From Candidatus Campbelliibacteriota bacterium (lineage in GTDB: Bacteria; Patescibacteriota; Minisyncoccia; Phycocordibacterales; CSBR16-193), in NCBI GenBank assembly GCA_007125155.1, contig SLDR01000016.1, positions 1-52,026 on the forward strand: a DNA stretch of 52,026 bases, given 5' to 3'. The position numbers and the translations under genes were made by a program. Below are positions 1 through 52,026 of this stretch, piece after piece. The stretch's first letter is position 1. The number at the start of each line of letters is the position of its first letter. The notes beneath the pieces are model-generated. The model searched no databases, was not told where the DNA came from, and was given only the letters and a program-made list of their open reading frames with translations.

Positions 1-172
1 CCTCATTATCCTCATTATCCGCTTCAATGTGATCAGCCTCATACGTACCGGTCAAGATCAAAGTACCTACCACCATTCCACCGGCAACGAAAAGGGTTGC
101 AATAACAGGAATGCTTTTCATATGGAACCAAAAATACCGCTTACCGATCGCATAAAAGGCAGTATACCTCAT
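1..172 (-). CDS. Partial N-terminal part of a membrane-anchored protein
   Basis: The reading frame runs off the left edge of the window, so only about 57 N-terminal residues are visible. An aromatic/basic stretch is followed by a hydrophobic segment (roughly residues 20-42, core IPVIATLFVAGGMVVGTLIL), then an acidic tail (YEADHIEADNEDNE). This suggests an inner-membrane anchor with an extracytoplasmic acidic region. Two in-frame ATGs are possible, at 172 and 121; the later one gives a more typical short N-terminus before the membrane segment. No family can be named from this fragment. Confidence 0.5.
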   Translation of the reverse strand, partial: MRYTAFYAIGKRYFWFHMKSIPVIATLFVAGGMVVGTLILTGTYEADHIEADNEDNE

Positions 173-342
173 AGATAAATACCGGCCAAGCAGAAGTGGC
201 CCGATACAATGATCTTTCAACCGCAAGCGGATAAACCTGAAAAGCACTGCTTCATTTATTCAAACTGAAATTCATAGATCCGGTTTTTTTAGCCACATAC
301 AATGTTTTTATACCTAATCCGTAAAAAACCTAAACGGAAATG

Positions 343-371
343 TTGACAACAAAGTCTTTTTTGTCATTATT
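343..371 (+). promoter_or_regulatory. Possible promoter upstream of the ATP-grasp gene
   Basis: TTGACA at 343-348 is followed after 17 bases by ATTATT at 366-371, a poor -10 match. Further down, just before the ATP-grasp start, a hairpin GATCTTG (436-442) / CAAGATC (449-455) lies in the presumed leader. The rest of the 295-base gap (173-467) shows nothing else recognisable. Confidence 0.35.
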
Positions 372-467
372 ACACAATGCTGAAAATTTATAACTTTAGT
401 CGAAGTTAAAAACGATGACCTTAAGTTTAAAAATCGATCTTGATCGAGCAAGATCTTAAACTCACAT

Positions 468-1751
468 ATGTCCCACATAACCAGAGAAAAAAACATTATT
501 CTTCTTGTTGCTTTCGGAGTACCTCCGGGCATAAAAGAACTGAAAGAAAGCAAAAAATTAAAAGGTTACAGGTTCGCCCTGCTCCATCAGAAGAAAGTTG
601 TTGCCAAGAAACAACAGGATCTGCTGGAAGAGTTCGACATAGTATTAAGATGTAACCTCGAGTCTCATAAAGCCATTACCAAAGAACTAAAACCCTACGA
701 AGACGAACTTTTGGCCGTAACCTGCCGAGGCGAGGTGAACATTCCCGCATTCCAAAAGGTGATTCCTCATGTGCCTTATCTGATGACCCCTACCACCGAA
801 TCGCTTGAATGGTCGACTAACAAACTTAAGATGCGAAAGCGATTCTCCGCTTACGACGGTTCAATAACTCCGAAATTCATGGTGGTAAAAGACGCCAAGA
901 AAAAAACACTGAAGAATATTGAAGAGGCGGTAGGATTTCCTTTGATCATCAAACCTGTCGGCTTGGCAACAAGCCTCCTGGTAAGTGTCGCCTTTTATAA
1001 AGAAGAGATGGAAACATCCCTAAAACGAACACTTAGAAAGATACAAAAACTTCATAAGGACCTGAACGGAAGAGGCACTCCGGAAATACTGGTCGAACAG
1101 TTCATAGAAGGAAAGATGTACTCTGTTGACGCGCATGTTGGATCAAGAGGGGGGGTGATTTTTAACCCGTTCGTTTATGTAAAGACCGGACACTCCATCG
1201 GATTTGAAGATTTTTTCGCCTACCAAACAATAACACCGACAAAGTTGAACAGAAACAGCATAAAAGAGGCGAAGGAAGTAAGCATAAAGGCGATCAAAGC
1301 CCTCAGGCTTAGGAACGTTACCGCCCATATAGAACTTTTGCAAACGGAAAGCGGATGGAAAGTAATAGAGATCGGACCAAGAATGGGGGGATTCCGACAT
1401 TTGATGTACAAGCTTTCATATGACATAGACGCGGCCGCTAACGATGTCATAACAAGGATCCCGAAGAAGTTCTCGATCCCGAAGAAAGAAAAGGGTCATA
1501 CGGCGGTCTTAAAATTCTACGCCAAAAAAGAGGGACTCATAAAAAGCATAAAAGGAGTAAAGAAGGTTTGCGAACTTAAGTCCTTCCACTCCATCAGGGT
1601 CGGCAAAAAGGTCGGAGACCGGGCCGTATTCGCCAAACACGGCGGAAAAGAGATACTCAGAGTTACTCTCTTCGACCCCGATCGATCTAATCTTCTGGCT
1701 GACATAAGAAGGTGCGAACAGACAATATTCATAGCCACCGATAAAGACTGA
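468..1751 (+). CDS. ATP-grasp domain carboxylate ligase-like protein
   Basis: A 427-residue protein with the ATP-grasp layout: a Rossmann-like N-terminal part, an ATP-binding lysine in PLIIKPVGLAT (about residue 161), a VEQFIEGKMYSVD strand pair (about 207-221), and the metal-binding region AHIELL / VIEIGPRMGG (about 285-307). In ATP-grasp enzymes these segments activate a carboxylate as an acyl-phosphate for attack by an amine or thiol. The usual E-x-N metal motif reads E-I-G-P here, so the asparagine is not obvious. It resembles the biotin carboxylase/PurK/carnosine synthase-like group, but the substrate cannot be inferred. It stands alone upstream of infC with a 150-base gap. Confidence 0.75.
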   Translation: MSHITREKNIILLVAFGVPPGIKELKESKKLKGYRFALLHQKKVVAKKQQDLLEEFDIVLRCNLESHKAITKELKPYEDELLAVTCRGEVNIPAFQKVIPHVPYLMTPTTESLEWSTNKLKMRKRFSAYDGSITPKFMVVKDAKKKTLKNIEEAVGFPLIIKPVGLATSLLVSVAFYKEEMETSLKRTLRKIQKLHKDLNGRGTPEILVEQFIEGKMYSVDAHVGSRGGVIFNPFVYVKTGHSIGFEDFFAYQTITPTKLNRNSIKEAKEVSIKAIKALRLRNVTAHIELLQTESGWKVIEIGPRMGGFRHLMYKLSYDIDAAANDVITRIPKKFSIPKKEKGHTAVLKFYAKKEGLIKSIKGVKKVCELKSFHSIRVGKKVGDRAVFAKHGGKEILRVTLFDPDRSNLLADIRRCEQTIFIATDKD

Positions 1752-1901
1752 CGAGGAATTTATCAAAGTTAGAACCTCGATCAAAAAAACTATCTCGCAA
1801 AAACAAGGTTCGTCTCGAAAAATAGACGTCTATATTGAAAAAAGTCAAAAAAACTGTTAAAGTTCTTCTCACGTGTGTAAGCGTAAAAAATAATTCAAGC
1901 C

Positions 1902-2420
1902 GTGGCAAAGAACTCGACCGTTAAAATAAACAATCAGATAACAGCACCCAAACTACTCGTTGTAGACAAAAACGGAACAAAGTTGGGAGTGCTGTCTTTG
2001 AATGAAGCTCTGAAAAAAGCGGAAGAGGCGGAGTTGGATCTCGTAGAGATAGCTCCCGACACCGAACCCCCCGTTGCAAAGATAATGAGCTACGGAAAGT
2101 ACCAGTACGACCAGAAGAAAAAAGCTCAGAAGGTCAAAACCAAAGCTCATTCGGTTGAAACAAAGGCAATACAGATAAAGCCCAGCACGGGCGAACATGA
2201 CCTTGGTCTCAAAGCAAAAAAGATATCGGAATGGCTCAAAAAGGGAAACAGGGTCAGGGTTGAACTATTCCTGAGAGGGCGTTCCAAATACATGGAAAAA
2301 GATTTTCTTGAAAAACGTCTTCAGAGGGTACTGGATCACGTGGTTGAACCTTATAAAGTGGCCGATGGACCTAAAAAGAGCCCAAAAGGTCTCGCGGTGA
2401 TAATAGAGCGATCCTCTTAG
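1902..2420 (+). CDS. infC: Translation initiation factor IF-3
   Basis: About 172 residues, the normal IF-3 size. The N-terminal domain contains NNQITAPKLLVVDKNGTKLGV, followed by a lysine-rich linker (SYGKYQYDQKKKAQK) and a C-terminal domain with the conserved EHDLGLKAKKISEWLKKGNRVRVELFLRGR block. IF-3 binds the 30S subunit and proofreads initiator tRNA and start codon. The chosen start is GTG at 1902. An in-frame ATT lies at 1893-1895, after an in-frame stop at 1884-1886; AUU starts are used for IF-3 autoregulation in other bacteria, so it is a real alternative. infC-rpmI-rplT is the classic operon order. Confidence 0.95.
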   Translation: MAKNSTVKINNQITAPKLLVVDKNGTKLGVLSLNEALKKAEEAELDLVEIAPDTEPPVAKIMSYGKYQYDQKKKAQKVKTKAHSVETKAIQIKPSTGEHDLGLKAKKISEWLKKGNRVRVELFLRGRSKYMEKDFLEKRLQRVLDHVVEPYKVADGPKKSPKGLAVIIERSS

Positions 2421-2475
2421 CAAGATCCTCTCCAAGAAGATAAAGGGTTGAAAAAAAAACCGATCTGTGTAATAC

Positions 2476-2685
2476 TTGGCAATCAATATGAAGAATAATA
2501 AATCATTTTCACAGCGAATAAAGGTAACAAAAACGGGAAAAATGCTGCGTCGACCGACGGGACAGAACCACTTCAACTCAAAAGATTCCTCGGAAAAAAG
2601 AATGAGAAAAAGAGGTCTTAAAGATGTTTCTTTCGGAACCCGTATAAAGAGAAGGTTTTTGCCCGGAACATCAAAGAAAAAATAA
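2476..2685 (+). CDS. rpmI: 50S ribosomal protein L35
   Basis: A 69-residue basic protein with the L35 pattern (KSFSQRIKVTKTGKMLRR, then the HFNSKDSSEKRMRKRGL region). TTG at 2476 gives MAINMKNNK, which aligns with the MPKMKTHK-type start of the family; ATG at 2488 would remove that N-terminus. No Shine-Dalgarno precedes either. It sits 55 bases after infC and 9 bases before rplT. Confidence 0.9.
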   Translation: MAINMKNNKSFSQRIKVTKTGKMLRRPTGQNHFNSKDSSEKRMRKRGLKDVSFGTRIKRRFLPGTSKKK

Positions 2686-2694
2686 GATTCGATC

Positions 2695-3042
2695 ATGACA
2701 AGGGTAAAAAAATCAATAAACGCAATAAAATCAAGACGCTCGATCCTTAAAAAGACAAAAGGATACAGGTTCGACAGGTCACGCAAAAAGAGAGCGGCAC
2801 GGGAAGCGATCTCACACGGGGCGGTATATTCATTTGATCACAGGAGGGACAAAAAGGGCGATTTCAGGAGATTGTGGAACATAAGAATAAATGCGGCGGT
2901 AAGAAAACACGATCTTTCTTACAGTGGCTTCATTCACTCTCTGGCAGAAAGAAATATAATCGTAAACAGAAAAATGCTATCCGAAATAGCGAAAGAAGAA
3001 CCGAAAGCATTCGAAAGGATAGTAAAACACGTTACGTCTTAA
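2695..3042 (+). CDS. rplT: 50S ribosomal protein L20
   Basis: 115 residues, the typical L20 length. It begins MTRVKKSINAIKSRRSILKK, has the basic segment RSRKKRAAREAI, and carries the conserved C-terminal LNRKMLSEIA-type helix (here NRKMLSEIAKEEP). L20 is an early 50S assembly protein and in several bacteria represses its own operon. It is the last gene of the infC-rpmI-rplT operon and is followed by a rho-independent terminator. Confidence 0.95.
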   Translation: MTRVKKSINAIKSRRSILKKTKGYRFDRSRKKRAAREAISHGAVYSFDHRRDKKGDFRRLWNIRINAAVRKHDLSYSGFIHSLAERNIIVNRKMLSEIAKEEPKAFERIVKHVTS

Positions 3043-3067
3043 AAACCGAACATCAAAAGCAACCCCC

Positions 3068-3096
3068 GCCCTTCAAAATAAAGAAGGGCTTTTTTA
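3068..3096. terminator. Rho-independent terminator after rplT
   Basis: Stem GCCCTTC (3068-3074) / GAAGGGC (3083-3089) with an A-rich loop and a T-run on the plus strand. It separates rplT from the convergent membrane-protein gene and could stop transcription from either side. Confidence 0.8.
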
Positions 3097-3579
3097 ATTT
3101 TGATCAGTCTGGTTGAGAAAAGGCTCGCCAATACCACCCGGACCACCGGCCTCCTCTTTATCCGGTAGAAATTTTGTCGAACCGGAAAAAGAAAGAAAAG
3201 CCAAAGTTCCACCTAATAGACCGGCCGTTACGTCACCGAATGTGTCCATCCAGTATATCCGCCCCATGGAAGGGTCAACATTCCCTATGTAAAACTCAAA
3301 CAGCTCCCATAAAACAGCTACCGCCATGACACAGAAAAAAACCGTAAGGAATCGTTTTTTATAGGAAGCAAGGGAAGAATGCCTTCGAAGGATCCACATG
3401 ATCAATGTGGCCACCCAAAAACCGCCTAAAAGATGCATTATGACGTCCAGCCACCAATAAAACCAGTAAAGATAAAAAAGGGTCGCAAAAACGTGAAAAA
3501 GTATCAGCAAAAAACCTCCGACAAATAAAATAATGCCCGAAAGACGATCGTTATCTTTTGATTTTATCTTTAAAAACAA
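3094..3579 (-). CDS. Small multi-pass membrane protein, YjdF/VanZ-like pattern
   Basis: 161 residues with about four membrane segments. Polar residues are conserved in the helices: WWLDVIMHLLGGFW (about 41-54), VLWELFEFYIGN (about 89-100) and DTFGDVTAGLLGG (about 113-125). D-x3-H-x2-G, W-E-x2-E and D-x3-D-x2-x-G spacing is typical of the DUF2238/YjdF and VanZ-like membrane families, whose biochemical role is unclear. The tail is short and hydrophilic. It is convergent with rplT across the shared terminator. Function unknown. Confidence 0.65.
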   Translation of the reverse strand: MFLKIKSKDNDRLSGIILFVGGFLLILFHVFATLFYLYWFYWWLDVIMHLLGGFWVATLIMWILRRHSSLASYKKRFLTVFFCVMAVAVLWELFEFYIGNVDPSMGRIYWMDTFGDVTAGLLGGTLAFLSFSGSTKFLPDKEEAGGPGGIGEPFLNQTDQN

Positions 3580-3673
3580 TGAGATTCTAATTACGGACTT
3601 GATAAAACTTGATGAAAAAACTCAAACCCAAGTATTAAAAGATCCTATAGAAAATATAAATGCTCTATCTAAC

Positions 3674-3823
3674 TTACATTGAGCCCCTTATTGAACTTTC
3701 TTCTTTATCTTCCGTGCAACAACAACTTTCTAAAGCAATCTCTAAAAGCAAGTCCAATAAGGGGCCATTTGAAATATCGCCTCGACCCTGAAAGTCAAGT
3801 GGGTTCTTACAACCTGCGTTCAT
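3674..3823 (-). CDS. Small Cys-containing ORF, 49 codons, unknown function
   Basis: An open frame of 49 codons from ATG at 3823 to TAA at 3674, preceded at ideal distance by GGAAAGGAG (five bases between GGAG and ATG). That is one of the best ribosome binding sites in the window. The peptide starts MNAGCKNPLDFQGRGD, continues with a leucine-rich helix-like stretch (PLLDLLLEIALES), then Cys-Cys-Cys at residues 34-36, and ends hydrophilic. Inside the frame an 11-base inverted repeat (GCCCCTTATTG, 3683-3693, with CAATAAGGGGC, 3755-3765) could fold the mRNA. Upstream, GATCTTGA/TCAAGATC could form a leader stem. I do not recognise a family; the three cysteines could bind metal or be modified, but that is a guess. 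Confidence 0.5.
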   Translation of the reverse strand: MNAGCKNPLDFQGRGDISNGPLLDLLLEIALESCCCTEDKEESSIRGSM

Positions 3824-3994
3824 CAGTACTCCTTTCCCGATCTTGAATTGTCGAAACCGAGGAAGGGTTCATCAAAACGAGGTGATATCAAGATCCCTTG
3901 CGATTGGCGTCTAAGGAATATTTCAAACAACCCACACACATATACTATCACACAAACCGCCCTTGTGAAACAAAGGTCATAAAACGCACAACAG

Positions 3995-4026
3995 AAAAAA
4001 ACAACAGCCCGGTTTTACGGGCTGTT
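3995..4026 (-). terminator. Strong rho-independent terminator
   Basis: On the minus strand AACAGCCCG (4026-4018) pairs with CGGGCTGTT (4011-4003) around a six-base loop and is followed by G and seven Ts. It ends the structured RNA and/or the ndk transcript. Confidence 0.85.
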
Positions 4027-4142
4027 GGAAAGGTCAACAGGATTGAAGTGCTTGCCCTAGCAAAATGCTAGGTGGGTGCCTGCACTTAAAATCGTTCAGA
4101 ACTCCTCCTCAACCTTGGGATACCAAAACTGGGGAGGAGCTC
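3995..4142 (-). ncRNA. Structured RNA: ndk 3' UTR or independent small RNA
   Basis: Two long hairpins precede a terminator. Hairpin 1 pairs 4133-4142 with 4099-4108 and, inside it, 4123-4131 with 4110-4118 around a four-base loop. Hairpin 2 pairs AAGTGC/GCACTT (4046-4051, 4082-4087) with an inner CCTAGCA/TGCTAGG stem. In hairpin 1 the imperfect pairs are G-U wobbles when read on the minus strand but A-C mismatches on the plus strand, so the minus-strand RNA is the one that folds. It lies 140-290 bases downstream of ndk. It does not match my recollection of RNase P RNA, tmRNA, 6S or SRP RNA. Confidence 0.5.
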
Positions 4143-4281
4143 TTCACAACATAAGGATATAAGGCTCCCTTTTTTTGTGCACCAAATAAGGACAAGCGTT
4201 ATCAATCCTGCTTTTAATAATAGATACTTATGAACAAACAAATCAAGTCCTTAAGTGGAAAAGCTGTTTACAAAATGTTAA

Positions 4282-4887
4282 TTACTCCAAAAGACCGTCT
4301 AAATTAACGTCATAAAGGATAGACTCCTGCACAAGCCTGTACTGCATTATTTCCTTATCTTCAAACCATAAAGGTATCTCCTTTTCGGCTTCTTCGGGAT
4401 TTCCGGAAGCGTGGATAAGATTTCTTATCGCTCGACCGTCGGAATCAGCCATAGAGTAAGAGTCGAGAACATAGTCACCCCGGATCGTACCGACATCGGA
4501 AGTTCTCGGCTCCGTACCTCCGGTCGCTTTCCTCACCAATTCTACGGCATGTGCACCCTGCCATATCATTGCCACCACCGGACTGCAGGTCATGTAGTTT
4601 TTAAGTCTCTTAACGACACTGTCGCCAACGACCTCGGGATCATTTGAAGGAGGTGTCTCTCCTTTTGTCTTATAACTCTCAATAGCCTTGGCCCCGACCT
4701 TCTTTTTAAAATCCGGATCGACCGAATAGTGTCTTTCTATAAGATCCTCCGACGGGAGGATCATTTTTATAGCTATGGCCTTTAGGCCGCTCTGTTCATA
4801 TCTCTTTATTATCTCTCCGATCAGTGAACGTTGAACACCGTCCGGCTTGATGATCACCAATGTTCTTTCTTTGCTATAATGATCCAT
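4282..4887 (-). CDS. ndk: Nucleoside diphosphate kinase, long form
   Basis: Transfers the gamma-phosphate between nucleoside triphosphates and diphosphates through a phosphohistidine. Visible landmarks are the N-terminal ERTLVIIKPDGVQR (Lys14), GTIRGDY (about 133-139) and the active-site NLIHASG with His159, followed by AEKEIPLWF. At 201 residues it is about 55-60 longer than standard bacterial enzymes: extra sequence lies around residues 58-95 and between GTIRGDY and the active-site His (about 140-153). All catalytic landmarks are kept, so it should be active. It appears monocistronic. Confidence 0.93.
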   Translation of the reverse strand: MDHYSKERTLVIIKPDGVQRSLIGEIIKRYEQSGLKAIAIKMILPSEDLIERHYSVDPDFKKKVGAKAIESYKTKGETPPSNDPEVVGDSVVKRLKNYMTCSPVVAMIWQGAHAVELVRKATGGTEPRTSDVGTIRGDYVLDSYSMADSDGRAIRNLIHASGNPEEAEKEIPLWFEDKEIMQYRLVQESILYDVNLDGLLE

Positions 4888-4905
4888 GTTGATTTTTTAA
4901 TGCTA

Positions 4906-4934
4906 TTTATAAATATTAAACTTGATAGGAGCAA
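4906..4934 (-). promoter_or_regulatory. Possible ndk promoter
   Basis: On the minus strand TTGCTC (4934-4929) is followed after 17 bases by TATAAA (4911-4906), 18 bases before the ndk start. A GCAAATT/AATTTGC inverted repeat (4931-4937, 4951-4957) overlaps the -35. Nothing else is evident in the 4888-5146 gap. Confidence 0.4.
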
Positions 4935-5146
4935 ATTTCCAACCGCCCGGAATTTGCCAATTTCACCGATCACGAGAGGAACTTGGCTAGATCGAATATA
5001 TTATCAACTTCTTTACATATGATGTTCCTCCCGCGGATAATATGCTCAACATTTTAGCAAATAAATATATTTCCTCAAAATAAGAACGGGGTTCATTTTC
5101 AAAAAAGTATGTCGTGGGCGGTATTTAAAAATTCCAATATGGCGTC

Positions 5147-5920
5147 TCAATCACCCGTAAGGATCTTTACACCTTCGTCCGTAACGGCTACCGAATGCTC
5201 CCAGTGGGCAGAAGGGGCTCCCTCCTTCGTGGCGTAGGTAAATCCGTTATCTAAAAGAATAATGTCACCGGAGCCTGTGGTTAGCATGGGTTCTATGGCA
5301 ATGACCAAGCCTTCAACAAGACGGTGACCCGTGCCTTTTTTATTAACATTGGGCACAAAAGGGTCTTCATGAACGGAATATCCCACCCCGTGACCGGATA
5401 GATGCTTTACCACCGAAAAAGAGGTCTCGTTGCGTACAAAAAAAGAAATGGCGGCGCCTATATCACCCACATAACCTCCGGGCCTCATTGCTTCAATACC
5501 TTTATATAAAGCTTCTCTGGTGCTCCAGTTCAAATTATTTTTTTCCTTCGAACAACGGCCCACGCAGACGGTAACAGCCGCATCGGTAACCAAGACCCCG
5601 TCTGAAAGCCCTATGTCTATACTGACCATGTCGCCCTCTTTAAAGGTTCTGGGGTTCTCATTGGGTACCCCGTGAACTATCTCCTCGTTGACCGAAACGC
5701 AGGTAAGTGCCGGATATGGGCGGATCGCTCCCTTTGGCCTGTAATTGAGAAAAGCGGGTCTTAAACCCGCCTCTTCCACAAGCTTGATCGCTCTATCTTC
5801 TATGTCTTCAGTTGTTCTATCAGGTAAACATGTCTCTCCCAGGGTACGAAGGATCTCATTGTGTATTTTCCCTATCTCACGTAATTTAACTATATCTTCT
5901 TTTGTCTTAATTTTTATCAT
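5147..5920 (-). CDS. map: Methionine aminopeptidase, type I
   Basis: 257 residues with the full pita-bread metal site: Asp102 (SIDIG), Asp113 (TDAAV), His177 (GHGVG), Glu210 (IEPM) and Glu241 (EHSV), plus substrate-side His83 (VHGVP). It removes the initiator methionine from nascent chains. It overlaps the end of adk by 14 bases, and the secY-adk-map order is the classic end of the spc operon. Unlike most genes here it has a ribosome binding site (AGAGGAG just upstream of ATG 5920). Confidence 0.95.
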   Translation of the reverse strand: MIKIKTKEDIVKLREIGKIHNEILRTLGETCLPDRTTEDIEDRAIKLVEEAGLRPAFLNYRPKGAIRPYPALTCVSVNEEIVHGVPNENPRTFKEGDMVSIDIGLSDGVLVTDAAVTVCVGRCSKEKNNLNWSTREALYKGIEAMRPGGYVGDIGAAISFFVRNETSFSVVKHLSGHGVGYSVHEDPFVPNVNKKGTGHRLVEGLVIAIEPMLTTGSGDIILLDNGFTYATKEGAPSAHWEHSVAVTDEGVKILTGD

Positions 5921-6533
5921 TTTCTCCTCTCAACGTTTTTCCAACGATCTCCCTATGAACCTCATCCGGGTCTTGTTCTCCGTTAACGGATACAAAATTA
6001 ACACTTTCGCTTTTTCTGAAAAATTCAATGGAAGGTACAACATTCTCTTCGTACCACTCCAGTCTGTCTTTGATTTTTTCTTCGGTATCATCGATCCTAC
6101 CCCTTTTTTTCAAACGTTCCATTACACACTCCGGAGAAACATCAATGTATACAACAAAAGGTTTTACACATTTATAAAACCTCAGAGCTTCCTCCAGAAT
6201 GGGAGACTCTCTTAACCTTCTAGCTATACCGTCAAATACAAGACTTTCATTTCCGGTGTATTTTTTTATCAAAAAATCGGACCACATCCATACCGGCAAA
6301 AAAGCGGGAAGGAGACCTCCGTTATCGATCACCTCTTTCACAAGATCGGCCGAGTGGTCTTCATTTTCTGCAATAAATTCACGAAAAAGTCTTCCGGTTT
6401 CTATGTAGAGAACCTCTCTTTCCGGAGATATTTCTTTCAAGTGAGTTATCATCCTTTGGGACTGAACACCCTTTCCCGACCCGGAACGACCGAAAAAACA
6501 AAAAACATGGGGTCCTTCCTTATTTATTTGCAT
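5907..6533 (-). CDS. adk: Adenylate kinase-like NMP kinase
   Basis: 208 residues with a P-loop GRSGSGKG (15-22), an NMP-binding part containing ETGRLFREFI, and a lid-region GRIDDTEEKIKDRL with the conserved arginines. Adenylate kinase makes 2 ADP from ATP and AMP; position between secY and map supports adk. The sequence is divergent: the usual P-loop PGxGKGTQ reads GRSGSGKGVQ, and the DGxPR motif reads VFDGIARRLRE, so another nucleoside monophosphate specificity is possible. No zinc-lid cysteines are present. Confidence 0.85.
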   Translation of the reverse strand: MQINKEGPHVFCFFGRSGSGKGVQSQRMITHLKEISPEREVLYIETGRLFREFIAENEDHSADLVKEVIDNGGLLPAFLPVWMWSDFLIKKYTGNESLVFDGIARRLRESPILEEALRFYKCVKPFVVYIDVSPECVMERLKKRGRIDDTEEKIKDRLEWYEENVVPSIEFFRKSESVNFVSVNGEQDPDEVHREIVGKTLRGENDKN

Positions 6534-6551
6534 AAAATAAAAAGTGCACTA

Positions 6552-7826
6552 TTAATACTCCCTCAAAGTTATCTGAGCGTCTATCTTTTTTATCAGATCG
6601 GTAACCACGACCACGGTAATAAGAAGCGCCGTTCCACCTATGGCCAATGCTTCTATACCCGTAATAGCACGCATGGCAAGCGGTAGAACCGCCACAGCTC
6701 CCAGGAATAAAGCTCCGACCAAGGTGATCCTGGTGACGATATTACCGATGTACTCGGAAGTTGGTTCACCGGGCCTTATTCCCGGCACGAAAGCCCCTCC
6801 TTTTTGAAGGTTCCCGGCGATTGACTTCGGATCAAAGGTAATAGCTACATAGAAGAAAGTAAACCCGAAAACAAGAGCAAAATATATACCGGCATAAACC
6901 CACCCGTTCTCCAAGAAAACAATAACGGAGTCCGAAACGGAGGCCACAATGGCATTGTCAACATTCCTTAAAAATTCAAATATCATCTGAGGAAAGAGAA
7001 GGATCGAGAGCGCAAATATGATCGGGATAACTCCTCCCTGATTAAGCCTTAAGGGCAAATAAGTGGATATTCCGCTTCGCATCTTCTCACCTCTAACTCT
7101 TTTGGCATAAGTGACGGGGACCGGACGTTCCGCCTCGGTCACCAGAACGACACCAAAGACCACAACCGCCGCAACCGCAAGAAATCCCAAATAAAGTGGG
7201 ATCTGGCCCGGATCAAAATCAAATAACCTCTCCGCAACTATTCCCGGAAGACTGGCCACGATTCCGGCAAATATGAGAAGAGAAACGCCGTTACCGATCC
7301 CATACTGGGTTATCAATTCGCCTATCCACATAAGGAGAACCGATCCTGCGGCTATCACAATAACACTGGTCACCATTCCGAAGGTGTCCAGCTGAGGAAG
7401 AATGCCCTCTCTCGTCAACAGGGTCAAGAATCCGAATGCCTGTATAAGTGCCAAAGGAACCGTTAACATCCTGGAATATTGAACAAATTTCCTTTTTCCG
7501 GCTTCACCCTCCTCATGATATAAAGACTTGAGTTTGGGGGACATTACGGTCATCAATTGCATGATAATGCTTGCTGTAATGAAGGGCCCGACACCGAGCA
7601 TCACGATAGAAAAGTTGGAAAGACCTCCTCCTGAAAATATATCAAGAAGGCCGAAAAACTGTTGACTCTCCAAAAAACGAGCCAATCCTTGAGCGTCAAC
7701 ACCCGGAATGGGAATGGCTCGCAAGATCGTGAACAGGACGAGTCCGCTTAAGAGGAAAAATATACGCTGTCGCAGATTTTCGTCAGAAAATACAAAACTT
7801 AACTTTTGAAAAAAAACTGTTAACAT
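6552..7826 (-). CDS. secY: Protein translocase subunit SecY
   Basis: 424 residues with ten membrane segments. Landmarks include RIFFLLSGLVLFTILRAIPIPGVD at the first helix, GVGPFITASIIMQLM after the plug region, the cytoplasmic loop GEAGKRKFVQYSRMLT, and GIRPGEPTSEYI before the last helices. SecY is the channel of the Sec system, which exports the pilins, lipoprotein and secreted proteins encoded elsewhere in the window. It follows rplO after a 34-base gap and precedes adk by 18 bases. Confidence 0.97.
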   Translation of the reverse strand: MLTVFFQKLSFVFSDENLRQRIFFLLSGLVLFTILRAIPIPGVDAQGLARFLESQQFFGLLDIFSGGGLSNFSIVMLGVGPFITASIIMQLMTVMSPKLKSLYHEEGEAGKRKFVQYSRMLTVPLALIQAFGFLTLLTREGILPQLDTFGMVTSVIVIAAGSVLLMWIGELITQYGIGNGVSLLIFAGIVASLPGIVAERLFDFDPGQIPLYLGFLAVAAVVVFGVVLVTEAERPVPVTYAKRVRGEKMRSGISTYLPLRLNQGGVIPIIFALSILLFPQMIFEFLRNVDNAIVASVSDSVIVFLENGWVYAGIYFALVFGFTFFYVAITFDPKSIAGNLQKGGAFVPGIRPGEPTSEYIGNIVTRITLVGALFLGAVAVLPLAMRAITGIEALAIGGTALLITVVVVTDLIKKIDAQITLREY

Positions 7827-7860
7827 GTGAATTCTTCTTTTTTTATAAAGCGGTAATATC

Positions 7861-8301
7861 TTACTTTACGCTTCCTCCCGCTTTCTCTATTTTCTTTCGA
7901 GCATTCTCAGACACCGCACAACCGGACACAGTGACCTTCTTTGAAAGGTCTCCACCGGCAAGTATTTTCACATAGATCTTTGACGCCCTTCCTTTTTTGA
8001 CCTTCAAAACGCCCTTTTCAAGTAATGTCAGAGTGGAGACCTCTTCACCATCGGAATAAGCACTTTCCAAGGCTTCTAAATTAACAACGTAATACCCTCT
8101 TCTAAGAACGGTCTCGGCGGAATGCCCTCGCAGTTTGGGGATGGTTTTTATATAATCCCTGATCTCCGGCCTTATCTTCCTTCCGGCCCTGGACTTTTGG
8201 CCTTTATGTCCTCGGCCCGATGTTTTACCTCTTTTTCCACCTCTCCCGATCTGGCGGGCTTTTATTCTTTTGGTTTTAGGTTTTAAACTGTCTTTTTGCA
8301 T
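7861..8301 (-). CDS. rplO: 50S ribosomal protein L15
   Basis: 146 residues. The N-terminal glycine/basic tail (KARQIGRGGKRGKTSGRGHKG) and the C-terminal KILAGGDLSKKVTVSG block are diagnostic. It lies one base after rpsE; L30 (rpmD), which normally sits between them, is missing. Confidence 0.96.
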   Translation of the reverse strand: MQKDSLKPKTKRIKARQIGRGGKRGKTSGRGHKGQKSRAGRKIRPEIRDYIKTIPKLRGHSAETVLRRGYYVVNLEALESAYSDGEEVSTLTLLEKGVLKVKKGRASKIYVKILAGGDLSKKVTVSGCAVSENARKKIEKAGGSVK

Positions 8302-8302
8302 A

Positions 8303-8941
8303 CTATTTATTTTTTCTTTTTTGAGAAGAACTATCTTCCATAAGCTTCAATTCCAACAGCGCCTGGATGGCGGCTTTGGCATTATTGAAATCATTTTTAC
8401 TCCTTGAGTATATTTTGGCATTAACATCAGTAATACCCGCAAGCTCCAGCACGGTCCTGACAGACCCGCCGGCTATGACTCCTTTACCCGGAGCCGGCTT
8501 TATGAAAACATTGGAAGAAGTGAATTTTGTCCTCACAACATGAGGAATAGACATACTTTCGGTCAAAACCGGCTTTATCATGGAGTTCTTTGCATCATTG
8601 TAAGCTTTTTCGATGGCAAGCGCCGTATCTGACGCCTTTCCCATTCCCACACCCACGGAGCCTTTTTTATCACCTATCACCAAACATACACTGAAACTAA
8701 AACGTCGACCTCCGGCCACCACTCTGGTAACCCTTCGTATACTGACTATCTTTTGTTGGAACTCAGCTCTGGGTTTCCTGGACTCACGTCTGAATTGTCT
8801 TCTCCCTTGAAATGATCTTTCGTTCGTTTTATCAGAGCCGGAACTGTTTTCTTTTCCGCCATTTCGATTACCGTCATTATTTTTAAATGTCTTGCTGTTC
8901 TCGTTATTCTTTACTTTTTTTATTGTTTTTTCCATATTCAT
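8303..8941 (-). CDS. rpsE: 30S ribosomal protein S5 with N-terminal extension
   Basis: The S5 core starts near residue 63 (EFQQKIVSIRRVTRVVAGGRR) and includes GDKKGSVGVGMGKA and PAPGKGVIAGGSVRTVLELAGI. Ahead of it lies a 60-residue Asn/Lys/Arg-rich extension without predicted fold. S5 contributes to the mRNA entry site and decoding accuracy. The ATG at 8941 overlaps the rplR stop (TAATG), suggesting coupling; a second ATG lies two codons on. Confidence 0.95.
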   Translation of the reverse strand: MNMEKTIKKVKNNENSKTFKNNDGNRNGGKENSSGSDKTNERSFQGRRQFRRESRKPRAEFQQKIVSIRRVTRVVAGGRRFSFSVCLVIGDKKGSVGVGMGKASDTALAIEKAYNDAKNSMIKPVLTESMSIPHVVRTKFTSSNVFIKPAPGKGVIAGGSVRTVLELAGITDVNAKIYSRSKNDFNNAKAAIQALLELKLMEDSSSQKRKNK

Positions 8942-9288
8942 TAAAATTCCAAACCTCCTTCACGGGCACCTTCGGCGACCATTTTGACCTGTCCGTGATA
9001 AACAAACCCTCCCCTATCAAAGACAACTTTTTCAACACCTTTCTTTTTAGCCTCTTTGGCCAAATCCAGACCGGCTCTCTTCGCCTGCTCCGACGGAGTT
9101 CCCTTTTTACCGCCGATATAAGAAGCGGACGCAATGGTGATCCCCTTGTCGTCATCTATCAACTGAACCCGTACTCCTTTGTTCGATCTATGAACGGATA
9201 TCCTGGGCCTTTCGGATGTTCCCCGTATCTCTGACCTCACTCTGGCGTGCCTTCTCTTTCGACTTGTTTTTTTATTTACTAACGACAT
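8941..9288 (-). CDS. rplR: 50S ribosomal protein L18
   Basis: 115 residues. RKRRHARVRSEIRGTSERPRISVHRS at the start and AKRAGLDLAKEAKKKGVEKVVFDRGGFVYHG near the end match L18, which binds 5S rRNA. Spacing is 8 bases from rplF and the stop overlaps rpsE. Confidence 0.96.
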   Translation of the reverse strand: MSLVNKKTSRKRRHARVRSEIRGTSERPRISVHRSNKGVRVQLIDDDKGITIASASYIGGKKGTPSEQAKRAGLDLAKEAKKKGVEKVVFDRGGFVYHGQVKMVAEGAREGGLEF

Positions 9289-9296
9289 AAAATTTC

Positions 9297-9836
9297 TTAT
9301 GCGGCTCTTTTACCTTGTTTTCTTCTTACGACCTCGTTATCATACCTGATCCCCTTTCCTTTGTAAGGCTCCGGTTTTCGGACACTCCTAACCTCTGCGC
9401 AGAAGCTTCCTACAAGTTCTTTATCGGCCCCTTTTACCATGATGACATTCTTCTCGACCGAAACCTCCAATCCCTCGGGAATATCAATTTCGACCGGATG
9501 AGAATAGCCCACCTTTAATATCAAAGATCTGCCGGAGACCTCCACTTTATATCCGACGCCCTCAACCACCAATTTCTTCTCAAACCTCTCGCTTACACCC
9601 TCAACCATGTTCATTGCATGCGATGCATAAGTGCCCCAAAGAGCTCTGGAGAAAATATTCTTTCCCCGAGGCGTGAAAACCAAGGACTCTTCATCCAACT
9701 CAACATTAACTTCAGAGCGGATCTTTCTGGACAACTCACCATGGGGCCCGGAAACAGCCAATATCCTTTTTTCCGGATCAAAACTGACTTTTACCCCTTG
9801 GGGAATAATAATGGGTTGTTTTCCAATACGAGACAT
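9297..9836 (-). CDS. rplF: 50S ribosomal protein L6
   Basis: 179 residues beginning MSRIGKQPIIIPQGVKV, with two L6 repeats and the C-terminal signature PEPYKGKGIRYDNEVVRRKQGK. L6 lies near the sarcin-ricin loop and the factor-binding site. It occupies its canonical position between rpsH and rplR. Confidence 0.97.
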   Translation of the reverse strand: MSRIGKQPIIIPQGVKVSFDPEKRILAVSGPHGELSRKIRSEVNVELDEESLVFTPRGKNIFSRALWGTYASHAMNMVEGVSERFEKKLVVEGVGYKVEVSGRSLILKVGYSHPVEIDIPEGLEVSVEKNVIMVKGADKELVGSFCAEVRSVRKPEPYKGKGIRYDNEVVRRKQGKRAA

Positions 9837-9850
9837 GAATCACTATTTTA

Positions 9851-10273
9851 TTACCATATTTCAAAAAGTATCTCTCCTCCGACCCCTTTCTCCCGGGCAT
9901 CTTTTTCAGAAAGAACTCCTTTCGGAGTTGACAGTACACGCGTACTTCTTTCAGGGCGATCGAACTTTATATCCGCAACCCCTGCATAAATGCGTCTTGA
10001 TGGTTTCGAAACACGGGTAAAGCCACTCATCACCGCCTTACCCCTGCTCTCATCCGCTTCAACCAGGCCATTTTTAGAAAAGTAGCTTATTTCGACTTCT
10101 ATATTCTTCTTCGGATCCTTACCGGTCTTGGTAAAAGAGTCTATGTATCCTTCGGAATGCAGAAGTTCGGTTATGGATTCGGTGATCTTGGTTGCGGGAA
10201 AAGAAACAGTCCTCTTTCCGGCAAGCGATCCGGTATATATTCTGTTCAGCATGTCAGAAATGATGTCATTCAT
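9851..10273 (-). CDS. rpsH: 30S ribosomal protein S8
   Basis: 140 residues. The N-terminal DIISDMLNRIYTGSLAGK and the C-terminal block VLSTPKGVLSEKDAREKGVGGEILFEIW are typical of S8, which binds helix 21 of 16S rRNA. In other bacteria S8 represses the spc operon. It is 6 bases from rpsN and 14 from rplF. Confidence 0.96.
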   Translation of the reverse strand: MNDIISDMLNRIYTGSLAGKRTVSFPATKITESITELLHSEGYIDSFTKTGKDPKKNIEVEISYFSKNGLVEADESRGKAVMSGFTRVSKPSRRIYAGVADIKFDRPERSTRVLSTPKGVLSEKDAREKGVGGEILFEIW

Positions 10274-10279
10274 ATTATT

Positions 10280-10465
10280 TTACCAAGATGATTTTTTTAC
10301 CCCGGGGATCAGCCCTTCATTCGCCATCTCCCTAAAGCAGATCCGACATAGATCAAAATCTTTCATATAACCTTTTTTTCGACCGCATTTGAAGCACCTT
10401 CGCACTATACGCGACTTGTACTTCGGTTTTTTTAAAGATTTGGCTATTATTGCTTTTCTTGCCAT
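10280..10465 (-). CDS. rpsN: 30S ribosomal protein S14, zinc-binding form
   Basis: 61 residues, the short type with two CxxC pairs (CFKC at 24-27 and CRIC at 40-43) that hold zinc, and the C-terminal IPGVKKSSW. It is the first gene of the downstream half of the spc operon: a 229-base gap with a promoter and a terminator-like hairpin separates it from rplE. Confidence 0.96.
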
Positions 10466-10534
10466 GTTAATTTCAATTGATATTTTTCAAAAAATCCATC
10501 AATAACCCTTTTGAATGCTTTTATCGAACACCTT

Positions 10535-10568
10535 AAAAAAAGGCGGCACGCCGGGTAGCGCGCAAGCC
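10535..10568 (-). terminator. Terminator or attenuator between rplE and rpsN
   Basis: On the minus strand GGC-TT-GCGCGC (10568 downward) pairs with GCGTGC-C-GCC (ending 10542) around a six-base loop and is followed at once by seven Ts (10541-10535). One pair is a G-U wobble only on this strand. It starts about a dozen bases after the start predicted for the adjacent promoter, so it could terminate readthrough from rplE or attenuate the new transcript. Confidence 0.65.
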
Positions 10569-10586
10569 ACAAAAAGCGTACAAAAT

Positions 10587-10615
10587 ATCCTATCAAGATG
10601 AATGGTTATTGTCAA
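10587..10615 (-). promoter_or_regulatory. Internal spc-operon promoter
   Basis: TTGACA (10615-10610), 17 bases, TAGGAT (10592-10587) on the minus strand, in the intergenic gap upstream of rpsN. The predicted start is near 10580, about 115 bases before rpsN. Confidence 0.65.
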
Positions 10616-10694
10616 ACCGTGGTAAAAGGACATTTAAATAAAAATCATCTAATCAGAGCGGTTTTTCAGGGATCAACAAAACGAACCGGATATT

Positions 10695-11249
10695 TTATTT
10701 AACCTTTGCCTCCCTCTCTTTGAAAGGCACCCCGAGATGTTCAAGAAATGCTTCCGCCTCTCCTCGATCGGAAGAGGTGGTTACTATTGTCACTGACATA
10801 CCGAAGACGTTTTTTATCTCTTCATCCGGCGTTTCGGGAAAGATCGTGTGCTCCGGTATCCCTATGGTCATATTCCCCATCTCATCGATCGAATCTCTTG
10901 AGATCCCCTTAAAGTCTTTCATTCTCGGAAGTGCGATGTGAAAAAGCTTCTCAAGGAAATCATACATCATTCGCCCTCTTAAGGTGACCTTGTAGCCGAT
11001 TATGTCTCCTTCACGAATTTTGAAAGAAGCGATAGATTTGGAGGCACCGCAATGAGCGACCTTTTGTCCGGTAATAAGGGCCAAACGGTCCTCGATGAGT
11101 TGACGATGGTCTTTACTTTGAATCGATCCCACTCCCGTATTTACGGTCACTTTCGAGATCCTGGGTGCCTCTAAATCATTCGAATAGCCGAATTTTTCTT
11201 TCAAGGCAGAAGGCGCCGATACTTCTTTTTCTTTTACCTGTTTACTCAT
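10695..11249 (-). CDS. rplE: 50S ribosomal protein L5
   Basis: 184 residues. Signatures are APRISKVTVNTGVG, GQKVAHCGASKSIASFKIREGD (divergent at the cysteine), GYKVTLRG and IGIPEHTIFPE. L5 binds 5S rRNA and contacts P-site tRNA. Its start overlaps the rplX stop by 4 bases (ATGA), a coupled pair. Confidence 0.96.
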   Translation of the reverse strand: MSKQVKEKEVSAPSALKEKFGYSNDLEAPRISKVTVNTGVGSIQSKDHRQLIEDRLALITGQKVAHCGASKSIASFKIREGDIIGYKVTLRGRMMYDFLEKLFHIALPRMKDFKGISRDSIDEMGNMTIGIPEHTIFPETPDEEIKNVFGMSVTIVTTSSDRGEAEAFLEHLGVPFKEREAKVK

Positions 11250-11551
11250 ATTTCCTTACCACTTTTTTTACTTATTCGCACAAAACCTTTTTCGGTTTTT
11301 TTCTTACCCACTCTCGAGGCGACCTTAAGATCGGGATCGATAATGGCGACGTTGGAGATGTCTATCGGGTAGGATCTTTCCAAGATCTGGCTCTGTTCTT
11401 TTTTGCTTCTTCGCCTGAGGTGAACTTTCTTTATATTCACACCGGGAATAACAACCTTTCCTTCTTTCGGAAGAGATCTCGAAACCTTACCTTTTTTCCC
11501 TTTATCTTTTCCGGCAATAACGATGACCGGATCTCCTTTCTTTATTTTCAT
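11246..11551 (-). CDS. rplX: 50S ribosomal protein L24
   Basis: 101 residues. The KOW motif KKGDPVIVIAGKDKGKKGKV lies at residues 3-22, followed by VVIPGVNIKKVHLRR. L24 is an assembly-initiator protein of the 50S subunit. It has a GGAG ribosome binding site. A 123-base gap to rplN shows no clear signal. Confidence 0.96.
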   Translation of the reverse strand: MKIKKGDPVIVIAGKDKGKKGKVSRSLPKEGKVVIPGVNIKKVHLRRRSKKEQSQILERSYPIDISNVAIIDPDLKVASRVGKKKTEKGFVRISKKSGKEI

Positions 11552-11674
11552 AAAATCTCCAATAATGACCTATACAAACTACATCAAAAGATATAATATT
11601 GCAACTCTTTTTATTGATAAATGCTCAGTTTAGAGGTTGCACCGGATACCGACCGGCGAACTCACTCAAGTCTG

Positions 11675-12046
11675 TTATATCACCTCCGGCGCCAAAGAGG
11701 CGATCCGATTAAAACCCTTCTCGGAAAGCTCTCTCGGAACGGGCCCGAATATACGGCCTCCTAGGGGATCTTTGTTATTCTTGTTAATGACCACAACCGC
11801 ATTTTCATCAAAACGTATGTAAAATCCGCCCTTGCGGCGATAAGAGGCTTTTTGTCTTACCACAACCCCATACAAAACGTTTTTCTTTTTAACTTGCTTC
11901 CTGGGCTCCGCCTTTTGAACCGAAAAGACAACAACATCACCTATGCGCGCATATCTTCGACGGGAACCGCCAAGCACTTTGAAGACCCGGCCTATCTTTG
12001 CACCGGTGTTATCAGCGACGTTAACTATGGTTTGGGGCTGTATCAT
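11675..12046 (-). CDS. rplN: 50S ribosomal protein L14
   Basis: 123 residues. [33 protein letters not shown] and the C-terminal [26 protein letters not shown] are near-textbook L14. It sits at the 50S-30S interface next to L19. Confidence 0.97.
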
Positions 12047-12057
12047 AATAAATTCTT

Positions 12058-12306
12058 TTATCTCTTTACTTTGAAGTGCTTATCTTTTGATATCGGACGA
12101 GTTTCCTCTATGGTGACCTCTTCTCCCAAGGAGGTCAGATTGCCGGGATCGTGAGCTTTGATGCGTTTTTGGATCTTGATGAACTTACCATAGCGCTGAT
12201 GTCTGAAGAACCTAGAAACGGCCACAACTATAGTATCTTTCATCCCCACAGAAACAACCCTTCCGCTAAATATCTTTTTCTTTTTCTCTGTTTCAGTATT
12301 TTTCAT
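12058..12306 (-). CDS. rpsQ: 30S ribosomal protein S17
   Basis: 82 residues. [21 protein letters not shown] and [26 protein letters not shown] show the OB-fold of S17, an early 16S rRNA binder. Eleven bases separate it from rplN. Confidence 0.95.
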
Positions 12307-12321
12307 AAATATATATAAAAA

Positions 12322-12510
12322 TTATCGGACCCTTTCTCTCATTTCCGTAAGTATTCTGGCAATATCACGTCGGAGCTTCATTTTCACATACGCGTCCTTG
12401 CTTTTACTTCCGGCCGTATCAAACCGAGCATCACGCAATTCCTTCCGCTTTTCATTCAAAAGTTCTACCAATTCAGTGTCTTTTTTTTCTTTTATTTCTG
12501 AAGATTTCAT
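12322..12510 (-). CDS. rpmC: 50S ribosomal protein L29
   Basis: 62 residues forming two antiparallel helices; SSEIKEKKDTELVELLNEKRKELRDARFD and LRRDIARILTEMRER match L29. It lies at the peptide exit tunnel, near where trigger factor docks. Canonical place between rplP and rpsQ. Confidence 0.94.
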   Translation of the reverse strand: MKSSEIKEKKDTELVELLNEKRKELRDARFDTAGSKSKDAYVKMKLRRDIARILTEMRERVR

Positions 12511-12560
12511 ATTTTTTCAGATACGAGATTCTATCCCATTAAACAATTTCTTGCAAGCGA

Positions 12561-12980
12561 TCAAATTCTTTTTACCACTTTCGTCTTTACTGACAGTTTG
12601 GTTCCGGCCTTTCTTAAAACTTCATTTGCAAGGGCATCGGATATACCATCCACCTCAAAAAGCACCCTGCCGGGATCTACTTCCACACAAAAACCCTGCG
12701 GATCTCCCTTCCCTTTTCCCATCTTTACCTCGGCCGGCTTTGCGGTATAAGGCCTGTCGGGAAAAACTCTTATCCATATCTTGCCGGTCTTACCCGTAGC
12801 TCGTGTCGCCGCCCTTCTGGCCGCCTCTATCTGATTTGATGTTATTCTGCCGGCGGTTACGGCCTTCAGTGCATGAGAACCGAAGGATATCTTTACCCCT
12901 CGCGTTGCAGGTGTGGCCTTTCTTACATCCCTTCTTTTTGTGTGCCACTTTCTGAATTTTACCTTCTTTGGAAAAAGCAT
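12561..12980 (-). CDS. rplP: 50S ribosomal protein L16
   Basis: 139 residues starting MLFPKKVKFRKWHTKRRD. IWIRVFPDRPYTAKPAEVKMGKGKG is the L16 signature region that reaches toward the A site. Order rpsC-rplP-rpmC is conserved. Confidence 0.97.
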   Translation of the reverse strand: MLFPKKVKFRKWHTKRRDVRKATPATRGVKISFGSHALKAVTAGRITSNQIEAARRAATRATGKTGKIWIRVFPDRPYTAKPAEVKMGKGKGDPQGFCVEVDPGRVLFEVDGISDALANEVLRKAGTKLSVKTKVVKRI

Positions 12981-13018
12981 AAATATTCATTCATTAAAAA
13001 ATCATAAACGCACTTCAG

Positions 13019-13708
13019 CTACATCTTTCTGGACAGCGATCCGGGATTGATCTGATTTTCAAAAACCTCCCCTTTATATATCCAAACCTGGATCCCTATG
13101 GTACCGTAAGGCAAACGGGCCTCGAACCTGGCAAAATCTATGTCGGCCCTGAAGGTTTGAAGTGGTATCCTGCCTTGCTTCATCTTCTCTTTTCGCGCCA
13201 TATCGGCCCCACCCAGTCGACCGGAAACCAAGATCTTCACCCCCTTCACATCTCGGTTGGCCATCACTTTCTCCATGGTCTGTTTTACAGCTCTCCTGAA
13301 AGGAAGTCTTCTCTCAAGCCCCTCGGCTATCATTTGAGCAACAACGGAAGCATTTGATTCCGGAGACTTTATTTCCTGAATATCTATCTTCAGATCCTCA
13401 TTATCTATGAGTTTCTTTTTCTTCAAAAGAGAAAGTAGCTCCTTTTTCAGTTTCGTAGAACCTTCACCTTTTCTCCCAATGACCATTCCCGGTCTCGATG
13501 TTTCGATAATAACTTTTATTGCCTTTTCTTCTCGCTCTATGTCTACATTGCCGACAAAATAACCTCTCAGTCTTTTCTCCAGGAACTCTCTGATCACTAT
13601 GTCTCCTCTCAATGAATTAATGTAGGCACCCTTGGTTCCAAACCAACGAGACCTCCAGTTACGGATTATTCCAAGCCTATGTGAAAATGGGTGAACTACG
13701 TGTGACAT
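13019..13708 (-). CDS. rpsC: 30S ribosomal protein S3
   Basis: 229 residues. The N-terminal HPFSHRLGIIRNWRSRWFG, a KH domain with GMVIGRKGEGSTKLKKEL (about 75-92), and the C-terminal domain with GRLGGADMARKEKMKQGRIPLQT and YGTIGIQVWIYKGE are all present. S3 forms part of the mRNA entry channel and helicase. Confidence 0.97.
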   Translation of the reverse strand: MSHVVHPFSHRLGIIRNWRSRWFGTKGAYINSLRGDIVIREFLEKRLRGYFVGNVDIEREEKAIKVIIETSRPGMVIGRKGEGSTKLKKELLSLLKKKKLIDNEDLKIDIQEIKSPESNASVVAQMIAEGLERRLPFRRAVKQTMEKVMANRDVKGVKILVSGRLGGADMARKEKMKQGRIPLQTFRADIDFARFEARLPYGTIGIQVWIYKGEVFENQINPGSLSRKM

Positions 13709-13724
13709 AAAATTATATTAATAT

Positions 13725-14204
13725 CTAAGATCTTACGGCCTTCTTTTTTTCCGGAGCTTTTTCCTTTTTTTCTCTTTTTTCGCCCTTCTCCTTAGAAGCA
13801 GAACTTGTTTTAACCTCGGAAGATCTTGTTTTTGCTTTCTTTTCGACGTTTTCTTCTTCGTTGGCTCTTTCTTCTTTACCCGGAGCCAAAACGACCGTTA
13901 TGTGACTGGTTCTTTTTCTTATAACAAAGGCTCTGCCATGAGCTCTGGGCCTCATCCGAAACATGGTGGGACCTTCATCAACCGAAAGTTTCGTTATCCT
14001 AAGACTTTCCATATCCATGTTCTTTTCACGAGCATTGGCTTCGGCCGATCTTAAAAGCTTCAAAAGTACGGGAGCAACCCTCTTGGGAGCCGAATCAAGT
14101 TTTGATTTCGCTCTTTCGATCGAATGTCCGGTCAAACCTCCGGCCAAAAGCCTGACTTTTCTTGGAGACTGTCTATACATTTTTAACGTCGCTTTCGCTT
14201 CCAT
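13725..14204 (-). CDS. rplV: 50S ribosomal protein L22 with charged C-terminal tail
   Basis: The L22 core (about residues 1-112) has YRQSPRKVRLLAGGLTG at the start and the RMRPRAHGRAFVIRKRTSHITVVL hairpin that lines the exit tunnel. A tail of about 45 residues, almost all Lys, Glu, Ala and Ser, extends the protein to 159 residues. Such tails are low complexity and may bind rRNA at the surface. Six bases separate it from rpsS. Confidence 0.95.
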   Translation of the reverse strand: MEAKATLKMYRQSPRKVRLLAGGLTGHSIERAKSKLDSAPKRVAPVLLKLLRSAEANAREKNMDMESLRITKLSVDEGPTMFRMRPRAHGRAFVIRKRTSHITVVLAPGKEERANEEENVEKKAKTRSSEVKTSSASKEKGEKREKKEKAPEKKKAVRS

Positions 14205-14210
14205 ATAAAA

Positions 14211-14546
14211 CTATTTACTCCCACCCGCCTTGGCCGCTTTTGCGGCAGCTATCTCGGCCGCCTTCTGCTTCTGCTCCAACTCTTTCTGCATCTTACCTCC
14301 GTGCCTGATGAACTTGCGCGTGGGAGAGAACTCACCCAACCGATGACCGACCTTATCCTCGGTTATCAAGACCTCTATATGCTCCCTGCCGTTATGTACA
14401 CCAAAGGTAAACCCTATCATCTCGGGAGATATCTGGCTCGCTCTCGCCCAGGTCTTAATAACCCCGGTTTCTTTAGGAGTTTTACCTTTTATTTTTCGTA
14501 TTATCCTTTCGTCAACAAAAGGTCCTTTTTTAAGCGATCTGGCCAT
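14211..14546 (-). CDS. rpsS: 30S ribosomal protein S19
   Basis: S19 begins [13 protein letters not shown], so ATG at 14546 is chosen over an in-frame ATG eight codons upstream (14570). The family block [29 protein letters not shown] is present; the C-terminal tail is Ala/Lys/Gln rich. It is the first gene of its transcription unit, directly downstream of a consensus-like promoter, because an opposite-strand gene cuts the operon between rplB and rpsS. Confidence 0.95.
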
Positions 14547-14671
14547 GACAATAAAACTTGAAACTTTCAAACGTTCTTCGTGGTCTCACTGAAGAAATCC
14601 ATCGAATATGCATCGAGAGTCTCGATAATTCTACACCTTTCAATACCGCACTTGAACATGCGTGATTAGGT

Positions 14672-14700
14672 ATATTAAACAAAAGACCGATAAATGTCAA
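14672..14700 (-). promoter_or_regulatory. Promoter for rpsS-rplE unit
   Basis: TTGACA (14700-14695), 17-base spacer, TAATAT (14677-14672) on the minus strand: a near-consensus sigma70-type promoter about 125 bases upstream of rpsS. It restarts transcription after the operon break. On the plus strand a TATAAT at 14767-14772, without a clear -35, may serve the divergent gene at 14872. The rest of the 325-base gap is A/T rich without other signals. Confidence 0.75.
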
Positions 14701-14871
14701 TAAAAGATAACAAAAACAAGGACTGAAGTTGTCAAGGTATGCACAGCAAATTTTATTATTCTCTGATATAATTAGAACATTGAATATCCTTCTCGGCTCA
14801 AAGAGATCAAGGTTGAACCTTAAGTTCAACCACCGCAGTTTAGAACTTGATAAACATCAAAATAATATTTT

Positions 14872-16038
14872 ATGAGGTCACCGGAAAACATCCCATCATT
14901 TGAAACAAGCCCGGAAATAATGGAGCTCCCGGAGGTTGAGGTCAAAGAAGAAAGAGGCCCTCTGCTCCTCTCCCTTCTTTTAAAGGGATACGACTCTGAA
15001 TGGAGAGAGGCCGGACCGAATAGGAGATGCTCAAAGAATGAAATAGAAGAAAAAACTTACAAATTCTTCAAAAAAGAACCTCTTGATAATGGATCAAAGA
15101 AGTTTTTGGAAGGCATAGGTGCGCTTGAAGAGGGCGGTGTGGATGATGAGACTCTTTACAAAATAGCCCTCACATATGGTCGACCCGAAAGGGTCGACCA
15201 TATTTTCGATCTTATCGAAAAACACAAAAAACACATAAAAGAACCTCTCAAAATTAGAGATGGCCTCGTTGAAGAACTGGAAAAGATGGAAAGTTCCCTT
15301 CCCGAAGATCTAAAAAAAGCATTGGAAGAGGAGACCCTGAAAGATATTGAATTGCGTAAAGAAAACATTAAAACTACAAAAGAACGCTTCAATGACATAT
15401 TGGAATTTTTCAAACCTCATGCGAAAACAACGAATGTTGAAAGGGTCTCGATAATGCCGACCGACCCACTACAACCTGAGGATTCCTTCAGTTCTTTCAG
15501 ATTCGGCAACGAAACGGTATTGCATTCCCACATTGAGAACCCGAAAGGCCTGGAGCACGAATTCTTACACCCGATCATAAACCCTATCGTTAAGAAACTC
15601 GAGAACAAGCTAACTGAAGAGCAAAAGAAAAATGTAGTGGAAATGGGAAGCCACAACCTTCGCGTCGAGCAAGGATACGGGGATTATCATTTCGTTCTTT
15701 TAAGTGAAGAGTTAATAAGAACTTATAACGATCTATTGCAAAAAGTTGAAACTCCCGTGATGTACGAGGACTTTCAAAAAAAATTGAAAGACATTGACGA
15801 AACAGATTTTAAAGATCTAATGAAGGAACAAAACTTCATAGATCGTTGCAAGGAGCTTAACATTTTGACGCTTGACGACCTTAAAAGAAAAAGTTCGGAG
15901 TATTATGAAAGATTCGAAAAAAACGAACTCAGGGAAGTGATCTTTCTTTTTTATCAAAAATACATTCACAATAAAGAAGAATCGGAAGAGAGCACCTTCG
16001 AGCGGTTCTTCCTCGAGAACTTCGATAAAGAGATCTGA
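14872..16038 (+). CDS. Probable HExxH zinc metallopeptidase, family unknown
   Basis: 388 residues, very rich in Glu and Lys. A long helical N-terminal half (about 1-190) is followed by a section containing EHEFLH (HEFLH about residues 228-232), a match to the zinc-protease motif HExxH. About 45-50 residues on, LLSEELIRTYNDLL could supply the third ligand (Glu), the arrangement seen in gluzincin-type peptidases. There is no signal peptide or membrane segment, so it should be cytoplasmic. It sits alone on the plus strand between rplB and rpsS, inside what is normally the continuous S10 operon, and is closed by a terminator. I do not recognise the family; the assignment rests on the motif and its context. 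Confidence 0.6.
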   Translation: MRSPENIPSFETSPEIMELPEVEVKEERGPLLLSLLLKGYDSEWREAGPNRRCSKNEIEEKTYKFFKKEPLDNGSKKFLEGIGALEEGGVDDETLYKIALTYGRPERVDHIFDLIEKHKKHIKEPLKIRDGLVEELEKMESSLPEDLKKALEEETLKDIELRKENIKTTKERFNDILEFFKPHAKTTNVERVSIMPTDPLQPEDSFSSFRFGNETVLHSHIENPKGLEHEFLHPIINPIVKKLENKLTEEQKKNVVEMGSHNLRVEQGYGDYHFVLLSEELIRTYNDLLQKVETPVMYEDFQKKLKDIDETDFKDLMKEQNFIDRCKELNILTLDDLKRKSSEYYERFEKNELREVIFLFYQKYIHNKEESEESTFERFFLENFDKEI

Positions 16039-16060
16039 AAAATAGAAAATAAGTAAACAA

Positions 16061-16086
16061 AAAACCCCCTTAAAAAGGGGGTTTTT
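16061..16086. terminator. Bidirectional terminator between the HExxH gene and rplB
   Basis: AAAACCCCCTT (16061-16071) pairs with AAGGGGGTTTT (16075-16085) around a three-base loop, with A-run on one side and T-run on the other. It serves the two convergent genes. Confidence 0.85.
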
Positions 16087-16115
16087 GATGATCTTTTTTT
16101 AAAACAAGACCTTTC

Positions 16116-16958
16116 TTATCTTCTCTTTCCGACCTTTCGTCTCTTTATTATCATTCTGTTGGAATACTTCTTGGGTTTTCTTGTCTTTTGACCCTTTCCG
16201 GCGGGTTTGCCCCATTTTGTTTTGGCGCGCCTGAGTCCTCTACCGGCTCGTCCTTCTCCTCCTCCATAGGGATGATCGACGGGATTCATTGCGGAGCCTC
16301 TAACCGTCGGTCTTCTGTTCATATGACGACTTCTGCCGGCCTTTCCTATAACAACCCGTCCGTGCTCATGATTGGAAACTTCGCCTACGGTGGCCCAAGA
16401 AGTATCCTTTATCTTCCTTATTTCGGTTGAAGGCATCTTTAGATCGACATATCCGGCATCTCTTGCTATGACCTCGGCGGCGGAGCCTGCCGATCGAACC
16501 AATTTGGCACCACCTCCCGGCTGGATCTCTATGTTGAAAACAAATGTTCCCACGGGAATGGCCGACAGCGGTAAGCGATTTCCGGGCTTTACAGAGGCCT
16601 TTTCAGACACAGATAAAGTACTGCCGACGGAAACCTTCCTCGGAAGAAGCATGTACCTCCTTTCCCCGTCCTTGTAAGCCACCAATCCTATGAAACCTGA
16701 TCTATTAGGGTCATATTCGATCGTTTTCACTTCGAAGGGAATGTCTTTTTTATCCATTTTAAAGTCTATTTCCCGAAAACGGCGTTTATGTCCTCCTCCT
16801 CTGTGACGAGAAGTTATTCTTCCGAATGAATTACGACCCTTGGCTGATTTTCTTCCAAAGGTGAGGCTTTTTAAAGGTTTTGTAGCCGTTAATTCGGAAG
16901 AATAGGATATTCCCGTCATGCCTCTTCTTCCCGGTGTTGTCGGTTTGAATTTCTTCAT
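16116..16958 (-). CDS. rplB: 50S ribosomal protein L2
   Basis: 280 residues. TPGRRGMTGISY at the start, GRITSRHRGGGHKRRFREIDF, and the C-terminal RGSAMNPVDHPYGGGEGR with the histidine important for peptidyl-transferase assembly. L2 binds domain IV of 23S rRNA. It is the last gene of the rplC-rplD-rplW-rplB unit. Confidence 0.98.
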   Translation of the reverse strand: MKKFKPTTPGRRGMTGISYSSELTATKPLKSLTFGRKSAKGRNSFGRITSRHRGGGHKRRFREIDFKMDKKDIPFEVKTIEYDPNRSGFIGLVAYKDGERRYMLLPRKVSVGSTLSVSEKASVKPGNRLPLSAIPVGTFVFNIEIQPGGGAKLVRSAGSAAEVIARDAGYVDLKMPSTEIRKIKDTSWATVGEVSNHEHGRVVIGKAGRSRHMNRRPTVRGSAMNPVDHPYGGGEGRAGRGLRRAKTKWGKPAGKGQKTRKPKKYSNRMIIKRRKVGKRR

Positions 16959-16959
16959 A

Positions 16960-17349
16960 TTATATTAAAGATATACTATCGTCCTTCCTTAGGTAAACAT
17001 ACGCTTTTTTACCGAAAGACCTTACTCCCTTGCGCCCCTTACGCCTTTTAATTTCCTTGGTCGGTATAGGGGCCGTCCTTATCTTACGAGGCCGAACATT
17101 GTATATGGAACGCATGGCAAAATCTATATCACGTTTGGTTATAGACTTATCAACTTCAAATACATAAACATTGTACTGGTTTTGAAGTGTGGCCTTTTCC
17201 GTTATTCTTGGAGCCCTAAGAACTGCATCCGTATTAAAACGCTTTAGAGCTCTTTTAATGAGGCCACGACCGCCAACACCCGCATTGTCAAGCTCTTTCT
17301 TGGGATCTTTTTTTTCTTTTTCCTTTTTCTTTGATTCGAATATCGACAT
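16960..17349 (-). CDS. rplW: 50S ribosomal protein L23
   Basis: 129 residues. A basic N-terminal extension of about 40 residues precedes the L23 fold (LRAPRITEKATLQNQYNVYVFEVDKS, IYNVRPRKIRTAPIP). L23 is the docking site of trigger factor and SRP at the tunnel exit; both L23 and a trigger factor gene are in this window. One base separates it from rplB. Confidence 0.94.
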   Translation of the reverse strand: MSIFESKKKEKEKKDPKKELDNAGVGGRGLIKRALKRFNTDAVLRAPRITEKATLQNQYNVYVFEVDKSITKRDIDFAMRSIYNVRPRKIRTAPIPTKEIKRRKGRKGVRSFGKKAYVYLRKDDSISLI

Positions 17350-17353
17350 GTTC

Positions 17354-18031
17354 TTACTTTAATCTGCTCTCTAGAGCAACAAGAGATCTCTCCGGATCTT
17401 CTATTATCAAATATTTTTTCGAGAGTAAAGACATCGGACTTAACGCGCGCGTCTCTTTTATCTCAATATTTCCAAAATTGCGAAAGCTTTTTTTAACATT
17501 AGTCCCACGCTGTGCGTCCTCACTTAAAGACAATATGGCCGCGTTCCTTCTTTTGGTTCTTAGATCTTCAAATCCCTTTATGGAACTCAGGGATTCCAGT
17601 ACCTTTTTTGCTTCTTTTGTTTTCGGCTCATTGAAGGAGAATCCGTTCACGAAAAGAATTTCTTTATCTCTGTATTTCTGAGACAGAACGCTCATAAGAG
17701 CCTTGGCTCTCATCTTTTTATTTATTTTCTTTTTATACACCTTCTCTTCGGTCGGCCCATGAGTAACTCCCCCACCTTTCCATATCGGCGACCTTCGCGA
17801 GCCGTGTCTTGCACGACCGGTCCCCTTCTGTCTCCAAGGCTTTCGACCTCCTCCCCTCACTTCACTTCTGTCTTTGACCGAAGCGGTCCCTCTCCGAGCG
17901 TTTGATTCCATCGAGACCACCACCTGATGAACCAGATCGGAATTCCATTTTTGTCCGAAAATTTCCTCCGACAGATCTATAACGCCGACCTTGTTTCCTT
18001 CCTGATTGTAAATATCCGCTTTCATGATCAA
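17354..18031 (-). CDS. rplD: 50S ribosomal protein L4
   Basis: 225 residues. RRGTASVKDRSEVRGGGRKPWRQKGTGRARHGSRRSP is the conserved tunnel-lining loop of L4. ATG at 18031 overlaps rplC by four bases; a second ATG two codons on (18025) avoids the overlap. In enterobacteria L4 represses the S10 operon; that cannot be judged here. Confidence 0.96.
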   Translation of the reverse strand: MIMKADIYNQEGNKVGVIDLSEEIFGQKWNSDLVHQVVVSMESNARRGTASVKDRSEVRGGGRKPWRQKGTGRARHGSRRSPIWKGGGVTHGPTEEKVYKKKINKKMRAKALMSVLSQKYRDKEILFVNGFSFNEPKTKEAKKVLESLSSIKGFEDLRTKRRNAAILSLSEDAQRGTNVKKSFRNFGNIEIKETRALSPMSLLSKKYLIIEDPERSLVALESRLK

Positions 18032-18642
18032 CTTTTGGTTTTAATCTCAACTATTGTACCCGGGCATCCCGGTACGGCACCCTTAACAAGAAGACATCCT
18101 TCTTCAGGTAAAACGTCAACTACGGTAACATTCTTCACGGTGGTTCGATTACCACCCATTCGACCGGCCATTTTTGTCCCCTTAAAGACCCTCTGAGGTC
18201 CTGTGGACCCTATAGATCCGGGCTCCCTTTCCGAATGTTTCTGCCCGTGAGAACGGGGCCCTCCCGCAAAGTTATGGCGCTTAACTACTCCCTGAAAACC
18301 CTTTCCTTTAGATACGGACGAAATGATCAGGTTGTCTCCGGGGGAAAACTGTTTAACGTCGAGCACGTCTCCTTCCGCGGGCATATCTCCTTTATCCAAC
18401 CTGAATTCTTTGATCACGCGAAAGGTTCCATATTTTTTGGTATGACCCCTTTCGGGTTTGGATACATTCTTCTCTTTTCGCTCTCCGGCTCCCAACTGAA
18501 ATGCCCTGTAACCGTCTCTATCGGTATCACGAACGAATACGACCGTTGAAGGATAGGTCTTGATCGAAGTTACGGGTACTACTGAGCCGTCCTCGAGGAA
18601 GACCTGAGACATATTCTTTTTTTCTCCCAAAATAAACTTCAT
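18028..18642 (-). CDS. rplC: 50S ribosomal protein L3
   Basis: 204 residues. VTSIKTYPSTVVFVRD at the N-terminal domain, KGKGFQGVVKRHNFAGGPRSHGQ (the central extension reaching the peptidyl-transferase centre) and GRMGGNRTTVKNVTVV are all present. It is the first gene of a unit with its own promoter and a leader hairpin (CGGGTC-TTTT-GACCCG) shortly before the start. Confidence 0.96.
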   Translation of the reverse strand: MKFILGEKKNMSQVFLEDGSVVPVTSIKTYPSTVVFVRDTDRDGYRAFQLGAGERKEKNVSKPERGHTKKYGTFRVIKEFRLDKGDMPAEGDVLDVKQFSPGDNLIISSVSKGKGFQGVVKRHNFAGGPRSHGQKHSEREPGSIGSTGPQRVFKGTKMAGRMGGNRTTVKNVTVVDVLPEEGCLLVKGAVPGCPGTIVEIKTKS

Positions 18643-18707
18643 GAATTATGACTTCCATGTTTCCGGGTCAAAAGACCCGAGAAACAAATACTTAATTAAC
18701 GCGTAAG

Positions 18708-18736
18708 AGCTTACCAGTTTATGGGCCCGCAGTCAA
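18708..18736 (-). promoter_or_regulatory. Promoter for rplC-rplB unit
   Basis: TTGACT (18736-18731), 17 bases, TAAGCT (18713-18708) on the minus strand, about 65 bases before rplC and downstream of the rpsJ terminator. Confidence 0.7.
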
Positions 18737-18801
18737 TAGAAACCGCCCTAAGAGGTCGACTCGCTCCCGATCGGCGTAACCTATCGAAAGGACCGAAACC
18801 G

Positions 18802-18831
18802 AAAAACGATCATAGGCTCTACAGATGATCG
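18802..18831 (-). terminator. Terminator after tuf-rpsJ
   Basis: CGATCAT (18831-18825) pairs with ATGATCG (18813-18807) on the minus strand, followed by five Ts. It lies 13 bases after the rpsJ stop and before the rplC promoter. Confidence 0.65.
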
Positions 18832-18843
18832 CTTCGGATATGA

Positions 18844-19296
18844 TCAAATCGTTTTGACCTCAATGCTAACCCCGGAAGGCAAGCTCATGTTCGTCAATGA
18901 TTCCATCACCTTCTGAGTCGGGTTTATGATATCGATGAGACGCTTGTGTATCCTGATCTCAAACTGCTCTTTTGACTTACTGTAGACAAAAGAAGCACGG
19001 TTTACCGAATACTTTTTGATCTCGGTGGGTAGGGGCACCGGACCTCGAACCTCGACATCAAATCGTAAAGCTATATCCATTATCTGCTGGACTGAGGCGT
19101 CAAGGATCCTGTACTCATATGCCTTTACCCTTATGCGCAACCGTGGCACCATTTCTTCTTCGGTCTTCCCTTTCAAGGTCTTTTTGGCCGTGGAAGATCC
19201 TTTTTTGACGCTTTTTCCGGCGCCTTTTGTGGAGCCCGATCTTTTTTCATCAACCTTCACCGAAGGTACTTTTTTCTTTTCTTTGCTTTCGTTCAT
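18844..19296 (-). CDS. rpsJ: 30S ribosomal protein S10 with N-terminal extension
   Basis: The S10 core starts near residue 49 (MVPRLRIRVKAYEYRILDAS) and continues through GPVPLPTEIKKYSVNRASFVYSKSKEQFEIRIHKR, matching the roughly 100-residue family. The 48 residues before it are Lys/Ser/Glu rich and look disordered. An internal ATG at the core start could also be used, but the ATG at 19296 follows the tuf stop by only two bases, which fits a coupled start. S10 lies in the 30S head and is also NusB's partner in antitermination. Confidence 0.92.
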   Translation of the reverse strand: MNESKEKKKVPSVKVDEKRSGSTKGAGKSVKKGSSTAKKTLKGKTEEEMVPRLRIRVKAYEYRILDASVQQIMDIALRFDVEVRGPVPLPTEIKKYSVNRASFVYSKSKEQFEIRIHKRLIDIINPTQKVMESLTNMSLPSGVSIEVKTI

Positions 19297-19298
19297 TA

Positions 19299-20492
19299 TT
19301 AAGATACGATCTTTGTTACAACTCCGGCACCGACGGTCTTACCTCCTTCACGAACGGCAAATCTCTGCTGCTCCTCCAGAGCCACAGGATCGGTCAACTG
19401 AACCTTAAAAGTAACCGTGTCTCCGGGCATGACCATCTCCACTCCTTCCGGCAGGTCGACCTTCCCGGTCACATCGGTGGTCCGAACATAGAACTGTGGT
19501 TTATAACCGCTGAAGAAAGGGGTGTGCCTTCCGCCCTCCTCTTTGCTTAAAATATACACCTCCGCCTCGAATTCAGTATGGGCCTTAACGGAACCGGGAG
19601 CGGCCAATACCTGACCACGATGAATTTCATCTTTCTTTTTACCTCGTAAAAGGATCCCGGCATTATCTCCGGCCATACCTTCTGAAAGGGATTTATTGAA
19701 CATTTCGATACCCGTAACGGCTGTTTTCTCGGTCTTTTCTTTTATACCGACTATCTCAACCTCATTACCGACCTTGATGATCCCTCTTTCTATTCGACCG
19801 GTAACAACGGTACCTCTACCTTCTATCGAGAATATGTCCTCAATGGGCATAAGGAATGGTTTGTCTGTATCACGCTCGGGCTGAGGTATGTACTCATCCA
19901 TCGCGCCGGTCAACTCCAATACACTCTTGGCCCACTGGCTGTTAACATCCTCGGCCTCCAAAGCTTTTAGGGCAGAACCGCGAACGACCGGGGCTTTTTC
20001 TCCCTCATAGCCGTACTTGTCCAGAAGCTCCCTTACTTCTTCTTCAACCAAGTCAATAAGCTCGGCGTCAGAGACCATGTCGCACTTGTTCAAAAATACG
20101 ATTATCTTGGGTACACCCACCTGGCGTGCAAGAAGGATGTGCTCTCTGGTTTGTGGCATAACACCGTCGGTTGCGGCAACAACAAGAACCGCACCGTCCA
20201 TCTGAGCGGCGCCTGTTATCATGTTCTTAATATAATCAGCGTGGCCGGGAGCATCTATATGGGCATAATGCCTGTTCTCCGTCTCATACTCATTGTGCGA
20301 AAGAGCGATCGTGATCCCTCTTTCTTTTTCTTCCGGAGCGGCATCGATCTGGTCAACGTTCTTAAGCCTTACGTTCTGACCTGATGATTGCAACACCTTA
20401 AGTATTGCCGCTGTTAAAGTAGTCTTACCATGGTCAACATGACCAATGGTTCCGACATTAACGTGTGGTTTGGTTCGATCGAATTCCACCAT
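19299..20492 (-). CDS. tuf: Elongation factor Tu
   Basis: 397 residues. G1 GHVDHGKTT (19-27), G3 [12 protein letters not shown]4 NKCD and the domain 2-3 sequences with the C-terminal [18 protein letters not shown] are present. EF-Tu delivers aminoacyl-tRNA to the ribosome. Minor departures from consensus are [10 protein letters not shown] for DCPGHADYVK and [11 protein letters not shown] in switch I. The start has no Shine-Dalgarno. A promoter lies about 280 bases upstream with a structured leader between. Confidence 0.98.
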
Positions 20493-20672
20493 AATTATTT
20501 TTTTAAATTAATAATAAATTTAAACGCCGTGTTTTAATTTTACAAGCTGGAAAGATCTTCCGATATTTTAATTCCTATGATCCTATCGACTTAAATAAAA
20601 AAGAATAAACCTTCTTTTTTATCTTCCTTTCCGGAACCATCTTTCGTTTTTCTCCGTAACTTGAAAATATAA

Positions 20673-20754
20673 GGCTTGCTTCCAATATCATATTTGCGCG
20701 TTTTATGATATTCGTGAAACAACGACATCATAAAGAAACGCGACGGGACAAGCC
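20673..20754 (-). promoter_or_regulatory. Structured tuf leader with alternative hairpins
   Basis: Beginning about ten bases after the predicted start, an outer helix GGCTTG (20754-20749) / CAAGCC (20678-20673) encloses two competing inner stems. One pairs CGCGT...TTTATGAT (20742-20727) with ATCATAAAACGCG (20709-20697). The other pairs AATATCATA (20712-20704) with TATGATATT (20692-20684). They share 20704-20709, so only one can form. The remaining 180 bases to tuf are A/T rich without clear structure. No known leader family is recognised. Confidence 0.5.
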
Positions 20755-20770
20755 ACACCGTCGTAGGCAA

Positions 20771-20800
20771 ATACTAGCAAAGCAAACAAGTAAATGTCAA
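20771..20800 (-). promoter_or_regulatory. tuf-rpsJ promoter
   Basis: TTGACA (20800-20795), 18-base spacer, TAGTAT (20776-20771) on the minus strand. It is the only good promoter match in the 657-base gap between fusA and tuf; 20801-21149 shows nothing else supported. Confidence 0.7.
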
Positions 20801-21149
20801 CAATTTGGCGCGATAATTCTTTCACTTCATCCTTTCCCGTCCCATCGTTAGAGAAAATACCTTCAGCAAAGTTGAGATCTCTACTGTTGATATGCGACAA
20901 AAGAACCATAAAAACATCTCTGAACAAGTTTTTTAACGGTTTTACCTAAGATCTTTTGCGAAAAACCTATGCTTTGATCGCCAAATATCAGAGCTCAACA
21001 TGTCAAACACCTCTTAAAAAGTTTTGAACAGATAATCCACATTTTATCCACCGAATCGATTCATACGGATCCTTTCACATCGGGCTTAAGAGAAGATCGA
21101 GGTCTGCGAAGTATTCAATTTAAGAGCTTCAACCCGATCTTATGGTCCT

Positions 21150-23309
21150 CTATTTTTTTCTTAATGAGATCACCTCATCCGCCACATTTCGGGGGACGAT
21201 CGCGTAACGGTCGAATTCCATTGAAAAGTTGGCTCTTCCGGCCGTCATGGATCTTAACTGGGTTATGTAGCCGAACATTTCTGAAAGTGGGACGAAAGAG
21301 TGAATGACGGTGTCGTTGTGACCTCGTTCTTCCATTTTTTCTATCTGTCCTCGTTTGGAGTTAAGATCACTGTTCACATCTCCCATGAACTCGGTGGGAG
21401 TTACCACCTCAACGCGCATGATCGGTTCAAGAAGAACCGGTTTTGCTTTCACGGCACCTTCCTTGAAGGCCTGCGAAGCGGCTATCTGGTATGCGATCTC
21501 GGAAGAATCCACATCATGATAAGTTCCATCGATGAGCTCGCAAGACACATCGGTCATAGGAAATCCGGCCAATATTCCCCGATTCATAGCCTCAAAAACA
21601 CCCTTTTCCACCGCAGGAATGAATTCCTGAGGAATGACGCCTCCTTTAATGGAATTTATGAACTCGTAACCTTCTCTTCTTGATACGTTTTTGGCTTGTT
21701 TTTTATTAGCTTCATCTTCAGATATCTCAAGAGGTTTGATCACTATCTTGACATGACCGTACTGACCCCTACCACCCGTCTGTTTGATATGCTTATACTC
21801 CGCCTCCGCCGTATCGGTTATTGTCTCTTTATACGCCACCTGGGGCTTGCCTATCCCGGCTTCTACGGAGAATTCTCTTTTCATCCTGTCTACAATGATA
21901 TCCAAATGAAGCTCGCCCATTCCCCATATGACGGTTTCTCCCGTCTCATCCGATGTCGTGACCCTGAATGTGGGGTCCTCGGCTGAAAGTCTGCTTAAGG
22001 CCATTCCCATCTTCTCCTGATCAGCTTTTGTTTTAGGCTCTATCCTCATGGATACCACCGGTTCCGGAAACTCTATCTTCTCGAGTTCTATCGGATGCCC
22101 TTCGTCACAAAGAGTGTCCGAGGTTGTCGTCTGCTTCAATCCGACCGCGGCGGCTATTTCACCGGCATATACCTCATCAACCTCTTCACGATGGTTGGAG
22201 TGCATCCTGACGACTCTCCCTATCCTCTCTTTTACCCCTTTTGAGGCATTATATACATAAGATCCGGCCTTAAGTTTTCCCGAATAAACCCTGAAATAAG
22301 TGAGTTGACCGACATAAGGGTCTGTCTGTAATTTAAATGCCAACGCGGCAAAAGGTTCATCGTCCCCAGCCTTTCGAGACACCTCCTCTCCGGACTTCGG
22401 GTGAACACCCACGATCGGCGGAACATCCAAAGGAGAAGGAAGATAATCCACGACTGCATCGAGCATAAGCTGGACACCTTTATTCTTTAAAGCCGAACCG
22501 CATAAGACCAGAACGATCTCATTGCTCAAAACCGCCTTCCTCAAGACCTTCTTTGTTTCTTCAAGCGGAATATTCCCCGTTTCAAGGAATTTCTCCATCA
22601 TTTCTTCATCGTTCTCGACAATTTTTTCCATCAACTCATTTTTCAATTTGGCCACATCCTCTTTGTACTCATCGGGAACATCACGGACCTGAATGTCCTC
22701 GCCCATTTTACCCTCAAAGTAATAAGCCTTTTCCGTCAGGAGGTCTATGATGCCTTCATGGTTCTCTCCTTCGCCTATCGGTATCTGTGCACGAACCGCA
22801 TTGGGGGTCAAGCGATCGATTATGGTCTTGAATGATCGCTCAAAACTGGCACCCGTACGATCAAGCTTATTAACGAAACATATGCGAGGAACCTTATACT
22901 TATCAGCCTGCTTCCACACGGTCTCGGACTGAGGTTCAACACCGGCAACCCCGTCAAAAACCACAACACCTCCGTCAAGGACCTTCATCGACCTTTCCAC
23001 CTCAACCGTAAAGTCAACGTGTCCGGGAGTATCTATTATATTAAAACGGTATTGATTCTTTTTGTCCTTTCTTTCTTCTATCCAACTGGGGGCCCAAAAA
23101 GCGGTTGTCGCCGCAGAGGTTATTGTGATACCTCTTTCTTTCTCCTGCTCCATCCAATCCATGATAGCTTCACCGGCGTGAGTCTCCCCCATTTTGTGGG
23201 AAATACCGGTATAAAAAAGTATCCTCTCACTTACAGTGGTCTTACCGGCATCGATGTGAGCAATAATGCCAAAATTTCTTACTTTTTCTAGTTCAAAGTC
23301 TCTTGCCAT
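21150..23309 (-). CDS. fusA: Elongation factor G
   Basis: 719 residues. G1 [10 protein letters not shown]3 DTPGHVDF, G4 NKLD, plus the EF-G domains II-V ([57 protein letters not shown]). EF-G drives translocation and, with RRF, ribosome recycling. It follows rpsG by 38 bases, the classic str-operon order, but tuf is separated and has its own promoter. Confidence 0.98.
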
Positions 23310-23347
23310 ATTTTATTGAAACAGCTTATAAATAAGATCAAAAGGTT

Positions 23348-23818
23348 CTACCATGCAAAATGAGCGAATGCTTTGTTCGCTTCCGCCATCTTATGGGTGT
23401 TTTCCTTTTTGGTAACGGCCTCTCCTTCATTCTTGCTGGCCAGTATCATTTCAGAGGCAAGCTTTTTGTAAGACGGCATTCCGGACTTTGAACGAGCGGC
23501 GTTTATTATCCACTTCATTGCCAAGGCCTGCCTTCTTTCGGGGCGAACTTCTTTTGGAACCTGATAGCTGGCCCCACCAACTCTTCTGGACCGAACCTCC
23601 ATTACCGGCCCGGCATTCTTAATGGCCTCATAAAAGACCTCAAGAGGCTCATCGGTTCCGGTTTCTTTTTTTATCTCTTCAAGGGCCGAATATACCACCT
23701 TTCTAGCGGTGTGTTTTTTCCCGTCAAGCATTACATAATTGATGAATTTTTCGACCTTTTCCGACTGATGTCGGTAATCGGGTTTGACCGGAGGTCTTTT
23801 TTTGATCGGACTTCTCAT
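23348..23818 (-). CDS. rpsG: 30S ribosomal protein S7
   Basis: 156 residues. KVEKFINYVMLDGKKHTARKVVYSALEEI, VEVRSRRVGGASYQVP (here MEVRSRRVGG) and the C-terminal VTKKENTHKMAEANKAFAHFAW identify S7, which organises the 3' major domain of 16S rRNA. Three bases separate it from rpsL. Confidence 0.97.
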   Translation of the reverse strand: MRSPIKKRPPVKPDYRHQSEKVEKFINYVMLDGKKHTARKVVYSALEEIKKETGTDEPLEVFYEAIKNAGPVMEVRSRRVGGASYQVPKEVRPERRQALAMKWIINAARSKSGMPSYKKLASEMILASKNEGEAVTKKENTHKMAEANKAFAHFAW

Positions 23819-23821
23819 ATG

Positions 23822-24226
23822 TTAACCTTTTTTAGTTCCATAAAGACTTCTGCTTTGTTTTCGGCCTTGAACTCCACCGGCATCGAGCTTACCTCGAACT
23901 ATCGTATAACGAAGACCGATATCCTTCACTCTTCCGCCTCGAACAAGAACAACGGAGTGTTCCTGAAGTCCATGACCAATGCCGGGGATATAGGCAGTTA
24001 TCTCCATGCCGTTCGTCAAACGAACCCTCGCAACTTTACGGATGGCCGAGTTGGGCTTCTTCGGATTCTTGGTGGTAACTCTTATACAGACACCTCGTTT
24101 GAAGGGGGATGGATAGAAGGTCGGCTTGTTCTTACGCGTATTGAAACCACGAGCCAAAGCCACCGCCTTAGACTTTTTGCGGATCTTCTTGCGTCCATTT
24201 CTTACTAATTGATTTATTGTCGGCAT
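23822..24226 (-). CDS. rpsL: 30S ribosomal protein S12
   Basis: 134 residues. [47 protein letters not shown] and [16 protein letters not shown] identify S12 of the decoding centre. In the streptomycin-linked segments the lysine of the [11 protein letters not shown] loop is present. It is the first gene of the str unit; a TATAAT (24293-24288) lies about 60 bases upstream. Confidence 0.97.
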
Positions 24227-24287
24227 GATACAAAAAAATAAACTTCACACGAAGTCATATTCAACCTCGAACGATAGCAAATAGGTT

Positions 24288-24293
24288 ATTATA
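24288..24293 (-). promoter_or_regulatory. Probable rpsL -10 element
   Basis: TATAAT on the minus strand, preceded by ACT, without a good -35. The expected -35 position falls inside the terminator hairpin at 24308-24335. Confidence 0.45.
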
Positions 24294-24301
24294 AGTTAAA
24301 G

Positions 24302-24335
24302 AAAAAAGCAAGTTTTTTATGTCGAATGAACTTGC
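24302..24335 (-). terminator. Terminator downstream of the M50 protease gene
   Basis: GCAAGTT (24335-24329) pairs with AACTTGC (24314-24308) on the minus strand, followed by six Ts. It would stop the protease transcript just before the rpsL promoter. Confidence 0.65.
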
Positions 24336-24492
24336 GGATATCCCTCTAAGCACCAAGGCCGTTAATAAAAATCTATTACTCCTCGGCTTAAGTAAAAGAA
24401 CCGCCATAACTTGTGGCAAATTCTTCATCTGTGAGGATCGAAACAGAGTTCGAGTTAAGGATCCGAATAAAGGTGAAAGGCTTCGGATCTAA
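24319..24492 (+). CDS. Small hypothetical protein, 57 residues
   Basis: An open frame from ATG at 24319 to TAA at 24490-24492 with codon use like its neighbours. The peptide has Cys32 and Cys38 and a basic, strand-like C-terminal half (CGKFFICEDRNRVRVKDP). No Shine-Dalgarno, in keeping with most genes here. Its end overlaps the M50 stop codon by four bases, tail to tail, and its start lies in the loop of a minus-strand terminator. I recognise no family and it may be fortuitous. Confidence 0.4.
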   Translation: MSNELADIPLSTKAVNKNLLLLGLSKRTAITCGKFFICEDRNRVRVKDPNKGERLRI

Positions 24493-25151
24493 GGAGAGAA
24501 GAATCTATCCAGAGTTTCCATTATCAATCCGACATCACCCGTTAAAGCGGTGAATATCAAAGCCAATAAACCTATAATAAAAGGAAAGATGATCCCCCCG
24601 GCCAATATGACGGCGGCCAATACGATCAAAAGACCGTATCTTTCAAGGAACATCCGCGCCTCCGAGACCTTTACCGATCTCGGAAGAAGGTCGAAAAGTA
24701 TCTTCGACCCGTCCAACGGTGGCAGAGGTATCAGGTTAAAAATGGCGATGATTATATTAATAATTACTATCAAGCTGGCAAGCAATATCGCATCTTCGGA
24801 AAGGGTGCCCGCCCCGAAACGAACAACCAGACCAAAAATTAGGGCCACCACCAAATTTGAAGCCGGACCTGCGGCGGCCACGAGAGACTCCCCCCACCGC
24901 TGGTTATTAAGGTTGTAAGGATTATAAGGTACCGGTTTTGCCCATCCAAGGATAACGCCGACCGGTAAAATATAAAGAATTAGCGGTACGATGAAGGAAC
25001 CGACGGGATCCAGGTGCTTGATCGGATTCATCGTGAGCCTTCCGGCATACTTGGCGGTCGGATCACCTTGAGCGAGAGCGGCATACCCATGAGCGAGTTC
25101 ATGAATGACTATAGAGAGTATAAGAACAACTATTACAAAGAGAAACTCCAT
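24489..25151 (-). CDS. Site-2-type intramembrane zinc protease, family M50
   Basis: 220 residues with about five to six membrane segments. HELAH (His17, Glu18, His21) lies in the first helix and NLIPLPPLDG (Asp147) in a later one; together they form the M50 zinc site. It is the short, PDZ-less type common in bacteria and related to the Rip/YwhC-like peptidases. Such enzymes cut membrane-embedded substrates such as anti-sigma factors or signal remnants; no substrate is indicated. It is divergent from rpmB. Confidence 0.9.
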   Translation of the reverse strand: MEFLFVIVVLILSIVIHELAHGYAALAQGDPTAKYAGRLTMNPIKHLDPVGSFIVPLILYILPVGVILGWAKPVPYNPYNLNNQRWGESLVAAAGPASNLVVALIFGLVVRFGAGTLSEDAILLASLIVIINIIIAIFNLIPLPPLDGSKILFDLLPRSVKVSEARMFLERYGLLIVLAAVILAGGIIFPFIIGLLALIFTALTGDVGLIMETLDRFFSP

Positions 25152-25210
25152 TATATATGTTTACTTTACAGGTTATTCATGATAGCATAACGGTTCATAA
25201 ATTAAAAATC

Positions 25211-25453
25211 ATGGCAAAGATCTGTCCGATAACAAATAAAAGCAGTCAAGTGGGAGGCAAATATTCCAACCGCGTCCGAGCAACCCAGTTCAATCCGACC
25301 GGTAAATACAGAAGAAAAGCCAATATTCAGAAAAAACGAATATATATTCCGGAGCTCAAAAAAACGGTGACTGTCAGCATTTCAACCAAAGGATTGAAGA
25401 CGATCCAAAAAAAAGGAGCCTATAAAACACTGAAGGAGGCCGGGGTGATCTAG
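25211..25453 (+). CDS. rpmB: 50S ribosomal protein L28
   Basis: MAKICPITNKSSQVGGKYSN is a typical L28 start, so ATG at 25211 is preferred to one 18 codons earlier. 80 residues; the C-terminal half has KKRIYIPELKKTVTVSISTKGLKTIQKKG. A single-gene unit; beyond it GAGAGACGAA...TTCGTC-type complementary segments (about 25475-25515) may form a terminator. Confidence 0.92.
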   Translation: MAKICPITNKSSQVGGKYSNRVRATQFNPTGKYRRKANIQKKRIYIPELKKTVTVSISTKGLKTIQKKGAYKTLKEAGVI

Positions 25454-25547
25454 ATCGACACCAACTAACTAACGGAGAGACGAAGAGAGTAGCGAGCCTC
25501 TCTATCTTTCGTCATTCGTTCATTTAAGATAAAAAGGTAAATGTTAT

Positions 25548-26423
25548 CTATTTTATCCTTTCAATTCCGTGTTCATTGGAGATGAACACTATGTTGCCAT
25601 CATTGGGAGTCTCCAGGACTTCGGCACCCACATACTCAAACGCTTCCAAGGCCTCACTGTGAGGGTGGCCGTATCGATTGTTAACACCTGCCGAGACCAC
25701 AACATACTCGGGCATTACGGAGTTGAGCAGGTCGAAACTGTTGGATGTCCGCGAACCGTGATGTCCGGCCTGAAAAACGTCGCTTCTCAATCTTTCGCCG
25801 TCCATATCGACCATATACTCTTCAATGGCGACAAAGGCGTCTCCGGTAAAAAGAAAAGAATTGCCTCCGTGCTTGACCTTTGCCCAGACGGAGGCGTTAT
25901 CGGGGTCCAGTGCTCGGGTATTTCTGTCCGGAAATAAAATATATACCTTTACTTCTCGGCTCAGATTCACGATCATACCCCTTCTGGCGTAGATCTTATC
26001 AACATTATTCTCTTCAAGAGCAATGAGATAGTCCTTGACCACCCCGGTGGTGTGACCCGAACCCGAATCCAACACCAATCCGACGTCGACATATTCCAAA
26101 AGAGCGACCAAACCGTCCATGTGATCCGAATGGGGATGAGTCACCAAAACAACATCTATCCGCTGGTCATAAAAAGGTAGCAGACCCGCCACCGTGTCCG
26201 CCGTTGATCTTCCGCCACCCACATCTATCAGCATTCGATTACCGGTGGCCGTTTCAATAAAAGTGGCATCGGCCTGACCCACTGCCAAATAATGGATGGT
26301 GAGAGGTGGCCGTGATCCTTCAATGAAGATAATGGAATAGACCAGAATATTCAAGGTCAACAGCGTCACGACCGCGATCGTGTAGGAAGTGCAACTCACA
26401 GCTATTCCCAAACCTCTTTTCAT
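25548..26423 (-). CDS. ComEC-like metallo-beta-lactamase domain protein, membrane anchored
   Basis: 291 residues: one N-terminal membrane segment (about 10-35), then an MBL fold with THPHSDHMDG (His96, His98, Asp100, His101), FTGDA and QAGHHGSRTS. This is the domain that forms the C-terminal third of ComEC/Rec2 and is thought to degrade the non-transported strand during DNA uptake. Here it is a separate gene, 21 bases away from and divergent to the ComEC channel gene. A stand-alone secreted hydrolase is the alternative. Confidence 0.85.
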   Translation of the reverse strand: MKRGLGIAVSCTSYTIAVVTLLTLNILVYSIIFIEGSRPPLTIHYLAVGQADATFIETATGNRMLIDVGGGRSTADTVAGLLPFYDQRIDVVLVTHPHSDHMDGLVALLEYVDVGLVLDSGSGHTTGVVKDYLIALEENNVDKIYARRGMIVNLSREVKVYILFPDRNTRALDPDNASVWAKVKHGGNSFLFTGDAFVAIEEYMVDMDGERLRSDVFQAGHHGSRTSNSFDLLNSVMPEYVVVSAGVNNRYGHPHSEALEAFEYVGAEVLETPNDGNIVFISNEHGIERIK

Positions 26424-26444
26424 GCTTGTTCTATAATAACCAAC

Positions 26445-27977
26445 ATGGGTTTCTTTGTTAAATACATTATACCGGCGGGGTCGAGTTTTGCCGTTGGAAT
26501 ATTGTTAACTTCTCTCTTTGATCATTATTTCATCTTTTTTCTTTTTACCTTGATATCAATATCCTTTTTGGCGACCCTTTACTCTCTGGACGTAAAAAGG
26601 TCTGAGATGTCGCCGATCTTCATTCTTATCATTATCTTTTTATGGACGGGCGGTATCTATGCCGAGAGTAAAATGGACCTGTCGGGGAAGAATATCGAAA
26701 GGATGGTGGCCGATGAGGTGGTCAAGGTTGTTTCAGAGAGTAAAACAGCCGGAGAACTTTCTCGATATACCGTCCGACTTGATGACGGAACAAAGGTTCT
26801 CCTTACCACTCACATTTATCCCAAATTCTCATACGGCACCAAATTGAAAGTAAGCGGTGAGATCCGTAAGGCGCCCGTCTTTGAAAATTTCAACTACCGG
26901 GCCTATCTTAGAAAGGAGGGTATCGATGCCATAATGTATATGCCAAAGATCAGGGTCGAGGATGAGGGCGAGAGATCAGTTGCGAGTTTGATGTACTCGG
27001 TTAAAGACTCTTTGCGAACTTCCTTGCACTCATCTCTTCCCTACCCTCATAACACGATAGCCGGAGCAATGATACTGGGAGACGGAGACCGGGTGCCGGA
27101 GGAAATAGGATCCCTTTTCAGCTCAACCGGCATAAGACACATCATAGCCATATCCGGCATGCACGTAACGATAATCGCCGGGATCATTCTGGTCCTGTTC
27201 TCTTCTTTGATCAGCCACAACAGGAGCATTTCATTCTATGCGGTATCTTTATTGATAGTGATCTTCGTTTTTTTTGTCGGCGCACCGGCATCGGCGGTTC
27301 GAGCGGGAATAATGGCCATAATATTCCTGTTCGCCTTTAAAACGGGAAAAATATACGATGCCCCAAGAGCTCTTTTTATAGCGGGCGTCTTAATGCTTGC
27401 CATCAACCCCCTTCTTTTGGTCTACGATATCGGTTTCCAACTTTCATTTCTTGCCGTATTCGGAATACTTTACCTAACTCCGCATTTCGAAAGGATCCTT
27501 GGACGTAACGAGTCTTTTTTAACATCTGAAAATACTCTTTCTTCATTGAAAGACGGATTGATCTCGTTATTGTCGGTCTCGCTCGGAGCACACTTGGCAA
27601 CTCTGCCTATCGTGGCTTACAATTTCGGAATAATATCTTTTTCCGCTCCAATGGCGAACCTTATAGCGGTACCGCTGTTGCCTGTCGTTATAATAAGCTC
27701 CTTTTCGGCTGCCTTTTCAGGGATGTTCGTGTCCTTTCTGGGGTCCCTTTTCGCCCTACCGGCTCTCATGGCTCTGGAGGTCATACTTCAGAGTGCTCGC
27801 TTACTGGATGCCTTGCCGATGAGTAGCTTGGAGCTTGAGATCCATGTCATATGGGTCGTTGCAACGTACATTATCATTATTTCGTTGCTTGCATTTCCAA
27901 ATTTTAAAAACTATCTCTTCAAGCCGACCAATCCCTTATCAGTTCCCGCTCCTCGTCAGGAGAATAAACCTTTTTAA
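26445..27977 (+). CDS. comEC: ComEC/Rec2 DNA-uptake channel, membrane part only
   Basis: 510 residues: two N-terminal membrane helices, an OB-like DUF4131 region (about 75-170), and the competence domain with RHIIAISGMHVTIIAGI (about 225-240), GAPASAVRAGIMA and around eight further helices. ComEC carries single-stranded DNA across the inner membrane. The usual C-terminal MBL domain is missing because it is encoded by the divergent neighbour. TATAAT at 26432-26437 ends only seven bases before the ATG, suggesting a leaderless mRNA. The 3' end overlaps rnhA by 59 bases, tail to tail. Confidence 0.92.
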   Translation: MGFFVKYIIPAGSSFAVGILLTSLFDHYFIFFLFTLISISFLATLYSLDVKRSEMSPIFILIIIFLWTGGIYAESKMDLSGKNIERMVADEVVKVVSESKTAGELSRYTVRLDDGTKVLLTTHIYPKFSYGTKLKVSGEIRKAPVFENFNYRAYLRKEGIDAIMYMPKIRVEDEGERSVASLMYSVKDSLRTSLHSSLPYPHNTIAGAMILGDGDRVPEEIGSLFSSTGIRHIIAISGMHVTIIAGIILVLFSSLISHNRSISFYAVSLLIVIFVFFVGAPASAVRAGIMAIIFLFAFKTGKIYDAPRALFIAGVLMLAINPLLLVYDIGFQLSFLAVFGILYLTPHFERILGRNESFLTSENTLSSLKDGLISLLSVSLGAHLATLPIVAYNFGIISFSAPMANLIAVPLLPVVIISSFSAAFSGMFVSFLGSLFALPALMALEVILQSARLLDALPMSSLELEIHVIWVVATYIIIISLLAFPNFKNYLFKPTNPLSVPAPRQENKPF

Positions 27978-28668
27978 AACGGGCGCCTGAGATGCCTTCC
28001 ACCCTTTTCTTACAGTCATCCCAGCTCTTATGAGATCGAACCTCCCCTTCGACCGAACTTACGTAAGAGTAAGCTTTGGCGGAAGAACGGCTACCCGCCT
28101 TGATCTCTTTTTTCGTAAGTGTCTGTTCCAATGAAAAGATATTTTTACCATATTCTTCGAAACTTACATCCTTAAGACCGGGGTCTTTACCGTCGGCGAA
28201 CGCACATGCGATCTCATCCGCACGCTCGTTACCGACCACACCGGTGTGACCTGAAACATGCTTCCAAGAAATTGACATATTCCCCATTAGCGCTTTCAGC
28301 TCCTTCCACAGGTCCTCGTTTTTAACAGGATCGCCATCTCTCTTTCTCCACCCCCTCTTCTCCCATAGACCGATCCACTCGGTAACGCCTTTTACAAGAT
28401 ATTCGGAATCGGTGTAAACGGTCAACAGAGGACGACTTTTTTCATTCATATATCTTTCGATAACATACCTTAGCGCTTCTATTACCGCCTTCATTTCCAT
28501 TCTGTTGTTCGTCGTGTCGTCCTCCCTCCCTCCGAGTTCAACAACCCTTCTTTCCTGTTTCGATTTACCCGGAAAAACGATCACGGAGCCCCATCCGCCG
28601 GGACCGGGATTTCCTCGAGATGACCCATCGGTAAATATGATAATATGTTCTCCGGCATTTTTCGTCAT
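27919..28668 (-). CDS. rnhA: Ribonuclease HI with C-terminal hybrid-binding domain
   Basis: 249 residues. The RNase HI domain (about 8-160) has the catalytic carboxylates Asp14 (FTDGSSRGNPGPGG), Glu58 (RMEMKAV), Asp87 (YTDSEY) and Asp151, with His141 in SGHTGVVGNERAD. After a linker, residues 197-249 (AKAYSYVSS, SWDDCKKRVEGISGARFKKV) match the RNase H1 hybrid-binding (viroplasmin-like) domain, which is normally N-terminal. It removes RNA from RNA-DNA hybrids. TATAAT (28681-28676) lies seven bases from the ATG, so the mRNA may be leaderless. Confidence 0.93.
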   Translation of the reverse strand: MTKNAGEHIIIFTDGSSRGNPGPGGWGSVIVFPGKSKQERRVVELGGREDDTTNNRMEMKAVIEALRYVIERYMNEKSRPLLTVYTDSEYLVKGVTEWIGLWEKRGWRKRDGDPVKNEDLWKELKALMGNMSISWKHVSGHTGVVGNERADEIACAFADGKDPGLKDVSFEEYGKNIFSLEQTLTKKEIKAGSRSSAKAYSYVSSVEGEVRSHKSWDDCKKRVEGISGARFKKVYSPDEERELIRDWSA

Positions 28669-28720
28669 AAGAAATATTATACATTGTAGTTTTTGAAAAG
28701 AAAAAATTTAAAGTTTTTTG

Positions 28721-28749
28721 TTGACAAAATTCTTTCAAGTATGTATTCT
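28721..28749 (+). promoter_or_regulatory. Strong promoter of the secreted-protein cassette
   Basis: TTGACA (28721-28726), 17-base spacer, TATTCT (28744-28749): near-consensus. The predicted start is near 28756. Confidence 0.8.
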
Positions 28750-28755
28750 TTTACA

Positions 28756-28795
28756 AGCAATTTACTGTAATGTCAATTACAGTAACGATCTTGCT
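28756..28795 (+). promoter_or_regulatory. Palindrome at the transcript start: operator or 5' hairpin
   Basis: TTACTGTAA (28762-28770), six bases, TTACAGTAA (28777-28785) is a perfect 9-bp inverted repeat, extended by AGCAA (28756-28760) / TTGCT (28791-28795). It coincides with the predicted start, so it could be a dimeric repressor site or a stabilising 5' stem-loop on the mRNA. Confidence 0.6.
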
Positions 28796-28836
28796 CATTG
28801 AAAATTCATGAAACTTATATAATAAGGAGGTAAGAA

Positions 28837-29376
28837 ATGCAACAAAGACTGGCGTTCCTTTTGGGACTTGCTTTATTGGTCCTATCCGGATGCTCAGCCA
28901 AACAACCTCAAATAGTCTTCGATGACGGGACTCCCGCGCCAACAACGGTCTACATGGAAAGAAATTTCCAGACCGGAATCTCGGTGGAAGCTTACATTGC
29001 AAGAATATTGCTGGAGGAAGAAGGGTCTCGAATGGTTCCCGCTGATTATTTAAGATTGGGATTCAACGAGTTCCAAGAGCTCCCCAAGGATACTTTCGCT
29101 GTTGGCGGAAGAGTCAGAATAGTGAATCCAAATGAAAGGCCCTACACTCTATTCGTAGTCTATACAATAGACTACAAGGAAGAATCTTGGCCTTACACAG
29201 TTTCCCGAACTCTCTACATGGGAAGATCGGAAGACGGAACATTCTCCGTAAAAAGAGAGATCGAGGATACCAATCCACGGATAAACATGCGGATCGCAAT
29301 TTTGGAAGGTGAAAGTCATCAGTTTAAAGAGGAGAAGGTCCTGTTTGATTTTGAAACAGCCTTCATAAGAAAATAA
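28837..29376 (+). CDS. Lipoprotein of unknown function
   Basis: 179 residues. A hydrophobic signal (about 5-18) ends in a lipobox LSGC, so Cys19 should be lipidated and the protein anchored on the outer face of the membrane. The mature part is rich in alternating strand-like segments (VYMERNFQTGISVEAY, YTLFVVYTIDYKEE, TVSRTLYMGRSEDG) and ends DFETAFIRK, giving an expected beta-sandwich-like domain; no known family is recognised. Ribosome binding site AAGGAGGT lies just before the ATG. It is first in a three-gene cassette of exported proteins. Confidence 0.75.
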   Translation: MQQRLAFLLGLALLVLSGCSAKQPQIVFDDGTPAPTTVYMERNFQTGISVEAYIARILLEEEGSRMVPADYLRLGFNEFQELPKDTFAVGGRVRIVNPNERPYTLFVVYTIDYKEESWPYTVSRTLYMGRSEDGTFSVKREIEDTNPRINMRIAILEGESHQFKEEKVLFDFETAFIRK

Positions 29377-29549
29377 GGAGGTACGAAAATCGAAACAGTC
29401 CGGTGCCATACAAAAAAACAAACTTGGCGTGGCACCACCTTAGGGGGAGATCCCCAAACCTTAAAAGGAGGTGATGCCTGAGTAAATAAGTTTGTTTATG
29501 TTCGGCAAATGTGAATTGTGGTAAACCCGAGATCAAAAAAGGAGAAGTT
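29375..29549 (+). promoter_or_regulatory. Structured intercistronic leader with orphan Shine-Dalgarno sites
   Basis: Between the lipoprotein and the next gene lie AAGGAGG at 29375-29381 and AAGGAGGTG at 29465-29473, neither followed by a usable ATG frame. Three nested helices can form: AAACAAACTT (29416-29425) / AAGTTTGTTT (29488-29497), CACCACCTT (29433-29441) / AAGGAGGTG with one mismatch, and GGGG (29444-29447) / CCCC (29452-29455). A competing helix GGTGCCA (29402-29408) / TGGCACC (29430-29436) shares bases with the second and would free the Shine-Dalgarno. Tiny frames exist (for example ATG 29498, eight codons). Confidence 0.5.
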
Positions 29550-30491
29550 ATGAAAAGAGTTTTAAGTTTCGCTTTCGCTTTAGTGATCGCCTTTCTTCTG
29601 GCAAACCCCGCCTCGGCCTGCACCGGACCTTATTGCTCCGGTTGGTTTAATTTGGAATCGGAAGCACGTCAAGGCGTCGATGACAAAAGCTTCAGGGGTT
29701 GGAAGAACCATGGAACCATGGGATCCTATGATGCCGAAGGTTACGGCCACTCCGCCTTGAGCGGTTGGGGAGGTGACATTGAAGGTCATACGGAAGCCCT
29801 GGGCGGTGCACTCGGTAAGACCGAGAGCTACAAGTTCGATCCAGAGATCGGAGATACGAGCTTCGGTATAGGTTCGGTAAGCCAAGCGGAAGCTATCTCC
29901 GGGGCAGGATTGGAAGGAGAGATCGAAGGGAAAGGACACCTTTCCGGCTCCATAAGTGGCGGAATTGATATGAAAACCGGTGCCAATTCTTGGTACGGTG
30001 GCAACTGGAAAGATCCGGACACCCGCGGATTCGCACATCAAGGAGCCTGCGGGAGTTTCCAGGGTGCCCATAAAAGTGGAGCCGATCAAGGCTACAGCGC
30101 ATACATCAATGCGCGAGGGCTTAGCTACTCGGAATCCTACGGATATGAAATAACCCATGAGGGATTAACCACCGTAGGTAAGGGTACCAATGTCGGGACA
30201 CAAACCGCACTGGAAAGCGGTGTAGACAATATGCACCACGAAACACCGGTCGTGACCGGCGGATGGGAAACTTCCGGTATGGCGGGAACCGAAACACATC
30301 AAACTCATCATTCCGGATTCGCCACAGCCAAAGCACTCGGAGCTTATTCATGCTCAGGTCACCTCGGACAAGGATTCGAGGGAATGGTAGACGGCTACAG
30401 CCACACCTCGGTAACGACCGTGGACGGCTGGAATGGCTCGATCAACAGAGCCGAGTCTGGAATGAAAGTGGAGAGCAAGCTGATTCCTTAA
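29550..30491 (+). CDS. Secreted Gly/Ser/His-rich repeat-like protein
   Basis: The start at ATG 29550 follows AAAGGAG and begins directly with a signal peptide (MKRVLSFAFALVIAFLLANPASA), so it is preferred to the upstream in-frame start. The mature protein of about 290 residues starts CTGPYCSG and consists of short Gly-Ser-Glu-His-rich stretches with loosely repeated G-x-E/G-x-A-x-G patterns (GDIEGHTEALGGALG, GHLSGSISGGID, GMAGTETHQTHHSG), which suggests a stacked beta-strand fibre or surface protein. Four Cys are present in the mature part. No family recognised; it pairs with the next gene. Confidence 0.7.
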   Translation: MKRVLSFAFALVIAFLLANPASACTGPYCSGWFNLESEARQGVDDKSFRGWKNHGTMGSYDAEGYGHSALSGWGGDIEGHTEALGGALGKTESYKFDPEIGDTSFGIGSVSQAEAISGAGLEGEIEGKGHLSGSISGGIDMKTGANSWYGGNWKDPDTRGFAHQGACGSFQGAHKSGADQGYSAYINARGLSYSESYGYEITHEGLTTVGKGTNVGTQTALESGVDNMHHETPVVTGGWETSGMAGTETHQTHHSGFATAKALGAYSCSGHLGQGFEGMVDGYSHTSVTTVDGWNGSINRAESGMKVESKLIP

Positions 30492-30546
30492 CAAATCGGG
30501 ATGGGCTTGGGCGATCAGGTCCATCCCATCTCAAGAAGGAGGTAAT

Positions 30547-31458
30547 ATGAGAAAAATGAGATGGTCCCTGATCGCCATGATAATGGCATTATTGATCCCT
30601 CTTAAAATGGAACCTGCCGAAGCGCAGGAGACATCAGCCGAAGCACACACGGAGGCCCACCAGTATTTCTCTCCGACCTTTGAAGGATCGGAGCAGAAAA
30701 GGAACTACCCCGCTGGAATGTTGCCCGGATTTCCAATGTTGCCGGGTTACTTTTCTCAACCTCTAATGACCCATGAGTTCTCATCTTTATCTCTATTCTC
30801 TGAGATGAAGATGGAATGGACTCGAGAAGACATAATTAACTGGTCCGAAGCATCGGACCGCAGGAACGTAAATCTGAGTGCAAGAAGCACTCTGAAAGGT
30901 CTCGGAAGTTCCGACCGTCTAAAGTTGGTGATGGAGAGACCGCAAGCCTATGAGTTTATCGGCATGTTGGTAGCGAACGCGACCAGGGCCGAAACTCCAT
31001 CAGAGGCGGTGTTCTCCGTCCTGGCGGAAGAAGCCCTCCTTCACGGTGCCAACATAATGGTACCGATGAACGAAGGTGCTCGCCGAGTGCTCGAGGCTTC
31101 CGGTTGGGGAGTTTCACTCGGGGCGACATGGGTCCAGATAGGTGGAGGCGACGAGAGAGGTGCCGGGGTCGGTACCGCCGGTATCGGCTACGCCCGGGGG
31201 CAGAGCTCGCATCGACACGAACCGTTTGCCCGTGTCATGATCGCCAGAATATCCCCCGAGCAATACGCCCGACTGGGTGCTCCGGAACCGGAAAAGGTCA
31301 GAGATGAAATAGGACTTCCCGAAGCCGAACTGCTTATGGAGAACAATGAGCTTCTCCGTAAAATGATCGAGCAGAGGGACTACGAGATAAAACAGCGGGA
31401 GAGGATGTTGCATGACCTGCAACGAAAAACCCCTCCGCCCGTTCCTGGTAAAGGCTGA
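30547..31458 (+). CDS. Secreted protein of unknown function with coiled-coil tail
   Basis: 303 residues with a signal peptide (about 1-26, ending AEAQ) and AAGGAGGTAAT before the ATG. The mature part has a disordered start, a mixed alpha/beta middle (about 95-195) with EEALLHGANIMVPMNEGARRVLE followed by a glycine-rich sheet-like segment (WGVSLGATWVQIGGGDERGAGVG), and a helix predicted to coil (about 255-290), ending in a proline-rich tail. The alternation resembles uncharacterised exported proteins that pair with Gly-rich secreted proteins, but I cannot name a family. It closes the cassette and is followed by a strong terminator. Confidence 0.7.
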   Translation: MRKMRWSLIAMIMALLIPLKMEPAEAQETSAEAHTEAHQYFSPTFEGSEQKRNYPAGMLPGFPMLPGYFSQPLMTHEFSSLSLFSEMKMEWTREDIINWSEASDRRNVNLSARSTLKGLGSSDRLKLVMERPQAYEFIGMLVANATRAETPSEAVFSVLAEEALLHGANIMVPMNEGARRVLEASGWGVSLGATWVQIGGGDERGAGVGTAGIGYARGQSSHRHEPFARVMIARISPEQYARLGAPEPEKVRDEIGLPEAELLMENNELLRKMIEQRDYEIKQRERMLHDLQRKTPPPVPGKG

Positions 31459-31490
31459 TAAAGTTTCATGAATACTGTACATTAAAAAAC

Positions 31491-31522
31491 AAAGAGGTTG
31501 ACTCGGCCGAGTCAACCTCTTT
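31491..31522. terminator. Perfect 32-bp palindromic terminator
   Basis: The two 16-base halves AAAGAGGTTGACTCGG and CCGAGTCAACCTCTTT (31491-31522) are exact complements, followed by a T-rich run (TTCTTTTT). It ends the secreted cassette. Confidence 0.85.
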
Positions 31523-31538
31523 TTCTTTTTCCGACTTG

Positions 31539-31602
31539 AATTTCAAATTAACAGAGGGCGGATGCTTCTAAATTTTGAAATTAATACAAGATCACCCTCT
31601 GT
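31539..31602. repeat. Interleaved inverted repeats (A-B-A'-B')
   Basis: AATTTCAAATT (31539-31549) is complementary to AATTTTGAAATT (31571-31582) apart from one base, and ACAGAGGG (31551-31558) to CCCTCTGT (31595-31602). The order could fold as a pseudoknot. It lies between the cassette terminator and the recJ stop. Confidence 0.45.
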
Positions 31603-31667
31603 CAACCAATGCTCGTCGAAGAGCTCGAGTGGTAGAACTTATCAGGATGAATAGAGATGAACGAAAG

Positions 31668-33356
31668 TCAGACGACATCTACTATCCGCAAGCGAAGCTC
31701 GGCTCTTCCTTTAAAATACGAACGTTCCATCGTTGCAATAAGATCGGCTCGATCACCCTCGACGGGCTTCTTATCCAAGCTCTCCGTCGACATAAAAAAA
31801 CCTATCGCCCTGATATCTTCTCTCTCGGAATTTTCAAAAACGATCTCGAGATGTTCTTTCTGTCTTCCGAAAGTTCTAACGCTTTTGAAGGATACGTTTT
31901 TAAATTTAAAGACCGGTTTCGGATTACCGACACCGAAAGGAGCGAACCTTTCCACTCTCTCGTAAAGAGTGTCGGTAACGTCATCAAGAGAAATTATCGC
32001 ATCAACTTCCACCGGCAATTCCGTCACGCTGATCCCGTTCTTAGCGTAAGCAATGTTGAGTGTTTCTCGCAGTGAGTGTATGCTCTCAAAGTTAACCGAA
32101 AACCCGCCGGCAAAACGGTGCCCCCCGAATTGCTCAAATGCACCATCGACTGAACCCATCAACTCCAAAAGATCCACACCTCCGCACGAACGACAGGACC
32201 CTTTGATCACCCTCGACCCGTCCCTTCCCCAGAGGAAGACGGGTTTGGAGTATTCTTGCGCCAGAGAGTTGGCGACCAATCCAAGGAGGGACGGTCTCCA
32301 GTTGGGATTGCCTGCAACGATCACATCATGCTCGACTAAAATTGACCTGCTACTTTTGATCTCTCTAACCAACGAAGCCACCACTCCTTTACGTTCATTG
32401 TTGACTCTCTCCAGCCCTTTGACCGCCTCCCCGGCCTCCGTCTCATCGCAAGTTGAAAGAAGAATGAACGCATCCCTTACATCCCCCATTCGGGAGGCGG
32501 CATTAAGCCGGGGGCCTATCATGAAACTGACATCATCTTCCGTGATGTTTCTCTGAGAGAGGTTAAGTTTACGACACAGTTTTGATATGCCGACCCTGGA
32601 AGATTTTCTTAAAACCAAAAGTCCATAGAAGGCCAGAGCGCGGTTCTCTCCGATAAGAGGTACCGAGTCCGATATCGTCGCAATCCCCACCAGATCCAAA
32701 AGCCATTTTTCATGACCTTCAAGTATCCCGAAACGTTCACGTGAAAGCAGACCCTGGATCAATTTGAAAACAACACCCGCACCACACAGATCCTTGTAAG
32801 GATACGAACAGTCTTTGCGCTTGGGGTCGACAACGGCAACGACACCCGGAATACCATTGACCGGCTCATGATGGTCGGTCACTATCACATCGATCCCTCG
32901 ATCTTCGGCTCCCTCCAGGACCTCCGCATCGGCGATACCGCAATCAACCGTGATCATTAAAGAAACCCCGTCTTCGGCCAGGATCTCGATAGCATCCGTG
33001 CTCACCCCGAAACCTTCCTCATGTCGGTGTGGGATGTAAAACGTTACGTTGTCATAACCGGCCCGAGAAAATAGATCCTTCAAGCAGACGCTGGCACAGA
33101 GGCCGTCGGCGTCAAAGTCGCCGAAAACGGCTATTCTCTCACCTTTTTCCATTGCTTTCAAAATACGTGAAACGGCTTTATCCATGTCGGTCATCAGAAA
33201 TGGATCATGAACATCTCTCTCGTAAGAGACCTTCAAAAAACGCTCCGCCTCCGTTTCATCTTTTACCGACCTTTGGTAAAGAAGGATCCGCTCAAGGTCC
33301 GGGTACTTCGCAAGATATCTCTTTGGAGGCGCCTTCTTCAAGAGATATTTTTTCAT
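31668..33356 (-). CDS. recJ: Single-strand DNA exonuclease RecJ
   Basis: 562 residues, the short RecJ form. DHH-family metal motifs are visible: FGDFDADG (78-85), TVDCG (about 136-140), TDHHEP with DHH 161-163, and the DHHA1 region with GGHRFAGGFS. A C-terminal OB-like part follows. RecJ degrades single strands 5' to 3' in recombination and repair. Together with comEC and the pilus genes it fits a DNA-uptake and processing theme. The start lacks a Shine-Dalgarno. Confidence 0.95.
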   Translation of the reverse strand: MKKYLLKKAPPKRYLAKYPDLERILLYQRSVKDETEAERFLKVSYERDVHDPFLMTDMDKAVSRILKAMEKGERIAVFGDFDADGLCASVCLKDLFSRAGYDNVTFYIPHRHEEGFGVSTDAIEILAEDGVSLMITVDCGIADAEVLEGAEDRGIDVIVTDHHEPVNGIPGVVAVVDPKRKDCSYPYKDLCGAGVVFKLIQGLLSRERFGILEGHEKWLLDLVGIATISDSVPLIGENRALAFYGLLVLRKSSRVGISKLCRKLNLSQRNITEDDVSFMIGPRLNAASRMGDVRDAFILLSTCDETEAGEAVKGLERVNNERKGVVASLVREIKSSRSILVEHDVIVAGNPNWRPSLLGLVANSLAQEYSKPVFLWGRDGSRVIKGSCRSCGGVDLLELMGSVDGAFEQFGGHRFAGGFSVNFESIHSLRETLNIAYAKNGISVTELPVEVDAIISLDDVTDTLYERVERFAPFGVGNPKPVFKFKNVSFKSVRTFGRQKEHLEIVFENSEREDIRAIGFFMSTESLDKKPVEGDRADLIATMERSYFKGRAELRLRIVDVV

Positions 33357-33398
33357 AGTGGATATGTTAACATATAAAGAAAGAAGCTGATAAAGATC

Positions 33399-33830
33399 AT
33401 GAAAAGAGATGAAAAAAAGGAAGAGTGCATCTTCTGTAAAATAGTGAAAAAAGAGATACCCTCCGCGGAGGTTTATGAAGATGAACTCGTCAAAGCTTTC
33501 TTAGACATCAACCCGGTAACTTACGGCCACACCCTCCTCATAACCAAAGACCACTTCCCGCTGATGACCGACGTTCCCGACGAGGTGGTCTCTCACGCTT
33601 TCAAGGTGGCGAAGCGCTTGATGAAGAACATAAAAAAAGCGTACAAAGCAGACTTCGTCACACTGGCGGTCGTCGGAATAGACGTGTGCCATTTCCACAT
33701 TCATCTCATACCCAGAAAACGTTCTGACGGCATTCCGATCTTCTGGCCGACGGGTGAATACGAAGAAGGGGAGATGGAAAGAGAGGCTGAAAGGATACGT
33801 TCCCATATTTCCAAAGACTTAAAAGTGTAA
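33399..33830 (+). CDS. HIT family nucleotide hydrolase/transferase
   Basis: 143 residues. ECIFCKIVKKEIPSAEVYED at the start and the histidine triad CHFHIHLIP with His98, His100 and His102 near the end are diagnostic. HIT proteins of this branch hydrolyse dinucleoside polyphosphates or AMP conjugates through a His-AMP intermediate. CxxC (Cys10, Cys13) may bind zinc. Single-gene unit opposite recJ. Confidence 0.94.
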   Translation: MKRDEKKEECIFCKIVKKEIPSAEVYEDELVKAFLDINPVTYGHTLLITKDHFPLMTDVPDEVVSHAFKVAKRLMKNIKKAYKADFVTLAVVGIDVCHFHIHLIPRKRSDGIPIFWPTGEYEEGEMEREAERIRSHISKDLKV

Positions 33831-33859
33831 CGCCAGACAAAGGTGGTCCGAGCATATCT

Positions 33860-35008
33860 CTAAGACCGGTCTTTCTGTGACTTCCTCAATGCATCTATAC
33901 CGGGCAAGGTCTCATTTACCAGAAAGTCCAACATCGCTCCTCCTCCGGTAGATATGAAAGAGAAACGGTCGTCCGGGCCCGGATCACCGACCGCTGCGAT
34001 CGTGTCACCTCCGCCTACTATTGAATAACATTTCGAGCGAGAGACCTCCTCCGCGACCGCATGAGTGTAACGAGTGAATCCTTTTTCAATATTACCCATC
34101 GGTCCGTTCCATACCACCAGTTGCGCTGAAGATATTTTTTCCATCAAGATCTTCATGGTCTCAGGTCCGATATCTACAATGTTGTCCGATCCCGAAACAC
34201 CGCTCGCCTCAACCACCACGGAAGCACCTCCCTCGTTCTCAACAACGACATCAACAGGAAGAAAGAGATTCTTCTTCTCTATAAGACCACTGAGATCAAC
34301 TCCCTCATCGAAAGCCGACACTCCTATCTCCCATCCTTTTTCTTTAAAGAAAGAATTGGCGAGAGCGCCTCCCACGAAAACAACATCCGATCTTAAAATG
34401 AACTTCTCTATAAGAGGAGCTTTGGTCTTGAACTTTAAACCTCCAAGAATAAAAACAAAAGGTCTCTCCGGCGAAAACGAGAAAGAAAGTTCTCTTATCT
34501 CTTTTTCAAAACAAAAGCCGGCAAAAGACGGCAGGTGACGAGGGATTCCCACGACGGAAGCATGCGCTCTATGCGAGACCGAAAACGCTTCGTTGACGTA
34601 AACATCCGCCAAAGAGGCGAGAGCTCGGGCGAAGTGTTCATCGTTCTCCTTCTCGTAAGGGAGAGATCTCAGGTTCTCCAAAAAAAGCACCTCTCCGTTC
34701 TTCAGGACATCAACATGTCCACGGACGTGTTCCGGTTCACAACTTTTAATAAAACTGGTCGGAAAAAGTTTTTTATAGTATTCGGCGACCGCCTCGATGC
34801 TCGCCTCGGGCGAAGGCTCCATGTGTCCGACGGCAACGACTCTCGCGCCTCTCTCCAACAAGAACTCGAATGTCGGCAACACCGCACGAAGTCGAAAATC
34901 ACTTTTAACACTTCCTTCCTCAAGGGAAACATTCGTATCAATACGAACAAGGAATGTCTTCCCCTTAACGTCCGCGTCTTTGATATCAGATAATGATGAT
35001 ACTGTCAT
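33860..35008 (-). CDS. pgk: Phosphoglycerate kinase
   Basis: 382 residues, slightly shorter than usual. It contains VGHMEPSPEAS, LFLENLRSLPYEKEND, NEAFSVSHRAHAS, ILGGLKFKTKAPLIEKF, VWNGPMGNIEKGF and the nucleotide-binding GGGDTIAAV and STGGGAMLDFL. It makes ATP from 1,3-bisphosphoglycerate. The N-terminal signature reads VRIDTNVSLEEG rather than VRVDFNVP, a divergent form. It follows tpiA by six bases at the end of the pilus operon. Confidence 0.95.
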   Translation of the reverse strand: MTVSSLSDIKDADVKGKTFLVRIDTNVSLEEGSVKSDFRLRAVLPTFEFLLERGARVVAVGHMEPSPEASIEAVAEYYKKLFPTSFIKSCEPEHVRGHVDVLKNGEVLFLENLRSLPYEKENDEHFARALASLADVYVNEAFSVSHRAHASVVGIPRHLPSFAGFCFEKEIRELSFSFSPERPFVFILGGLKFKTKAPLIEKFILRSDVVFVGGALANSFFKEKGWEIGVSAFDEGVDLSGLIEKKNLFLPVDVVVENEGGASVVVEASGVSGSDNIVDIGPETMKILMEKISSAQLVVWNGPMGNIEKGFTRYTHAVAEEVSRSKCYSIVGGGDTIAAVGDPGPDDRFSFISTGGGAMLDFLVNETLPGIDALRKSQKDRS

Positions 35009-35014
35009 AAATTT

Positions 35015-35785
35015 TTACAGGTTATCGGCAAGTTCTATAATTTTTGAAAAACTTTTCGGATCAAGACTTTCTCTTCCTATCAAGAGACCGTCGGCGTTCC
35101 CTTCCCCGAGTATTCCTTCGGCGTTGGAGGGTGAAACGGAACCGCCGTAAATTATCGGAACCGAAAAACCCCTCTCTTTCCCGTACTTGCGAGAAAGAAA
35201 ACGCTTTATCAAAATCACGATCTCGTAAAGAGAATGGCCGGTGATCGCATCGTCCTCATTTTTGCCTATTGCCCACACCGGCTCATAAGCGATCACCACT
35301 CGATCCAACTCCGCCGAAACAACATCACTAAAAACAGTATCCAGTTGAGACTCCAGAAAGTTCAGATATCTTCCATCCCCGTCCCTTTCGCTCTCGCCCA
35401 CACAAACGATCGGCCTTAAACCGTTGCTTAAAAGGGCTTTGATCTTTTTTGATACAAGTCCGTCATCTTCTCCCAATGTTCTTCGCTCCGAATGTCCGAG
35501 TATCACGTACTCGACCTTCATATCTACAAGCTGAGTGGGTGATATCTCTCCGGTAAAAGAACCTCTTTCTTTCCAGAAACAGTTCTGAGCTCCGATGCTC
35601 AAACTTTTAGGCAACCTTCCCGTGTACATCGCGTTCAAATAGACAAAGGGAGGACATATGATGATCTTCGATCTTCTTCTTTGAGAGGCCTTTTTTATTT
35701 CACCAAAGATCTTTTTCGCGTCCTTTTTATTTTCAGGATTCATCTTCCAGTTACCGATGATGTAATATTTCTTGTCTTTGTTCAT
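35015..35785 (-). CDS. tpiA: Triosephosphate isomerase
   Basis: 256 residues from ATG 35785, which gives the standard MNKDKKYYIIGNWKMNP start; a start 21 codons earlier adds a non-homologous stretch. Catalytic residues Lys14, His98 (LGHSERR) and Glu168 (AYEPVWAIG) and the phosphate loop YGGSVSP are intact. It interconverts dihydroxyacetone phosphate and glyceraldehyde 3-phosphate. It sits between the prepilin genes and pgk. Confidence 0.96.
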   Translation of the reverse strand: MNKDKKYYIIGNWKMNPENKKDAKKIFGEIKKASQRRRSKIIICPPFVYLNAMYTGRLPKSLSIGAQNCFWKERGSFTGEISPTQLVDMKVEYVILGHSERRTLGEDDGLVSKKIKALLSNGLRPIVCVGESERDGDGRYLNFLESQLDTVFSDVVSAELDRVVIAYEPVWAIGKNEDDAITGHSLYEIVILIKRFLSRKYGKERGFSVPIIYGGSVSPSNAEGILGEGNADGLLIGRESLDPKSFSKIIELADNL

Positions 35786-35829
35786 GCTTTCATTTTTAGT
35801 TTGTAATTCGATCTCGGCGGACCGGGTCC

Positions 35830-37164
35830 TTACTCTACCTCCTTCCAAGTAAAAATACTATAGCCTCCACCGGGTCCGGTCGAGAAAAACGCATCAGCCA
35901 GCCCTCCTTCATACGTAACAACCGCATTGTCCTGCAACCTTACCCCGTATCCGGTTATTGATTTGAGATCAACTCCGTCCCTTAGAACAACAAACCCTCT
36001 CGATGTGTAAACAACATCTATATCCGCATCGTCGCCGATAATTATGGCGTCCCCGTCAAAAGTGGAAAGGAGTAGCAAGTAACTGCGACCATGGCTTGTC
36101 CCCCTTGCCGTCGCGCCGTCCCGCAGATCTATTACTCCGTCGCCGATGATCACACCGCTCGTAAATCCAAAGGTTCCGTCATCCAAAGATAATTCGGCCT
36201 GATTGCTCATTTCAACATTACCTGTGACCCAAACGGTGCCGGTGACCTTAAGTTTTGCATGTCCCGATAGTATCAGGTCGCCTTCTATCTTGGCGGGGCC
36301 CAGCGATTCCTCGCCCGCAGTCAAAACATAGTCTCCGGAAACAACCATACTTTCCTCGGCAAAATTTTTCCATCTCTCTATCTCTTCTTCCGATATCGGA
36401 AGATCGCCCTTCTCCGTCGGTTCGGTATTCGGATGCATATCGCCCGACACGGTCGTGTTTATTATTTCCCGGTAAAAAGCATTCCCCTCAACATGAGAAC
36501 CTTCTATGATGTCGGACTTCGCGTCGACATGTACATTTATATTATTTATCAAACCTTCGGGTCCGGCCGAAATAGCCGAACCCTCTATTTGTTTCTTGGG
36601 TCCGGATCCGCCGCTGATCGGCCCGTTGGAGAAGACGTTACCGATAACCTTGGCGTTTGGGTTCACTATGTTAAGCCCCCCATCGCCTGCGTGGACTCCG
36701 TAGTTGAACGCCATCCCATCTCCCAGTATCAGCCTAGTTTCCAGGTTTCTTATAATGTTTCCGGGCATCACACCTTGGGTTCTGATGTTTATCTCTTCTG
36801 CAATACCGATCCCGCCACCTTCAAGAACAAAGATCCGAACCTCTCCCGCTCCGACAGCAGTCGTTTCTTCCTCTTCCACCTCCGTTCCTTTTTTAAATCT
36901 ATAAACAACATCCTCCATTCCACTTTCCGCAACGGCAAAAGCTTCGAGTGAAGAGTGAAGTGATCTTGAACTTTTAAGGTGAGATAACGTCGGAGCCAAC
37001 AGGGCAAGTATCATGGACATGGAAATGAAAACAAAGAAAAGTACGGCTATCAGGACCGCCTGGCCTTTTTCCTTGGATCTTCTTTTTTCAGACGATCTCT
37101 CGTACCAAAAAAAGATCTCTCCCGGACTTTTCTTTGTATTTTTAAAAATCTTTGTGATTCTCAT
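35830..37164 (-). CDS. PilX-like pilus protein with beta-solenoid-like body
   Basis: 444 residues. A basic N-terminus is followed by a single hydrophobic helix (about 35-60: AVLIAVLFFVFISMSMILALLA) and a helix with AVAESGMEDVVYRF, the PilX/N-methylation-like arrangement without a clear G|F leader. The rest is rich in short strands and glycine, with repeating units (KIEGDLILSGHAKLKVTGTVWVTG-like, IIIGDDADIDVVYTSRG) that look like a bactofilin-type or parallel beta-solenoid stack. Probably a minor pilin or tip protein. It overlaps the next prepilin gene by 23 bases. Confidence 0.7.
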   Translation of the reverse strand: MRITKIFKNTKKSPGEIFFWYERSSEKRRSKEKGQAVLIAVLFFVFISMSMILALLAPTLSHLKSSRSLHSSLEAFAVAESGMEDVVYRFKKGTEVEEEETTAVGAGEVRIFVLEGGGIGIAEEINIRTQGVMPGNIIRNLETRLILGDGMAFNYGVHAGDGGLNIVNPNAKVIGNVFSNGPISGGSGPKKQIEGSAISAGPEGLINNINVHVDAKSDIIEGSHVEGNAFYREIINTTVSGDMHPNTEPTEKGDLPISEEEIERWKNFAEESMVVSGDYVLTAGEESLGPAKIEGDLILSGHAKLKVTGTVWVTGNVEMSNQAELSLDDGTFGFTSGVIIGDGVIDLRDGATARGTSHGRSYLLLLSTFDGDAIIIGDDADIDVVYTSRGFVVLRDGVDLKSITGYGVRLQDNAVVTYEGGLADAFFSTGPGGGYSIFTWKEVE

Positions 37165-37687
37165 ACGATCCTCTTAATATCGCCGTGGTAAAAAATCTTT
37201 GCTCCACTGACCCGTCACTGTATGGATGCTCAAGAACCACCTCGACCCTTATCGATTCGATTCCGCCCGATTCGATCTCTGTAATAATGAATTCCCGGAC
37301 TTCGGTATTTTTGTGGGTCAACCGGTGGGTCAGTCCCTCTTTTTCAATATACAAAGAGCCGTTATCGGTATAAAACCTTATACCTCCGAAAACACTCTCG
37401 TTGTTGAGTACCAAAACGCTTTCAGACTCATCAAAAACGGACCCGGCTCTGCATATCGAATCGCTTAAACGAACCTCTCTTAAAAATCTATCAAGAGAAA
37501 TAACCGCCGACCTTTCCAGGGCTTTACCTGCGACCACTCTTTCCTGAACCTGCGCCATCATTATCAAACTTCCGATAAGAATTAACAGAACCACCGTCAA
37601 TATCGACAGATAGACCAAGACCTCTGCAAGAGAAAATCCCTTTTCCATTTCCATTTTTCGCTTCTCGGATCCGGATCTTCTTTTCAT
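37142..37687 (-). CDS. Type IV prepilin-like protein
   Basis: 181 residues with a basic leader ending KGFSLAEVLVYLSILTVVLL: G|F cleavage site for prepilin peptidase, Glu at mature position 5 and a hydrophobic helix. The globular part is strand rich (GIRFYTDNGSLYIEKEG). A PilW/PilV-like minor pilin is likely. Two bases separate it from its upstream neighbour. Confidence 0.82.
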   Translation of the reverse strand: MKRRSGSEKRKMEMEKGFSLAEVLVYLSILTVVLLILIGSLIMMAQVQERVVAGKALERSAVISLDRFLREVRLSDSICRAGSVFDESESVLVLNNESVFGGIRFYTDNGSLYIEKEGLTHRLTHKNTEVREFIITEIESGGIESIRVEVVLEHPYSDGSVEQRFFTTAILRGSYENHKDF

Positions 37688-37689
37688 GA

Positions 37690-38205
37690 TTATTCAAAAA
37701 TATTGGTCACATAAGCCGACATCTCCGCCTTGCTTCGACCCATCAACCCGTCCCAGGTTACTTCCACATTTACCAAACGTGTACCCGGGTCCAAGATCCC
37801 TTCTTCCGCTATTCTATTGTTCTCGTCCCGCCTTACTTCCTCCAGGCGCATCTTTCTGATAAAAGTACCGTCCGTTATCTGCTCGGTGGTGGTGGCCCGC
37901 CATTCATTCTCACTAACATAAAGAAAAAAGGGAACCCCGCACTCGATCTCTTCTATCCCCGAAAACCACCCCCTGCCTCTTATGCTTTTAACCGCCTCTA
38001 TTCCTTCTTCGGCCAAAAAAACAGCGGCGGTGTGCTTGGGTCCCGCTGTCGCGATCTGAAGATGGAACATCAAAGCCAGAACCAACAGACCTATAAAAGA
38101 AGACATTATGGCCACCGCAAAAAGTATCTCGACCATTGTTATCCCACGGTCTTTTTTTAAGTAGTTCTTTTTAAATAAATGAAGATTTTTTTTCAATAAA
38201 TACAT
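37690..38205 (-). CDS. Type IV prepilin-like protein
   Basis: 171 residues. Leader KKDRGITMVEILFAVAIMSSFIGLLVLAL: G|I cleavage site, Glu at mature position 5, long hydrophobic helix, then AVFLAEEGIEAVKSIRGRGW, a pattern of PilV-type minor pilins. Ten bases from the next prepilin gene. Confidence 0.82.
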   Translation of the reverse strand: MYLLKKNLHLFKKNYLKKDRGITMVEILFAVAIMSSFIGLLVLALMFHLQIATAGPKHTAAVFLAEEGIEAVKSIRGRGWFSGIEEIECGVPFFLYVSENEWRATTTEQITDGTFIRKMRLEEVRRDENNRIAEEGILDPGTRLVNVEVTWDGLMGRSKAEMSAYVTNIFE

Positions 38206-38215
38206 GCTGTGAAAA

Positions 38216-38692
38216 CTATTCCACGAACCCGCTTGAAAGAAGATCTATAATGATGTCCCTTCCGAAGCCCGAAAGGATTATCTCACCTGAAACATCAGGT
38301 TCGCCGAAGAGCCTTTGAAACACCACCTCGTTATTCCCATTAAGACCTTCAACGGAGATCGAAACAGAAGGATCGAGGTCATGATCTTTAATACTTTCGT
38401 GTCTTTCTTCCCAGGAATCACCTCGAAAAAGCTCCACCGATCCTTCTTCAAAACGGACTCCGTAAGATGATGCATGGTGGGATCCTTGAGTATATATCCT
38501 GGCCTCTTCGAGATACGCCCTGACCTCGGCCGCATCCCTTTCCAAGGCTCTGTAACGATTCAAGTTAAAAAAAACCGACAGCAGTAAAGAGGAAATGATC
38601 CCCAGAATTGCCAACACCATGAGTATCTCCGCCAATGTGAAACCTCTTGTGTCCCCGATCAAAAATAGGGTTTTTTTATCTAAATGATCCAT
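38216..38692 (-). CDS. Type IV prepilin-like protein, FimT/GspH type
   Basis: 158 residues. Leader GDTRGFTLAEILMVLAILGIISSLLL has the canonical G|F site and Glu5. The mature part (YLEEARIYTQGSHHASSYGVRFEEGSVELFRGDSWEE) follows the GspH/FimT layout. It probably starts or caps the pilus; FimT-like proteins bind DNA in some competence pili. Confidence 0.84.
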   Translation of the reverse strand: MDHLDKKTLFLIGDTRGFTLAEILMVLAILGIISSLLLSVFFNLNRYRALERDAAEVRAYLEEARIYTQGSHHASSYGVRFEEGSVELFRGDSWEERHESIKDHDLDPSVSISVEGLNGNNEVVFQRLFGEPDVSGEIILSGFGRDIIIDLLSSGFVE

Positions 38693-38729
38693 ACACGTTT
38701 TTCGGTATATATTTTGTACTTACTATTTT

Positions 38730-39959
38730 TTATATCTGCTCAAGTAGAGAATACATCGGCATTAACATTGAGATCGCGAAGAATCCGACGGCTACACCGA
38801 TGAACACCATTAAAACAGGCTCAATAATGGTGGAAATATCCTTGGTCCTCTGATCAACTTCTCCTTCAAAGAAAACGGCTACTCCTTTGAGCATCTCGCT
38901 TATCTTTCCGGTTTCCTCTCCAACGCTCATCATTTCACCCACAAAGACCGGGAACAGATGTTCGTTCTCAATAAAAACCCCCGAGATCTGTTCGCCCTTT
39001 TGTATCCTCTCTTGGGCTAAACGAATTACCGGTTTATAGTAAGAGTTCTGAATGACGTCTTCCGTTATCGCCAAAGCCGGCACGACATCAACCCCGGCGG
39101 TAAGAAGTGAGGAAAAAGTTCTCGTAGTTCTTGCGGCATTAACCTCTTTTACTATGGTTTTTATAAAAGGCGTCCTGAGCAAAACGAAGTCAATGAAACG
39201 TCCGCCTTTATCGGTTCTGAAAAAAACCACAGCCGACGCCAGCAATGCCACGAAGGACAAAAAGACCAAAAGAAAATTATTAACAAGCGTATCACTTGCC
39301 CATATTACGGCCTTGGTCTGAATGGGAAGTTCGGCTCCCATATCATCAAAAACATCGGTAAGCGTCGGAACTATATAGGTGAGCATCAAGGCGCCTATAA
39401 TGATCATGATAGCCAAAACGACCATGGGATACATCATCGCTCCGCGGACACGTCTTTTAAGCTCGTAATTCTTTTCCATCTGAAGAGCTATGGTATCCAG
39501 GCCTTCTTCCAGATTCCCGCTTTCCTCTCCGGCGCGGACCATGGCAACGAACATTTTTGAGAAAGACCCGGGAAACTGCTCCAATCCGCCACTTAAGGTT
39601 CCCCCCTCCCTTATCTTGTCCTGCACGGAAACAAGCACTTTCTTCATCTCCGGATTCTTTGCCTGTCTTTCCAGTACCGAAAGAGCTCTGGAGACGGGAA
39701 GTCCGGCCGACAGCATCGAGCTCATGTGTCGTGCGAAGTTTATCTTCTCTATCTCCTTCACGGAAGAGAAAAGGGTGATTTTTTTTGAACTCAATGAACC
39801 GAGCAATCCTTTTCTTTTTGATTTGGAACCGGTGACCGATATAAGCGAATCGCCCCGTTTATGGATCTCTTTGTACAACTTGAGCTTGTCTTCAGCCTCA
39901 AGTGTATCGGTATACTCTTCACCGGATATTTTTTTTGCCTTAAAGGTGTAGGTGGGCAT
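38730..39959 (-). CDS. pilC: Type IV pilus platform protein PilC
   Basis: 409 residues with two GspF repeats, each FARHMSSMLSAGLPVSRAL-like, and three membrane segments (about 178-200, 225-250, 380-403). It is the inner-membrane platform that the PilB motor turns. N-terminal YTFKAKKISGEEYTDTLEA is typical. Lies 48 bases downstream of pilB. Confidence 0.95.
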   Translation of the reverse strand: MPTYTFKAKKISGEEYTDTLEAEDKLKLYKEIHKRGDSLISVTGSKSKRKGLLGSLSSKKITLFSSVKEIEKINFARHMSSMLSAGLPVSRALSVLERQAKNPEMKKVLVSVQDKIREGGTLSGGLEQFPGSFSKMFVAMVRAGEESGNLEEGLDTIALQMEKNYELKRRVRGAMMYPMVVLAIMIIIGALMLTYIVPTLTDVFDDMGAELPIQTKAVIWASDTLVNNFLLVFLSFVALLASAVVFFRTDKGGRFIDFVLLRTPFIKTIVKEVNAARTTRTFSSLLTAGVDVVPALAITEDVIQNSYYKPVIRLAQERIQKGEQISGVFIENEHLFPVFVGEMMSVGEETGKISEMLKGVAVFFEGEVDQRTKDISTIIEPVLMVFIGVAVGFFAISMLMPMYSLLEQI

Positions 39960-40006
39960 CTTAAATAAATTTAAAGATCATAACAATACCACTCACATGG
40001 TCGGTC

Positions 40007-41761
40007 TCATTCATGGGTTACTCTAAGGACCTCCTCTATGCTGGTATATCCCTGTACGGCCTTACATAGTCCGTCTTCCATCATTGTAAGCATTCCTTCT
40101 TTTCTGGCCTGTGCGTCTATCTCATCTGCGGAGGCATTCTTAAAAACAAGCTCTCGAATACTGGATGAAACTTGAAGGACCTCATAAACCCCCAAACGGC
40201 CTCTATATCCGTCTTCACTCTCTTGTGACGGCTTCGGTTTATAAAAAGGGATATCTTTCCAGTTCTTGTTTTTTTCAATAATATTTTGACTTTTGAGATA
40301 TGACAGCACCTTATCAAGATCGACGGTCTTATCAAGTTGCGATATCTCGTCATCATCCATCAAATATTTTTCCTTTACATCCGTCAATTGTCTTATCAAA
40401 CGCTGGGCGATAATAACATTAACGGTCGACATAACAAGAAACGGTTCTACTTCCATGTCGATCAATCTCGGTATGGCGCCCGCGGCGGAATTGGTATGCA
40501 AGGTGGAGAGAACAAGATGTCCGGTAAGGGAAGCATTCACCGCCAGCGCGGCCGTTTCATTATCGCGTATCTCACCGACCATTATAATATCGGGGTCCTG
40601 TCTGAGTAAGGTGCGCAGACCGTTAGAGAACGTCAGGCCTATTTCAGGCTTTACCTGTGTTTGATTTATACGTTTCATCTGATACTCCACCGGGTCCTCC
40701 ACTGTCGATATGTTGACCTCGGGAGTGTTCAATATGTCCAAAACGGTATAAAGAGTTGTTGTTTTACCCGAACCGGTAGGCCCCGTGGTCAATATCATTC
40801 CCGTTGTCGATTTTATGGCATTATGTATGCGCTCAAGTGCGTCACCATGAAAACCCAAACTTTCAAGGCTGAATCCGGAGACCTGTTCCCTTAAAAGCCT
40901 TAGAACTACCTTTTCTCCGTAGTAGGTCGGCAGAGTCGAAACTCGAAATGACACCCTCTCATTATTGAGCTCCGTCTTAAAACGCCCATCCTGAGGAAGT
41001 CTTTTCTCGTCAAGTTTCAAATTGGAAAGAACTTTTATTCTGGCAACGATACTGGAAAGGGCATTTTGAGGGAGAACCATAGCATCACGCAGTATGCCGT
41101 CTATTCTGTAACGAACAATGAGCCTGTCTTCCAAAGGCTCTATGTGAATATCCGAAGCGTTCTGAATGATCGCGTGCTTGATCAATGTATCAACAACCCT
41201 TATTACAGGCAGGTCTTCGGCGGACTTCTTAAGATCCTCTTCGGAAAGGTCGTCCTGATCGGCTTCCGGGACCGTCTTTAGAGAACTTGCCTCCTTCTGA
41301 ATTATGTCACCGAACTCGGCTTTTAAGCTCTTTTGATACTGGAGAAGAGCGTGTTTCACGGACTCCCCGTCAGTTAAGCGTGGAAGGATCTTTAATCCGG
41401 TCTTTTTCTTGATAAAGTCGATCGCCGCCAGATCCTCCGTATCCAACATGGCGACCTCAAGACTGCTTTGACCTTTTTTGCGAAAGGCTATGATGTTATG
41501 ATTGCGCGCGATGGGCTCGGGGATCAATGACAGAACATCGAAATCAAGCTGTTCGTTTTTAAGATCGACAAAAGGTATCCCCAGAACATAAGCCTGAGAT
41601 CGTCGCATATCATCCTCGCTCAATATTCCTTTTTCAACCAAAACCTCGCCAATACTTCTGGTGGTGTCATCAGCCTCGCGCTGCGCTTCGGTAAGATCTG
41701 ATTTTGACACCAAACCCGAATCATAAATGAATTCACGAAGTCTCTCTTCGTTGATCTGCAT
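40007..41761 (-). CDS. pilB: Type IV pilus assembly ATPase PilB
   Basis: 584 residues from ATG 41761, where MQINEERLREFIYDSGLV matches the family N-terminal (GspE/MshEN-like) domain; a start 36 codons earlier adds a hydrophobic stretch unlike PilB. Walker A GPTGSGKTTTLY is near residues 327-338, the Asp box includes ISTVEDPVEY, and Walker B reads DPDIIMVGEIRD (about 385-396). The tetracysteine zinc motif of many PilB proteins is not seen. It powers pilus extension. No pilT, pilM-O or prepilin peptidase gene is in the window. Confidence 0.94.
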   Translation of the reverse strand: MQINEERLREFIYDSGLVSKSDLTEAQREADDTTRSIGEVLVEKGILSEDDMRRSQAYVLGIPFVDLKNEQLDFDVLSLIPEPIARNHNIIAFRKKGQSSLEVAMLDTEDLAAIDFIKKKTGLKILPRLTDGESVKHALLQYQKSLKAEFGDIIQKEASSLKTVPEADQDDLSEEDLKKSAEDLPVIRVVDTLIKHAIIQNASDIHIEPLEDRLIVRYRIDGILRDAMVLPQNALSSIVARIKVLSNLKLDEKRLPQDGRFKTELNNERVSFRVSTLPTYYGEKVVLRLLREQVSGFSLESLGFHGDALERIHNAIKSTTGMILTTGPTGSGKTTTLYTVLDILNTPEVNISTVEDPVEYQMKRINQTQVKPEIGLTFSNGLRTLLRQDPDIIMVGEIRDNETAALAVNASLTGHLVLSTLHTNSAAGAIPRLIDMEVEPFLVMSTVNVIIAQRLIRQLTDVKEKYLMDDDEISQLDKTVDLDKVLSYLKSQNIIEKNKNWKDIPFYKPKPSQESEDGYRGRLGVYEVLQVSSSIRELVFKNASADEIDAQARKEGMLTMMEDGLCKAVQGYTSIEEVLRVTHE

Positions 41762-41808
41762 GATTAACAGTATAACAAAGAAAAGAGCGGATCGTTCCAA
41801 CGCCGTTG

Positions 41809-41837
41809 TTGACATCAAAGAATCGAGGAAGTATATT
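41809..41837 (+). promoter_or_regulatory. nusA promoter
   Basis: TTGACA (41809-41814), 17 bases, TATATT (41832-41837), about 200 bases before nusA. The leader has small hairpins (for example AGAAGT...ACTTCT) but no clear regulatory element. Confidence 0.7.
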
Positions 41838-42037
41838 TGTTTCAATGATGTTCGCGGTTTCGCGGACATTGTTCGTTTATAATAAAACTTGTTAGAATTA
41901 AAGAAGTTCTTGGGTTACTTCTCTCAGGACGAATCGAGAAAACGATCTAAAGAGAGTAAAACATCCCGGGTCATTAAAAGTTTCCTCGTTCCGGCCAAAA
42001 ACAAGGCCATTAAGTGTAACGAGATCATTTGAATAAC

Positions 42038-43369
42038 ATGTTCGATCTAAAAGTAATAAACTCGGTTTTAAATCAGCTTGAGGAAGAAAGGGGAATACCC
42101 AGAGAAAAAATAGTGGAAGCCATAGAATGGGCTTTGGCAACCGCTTATAAAAAAGAATATGGAAAAAGAGGTCAGATAATAAGGGCGAAGTTCGATCTAA
42201 ATACCGGATCGGCCGAACTTGAACAGGTCAAGATAGTGGTGGACAAAGACACTGTTGTCTTCGAAGATGACACGACTGATAAAGAGGCCAGAAAGAAAGC
42301 CCTTGAAGAGGGCAAAATAATCTTCAATCCCGAACAGCATATATTCCTTGAAGATGCCAGAAAGATAAAAAGAGACTCTCAGATAGAAGAAGAGATATGT
42401 TTTCCTCTGGATAACGGTAAGGAATATGGACGGATAGCGTCCCAAACAGCAAAGCAGGTCATTATGCAAAAGATACGCGAAGCGGAAAAAGCCTCGGTAC
42501 TGAGCGAATTTGGGGAAAGAGAAGGAGAGATAGTAAGAGGAACGGTTCAACGTATTGAAAGAGGAAACATATTCGTGGACATGGAAAGGGCTACGGGTAT
42601 ACTTCCTTACGAAGAACAGATACCGGGTGAAAGATATCGCCAAGGGGAACGCATACGAGCCTATCTTTACCACGTCGAAGAAAGCCCTCGGGGGGTGTTT
42701 TTAAGGCTCTCCCGCTCCCACCCGATGTTCCTGGAGAAACTTTTCGAAGCCGAGGCTCCCGAAGTGGCCAACAAGGTCATAGAAATAAGATCGATCGCTC
42801 GGGAACCGGGTTCACGAAGTAAAATAGCAACATTCTCACATGATGACAGCATCGACCCTGTCGGCTCACTGGTCGGACAAAGAGGTGTCAGAGTTTCCAC
42901 TGTAATGAGCGAGCTGGGGGGTGAAAAGATAGACATAATCGAATGGTCTGACGATCCTAAGCAGTTCGTGGCCGACGCCCTTTCTCCGGCAACGGTCTTA
43001 AATGTCGAAATAGATGAAGAAAACAAAGAGGCTCATGTGGAAGTTCAAGAAGATCAACAGTCTTTGGCCATCGGTAGAGGAGGTCAAAATGTCCGTCTTG
43101 CGGCCCGGCTGACAGGGTGGAGGATCGACATAAAATCAATTGAGGGAGAATCCGTGGCGCAGGCGGACGAAAAGGGGGATTTCGAGATCCTGGAAGAGAC
43201 AGTTCAGGAGGGTGTCACAAAGGAAAATGAGGATACGGACAATGAAGGTGAAGGGGTTGCAGAGGAAAAAGAAAAAAACGAGGAAACAAAGACAGGAGAC
43301 GTTGAAGAATCAAAAGAATTGGACGAGACGGATAAAAAAAAGAATGACGAAAAAGAAAAAAGTCATTAA
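42038..43369 (+). CDS. nusA: Transcription factor NusA
   Basis: 443 residues from ATG 42038 (MFDLKVINSVLNQLEEERG); a TTG three codons earlier is also in frame. The N-terminal RNA polymerase-binding domain is followed by S1 (about 163-232, GEIVRGTVQRIERGNIFVDM), KH1 with VGSLVGQRGVRV and KH2 with AIGRGGQNVRLAARLTGWRI (about 345-365). The last 75 residues are a very acidic low-complexity tail in place of the acidic repeats of other species. It controls pausing, termination and antitermination. rimP and infB, its usual neighbours, are absent here. Confidence 0.95.
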   Translation: MFDLKVINSVLNQLEEERGIPREKIVEAIEWALATAYKKEYGKRGQIIRAKFDLNTGSAELEQVKIVVDKDTVVFEDDTTDKEARKKALEEGKIIFNPEQHIFLEDARKIKRDSQIEEEICFPLDNGKEYGRIASQTAKQVIMQKIREAEKASVLSEFGEREGEIVRGTVQRIERGNIFVDMERATGILPYEEQIPGERYRQGERIRAYLYHVEESPRGVFLRLSRSHPMFLEKLFEAEAPEVANKVIEIRSIAREPGSRSKIATFSHDDSIDPVGSLVGQRGVRVSTVMSELGGEKIDIIEWSDDPKQFVADALSPATVLNVEIDEENKEAHVEVQEDQQSLAIGRGGQNVRLAARLTGWRIDIKSIEGESVAQADEKGDFEILEETVQEGVTKENEDTDNEGEGVAEEKEKNEETKTGDVEESKELDETDKKKNDEKEKSH

Positions 43370-43428
43370 ATGCCTTTGAGCTTAATTTAAAAAATCATTA
43401 AATATTAAAAATTAACCAAAAATTGACT

Positions 43429-43959
43429 ATGAATCTATGGCACGATCTTCCGGCCGGAAAAAAGAATGAAATAAATGTAATTGTCGAGGTCTTTAGAGGA
43501 TCAAAGAACAAATACGAAATTGACAAAAAAACCGGTTTAATAGCGCTTGACAGAGTAATGCACACCGCCCAGGATTTCCCTTTCGATTACGGGTTCGTAC
43601 CACAAACTCTATGGGACGATGATGACGCGCTGGATGTCGTTATACTGACAACCTACCCCCTCTATCCGGGTATTCTTGTCAGAACTCGACCTGTGGCGAT
43701 AATGCAAATGATAGACAGCGGGGATCCCGATGACAAAATAATAGCGGTGCCCGCCGACGATCCTCGCTGGAAAGACACCAAAGATCTTTCGGATATAAAT
43801 AAGCATACTCTGAGAGAAATGAAACACTTTTATTCCACATATAAAGCACTGCAGGGAAAAGAGGTTGTGATCAAGGGTTTTAAGGGAAAGAAAGAGGCGG
43901 AAAAGGCGTTTGAAAGAAGTCTGGACCTTTACTCGAAAAAATATCAAAAAGGTAACTGA
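43429..43959 (+). CDS. ppa: Inorganic pyrophosphatase
   Basis: 176 residues from ATG 43429. The family I signature reads DDDDALDVVIL for DGDPLDVLVL, with the metal-binding aspartates kept, and the region FPFDYGFVPQT and NKHTLREMKHFYSTYK are typical. It hydrolyses pyrophosphate and so drives nucleic acid and tRNA charging reactions. Monocistronic, with a terminator 45 bases on. Confidence 0.95.
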   Translation: MNLWHDLPAGKKNEINVIVEVFRGSKNKYEIDKKTGLIALDRVMHTAQDFPFDYGFVPQTLWDDDDALDVVILTTYPLYPGILVRTRPVAIMQMIDSGDPDDKIIAVPADDPRWKDTKDLSDINKHTLREMKHFYSTYKALQGKEVVIKGFKGKKEAEKAFERSLDLYSKKYQKGN

Positions 43960-44003
43960 CCGACCCTAAGGGTCGCGGTACAAGGATCGATCCATATCAA
44001 AAG

Positions 44004-44036
44004 AACCTCCTTATCGTTAATATGAGGAGGTTTTTT
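44004..44036 (+). terminator. Terminator after ppa
   Basis: AACCTCCT (44004-44011) pairs with AGGAGGTT (44025-44032), extended by two or three weaker pairs, followed by six Ts. Confidence 0.8.
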
Positions 44037-44070
44037 ATTATTCCGCGAGGCGAGATGGCGGTCAACACCT

Positions 44071-44099
44071 TTGGGATAAGATTAAAAGGATGTTATAAT
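44071..44099 (+). promoter_or_regulatory. Promoter of the acidic membrane protein gene
   Basis: TTGGGA (44071-44076), 17 bases, TATAAT (44094-44099). The -10 is perfect; the -35 is weak. Confidence 0.55.
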
Positions 44100-44139
44100 T
44101 AATCAGGTCAAAAACGCTTTACAAGCTTAATAAATATAT

Positions 44140-44460
44140 ATGCAAGAAGAAAAAAACGAAGATAAAGAAATTCACACGGAGAATATAAGCGGGAACAAAG
44201 AAGAGAATGTCTTTCATACGGAACGCGAATCCGAAGATAACAAGAATCCCGTTGGCCCTCTTATAGGGATAATCCTTATTATAGTAATAATAGTTTTGGG
44301 TGCGGTATTTTTCTGGACACAAGACAATGCGACCATTCCGGTCGAAGAAGAACCCGTTTTGGATGATGAACTTGAAGATGATGAGGAGGATGAGGAAGAC
44401 GATCTGATCGAAGAAGTTCCCGAAGAACCCGAGATAATCGATCTGGAGTTCGAAGAATAA
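44140..44460 (+). CDS. Single-pass membrane protein with acidic ends
   Basis: 106 residues: a charged N-terminal 36 residues, one hydrophobic helix (about 39-60, GPLIGIILIIVIIVLGAVFFW), and a C-terminal 46-residue stretch made mostly of Asp, Glu, Pro and Leu. Low-complexity acidic domain, probably extracytoplasmic. No family recognised. It has its own promoter and is enclosed by terminators on both sides. Confidence 0.75.
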   Translation: MQEEKNEDKEIHTENISGNKEENVFHTERESEDNKNPVGPLIGIILIIVIIVLGAVFFWTQDNATIPVEEEPVLDDELEDDEEDEEDDLIEEVPEEPEIIDLEFEE

Positions 44461-44490
44461 GAAGAATAATTAAGAGTGTTAATGAGTCAA

Positions 44491-44523
44491 ACCGCCCTTT
44501 CGTTAAAAAAACGAAAGGGCGGT
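44491..44523. terminator. Strong bidirectional terminator
   Basis: ACCGCCCTTTCGTT (44491-44504) pairs perfectly with AACGAAAGGGCGGT (44510-44523) around an A-only loop. Confidence 0.85.
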
Positions 44524-44563
44524 CTTTGATCATCAATTACAAAAAACCGTACTTATTTGTGAT

Positions 44564-44592
44564 TTGGGTAATGATAACTCGCGTGATATACT
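44564..44592 (+). promoter_or_regulatory. Trigger factor gene promoter
   Basis: TTGGGT (44564-44569), 17 bases, TATACT (44587-44592). It lies 34 bases before tig. Confidence 0.6.
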
Positions 44593-44626
44593 GCGTCAGA
44601 CCTTGTGAATAAATGATAAATAATAT

Positions 44627-45772
44627 ATGAAACCAATAAGTAAAAACATTTCTATCGATCAAAAGGAAAGCTCTGAGGTTGAAATAACCGCGGAGATCCC
44701 CTCTGAAGAAGTTGCTAAACAATACAAAAAAACCTTGGAAGAAGCTCGAACGGATTTCGAAATGGATGGGTTTCGAAAAGGAAAGGCGCCCCTGGAAGTG
44801 GTTGAGAAGAGTATCGGACAAGGTGCCCTTATGCAAAGAACGGCCGAGTCATTAATAAAAGATGAGTATCCCCGAATTTTGAGTAACGAGAAAATATCTC
44901 CCTTAGGTCAACCTCAGGTGACGATAACGAAGATAGCTCCCGAAAACGATCTGGGGTTCAAGATAAAAACAGCAACCATGCCGAAAGTTGAGGTCGGAGA
45001 TTATAAAAAAATAGCAAAAAAAGTATTGGCCGAAAATCCCCTATCTGAAAATCCCGAGATCACCGATAAGGAACTGAACGAGACCTTATATAACATTCGA
45101 GCCAGTCACGTCATGGAGGAAAGGAGGCAGAAGGGAGAGAAGGTTCCCTCACCCGAATCATTAAAAGAAGAAGATCTCCCCACCCTTACGGATGAATTTG
45201 TATCCTCGTTGGGAGAATTCTCTGATTTAAATGATTTCCATACAAAGATAAAAGAGCATCTGTCGAGACAGAAAAAAGGCAAAGAGCAAGAAAGATTATG
45301 GACTCTTATTCTTGAAGGGATCGTGAACGAATCAAAAATTGACTTGCCGGCAATACTTGTTGAATCAGAGCTTGATAAAATGATGGCCCAATTGAAAGAC
45401 GATGTGGAACGTGCCGGATTGCAGTTTCCTGAATATTTATCGAAGATAAAAAAGACCGAAGAAGAGATCCGTTCCGAGTGGAGAGAGAACGCCAAAAAAA
45501 GAGCACAGACCCAATTGGTCCTAAATGAGATCGCTTCCAAAGAGAGCATCACGCCCGATCCGGAGATCGTTGAAGCTCAAACCAAAAATCTTTTGGAACA
45601 TTACAAAGAAGCTGACCCGGAAAAGGTCAAAACGTTCGTGGCTTCACAAATGACAAATGAAAAAACACTTCTATTCTTAAGCTCACTAAATAATAAAGAA
45701 ACTGAAATACCGGAAGAGAAAAACTCGGATGAAATAAAGGATAAAAACGAAAAAAGATCGGAGAAAAAGTGA
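44627..45772 (+). CDS. tig: Trigger factor without PPIase domain
   Basis: 381 residues. The ribosome-binding N-terminal domain ends in the signature GFRKGKAPLEV (about 48-58). After about residue 145 the family normally has an FKBP-like PPIase domain; here that region is replaced by a direct passage into helices (EIPEITDKELNETLYNIRASHVMEERRQKGEKVPS) and the C-terminal substrate-holding arms (EQERLWTLILEGIVNESKIDLPAILVESELDKMM). It catches nascent chains at L23. The C-terminal tail is Glu/Lys rich. Confidence 0.9.
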   Translation: MKPISKNISIDQKESSEVEITAEIPSEEVAKQYKKTLEEARTDFEMDGFRKGKAPLEVVEKSIGQGALMQRTAESLIKDEYPRILSNEKISPLGQPQVTITKIAPENDLGFKIKTATMPKVEVGDYKKIAKKVLAENPLSENPEITDKELNETLYNIRASHVMEERRQKGEKVPSPESLKEEDLPTLTDEFVSSLGEFSDLNDFHTKIKEHLSRQKKGKEQERLWTLILEGIVNESKIDLPAILVESELDKMMAQLKDDVERAGLQFPEYLSKIKKTEEEIRSEWRENAKKRAQTQLVLNEIASKESITPDPEIVEAQTKNLLEHYKEADPEKVKTFVASQMTNEKTLLFLSSLNNKETEIPEEKNSDEIKDKNEKRSEKK

Positions 45773-45883
45773 TACTCTATCAATAACCGGGTGTGTCCTG
45801 ATAAAAATATCACGAACACCCGTTGATCTCCCTCGATCAGGTCTTCTCGGTAAACCCTTAAAAGGTTGATCTTTAAGAAATGT

Positions 45884-45911
45884 TTGTTTAAAAAAGATGT
45901 TGTGTTATATT
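45884..45911 (+). promoter_or_regulatory. clpP promoter
   Basis: TTGTTT (45884-45889), 16 bases, TATATT (45906-45911), 25 bases before the start. Confidence 0.5.
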
Positions 45912-45936
45912 TAAGCAATAATCTCGGACCAGACCT

Positions 45937-46515
45937 ATGTTGATACCTACCGTTATAGAAAAATCCCAGTTCGGAGAGCGAGCTTATGACATTTACTCAC
46001 GTCTTTTGCGTGAGCATATAGTCTTTTTAGGGGGAGTCATAAATGACAATATGGCCAATACGGTAATAGCCCAGCTATTATTCCTTCAGTCTGAAAATCC
46101 TCAAAAAGACATCCAGCTATACATAAACTCCCCCGGAGGATCGGTAACATCAACCCTTGCGATGTTGGACACCATGAACCACATCAAAAACGACGTGTCC
46201 ACCGTTTGCATAGGTATAGCCGCCTCGGGAGCGGCCATAATATTGTCAGCCGGAGCAAAAAACAAAAGATTTGCTCTTCCGAATTCCGAGATTATGATAC
46301 ATCAGCCTTGGGGCGGTGCAGAAGGCAGAGCTTCCGATATAGAGATCACCGCTAAGCACATAATAAAAACAAGAGAAAAGCTGAATAAGATCCTGGCCAA
46401 AAATACCGGAAAAGCACTGTCCGGCATCGAAAAAGATGTTGACAGGGATTTTTTCATGTCTTCGGAAGAAGCAAAGAAATACGGAATAATAGACAAGATA
46501 TATTCCGGCAAGTAA
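45937..46515 (+). CDS. clpP: ATP-dependent Clp protease proteolytic subunit
   Basis: 192 residues. Catalytic Ser97 (IAASGAA), His122 (MIHQPWGG) and an Asp near 168-171 (VDRDFFMS) are in place; YINSPGGSV is the oxyanion-side motif. ClpP forms a double heptamer fed by ClpX or ClpA/C, which are not encoded here. It follows tig, a common linkage. The gap 46516-46789 contains an A/T-rich hairpin with T-run (ACGAAAAA 46667-46674 / TTTTTCGT 46680-46687) as a weak terminator candidate, and nothing else supported. Confidence 0.96.
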
Positions 46516-46789
46516 AGAGATGTCTTTGATCGCGAACCTTTAGACTCAAAAGACACTTTTTAAGGGGCTGTTTTTGTAAAAAGGATCAAACACGTCTTAA
46601 GTTCTTGTAAAAAGAAGTGCATTTAAAAAAGTGCAAGCATTTTATAACCAAGCTTGTTTGAAGTAGACGAAAAACCCTCTTTTTCGTTTTATACCAAGCA
46701 ATTGATCCAAGGTCGGTTCCGTCGGGGCAGATCTTAAATGAATCGAGATCCTTGAGACGACAAAGCAAGCCGAAAATTAAAATAATTTC

Positions 46790-48319
46790 ATGGAAATACA
46801 AATAATCTTGCTCCTACTGGGGGTTACGTTGATCACGGGTGTAGCTTTCGGATACTTTCTTCGTTGGATAATTTCAATGGGAAAACGTGGCTCAATGGAG
46901 CTAAAGATAAAACAAATGATGCTTGAGGCTCGCGATGAGGCTAAAAAAATAGTCTCCGAAGCCGAAAAAAAATCAGAAGAGATCCTCGAAAACGGCAGAA
47001 AAGAAATAAAGGAGAAAGAAAAACAGATCAAAAGATCCGAGGACCGTATCATAAAAAAAGAGGAATATATCGACCAACGTCAGATCGACCTGGACAAAGA
47101 AGAAGACCTGATAAAAGAAAAAATGGCTCAGGCTGAAGCCATAAAGGCCGAGGCTGAATCTTTGGATCAGCAAAAAGTTGTAGAACTCGAAAAAATAACG
47201 GGTCTCAGCAAAGATGAGGCCAAGGAGGAGCTCTTGGCGCAAATGGAAAAGAACGCCGAAGAGGATCTCTTGGTTCGGATGCGCAAATTGGAGAATATCG
47301 GCTCCGAAAAACTTGAAAACAGAGCCAGAGAAATACTTACCAGCGCAATTCATCGGCTTGGCAACTTTGTTGCATCCGACGTAATGTCGACAACGGTATC
47401 CATTCCATCTGATGAAATAAAGGGAAAGGTCATAGGCAAAGAAGGACGAAACATAAGAGCCTTTGAACGTGCGGCCGGGGTCGAAATAATAGTTGATGAC
47501 ACTCCCGGTTCTATCACAATATCCTCTTTTGATCCGATAAGAAGACAGGTGGCCCGAATAGCCTTGGAGAATCTGATCCTGGATGGAAGGATCCAACCGG
47601 CCAAAATAGAGGAAGCGGTTGATACTGCTCAAAAAGAGATAAACCGGATAATTAAAGAAAAGGGAGAGCAGGCCGTTTACGAATGCGGTATTTATAATCT
47701 CGACCCGAAACTGGTATCTCTTTTGGGAAGGCTATACTTCAGAACAAGTTACGGGCAAAATGTTCTTCAACATTCCATCGAAATGGCCCACATAGCCGGA
47801 ATGATCGCCGAAGAACTCGGTGCAAATGTTTCTGTTGCCAAGACCGGTGCGATCCTTCACGACATTGGAAAAGCGGTGGACCATGAAGTCGTGGGGACAC
47901 ATGTTCAGATAGGTCGCCGAATACTTCAAAAATTCAATGTAAACGAAGATATAATCAAAGCAATGCAGTCTCACCATGAGGAATATCCCTATGAGACCAT
48001 TGAATCGATAATAGTTCAGGTGGCCGACTCAATATCCGGGAGCCGACCGGGAGCAAGAAGGGACACCGTGGAAAATTACCTTAAAAGATTGAAAGAACTT
48101 GAATCCATAGCCAACTCCTTCGAGGGTATAGAGAAATCCTTCGCTCTGCAAGCCGGAAGGGAGGTCAGAGTATTCGTAACCCCGGAGAAGGTAAGTGATC
48201 TGGAAGCTAAAAAGTTGGCACGAGACATAGCTCTAAAGATAGAACAGGAGCTGAAGTACCCCGGAGAGGTTAAAATTAACGTAATAAGAGAGACCCGCGT
48301 CACAGAGTACGCGAGATAG
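46790..48319 (+). CDS. rny: Ribonuclease Y
   Basis: 509 residues: an N-terminal membrane helix (about 4-24), a long charged coiled coil (about 35-175), a KH domain with KGKVIGKEGRNIRAFERAAGVEI (about 208-230), and an HD domain with GAILHDIGKAVDHE (about 352-365). RNase Y is a membrane-bound endonuclease that begins mRNA decay. All parts are intact and the length is normal. Confidence 0.97.
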   Translation: MEIQIILLLLGVTLITGVAFGYFLRWIISMGKRGSMELKIKQMMLEARDEAKKIVSEAEKKSEEILENGRKEIKEKEKQIKRSEDRIIKKEEYIDQRQIDLDKEEDLIKEKMAQAEAIKAEAESLDQQKVVELEKITGLSKDEAKEELLAQMEKNAEEDLLVRMRKLENIGSEKLENRAREILTSAIHRLGNFVASDVMSTTVSIPSDEIKGKVIGKEGRNIRAFERAAGVEIIVDDTPGSITISSFDPIRRQVARIALENLILDGRIQPAKIEEAVDTAQKEINRIIKEKGEQAVYECGIYNLDPKLVSLLGRLYFRTSYGQNVLQHSIEMAHIAGMIAEELGANVSVAKTGAILHDIGKAVDHEVVGTHVQIGRRILQKFNVNEDIIKAMQSHHEEYPYETIESIIVQVADSISGSRPGARRDTVENYLKRLKELESIANSFEGIEKSFALQAGREVRVFVTPEKVSDLEAKKLARDIALKIEQELKYPGEVKINVIRETRVTEYAR

Positions 48320-48349
48320 TTCGATCGGTCATTTTAGTACATAAATACG

Positions 48350-48379
48350 TTGCCAAATAAGCCTTATAAGGTATATAAT
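48350..48379 (+). promoter_or_regulatory. hup promoter
   Basis: TTGCCA (48350-48355), 18 bases, TATAAT (48374-48379). Two hairpins follow in the leader: TAGGTGTAAA (48385-48394) / TTTACGCCTA (48407-48416) and ACGCGG (48424-48429) / CCGCGT (48442-48447). Confidence 0.6.
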
Positions 48380-48488
48380 TATATTAGGTGTAAATAAATT
48401 AATAGTTTTACGCCTACTTTTAAACGCGGCGACACAATTAACCGCGTAAGGTCGAATACAAATAAGTCTAATTAAAAAATCCAAAATT

Positions 48489-48767
48489 ATGAACAAACAA
48501 GGACTTGTAGAAGTGGTACATGATAAGATCGGAGGCACAAAAACTCAATCTGAAGAAGTAATGGAAACCCTGATCTCCACCATAACTGACTGTCTAAAAA
48601 AAGGAGAAGATGTTTCCATTGCCGGCCTCGGTATCTTCTCAACGAAAGAACGTCAGGCGCGTCAGGCGCGTAATCCTCGCACCGGTGAGACAATAAACGT
48701 TCCGGCAATGAAAGTACCTAAATTTAAACCCGCCAAAGGTTTGAAGGATGCCGTAAGAAATTCATAG
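48489..48767 (+). CDS. hup: HU-family DNA-binding protein
   Basis: 92 residues with the HU fold: MNKQGLVEVVHDKIGGTKTQSEEVMETLI (helical base), VSIAGLGIFSTKERQARQARNPRTGE (beta arm with the RNPRTG tip) and VPKFKPAKGLKDAV. It bends and compacts DNA. A lone gene with its own promoter and a strong terminator. Confidence 0.95.
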   Translation: MNKQGLVEVVHDKIGGTKTQSEEVMETLISTITDCLKKGEDVSIAGLGIFSTKERQARQARNPRTGETINVPAMKVPKFKPAKGLKDAVRNS

Positions 48768-48784
48768 ATTTTTAAAAACTAGGT

Positions 48785-48819
48785 ATCAAAAAAACCCCTA
48801 TTTTAGGGGTTTTTTTGAT
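48785..48819 (+). terminator. Strong terminator after hup
   Basis: ATCAAAAAAACCCCTA (48785-48800) pairs with TAGGGGTTTTTTTGAT (48804-48819) around a three-base loop, with the T-run inside the stem. Confidence 0.85.
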
Positions 48820-48842
48820 ATCCTTTTATTTGAATTTTTGTG

Positions 48843-48913
48843 TGCGGACACGGGGAATCGAACCCCGATCTCGGCCATGGCAAGGCCGCGTCATACCATT
48901 AAACTATGTCCGC
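48843..48913 (-). tRNA. tRNA-Gly (anticodon GCC)
   Basis: 71 nt cloverleaf: acceptor GCGGACA/TGTCCGC, D loop with TAATGGTA, anticodon stem CGGCC/GGCCG around TTGCCAT, and T arm with GTTCGAATC. The 3' CCA is not encoded. Confidence 0.95.
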
Positions 48914-49288
48914 AATACTCTTTTAACAACGAACCGTCCGGATGCGATCAAGCGGTTAATAAAAATTAATTGACCAAATTCAATGTTAACAAAAAACACG
49001 TTCTCTAGCAATTTCTTTATGCATTTGATCATTAGAGATCAAATTTTCAAAAACAATAAGGACCCGGTGTTCATCGAAATTTCATATCTTAAAAAACAAA
49101 CTTCGATCACTTATGAAACTTCCATTTTCTCTGATGGAAAAGATAAATAAAAATAAAATAAAGTTCGGTATCTATTTCCAAACATACCAAACCGAAAACG
49201 ATCATCACGGCGACGGGAATAGACAGACATAAGGATCGGACACCTTAAAAAATAAAAGACCGTTGGGCATAAACTGTGGACAAAATGT
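48914..49288. other. A/T-rich intergenic region
   Basis: The 375-base gap between the tRNA-Gly gene and the RNHCP gene. Apart from the small frame at 49019-49150 described separately, I see only scattered A/T tracts and an isolated TGTGGACAA at about 49276-49284 near the RNHCP gene end. No promoter, terminator or structured element is convincing. Confidence 0.5.
49019..49150 (+). CDS. Possible small ORF, 43 residues
   Basis: ATG 49019 to TAA 49150. The peptide (MHLIIRDQIFKNNKDPVFIE and onward) has no stop-rich character but is short, A/T rich and lacks a ribosome binding site. Upstream TTGACC has no good -10. Reported only because it is the longest plausible frame in the gap; it may be chance. 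Confidence 0.2.
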   Translation: MHLIIRDQIFKNNKDPVFIEISYLKKQTSITYETSIFSDGKDK

Positions 49289-49567
49289 TCACATTCCGAC
49301 AAGCCGGTCCAACGAATCCCGGCCATTCATTTTGTTCTTTTTTTCAAACCCGCAGTTCGTACACCTATGCTTTATCCATTTTTCAGAAACGGAATAGTGA
49401 TACTCTACAGGCCTCATTAGCCCCCCGCACGATGACATTCTGTCACCGGGATCGATGTCGACATGCTTGCTCCAAAGACATTTGGGACAGTGGTTTGTGT
49501 AGCCATCGCCTTGAACGAATTCGTTGCAGTTCTCACATTCAAAATTTTCGATTCTTTTTTTAAACAT
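49289..49567 (-). CDS. RNHCP-type zinc-ribbon protein
   Basis: 92 residues. Three zinc-ribbon-like pairs: CENC (about 11-14), the signature YTNHCPKCLWSKHVD (about 23-37, the RNHCP motif), a CGG segment and CTNC (about 69-72). Small proteins of this family occur widely in streamlined bacteria and probably bind RNA or protein through zinc, but have no proven role. No operon partner. Confidence 0.85.
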   Translation of the reverse strand: MFKKRIENFECENCNEFVQGDGYTNHCPKCLWSKHVDIDPGDRMSSCGGLMRPVEYHYSVSEKWIKHRCTNCGFEKKNKMNGRDSLDRLVGM

Positions 49568-49737
49568 ATTCTCCGGTCCGCTCCGGATCGATTCAAATAT
49601 TTTTTATAAACGTTCCAATTGAAGAAAAACGGTCATGTGTTATTCTTTATTATTATTGATCTAAAGAATCATAAAGAGATAATACACATATTCCTTTACT
49701 TTTCATACCTTAATAATTAAAACCAAAAGACGAACTG

Positions 49738-50136
49738 ATGAAAAAGAACAATGAAATAGATAAAATCCTCGTAGTTGATGATGACCCCTTCATCTGTGAG
49801 ATATATAAAAAAGTATTTGATAAAGAAGGGATCGAAACGGAGTTCCTGCATTCCGGGATAGAGATGCTCGAAAAACTAAGAGAAAAGAAGGATGATTGCA
49901 AGGTAATACTTTTAGACATATTCATGCCGGACATGGATGGTTTTGAGGCCCTCGAAGAGGCCCATAAGGAAGATCTGATCAACGAAACTTTTGTAATAAT
50001 GCTAAGCAACCAGGCCGATCAAGTGGCTAAAAAAAAGGCTGAGAAATTGGGAGCCAAAAAATTCATAGTAAAATCATCGTTGCTTCCGGAAGATATAACC
50101 AAAGAAGTTATAAAAGCTTGCAAAGAAAACCTTTAA
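49738..50136 (+). CDS. Single-domain response regulator (CheY-like receiver)
   Basis: 132 residues covering only a receiver domain: acidic pocket Asp14-Asp15, phosphoacceptor Asp60 (LLDIFMPDMDG), Ser90 and Lys112 (FIVKSS). There is no output domain and no histidine kinase nearby, so it must act through a partner, possibly pilus motility. Upstream, complementary GTGT/ACAC and TCTTTA/TAAAGA segments (49637-49687) could form a leader hairpin. Confidence 0.92.
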   Translation: MKKNNEIDKILVVDDDPFICEIYKKVFDKEGIETEFLHSGIEMLEKLREKKDDCKVILLDIFMPDMDGFEALEEAHKEDLINETFVIMLSNQADQVAKKKAEKLGAKKFIVKSSLLPEDITKEVIKACKENL

Positions 50137-50168
50137 CGTTGATAGGATCCTTTAAAAGGATAAAAGTG

Positions 50169-50239
50169 TCGGGGAGCCGAGAATCGAACTCGAGCCTCAC
50201 GCTCCCAAAGCGTGTATACTACCATTATACTACTCCCCG
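50169..50239 (-). tRNA. tRNA-Pro (anticodon TGG)
   Basis: 71 nt cloverleaf: acceptor CGGGGAG/CTCCCCG, anticodon stem CACGC/GCGTG around TTTGGGA, T loop GTTCGATTC. The 3' CCA is not encoded. Confidence 0.95.
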
Positions 50240-50322
50240 ATCAAAAATATCTCCGTGATATGAACTTATGTCTAAATAAACGTTATTCAGGCGAACATAG
50301 TTTAACATATAAAGACAACCGA

Positions 50323-50706
50323 TTAAAGAAAGATATCTTCCATTATCTTGATCTCTAAAAGATCGCCACTGTAAGAAAAAAAGACCATTACAAGATCTAT
50401 GGACCAAGGGTGATCTTCACGTCCGACACGTTCCAGGAAATTAAGAGCTGTTTTTTCAATTTTTTTTATCTTCTTTATACCGATCCTTTCCGACATCTCC
50501 ATTTCACCTTCAGCGGTTCGACCGAAGCAGCTTTTTACCTCGATAAAATGGAACCTGTTATTTCTAAAGGCGACAATATCGATCTCTCCGCCTTGGATCT
50601 TCAAATTTCTATCTACAATATCAAAGCCCATTTCGGAAAGATAAAAGACAGCGGCATTTTCGCCCTTGTCTCCTTTATCTTTCTTACTCCCTTTTGTTTT
50701 CAACAT
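50323..50706 (-). CDS. YraN/UPF0102 family nuclease-like protein
   Basis: 127 residues from ATG 50706, which places the start about ten residues before the conserved GDKGENAAVFYLSEMGF, as in the family; an upstream ATG at 50769 adds 21 residues. It has the Mrr/Holliday-junction-resolvase-like core: GGEIDIVAF (Glu41, Asp43) and FIEVKS (Glu56, Lys58). Function is unproven. In many genomes it neighbours rnhB or the competence gene dprA; here it lies by tRNA genes. Confidence 0.88.
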   Translation of the reverse strand: MLKTKGSKKDKGDKGENAAVFYLSEMGFDIVDRNLKIQGGEIDIVAFRNNRFHFIEVKSCFGRTAEGEMEMSERIGIKKIKKIEKTALNFLERVGREDHPWSIDLVMVFFSYSGDLLEIKIMEDIFL

Positions 50707-50769
50707 TTTTTGTAAAAGAATGTGATCCAAAAAAACAATTTTCCTGAACTTTTCCTGTCTTTTATGCAC

Positions 50770-51378
50770 AAATCCCCAGAGTTATCCACAGTTTCTGTCC
50801 TTAAACCGTCTTTTTAGTGGCTTTTCTTAAAAAACAAAGAAAATAGGGCTCCAATAAAAAGACAGGAACAGTTAAGACCGGTCTTTTTATAAGGATACAT
50901 TAAATATCCCTAAATTACAGTCCCTCAAAGGGCCTTTTTTGCATAAATGAAAAGTTACTTACTTTTAAAAAGTTTCCAAAAAAGCTTTATTTTAAATTCC
51001 GGGTCAACTGACCGGTCCTCGATCTGTCATGGCATTCCTAGAGTGAAAATTTCCAAAGATCGGGCTTCGCGGCGACTTCGGTTCGATTCCCTTATCCTCG
51101 CCAAAATACTATCCTTCGACGCTCCGCGTTATCGTCTTTATTTTGTGCGGGATGCGGGACTTGTCCCGTCGTAGCTTTAGCGGAGTGGGAATCGGTCACA
51201 AGTTGCTAAGTAAATTCATCACTGCGTTCTTCATTTACTAAGCACTCGCGACCCCGACTCGGCGACAAGCCTCCCTCGCACAGCTCGGGATCTTGTTTAC
51301 CGCCTCCGTCTTTCGATTCCCACCTCCGGCTACAAAAACATTGTCGCGCAACCACAAGGGTTGCGCTCTGTGTTTTTG
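50770..51378. other. Gene-poor region of hairpins before tRNA-Gly(TCC)
   Basis: About 600 bases with several inverted repeats and no convincing gene. Seen are AAAAAGAC/GTCTTTTT (near 50860-50890), CCCT/AGGG with T-run (50922-50940), CGGGAC/GTCCCG (51155-51168), AGTAAAT (51209-51215) / ATTTACT (51233-51239), GGAGTGGGAATCG-like segments in opposite orientation (51182-51195, 51314-51328) and a long hairpin ACAAAAACA (51332-51340) / TGTTTTTGT (51371-51379) enclosing GCGCAACC/GGTTGCGC, which abuts the tRNA 3' end. Confidence 0.5.
51141..51159 (-). repeat. Direct repeat of the tRNA-Gly(TCC) 3' end, copy 1
   Basis: A 19-base sequence, TTTTGTGCGGGATGCGGGA on the plus strand, repeated exactly at 51374-51392, where it covers the 3' end of the tRNA gene. 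The copy here is not part of a cloverleaf. Confidence 0.85.
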
Positions 51379-51392
51379 TGCGGGATGCGGGA
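51374..51392 (-). repeat. Direct repeat of the tRNA-Gly(TCC) 3' end, copy 2 (in tRNA)
   Basis: Second copy of the 19-base repeat; 14 bases fall within the tRNA gene and 5 beyond its 3' end. The two copies are 233 bases apart. Confidence 0.85.
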
Positions 51393-51449
51393 ATCGAACC
51401 CGCGTATTCAGCTTGGAAGGCTGACATTTTACCACTAAATTAATCCCGC
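51379..51449 (-). tRNA. tRNA-Gly (anticodon TCC)
   Basis: 71 nt cloverleaf: acceptor GCGGGAT/ATCCCGC, D loop TTTAGTGGTA, anticodon stem TCAGC/GCTGA around CTTCCAA, T arm GTTCGATTC. CCA not encoded. Confidence 0.95.
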
Positions 51450-51566
51450 CTTTTAGAGATCAATATTCTCTACGATTTCAACCTTTCCACTTTATCATAA
51501 ATTTTTATTTTTAGCTAAATAAAAATGTGATAAAATAAGAAAATTAATAGATCTCAATAAAAAAAT

Positions 51567-51890
51567 ATGAAGCAGTTGAATCTGGTAAAAAAAGAATTCG
51601 AGGAAATTGAAAAAGAATTGGCGAACAACAAGAATCTTTACCATAATCTTAAGTCAGAATCAGTCCAAAAGGAGAGCGAACTGAAAAAACTAGAGAGTGA
51701 TCTCAAGGCCAACGAAAATGAGAACGGTAAGATAAAGATGGAAATAGAAAAAACAAAGAAAGAAATACAAGGCAAAGAAAAAGAGATCAAAGAGGCGGAA
51801 AGAAAGATAAGCGAGGCCGAAACAAAGAGAGATTCGAGCATGAAAGAATTAGAGAAAGTTCAAAAAGAGATCGAGAGAATGACGGGTTAA
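51567..51890 (+). CDS. Coiled-coil protein, unknown function
   Basis: 107 residues, almost wholly a Lys/Glu-rich heptad coiled coil (KEFEEIEKELANNK, ELKKLESDLK, EKTKKEIQGKEKEIKEAERK). No signal, membrane segment or conserved motif. It is followed by the hairpin AAAGGC (51889-51894) / GCCTTT (51901-51906) as a possible weak terminator. Homology cannot be judged because coiled coils match each other by composition. Confidence 0.65.
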   Translation: MKQLNLVKKEFEEIEKELANNKNLYHNLKSESVQKESELKKLESDLKANENENGKIKMEIEKTKKEIQGKEKEIKEAERKISEAETKRDSSMKELEKVQKEIERMTG

Positions 51891-51970
51891 AGGCTTAAGT
51901 GCCTTTCCTACCCGGGCTCGTCTGTCGCTCCAAGTATTCGCGACATGACTCCGCCTTTCTCGTCCACACG

Positions 51971-51990
51971 AAAGAGCAGAAATGCTCTTT
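51971..51990. repeat. GAAA-loop hairpin
   Basis: AAAGAGCA (51971-51978), GAAA loop, TGCTCTTT (51983-51990). It lies in the spacer between the coiled-coil gene and the window end, which otherwise shows only palindromic CCCGGGC-like segments. Confidence 0.5.
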
Positions 51991-52009
51991 CTCCGTTCGC
52001 CAGCGCGCC

Positions 52010-52026
52010 CGGGAGGACTCGGTGTC
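52010..52026 (-). tRNA. Possible 3' end of a tRNA cut by the window edge
   Basis: On the minus strand the last bases would read as discriminator G, acceptor 3' half TCCTCCC (52017-52011), T stem half CCGAG (52022-52018) and the first T-loop bases. The rest of the cloverleaf is outside the window, so the identity is unknown. Confidence 0.35.

Follow-up and report, generated by a model that had tools for sequence, protein, structure and literature searches.

A genus-specific operon for three exported proteins with Shine-Dalgarno sites in a bacterium whose 16S rRNA tail lacks the anti-Shine-Dalgarno sequence

A set of three genes for exported proteins, reaching from promoter to terminator, occupies positions 28721–31522 of the forward strand in the window (the whole 52,026-nt stretch of DNA that was analysed). 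The set is real and, among the genomes sampled, is kept in only one small group of ultra-small bacteria. Its genes carry canonical Shine-Dalgarno (SD) sites in a genome whose 16S rRNA has lost the anti-SD sequence, and a structured RNA lies between the first two of them. The explanation that we favour, with about even confidence, is that of a genus-specific exported operon that was inserted between recJ and rnhA, has since been inherited under purifying selection and belongs to a minority of genes with SD sites.

The operon and its insertion site

The elements of the operon are listed below; G001 is a congener (SKVL01, a Campbellbacterium) whose habitat we take, from the isolate name, to be a soda lake.

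28721–28749, forward strand: σ70-type promoter TTGACA-17-TATTCT (consensus scan, score 10/12)
28762–28785, forward strand: leader hairpin TTACTGTAAT-GTCA-ATTACAGTAA (folds in the window)
28795–28810, forward strand: conserved boxA-like leader element TCATTGAAAATTCATG (TCTTTGACAATTCATG in G001)
28837–29376, forward strand: gene 1, an open reading frame for a lipoprotein of 179 aa with lipobox L-S-G-C19
29550–30491, forward strand: gene 2, an open reading frame for a Gly/Ser/His-rich secreted protein of 313 aa with a Sec signal peptide
30498–30527, forward strand: 13-bp hairpin between genes 2 and 3 (RNAfold, window sequence)
30547–31458, forward strand: gene 3, an open reading frame for a secreted protein of 303 aa with a signal peptide, a “GAN” core (about residues 130–235) and a C-terminal helix (257–294)
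31491–31522, forward strand: perfect 32-bp palindrome, a bidirectional intrinsic terminator common to the operon and the convergent recJ (exact palindrome)

The near-consensus promoter and the perfect palindromic terminator of the original prediction were thus both recovered, the palindrome being flanked by T-rich sequence on both sides. The G001 promoter reads TTGACA-N16-GTATTCTTnTACA; its hexamers match those of the window, and the −35 and −10 elements and GTATTCTTnTACAAGC are kept while the spacer has diverged. No second copy of the promoter within three mismatches was found in either genome. The equivalent leader position in G001 holds a hairpin of different sequence. The boxA-like element resembles CCTTTGACAACTAAAT, located 5′ of the 16S rRNA gene in genome G002, and may putatively act in antitermination of the NusB/S10-dependent kind. 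The 13-bp hairpin between genes 2 and 3 has no T run 3′ of it.

All three genes are present in G001. The assembly of that genome breaks inside the operon, with about 200 bp missing. One contig carries rnhA and gene 1 together with the greater part of gene 2, the other recJ and the greater part of gene 3; it is from these contigs that the order and flanks of the operon are seen to be alike in the two species, as are its promoter and leader. At third codon positions the operon sequences of the two species are about 37–47% identical, which is near random, as against 67–89% at second positions, and nonsynonymous divergence in the operon genes is well under silent divergence. This contrast between codon positions means that the genes are real and selected. 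Amino-acid identity to the G001 orthologs is 61% for gene 1, 48% for gene 2 and 75% for gene 3, the last of which evolves about as slowly as RecJ (78%).

Among 98 near relatives, gene 3 was detected only in the own genome and in one congener, which was also the sole return of a GTDB scan. The gene 3 profile retrieved nothing credible from 380 genomes across the phylum, and the gene 2 profile nothing beyond the two congeners from 297 genomes of the order. The operon is present, then, in two species. The recurrent co-occurrence anticipated in the original prediction held for G001, where the three genes are found together, and did not extend to a wider recurrence of the gene neighbourhood, the set being confined to a single genus.

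Across the order recJ and rnhA are same-strand neighbours, and the cassette lies opposite in strand to both. The gap between them measures 17 and 63 bp in two genomes of the same family that do not have the cassette and 64–538 bp in three other genomes, and four more genomes hold unrelated genes there. Since recJ and rnhA are elsewhere either adjacent or flank unrelated genes, the cassette arrived, or arose, in this genus, and it looks like a genus-level insertion. In G013 and G008 (loci L049 and L050), which belong to other families, an ABC transporter set and TrmB-like regulators were recognised by eye at the junction, contents that suggest an insertion-prone site.

Further afield, a lipoprotein gene of G002 (L188, 10685–11356), which has a 10-nt SD match and encodes what looks by eye like a trypsin-like protease sequence, separates the metallo-β-lactamase gene from comEC; the same pair is adjacent in the window.

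The exported proteins

The product of gene 1 carries a Sec signal, a lipobox and the +1 Cys (LSGC19 in the window, MSGC in the G001 ortholog) and is by sequence the lipoprotein that had been predicted. The Sec-type signal sequences of genes 2 and 3 were called by inspection. With 19% Gly, 11% Ser and 5% His in its mature part, the gene 2 protein has the composition ascribed to it earlier; the repeat-like pattern ascribed along with it was not borne out, its best self-match (35) being no stronger than the shuffled mean (32). A single-sequence AlphaFold model of this protein predicted no fold (mean pLDDT 33). The model of the gene 3 protein (mean pLDDT 40) is likewise too weak for a fold, and its best-scoring part is the helical C-terminal tail at residues 257–294.

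Sequence searches of Pfam, NCBIfam, PHROGs and PDB returned no credible relative of any of the three proteins, which still match no family that can be named, and neither tblastn against plasmid and phage collections nor IMG/VR scans returned a relative. The gene 3 core, in which a helix ending in GAN is followed by a hydrophobic strand, may resemble exported “GAN” domains of the RcsF/YbjQ/DUF4156 type; no Pfam or PDB match of this kind was obtained at E ≤ 10, and the model is too weak for comparison. Type IV pili, surface structures that Patescibacteria use in episymbiosis (PMC12206443), are encoded close by in the own genome. The cassette proteins differ from their components in having Sec or lipoprotein signals and no prepilin N-methylation motifs; none of the three matched a pilin or pilus component in Pfam or NCBIfam, in contrast to the pilins encoded nearby, which do.

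An assembly at the cell surface would be the most natural reading of three exported proteins that are conserved together, the lipoprotein first. The lipoprotein would be anchored in the membrane, on its outer face, where the Gly-rich protein and that of gene 3, once exported, would assemble with it. Of the original proposal, the self-contained, conserved and co-occurring set of exported proteins is supported; the surface fibre or host-attachment structure is a possible reading of it, for which the models gave no fold, the self-matches no repeat signal and the sampled genomes no recurrence beyond one genus. Exported genus-specific operons are to be expected in episymbiont-like bacteria, where they are candidates for host contact but also common dark matter.

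An intergenic structured RNA

The gap between genes 1 and 2 contains two features.

29404–29507, forward strand: structured RNA of about 104 nt, a long rod ending in a three-way junction (folding, covariation with G001)
29464–29475, forward strand: 12-mer AAAGGAGGTGAT, complementary to the canonical 16S 3′ end and part of AAACCTTnAAAGGAGGTGATGCCTG

The intergenic sequences of the own genome and of G001 each fold independently into a like rod with a junction at its tip, and in both species the minimum free energy lies about 5 sd below that of flank-shuffled controls. Comparison of the two species yielded 24 common pairs, with 17 unchanged, six changed on both sides, one changed on one side and none broken, in a manual alignment that was fitted to the structure and therefore leans towards it (the G001 sequence there is short by one A of an unpaired loop). 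No Rfam family scored above its gathering score, and none was credible at a relaxed threshold.

The tip motif AAACCTTnAAAGGAGGTGATGCCTG is identical in G001 at 24 of 25 nt, and the 12-nt complement of the canonical 16S tail, AAAGGAGGUGAU, occurs once in the sampled sequence of each congener. Pairing of the 12-mer AAAGGAGGTGAT amounts to −18.7 kcal/mol with the canonical anti-SD and to −3.1 kcal/mol with the organism's own tail. Such an element would most likely adjust how strongly genes 2 and 3 are translated compared with gene 1.

A possible short frame at 29374–29480, ending in QTLKGGDA-stop (QTFKGGDAC in G001), overlaps the RNA. A small ORF with this ending in the 29377–29549 gap was considered, together with a selenocysteine reading of the TGA/TGC codon, and discarded: conservation extends to almost every third codon position and is accounted for by the RNA structure, the window offers no good start codon, and the frame stands in a different relation to gene 1 in each of the two species. 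This difference in frame also led to the rejection of read-through from gene 1.

Shine-Dalgarno sites, the 16S rRNA tail and known systems

The SD sites of the cassette are the following.

28824–28831, forward strand: SD site of gene 1, AAGGAGGT (AGAGGAGGG in G001)
29539–29544, forward strand: SD site of gene 2, AAGGAG, a six-base match (GAAGGAGAACGTTATG in G001)
30536–30543, forward strand: SD site of gene 3, AAGGAGGT

As can be seen, a GGAGG-type site (AAGGAG for gene 2) is present 5–10 nt 5′ of each start, and those of genes 1 and 2 are kept in G001. Pairing to the canonical anti-SD was calculated as −12.5 kcal/mol for gene 1 (−2.1 to the own 16S tail) and −13.6 kcal/mol for gene 3. Very few of the 55 ORFs of the window have any SD site besides the cassette genes, and the class comprises about 5% of genes genome-wide, which agrees with the contrast to most neighbours drawn in the original prediction. 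This observation is the most important part of that prediction, whose self-contained exported set stands but which overlooked both what the SD sites mean at the scale of the genome and the intergenic RNA.

At the position where ...TGGATCACCTCCTTT stands in most bacteria, the own 16S rRNA has ...GGAAGCTGGTCGTGGAATATATCGAAAG. It ends in ...GUGGAAUAUAUCGAAAG, in which CCUCC is not found, and a tail ending near GGAAUAUAUC is the 16S end expected under anti-SD loss. None of the 30 informative 16S tails, which represent 28 families of the order and include those of the own genome and of the closed genome G005, contained CCUCC (CCTCC in DNA); G015, having no readable tail, was left out. Canonical initiation by SD and anti-SD is thus represented at the cassette genes by its SD sites and has no counterpart in the CCUCC of the own 16S rRNA.

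The derived tail common to contig C26 of the own genome (L060, L061) and 29 relatives is roughly GGA(A/T)(T/C)A(A/T)TTC. An insertion that includes a LAGLIDADG-like ORF (recognised by eye) splits the own 16S rRNA gene (L060, about 1–780, minus strand), and insertions of such kind have been reported for CPR rRNA genes (PMC11270868).

SD statistics were obtained from stretches of 528 kb (own genome), 507 kb (G001), 100 kb (G002) and 400 kb (G005). Most genes of the own genome have no SD site. Weak matches are no commoner than controls (182 runs of four or more, versus 156 with a reversed motif and 194 far upstream), and runs of seven or more precede 25 of 515 ORFs, versus 2 and 4, and runs of eight or more 14 starts, versus 1 and 2. 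For runs of seven or more the figure for G001 is 17, versus 7 and 2 in the controls; the excess in G005, a member of another family, is at most a trace (5 versus 2 and 2). Of the SD genes with a reciprocal best hit in G001, 7 of 11 retained an SD site there, compared with 11 of 231 other pairs (p = 1e-6). In eight aligned ortholog pairs, of which L123 is the weakest case as it looks like coding sequence of the upstream gene, identity is 0.55 at −15 to −5, 0.32 at −25 to −15 and 0.38 further upstream; the AGGAGG core is largely kept and its flanks are randomised. Since the motif outlasts its surroundings, where a neutral relic would lose it, the SD sites are selected, and we infer that they are read at all.

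Membrane and exported proteins are not enriched in the SD class (13 of 31 versus 146 of 462, p = 0.24), and a boxA/GATCTTT leader, tried as a general mark of the class, proved weak at best. Other strong-SD genes of the own genome lie at L093 12777–13076, L106 1801–2451, L113 4487–5820, L114 13784–14659, L121 1405–5908 and L122 8278–10881. Products at these loci include a MraZ-like protein (by eye), a LysM/YkuD L,D-transpeptidase, two adjacent SPASM proteins and small membrane proteins, and many of the genes are solitary, behind promoter-like sequence.

A specialised ribosome, a small RNA or an AAGGAGG-recognising protein could read the SD sites and the extended SD of the intergenic RNA, which would place accessory genes under a control of their own. 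The sequence specificity of the SD excess relative to the reversed motif, the normal SD spacing (5–10 nt), the far stronger pairing of the extended SD with the canonical anti-SD than with the own tail and a precedent in Flavobacteria, where strong SDs are reserved for one gene (PMC9976891), are all consistent with such a reader. It is rather unlikely nonetheless. No second 16S gene was found in the own genome, G002 or the closed G005, and inspection of SD-like contexts revealed no RNA that could serve as a reader by way of a conserved anti-SD.

Still less likely is that the cassette and the other SD genes are relics from SD-using bacteria, their SD sites being idle leftovers. SD genes are indeed fast-evolving (median ortholog identity of 49% versus 72.5%), 20 of 31 have no ortholog in the sampled G001, a separate promoter is often seen in their listed upstream regions (TTGACA is enriched within 170 bp, in 9 of 48 versus 60 of 928, p = 0.005), and relatives carry differing accessory genes at the recJ-rnhA junction. 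A dead relic, however, would not keep AGGAGG cores and a 25-nt intergenic motif while silent sites and upstream flanks are randomised. Contamination as a source of SD genes was rejected for the cassette, which lies between recJ and rnhA in two assemblies. That the operon serves competence as an accessory of DNA uptake is improbable: comEC, a ComEC-type metallo-β-lactamase gene, rnhA and recJ are among its neighbours and pilus genes lie 5–10 kb away, but genomes of the same family conserve this neighbourhood in the absence of the cassette, and little can be read from proximity in a region that is also rich in genes for ribosomal proteins and glycolysis.

In the explanation that we favour, the genus-specific operon, equipped with a promoter, leader, internal RNA element and terminator of its own, would have entered the ancestral recJ-rnhA junction on the strand opposite to both genes and would then have been inherited and kept under purifying selection. 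A single mRNA would start at 28721, pass through the structured leader and end at 31522. The cassette would belong to the class of about 5% of genes, fast-evolving and mostly lineage-specific, that keep canonical SD sites despite anti-SD loss. A broader proposal, which we put forward tentatively and hold to be doubtful, is that one family, in an order whose ribosomes have lost the anti-SD, keeps a second translation class of lineage-specific genes, whose selected canonical SD sites would be read by a novel factor, RNA or ribosome, possibly that of another cell; the operon RNA with its 12-nt anti-16S sequence would be part of it.

As a protein set, the cassette is one more genus-specific exported operon, and it is the translation signals that make it noteworthy. 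Flavobacteriales use SD sites selectively at rpsU/bS21, with a strong SD close to −20 kcal/mol (McNutt et al. 2023, PMC9976891). The genome studied here is similar in being mostly SD-ignoring, with few strong-SD genes and a very strong SD at a chosen place (−18.7 kcal/mol). In Flavobacteriales, however, bS21 occludes an anti-SD that is itself intact, and the strong SD is usually confined to one gene, whereas in the present genome the anti-SD has been lost and SD sites occur at about 5% of genes; the mechanism of that precedent needs an intact anti-SD. A second likeness is to the SD-scarce organisms of category iv in the survey PMC10783764, which have no CCUCC core and few SD sites; the main text of the survey makes no mention of Patescibacteria or Parcubacteria. 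A conserved SD-bearing minority such as that seen here was not met in the passages considered, and absence from the literature searched is no proof of novelty. Selection for SD sites in an accessory class of genes without an anti-SD contradicts the simple rule of SD decay after anti-SD loss, and the class provides a concrete set of mRNAs, together with a conserved RNA element, for asking how the ribosomes of Parcubacteria choose start codons.
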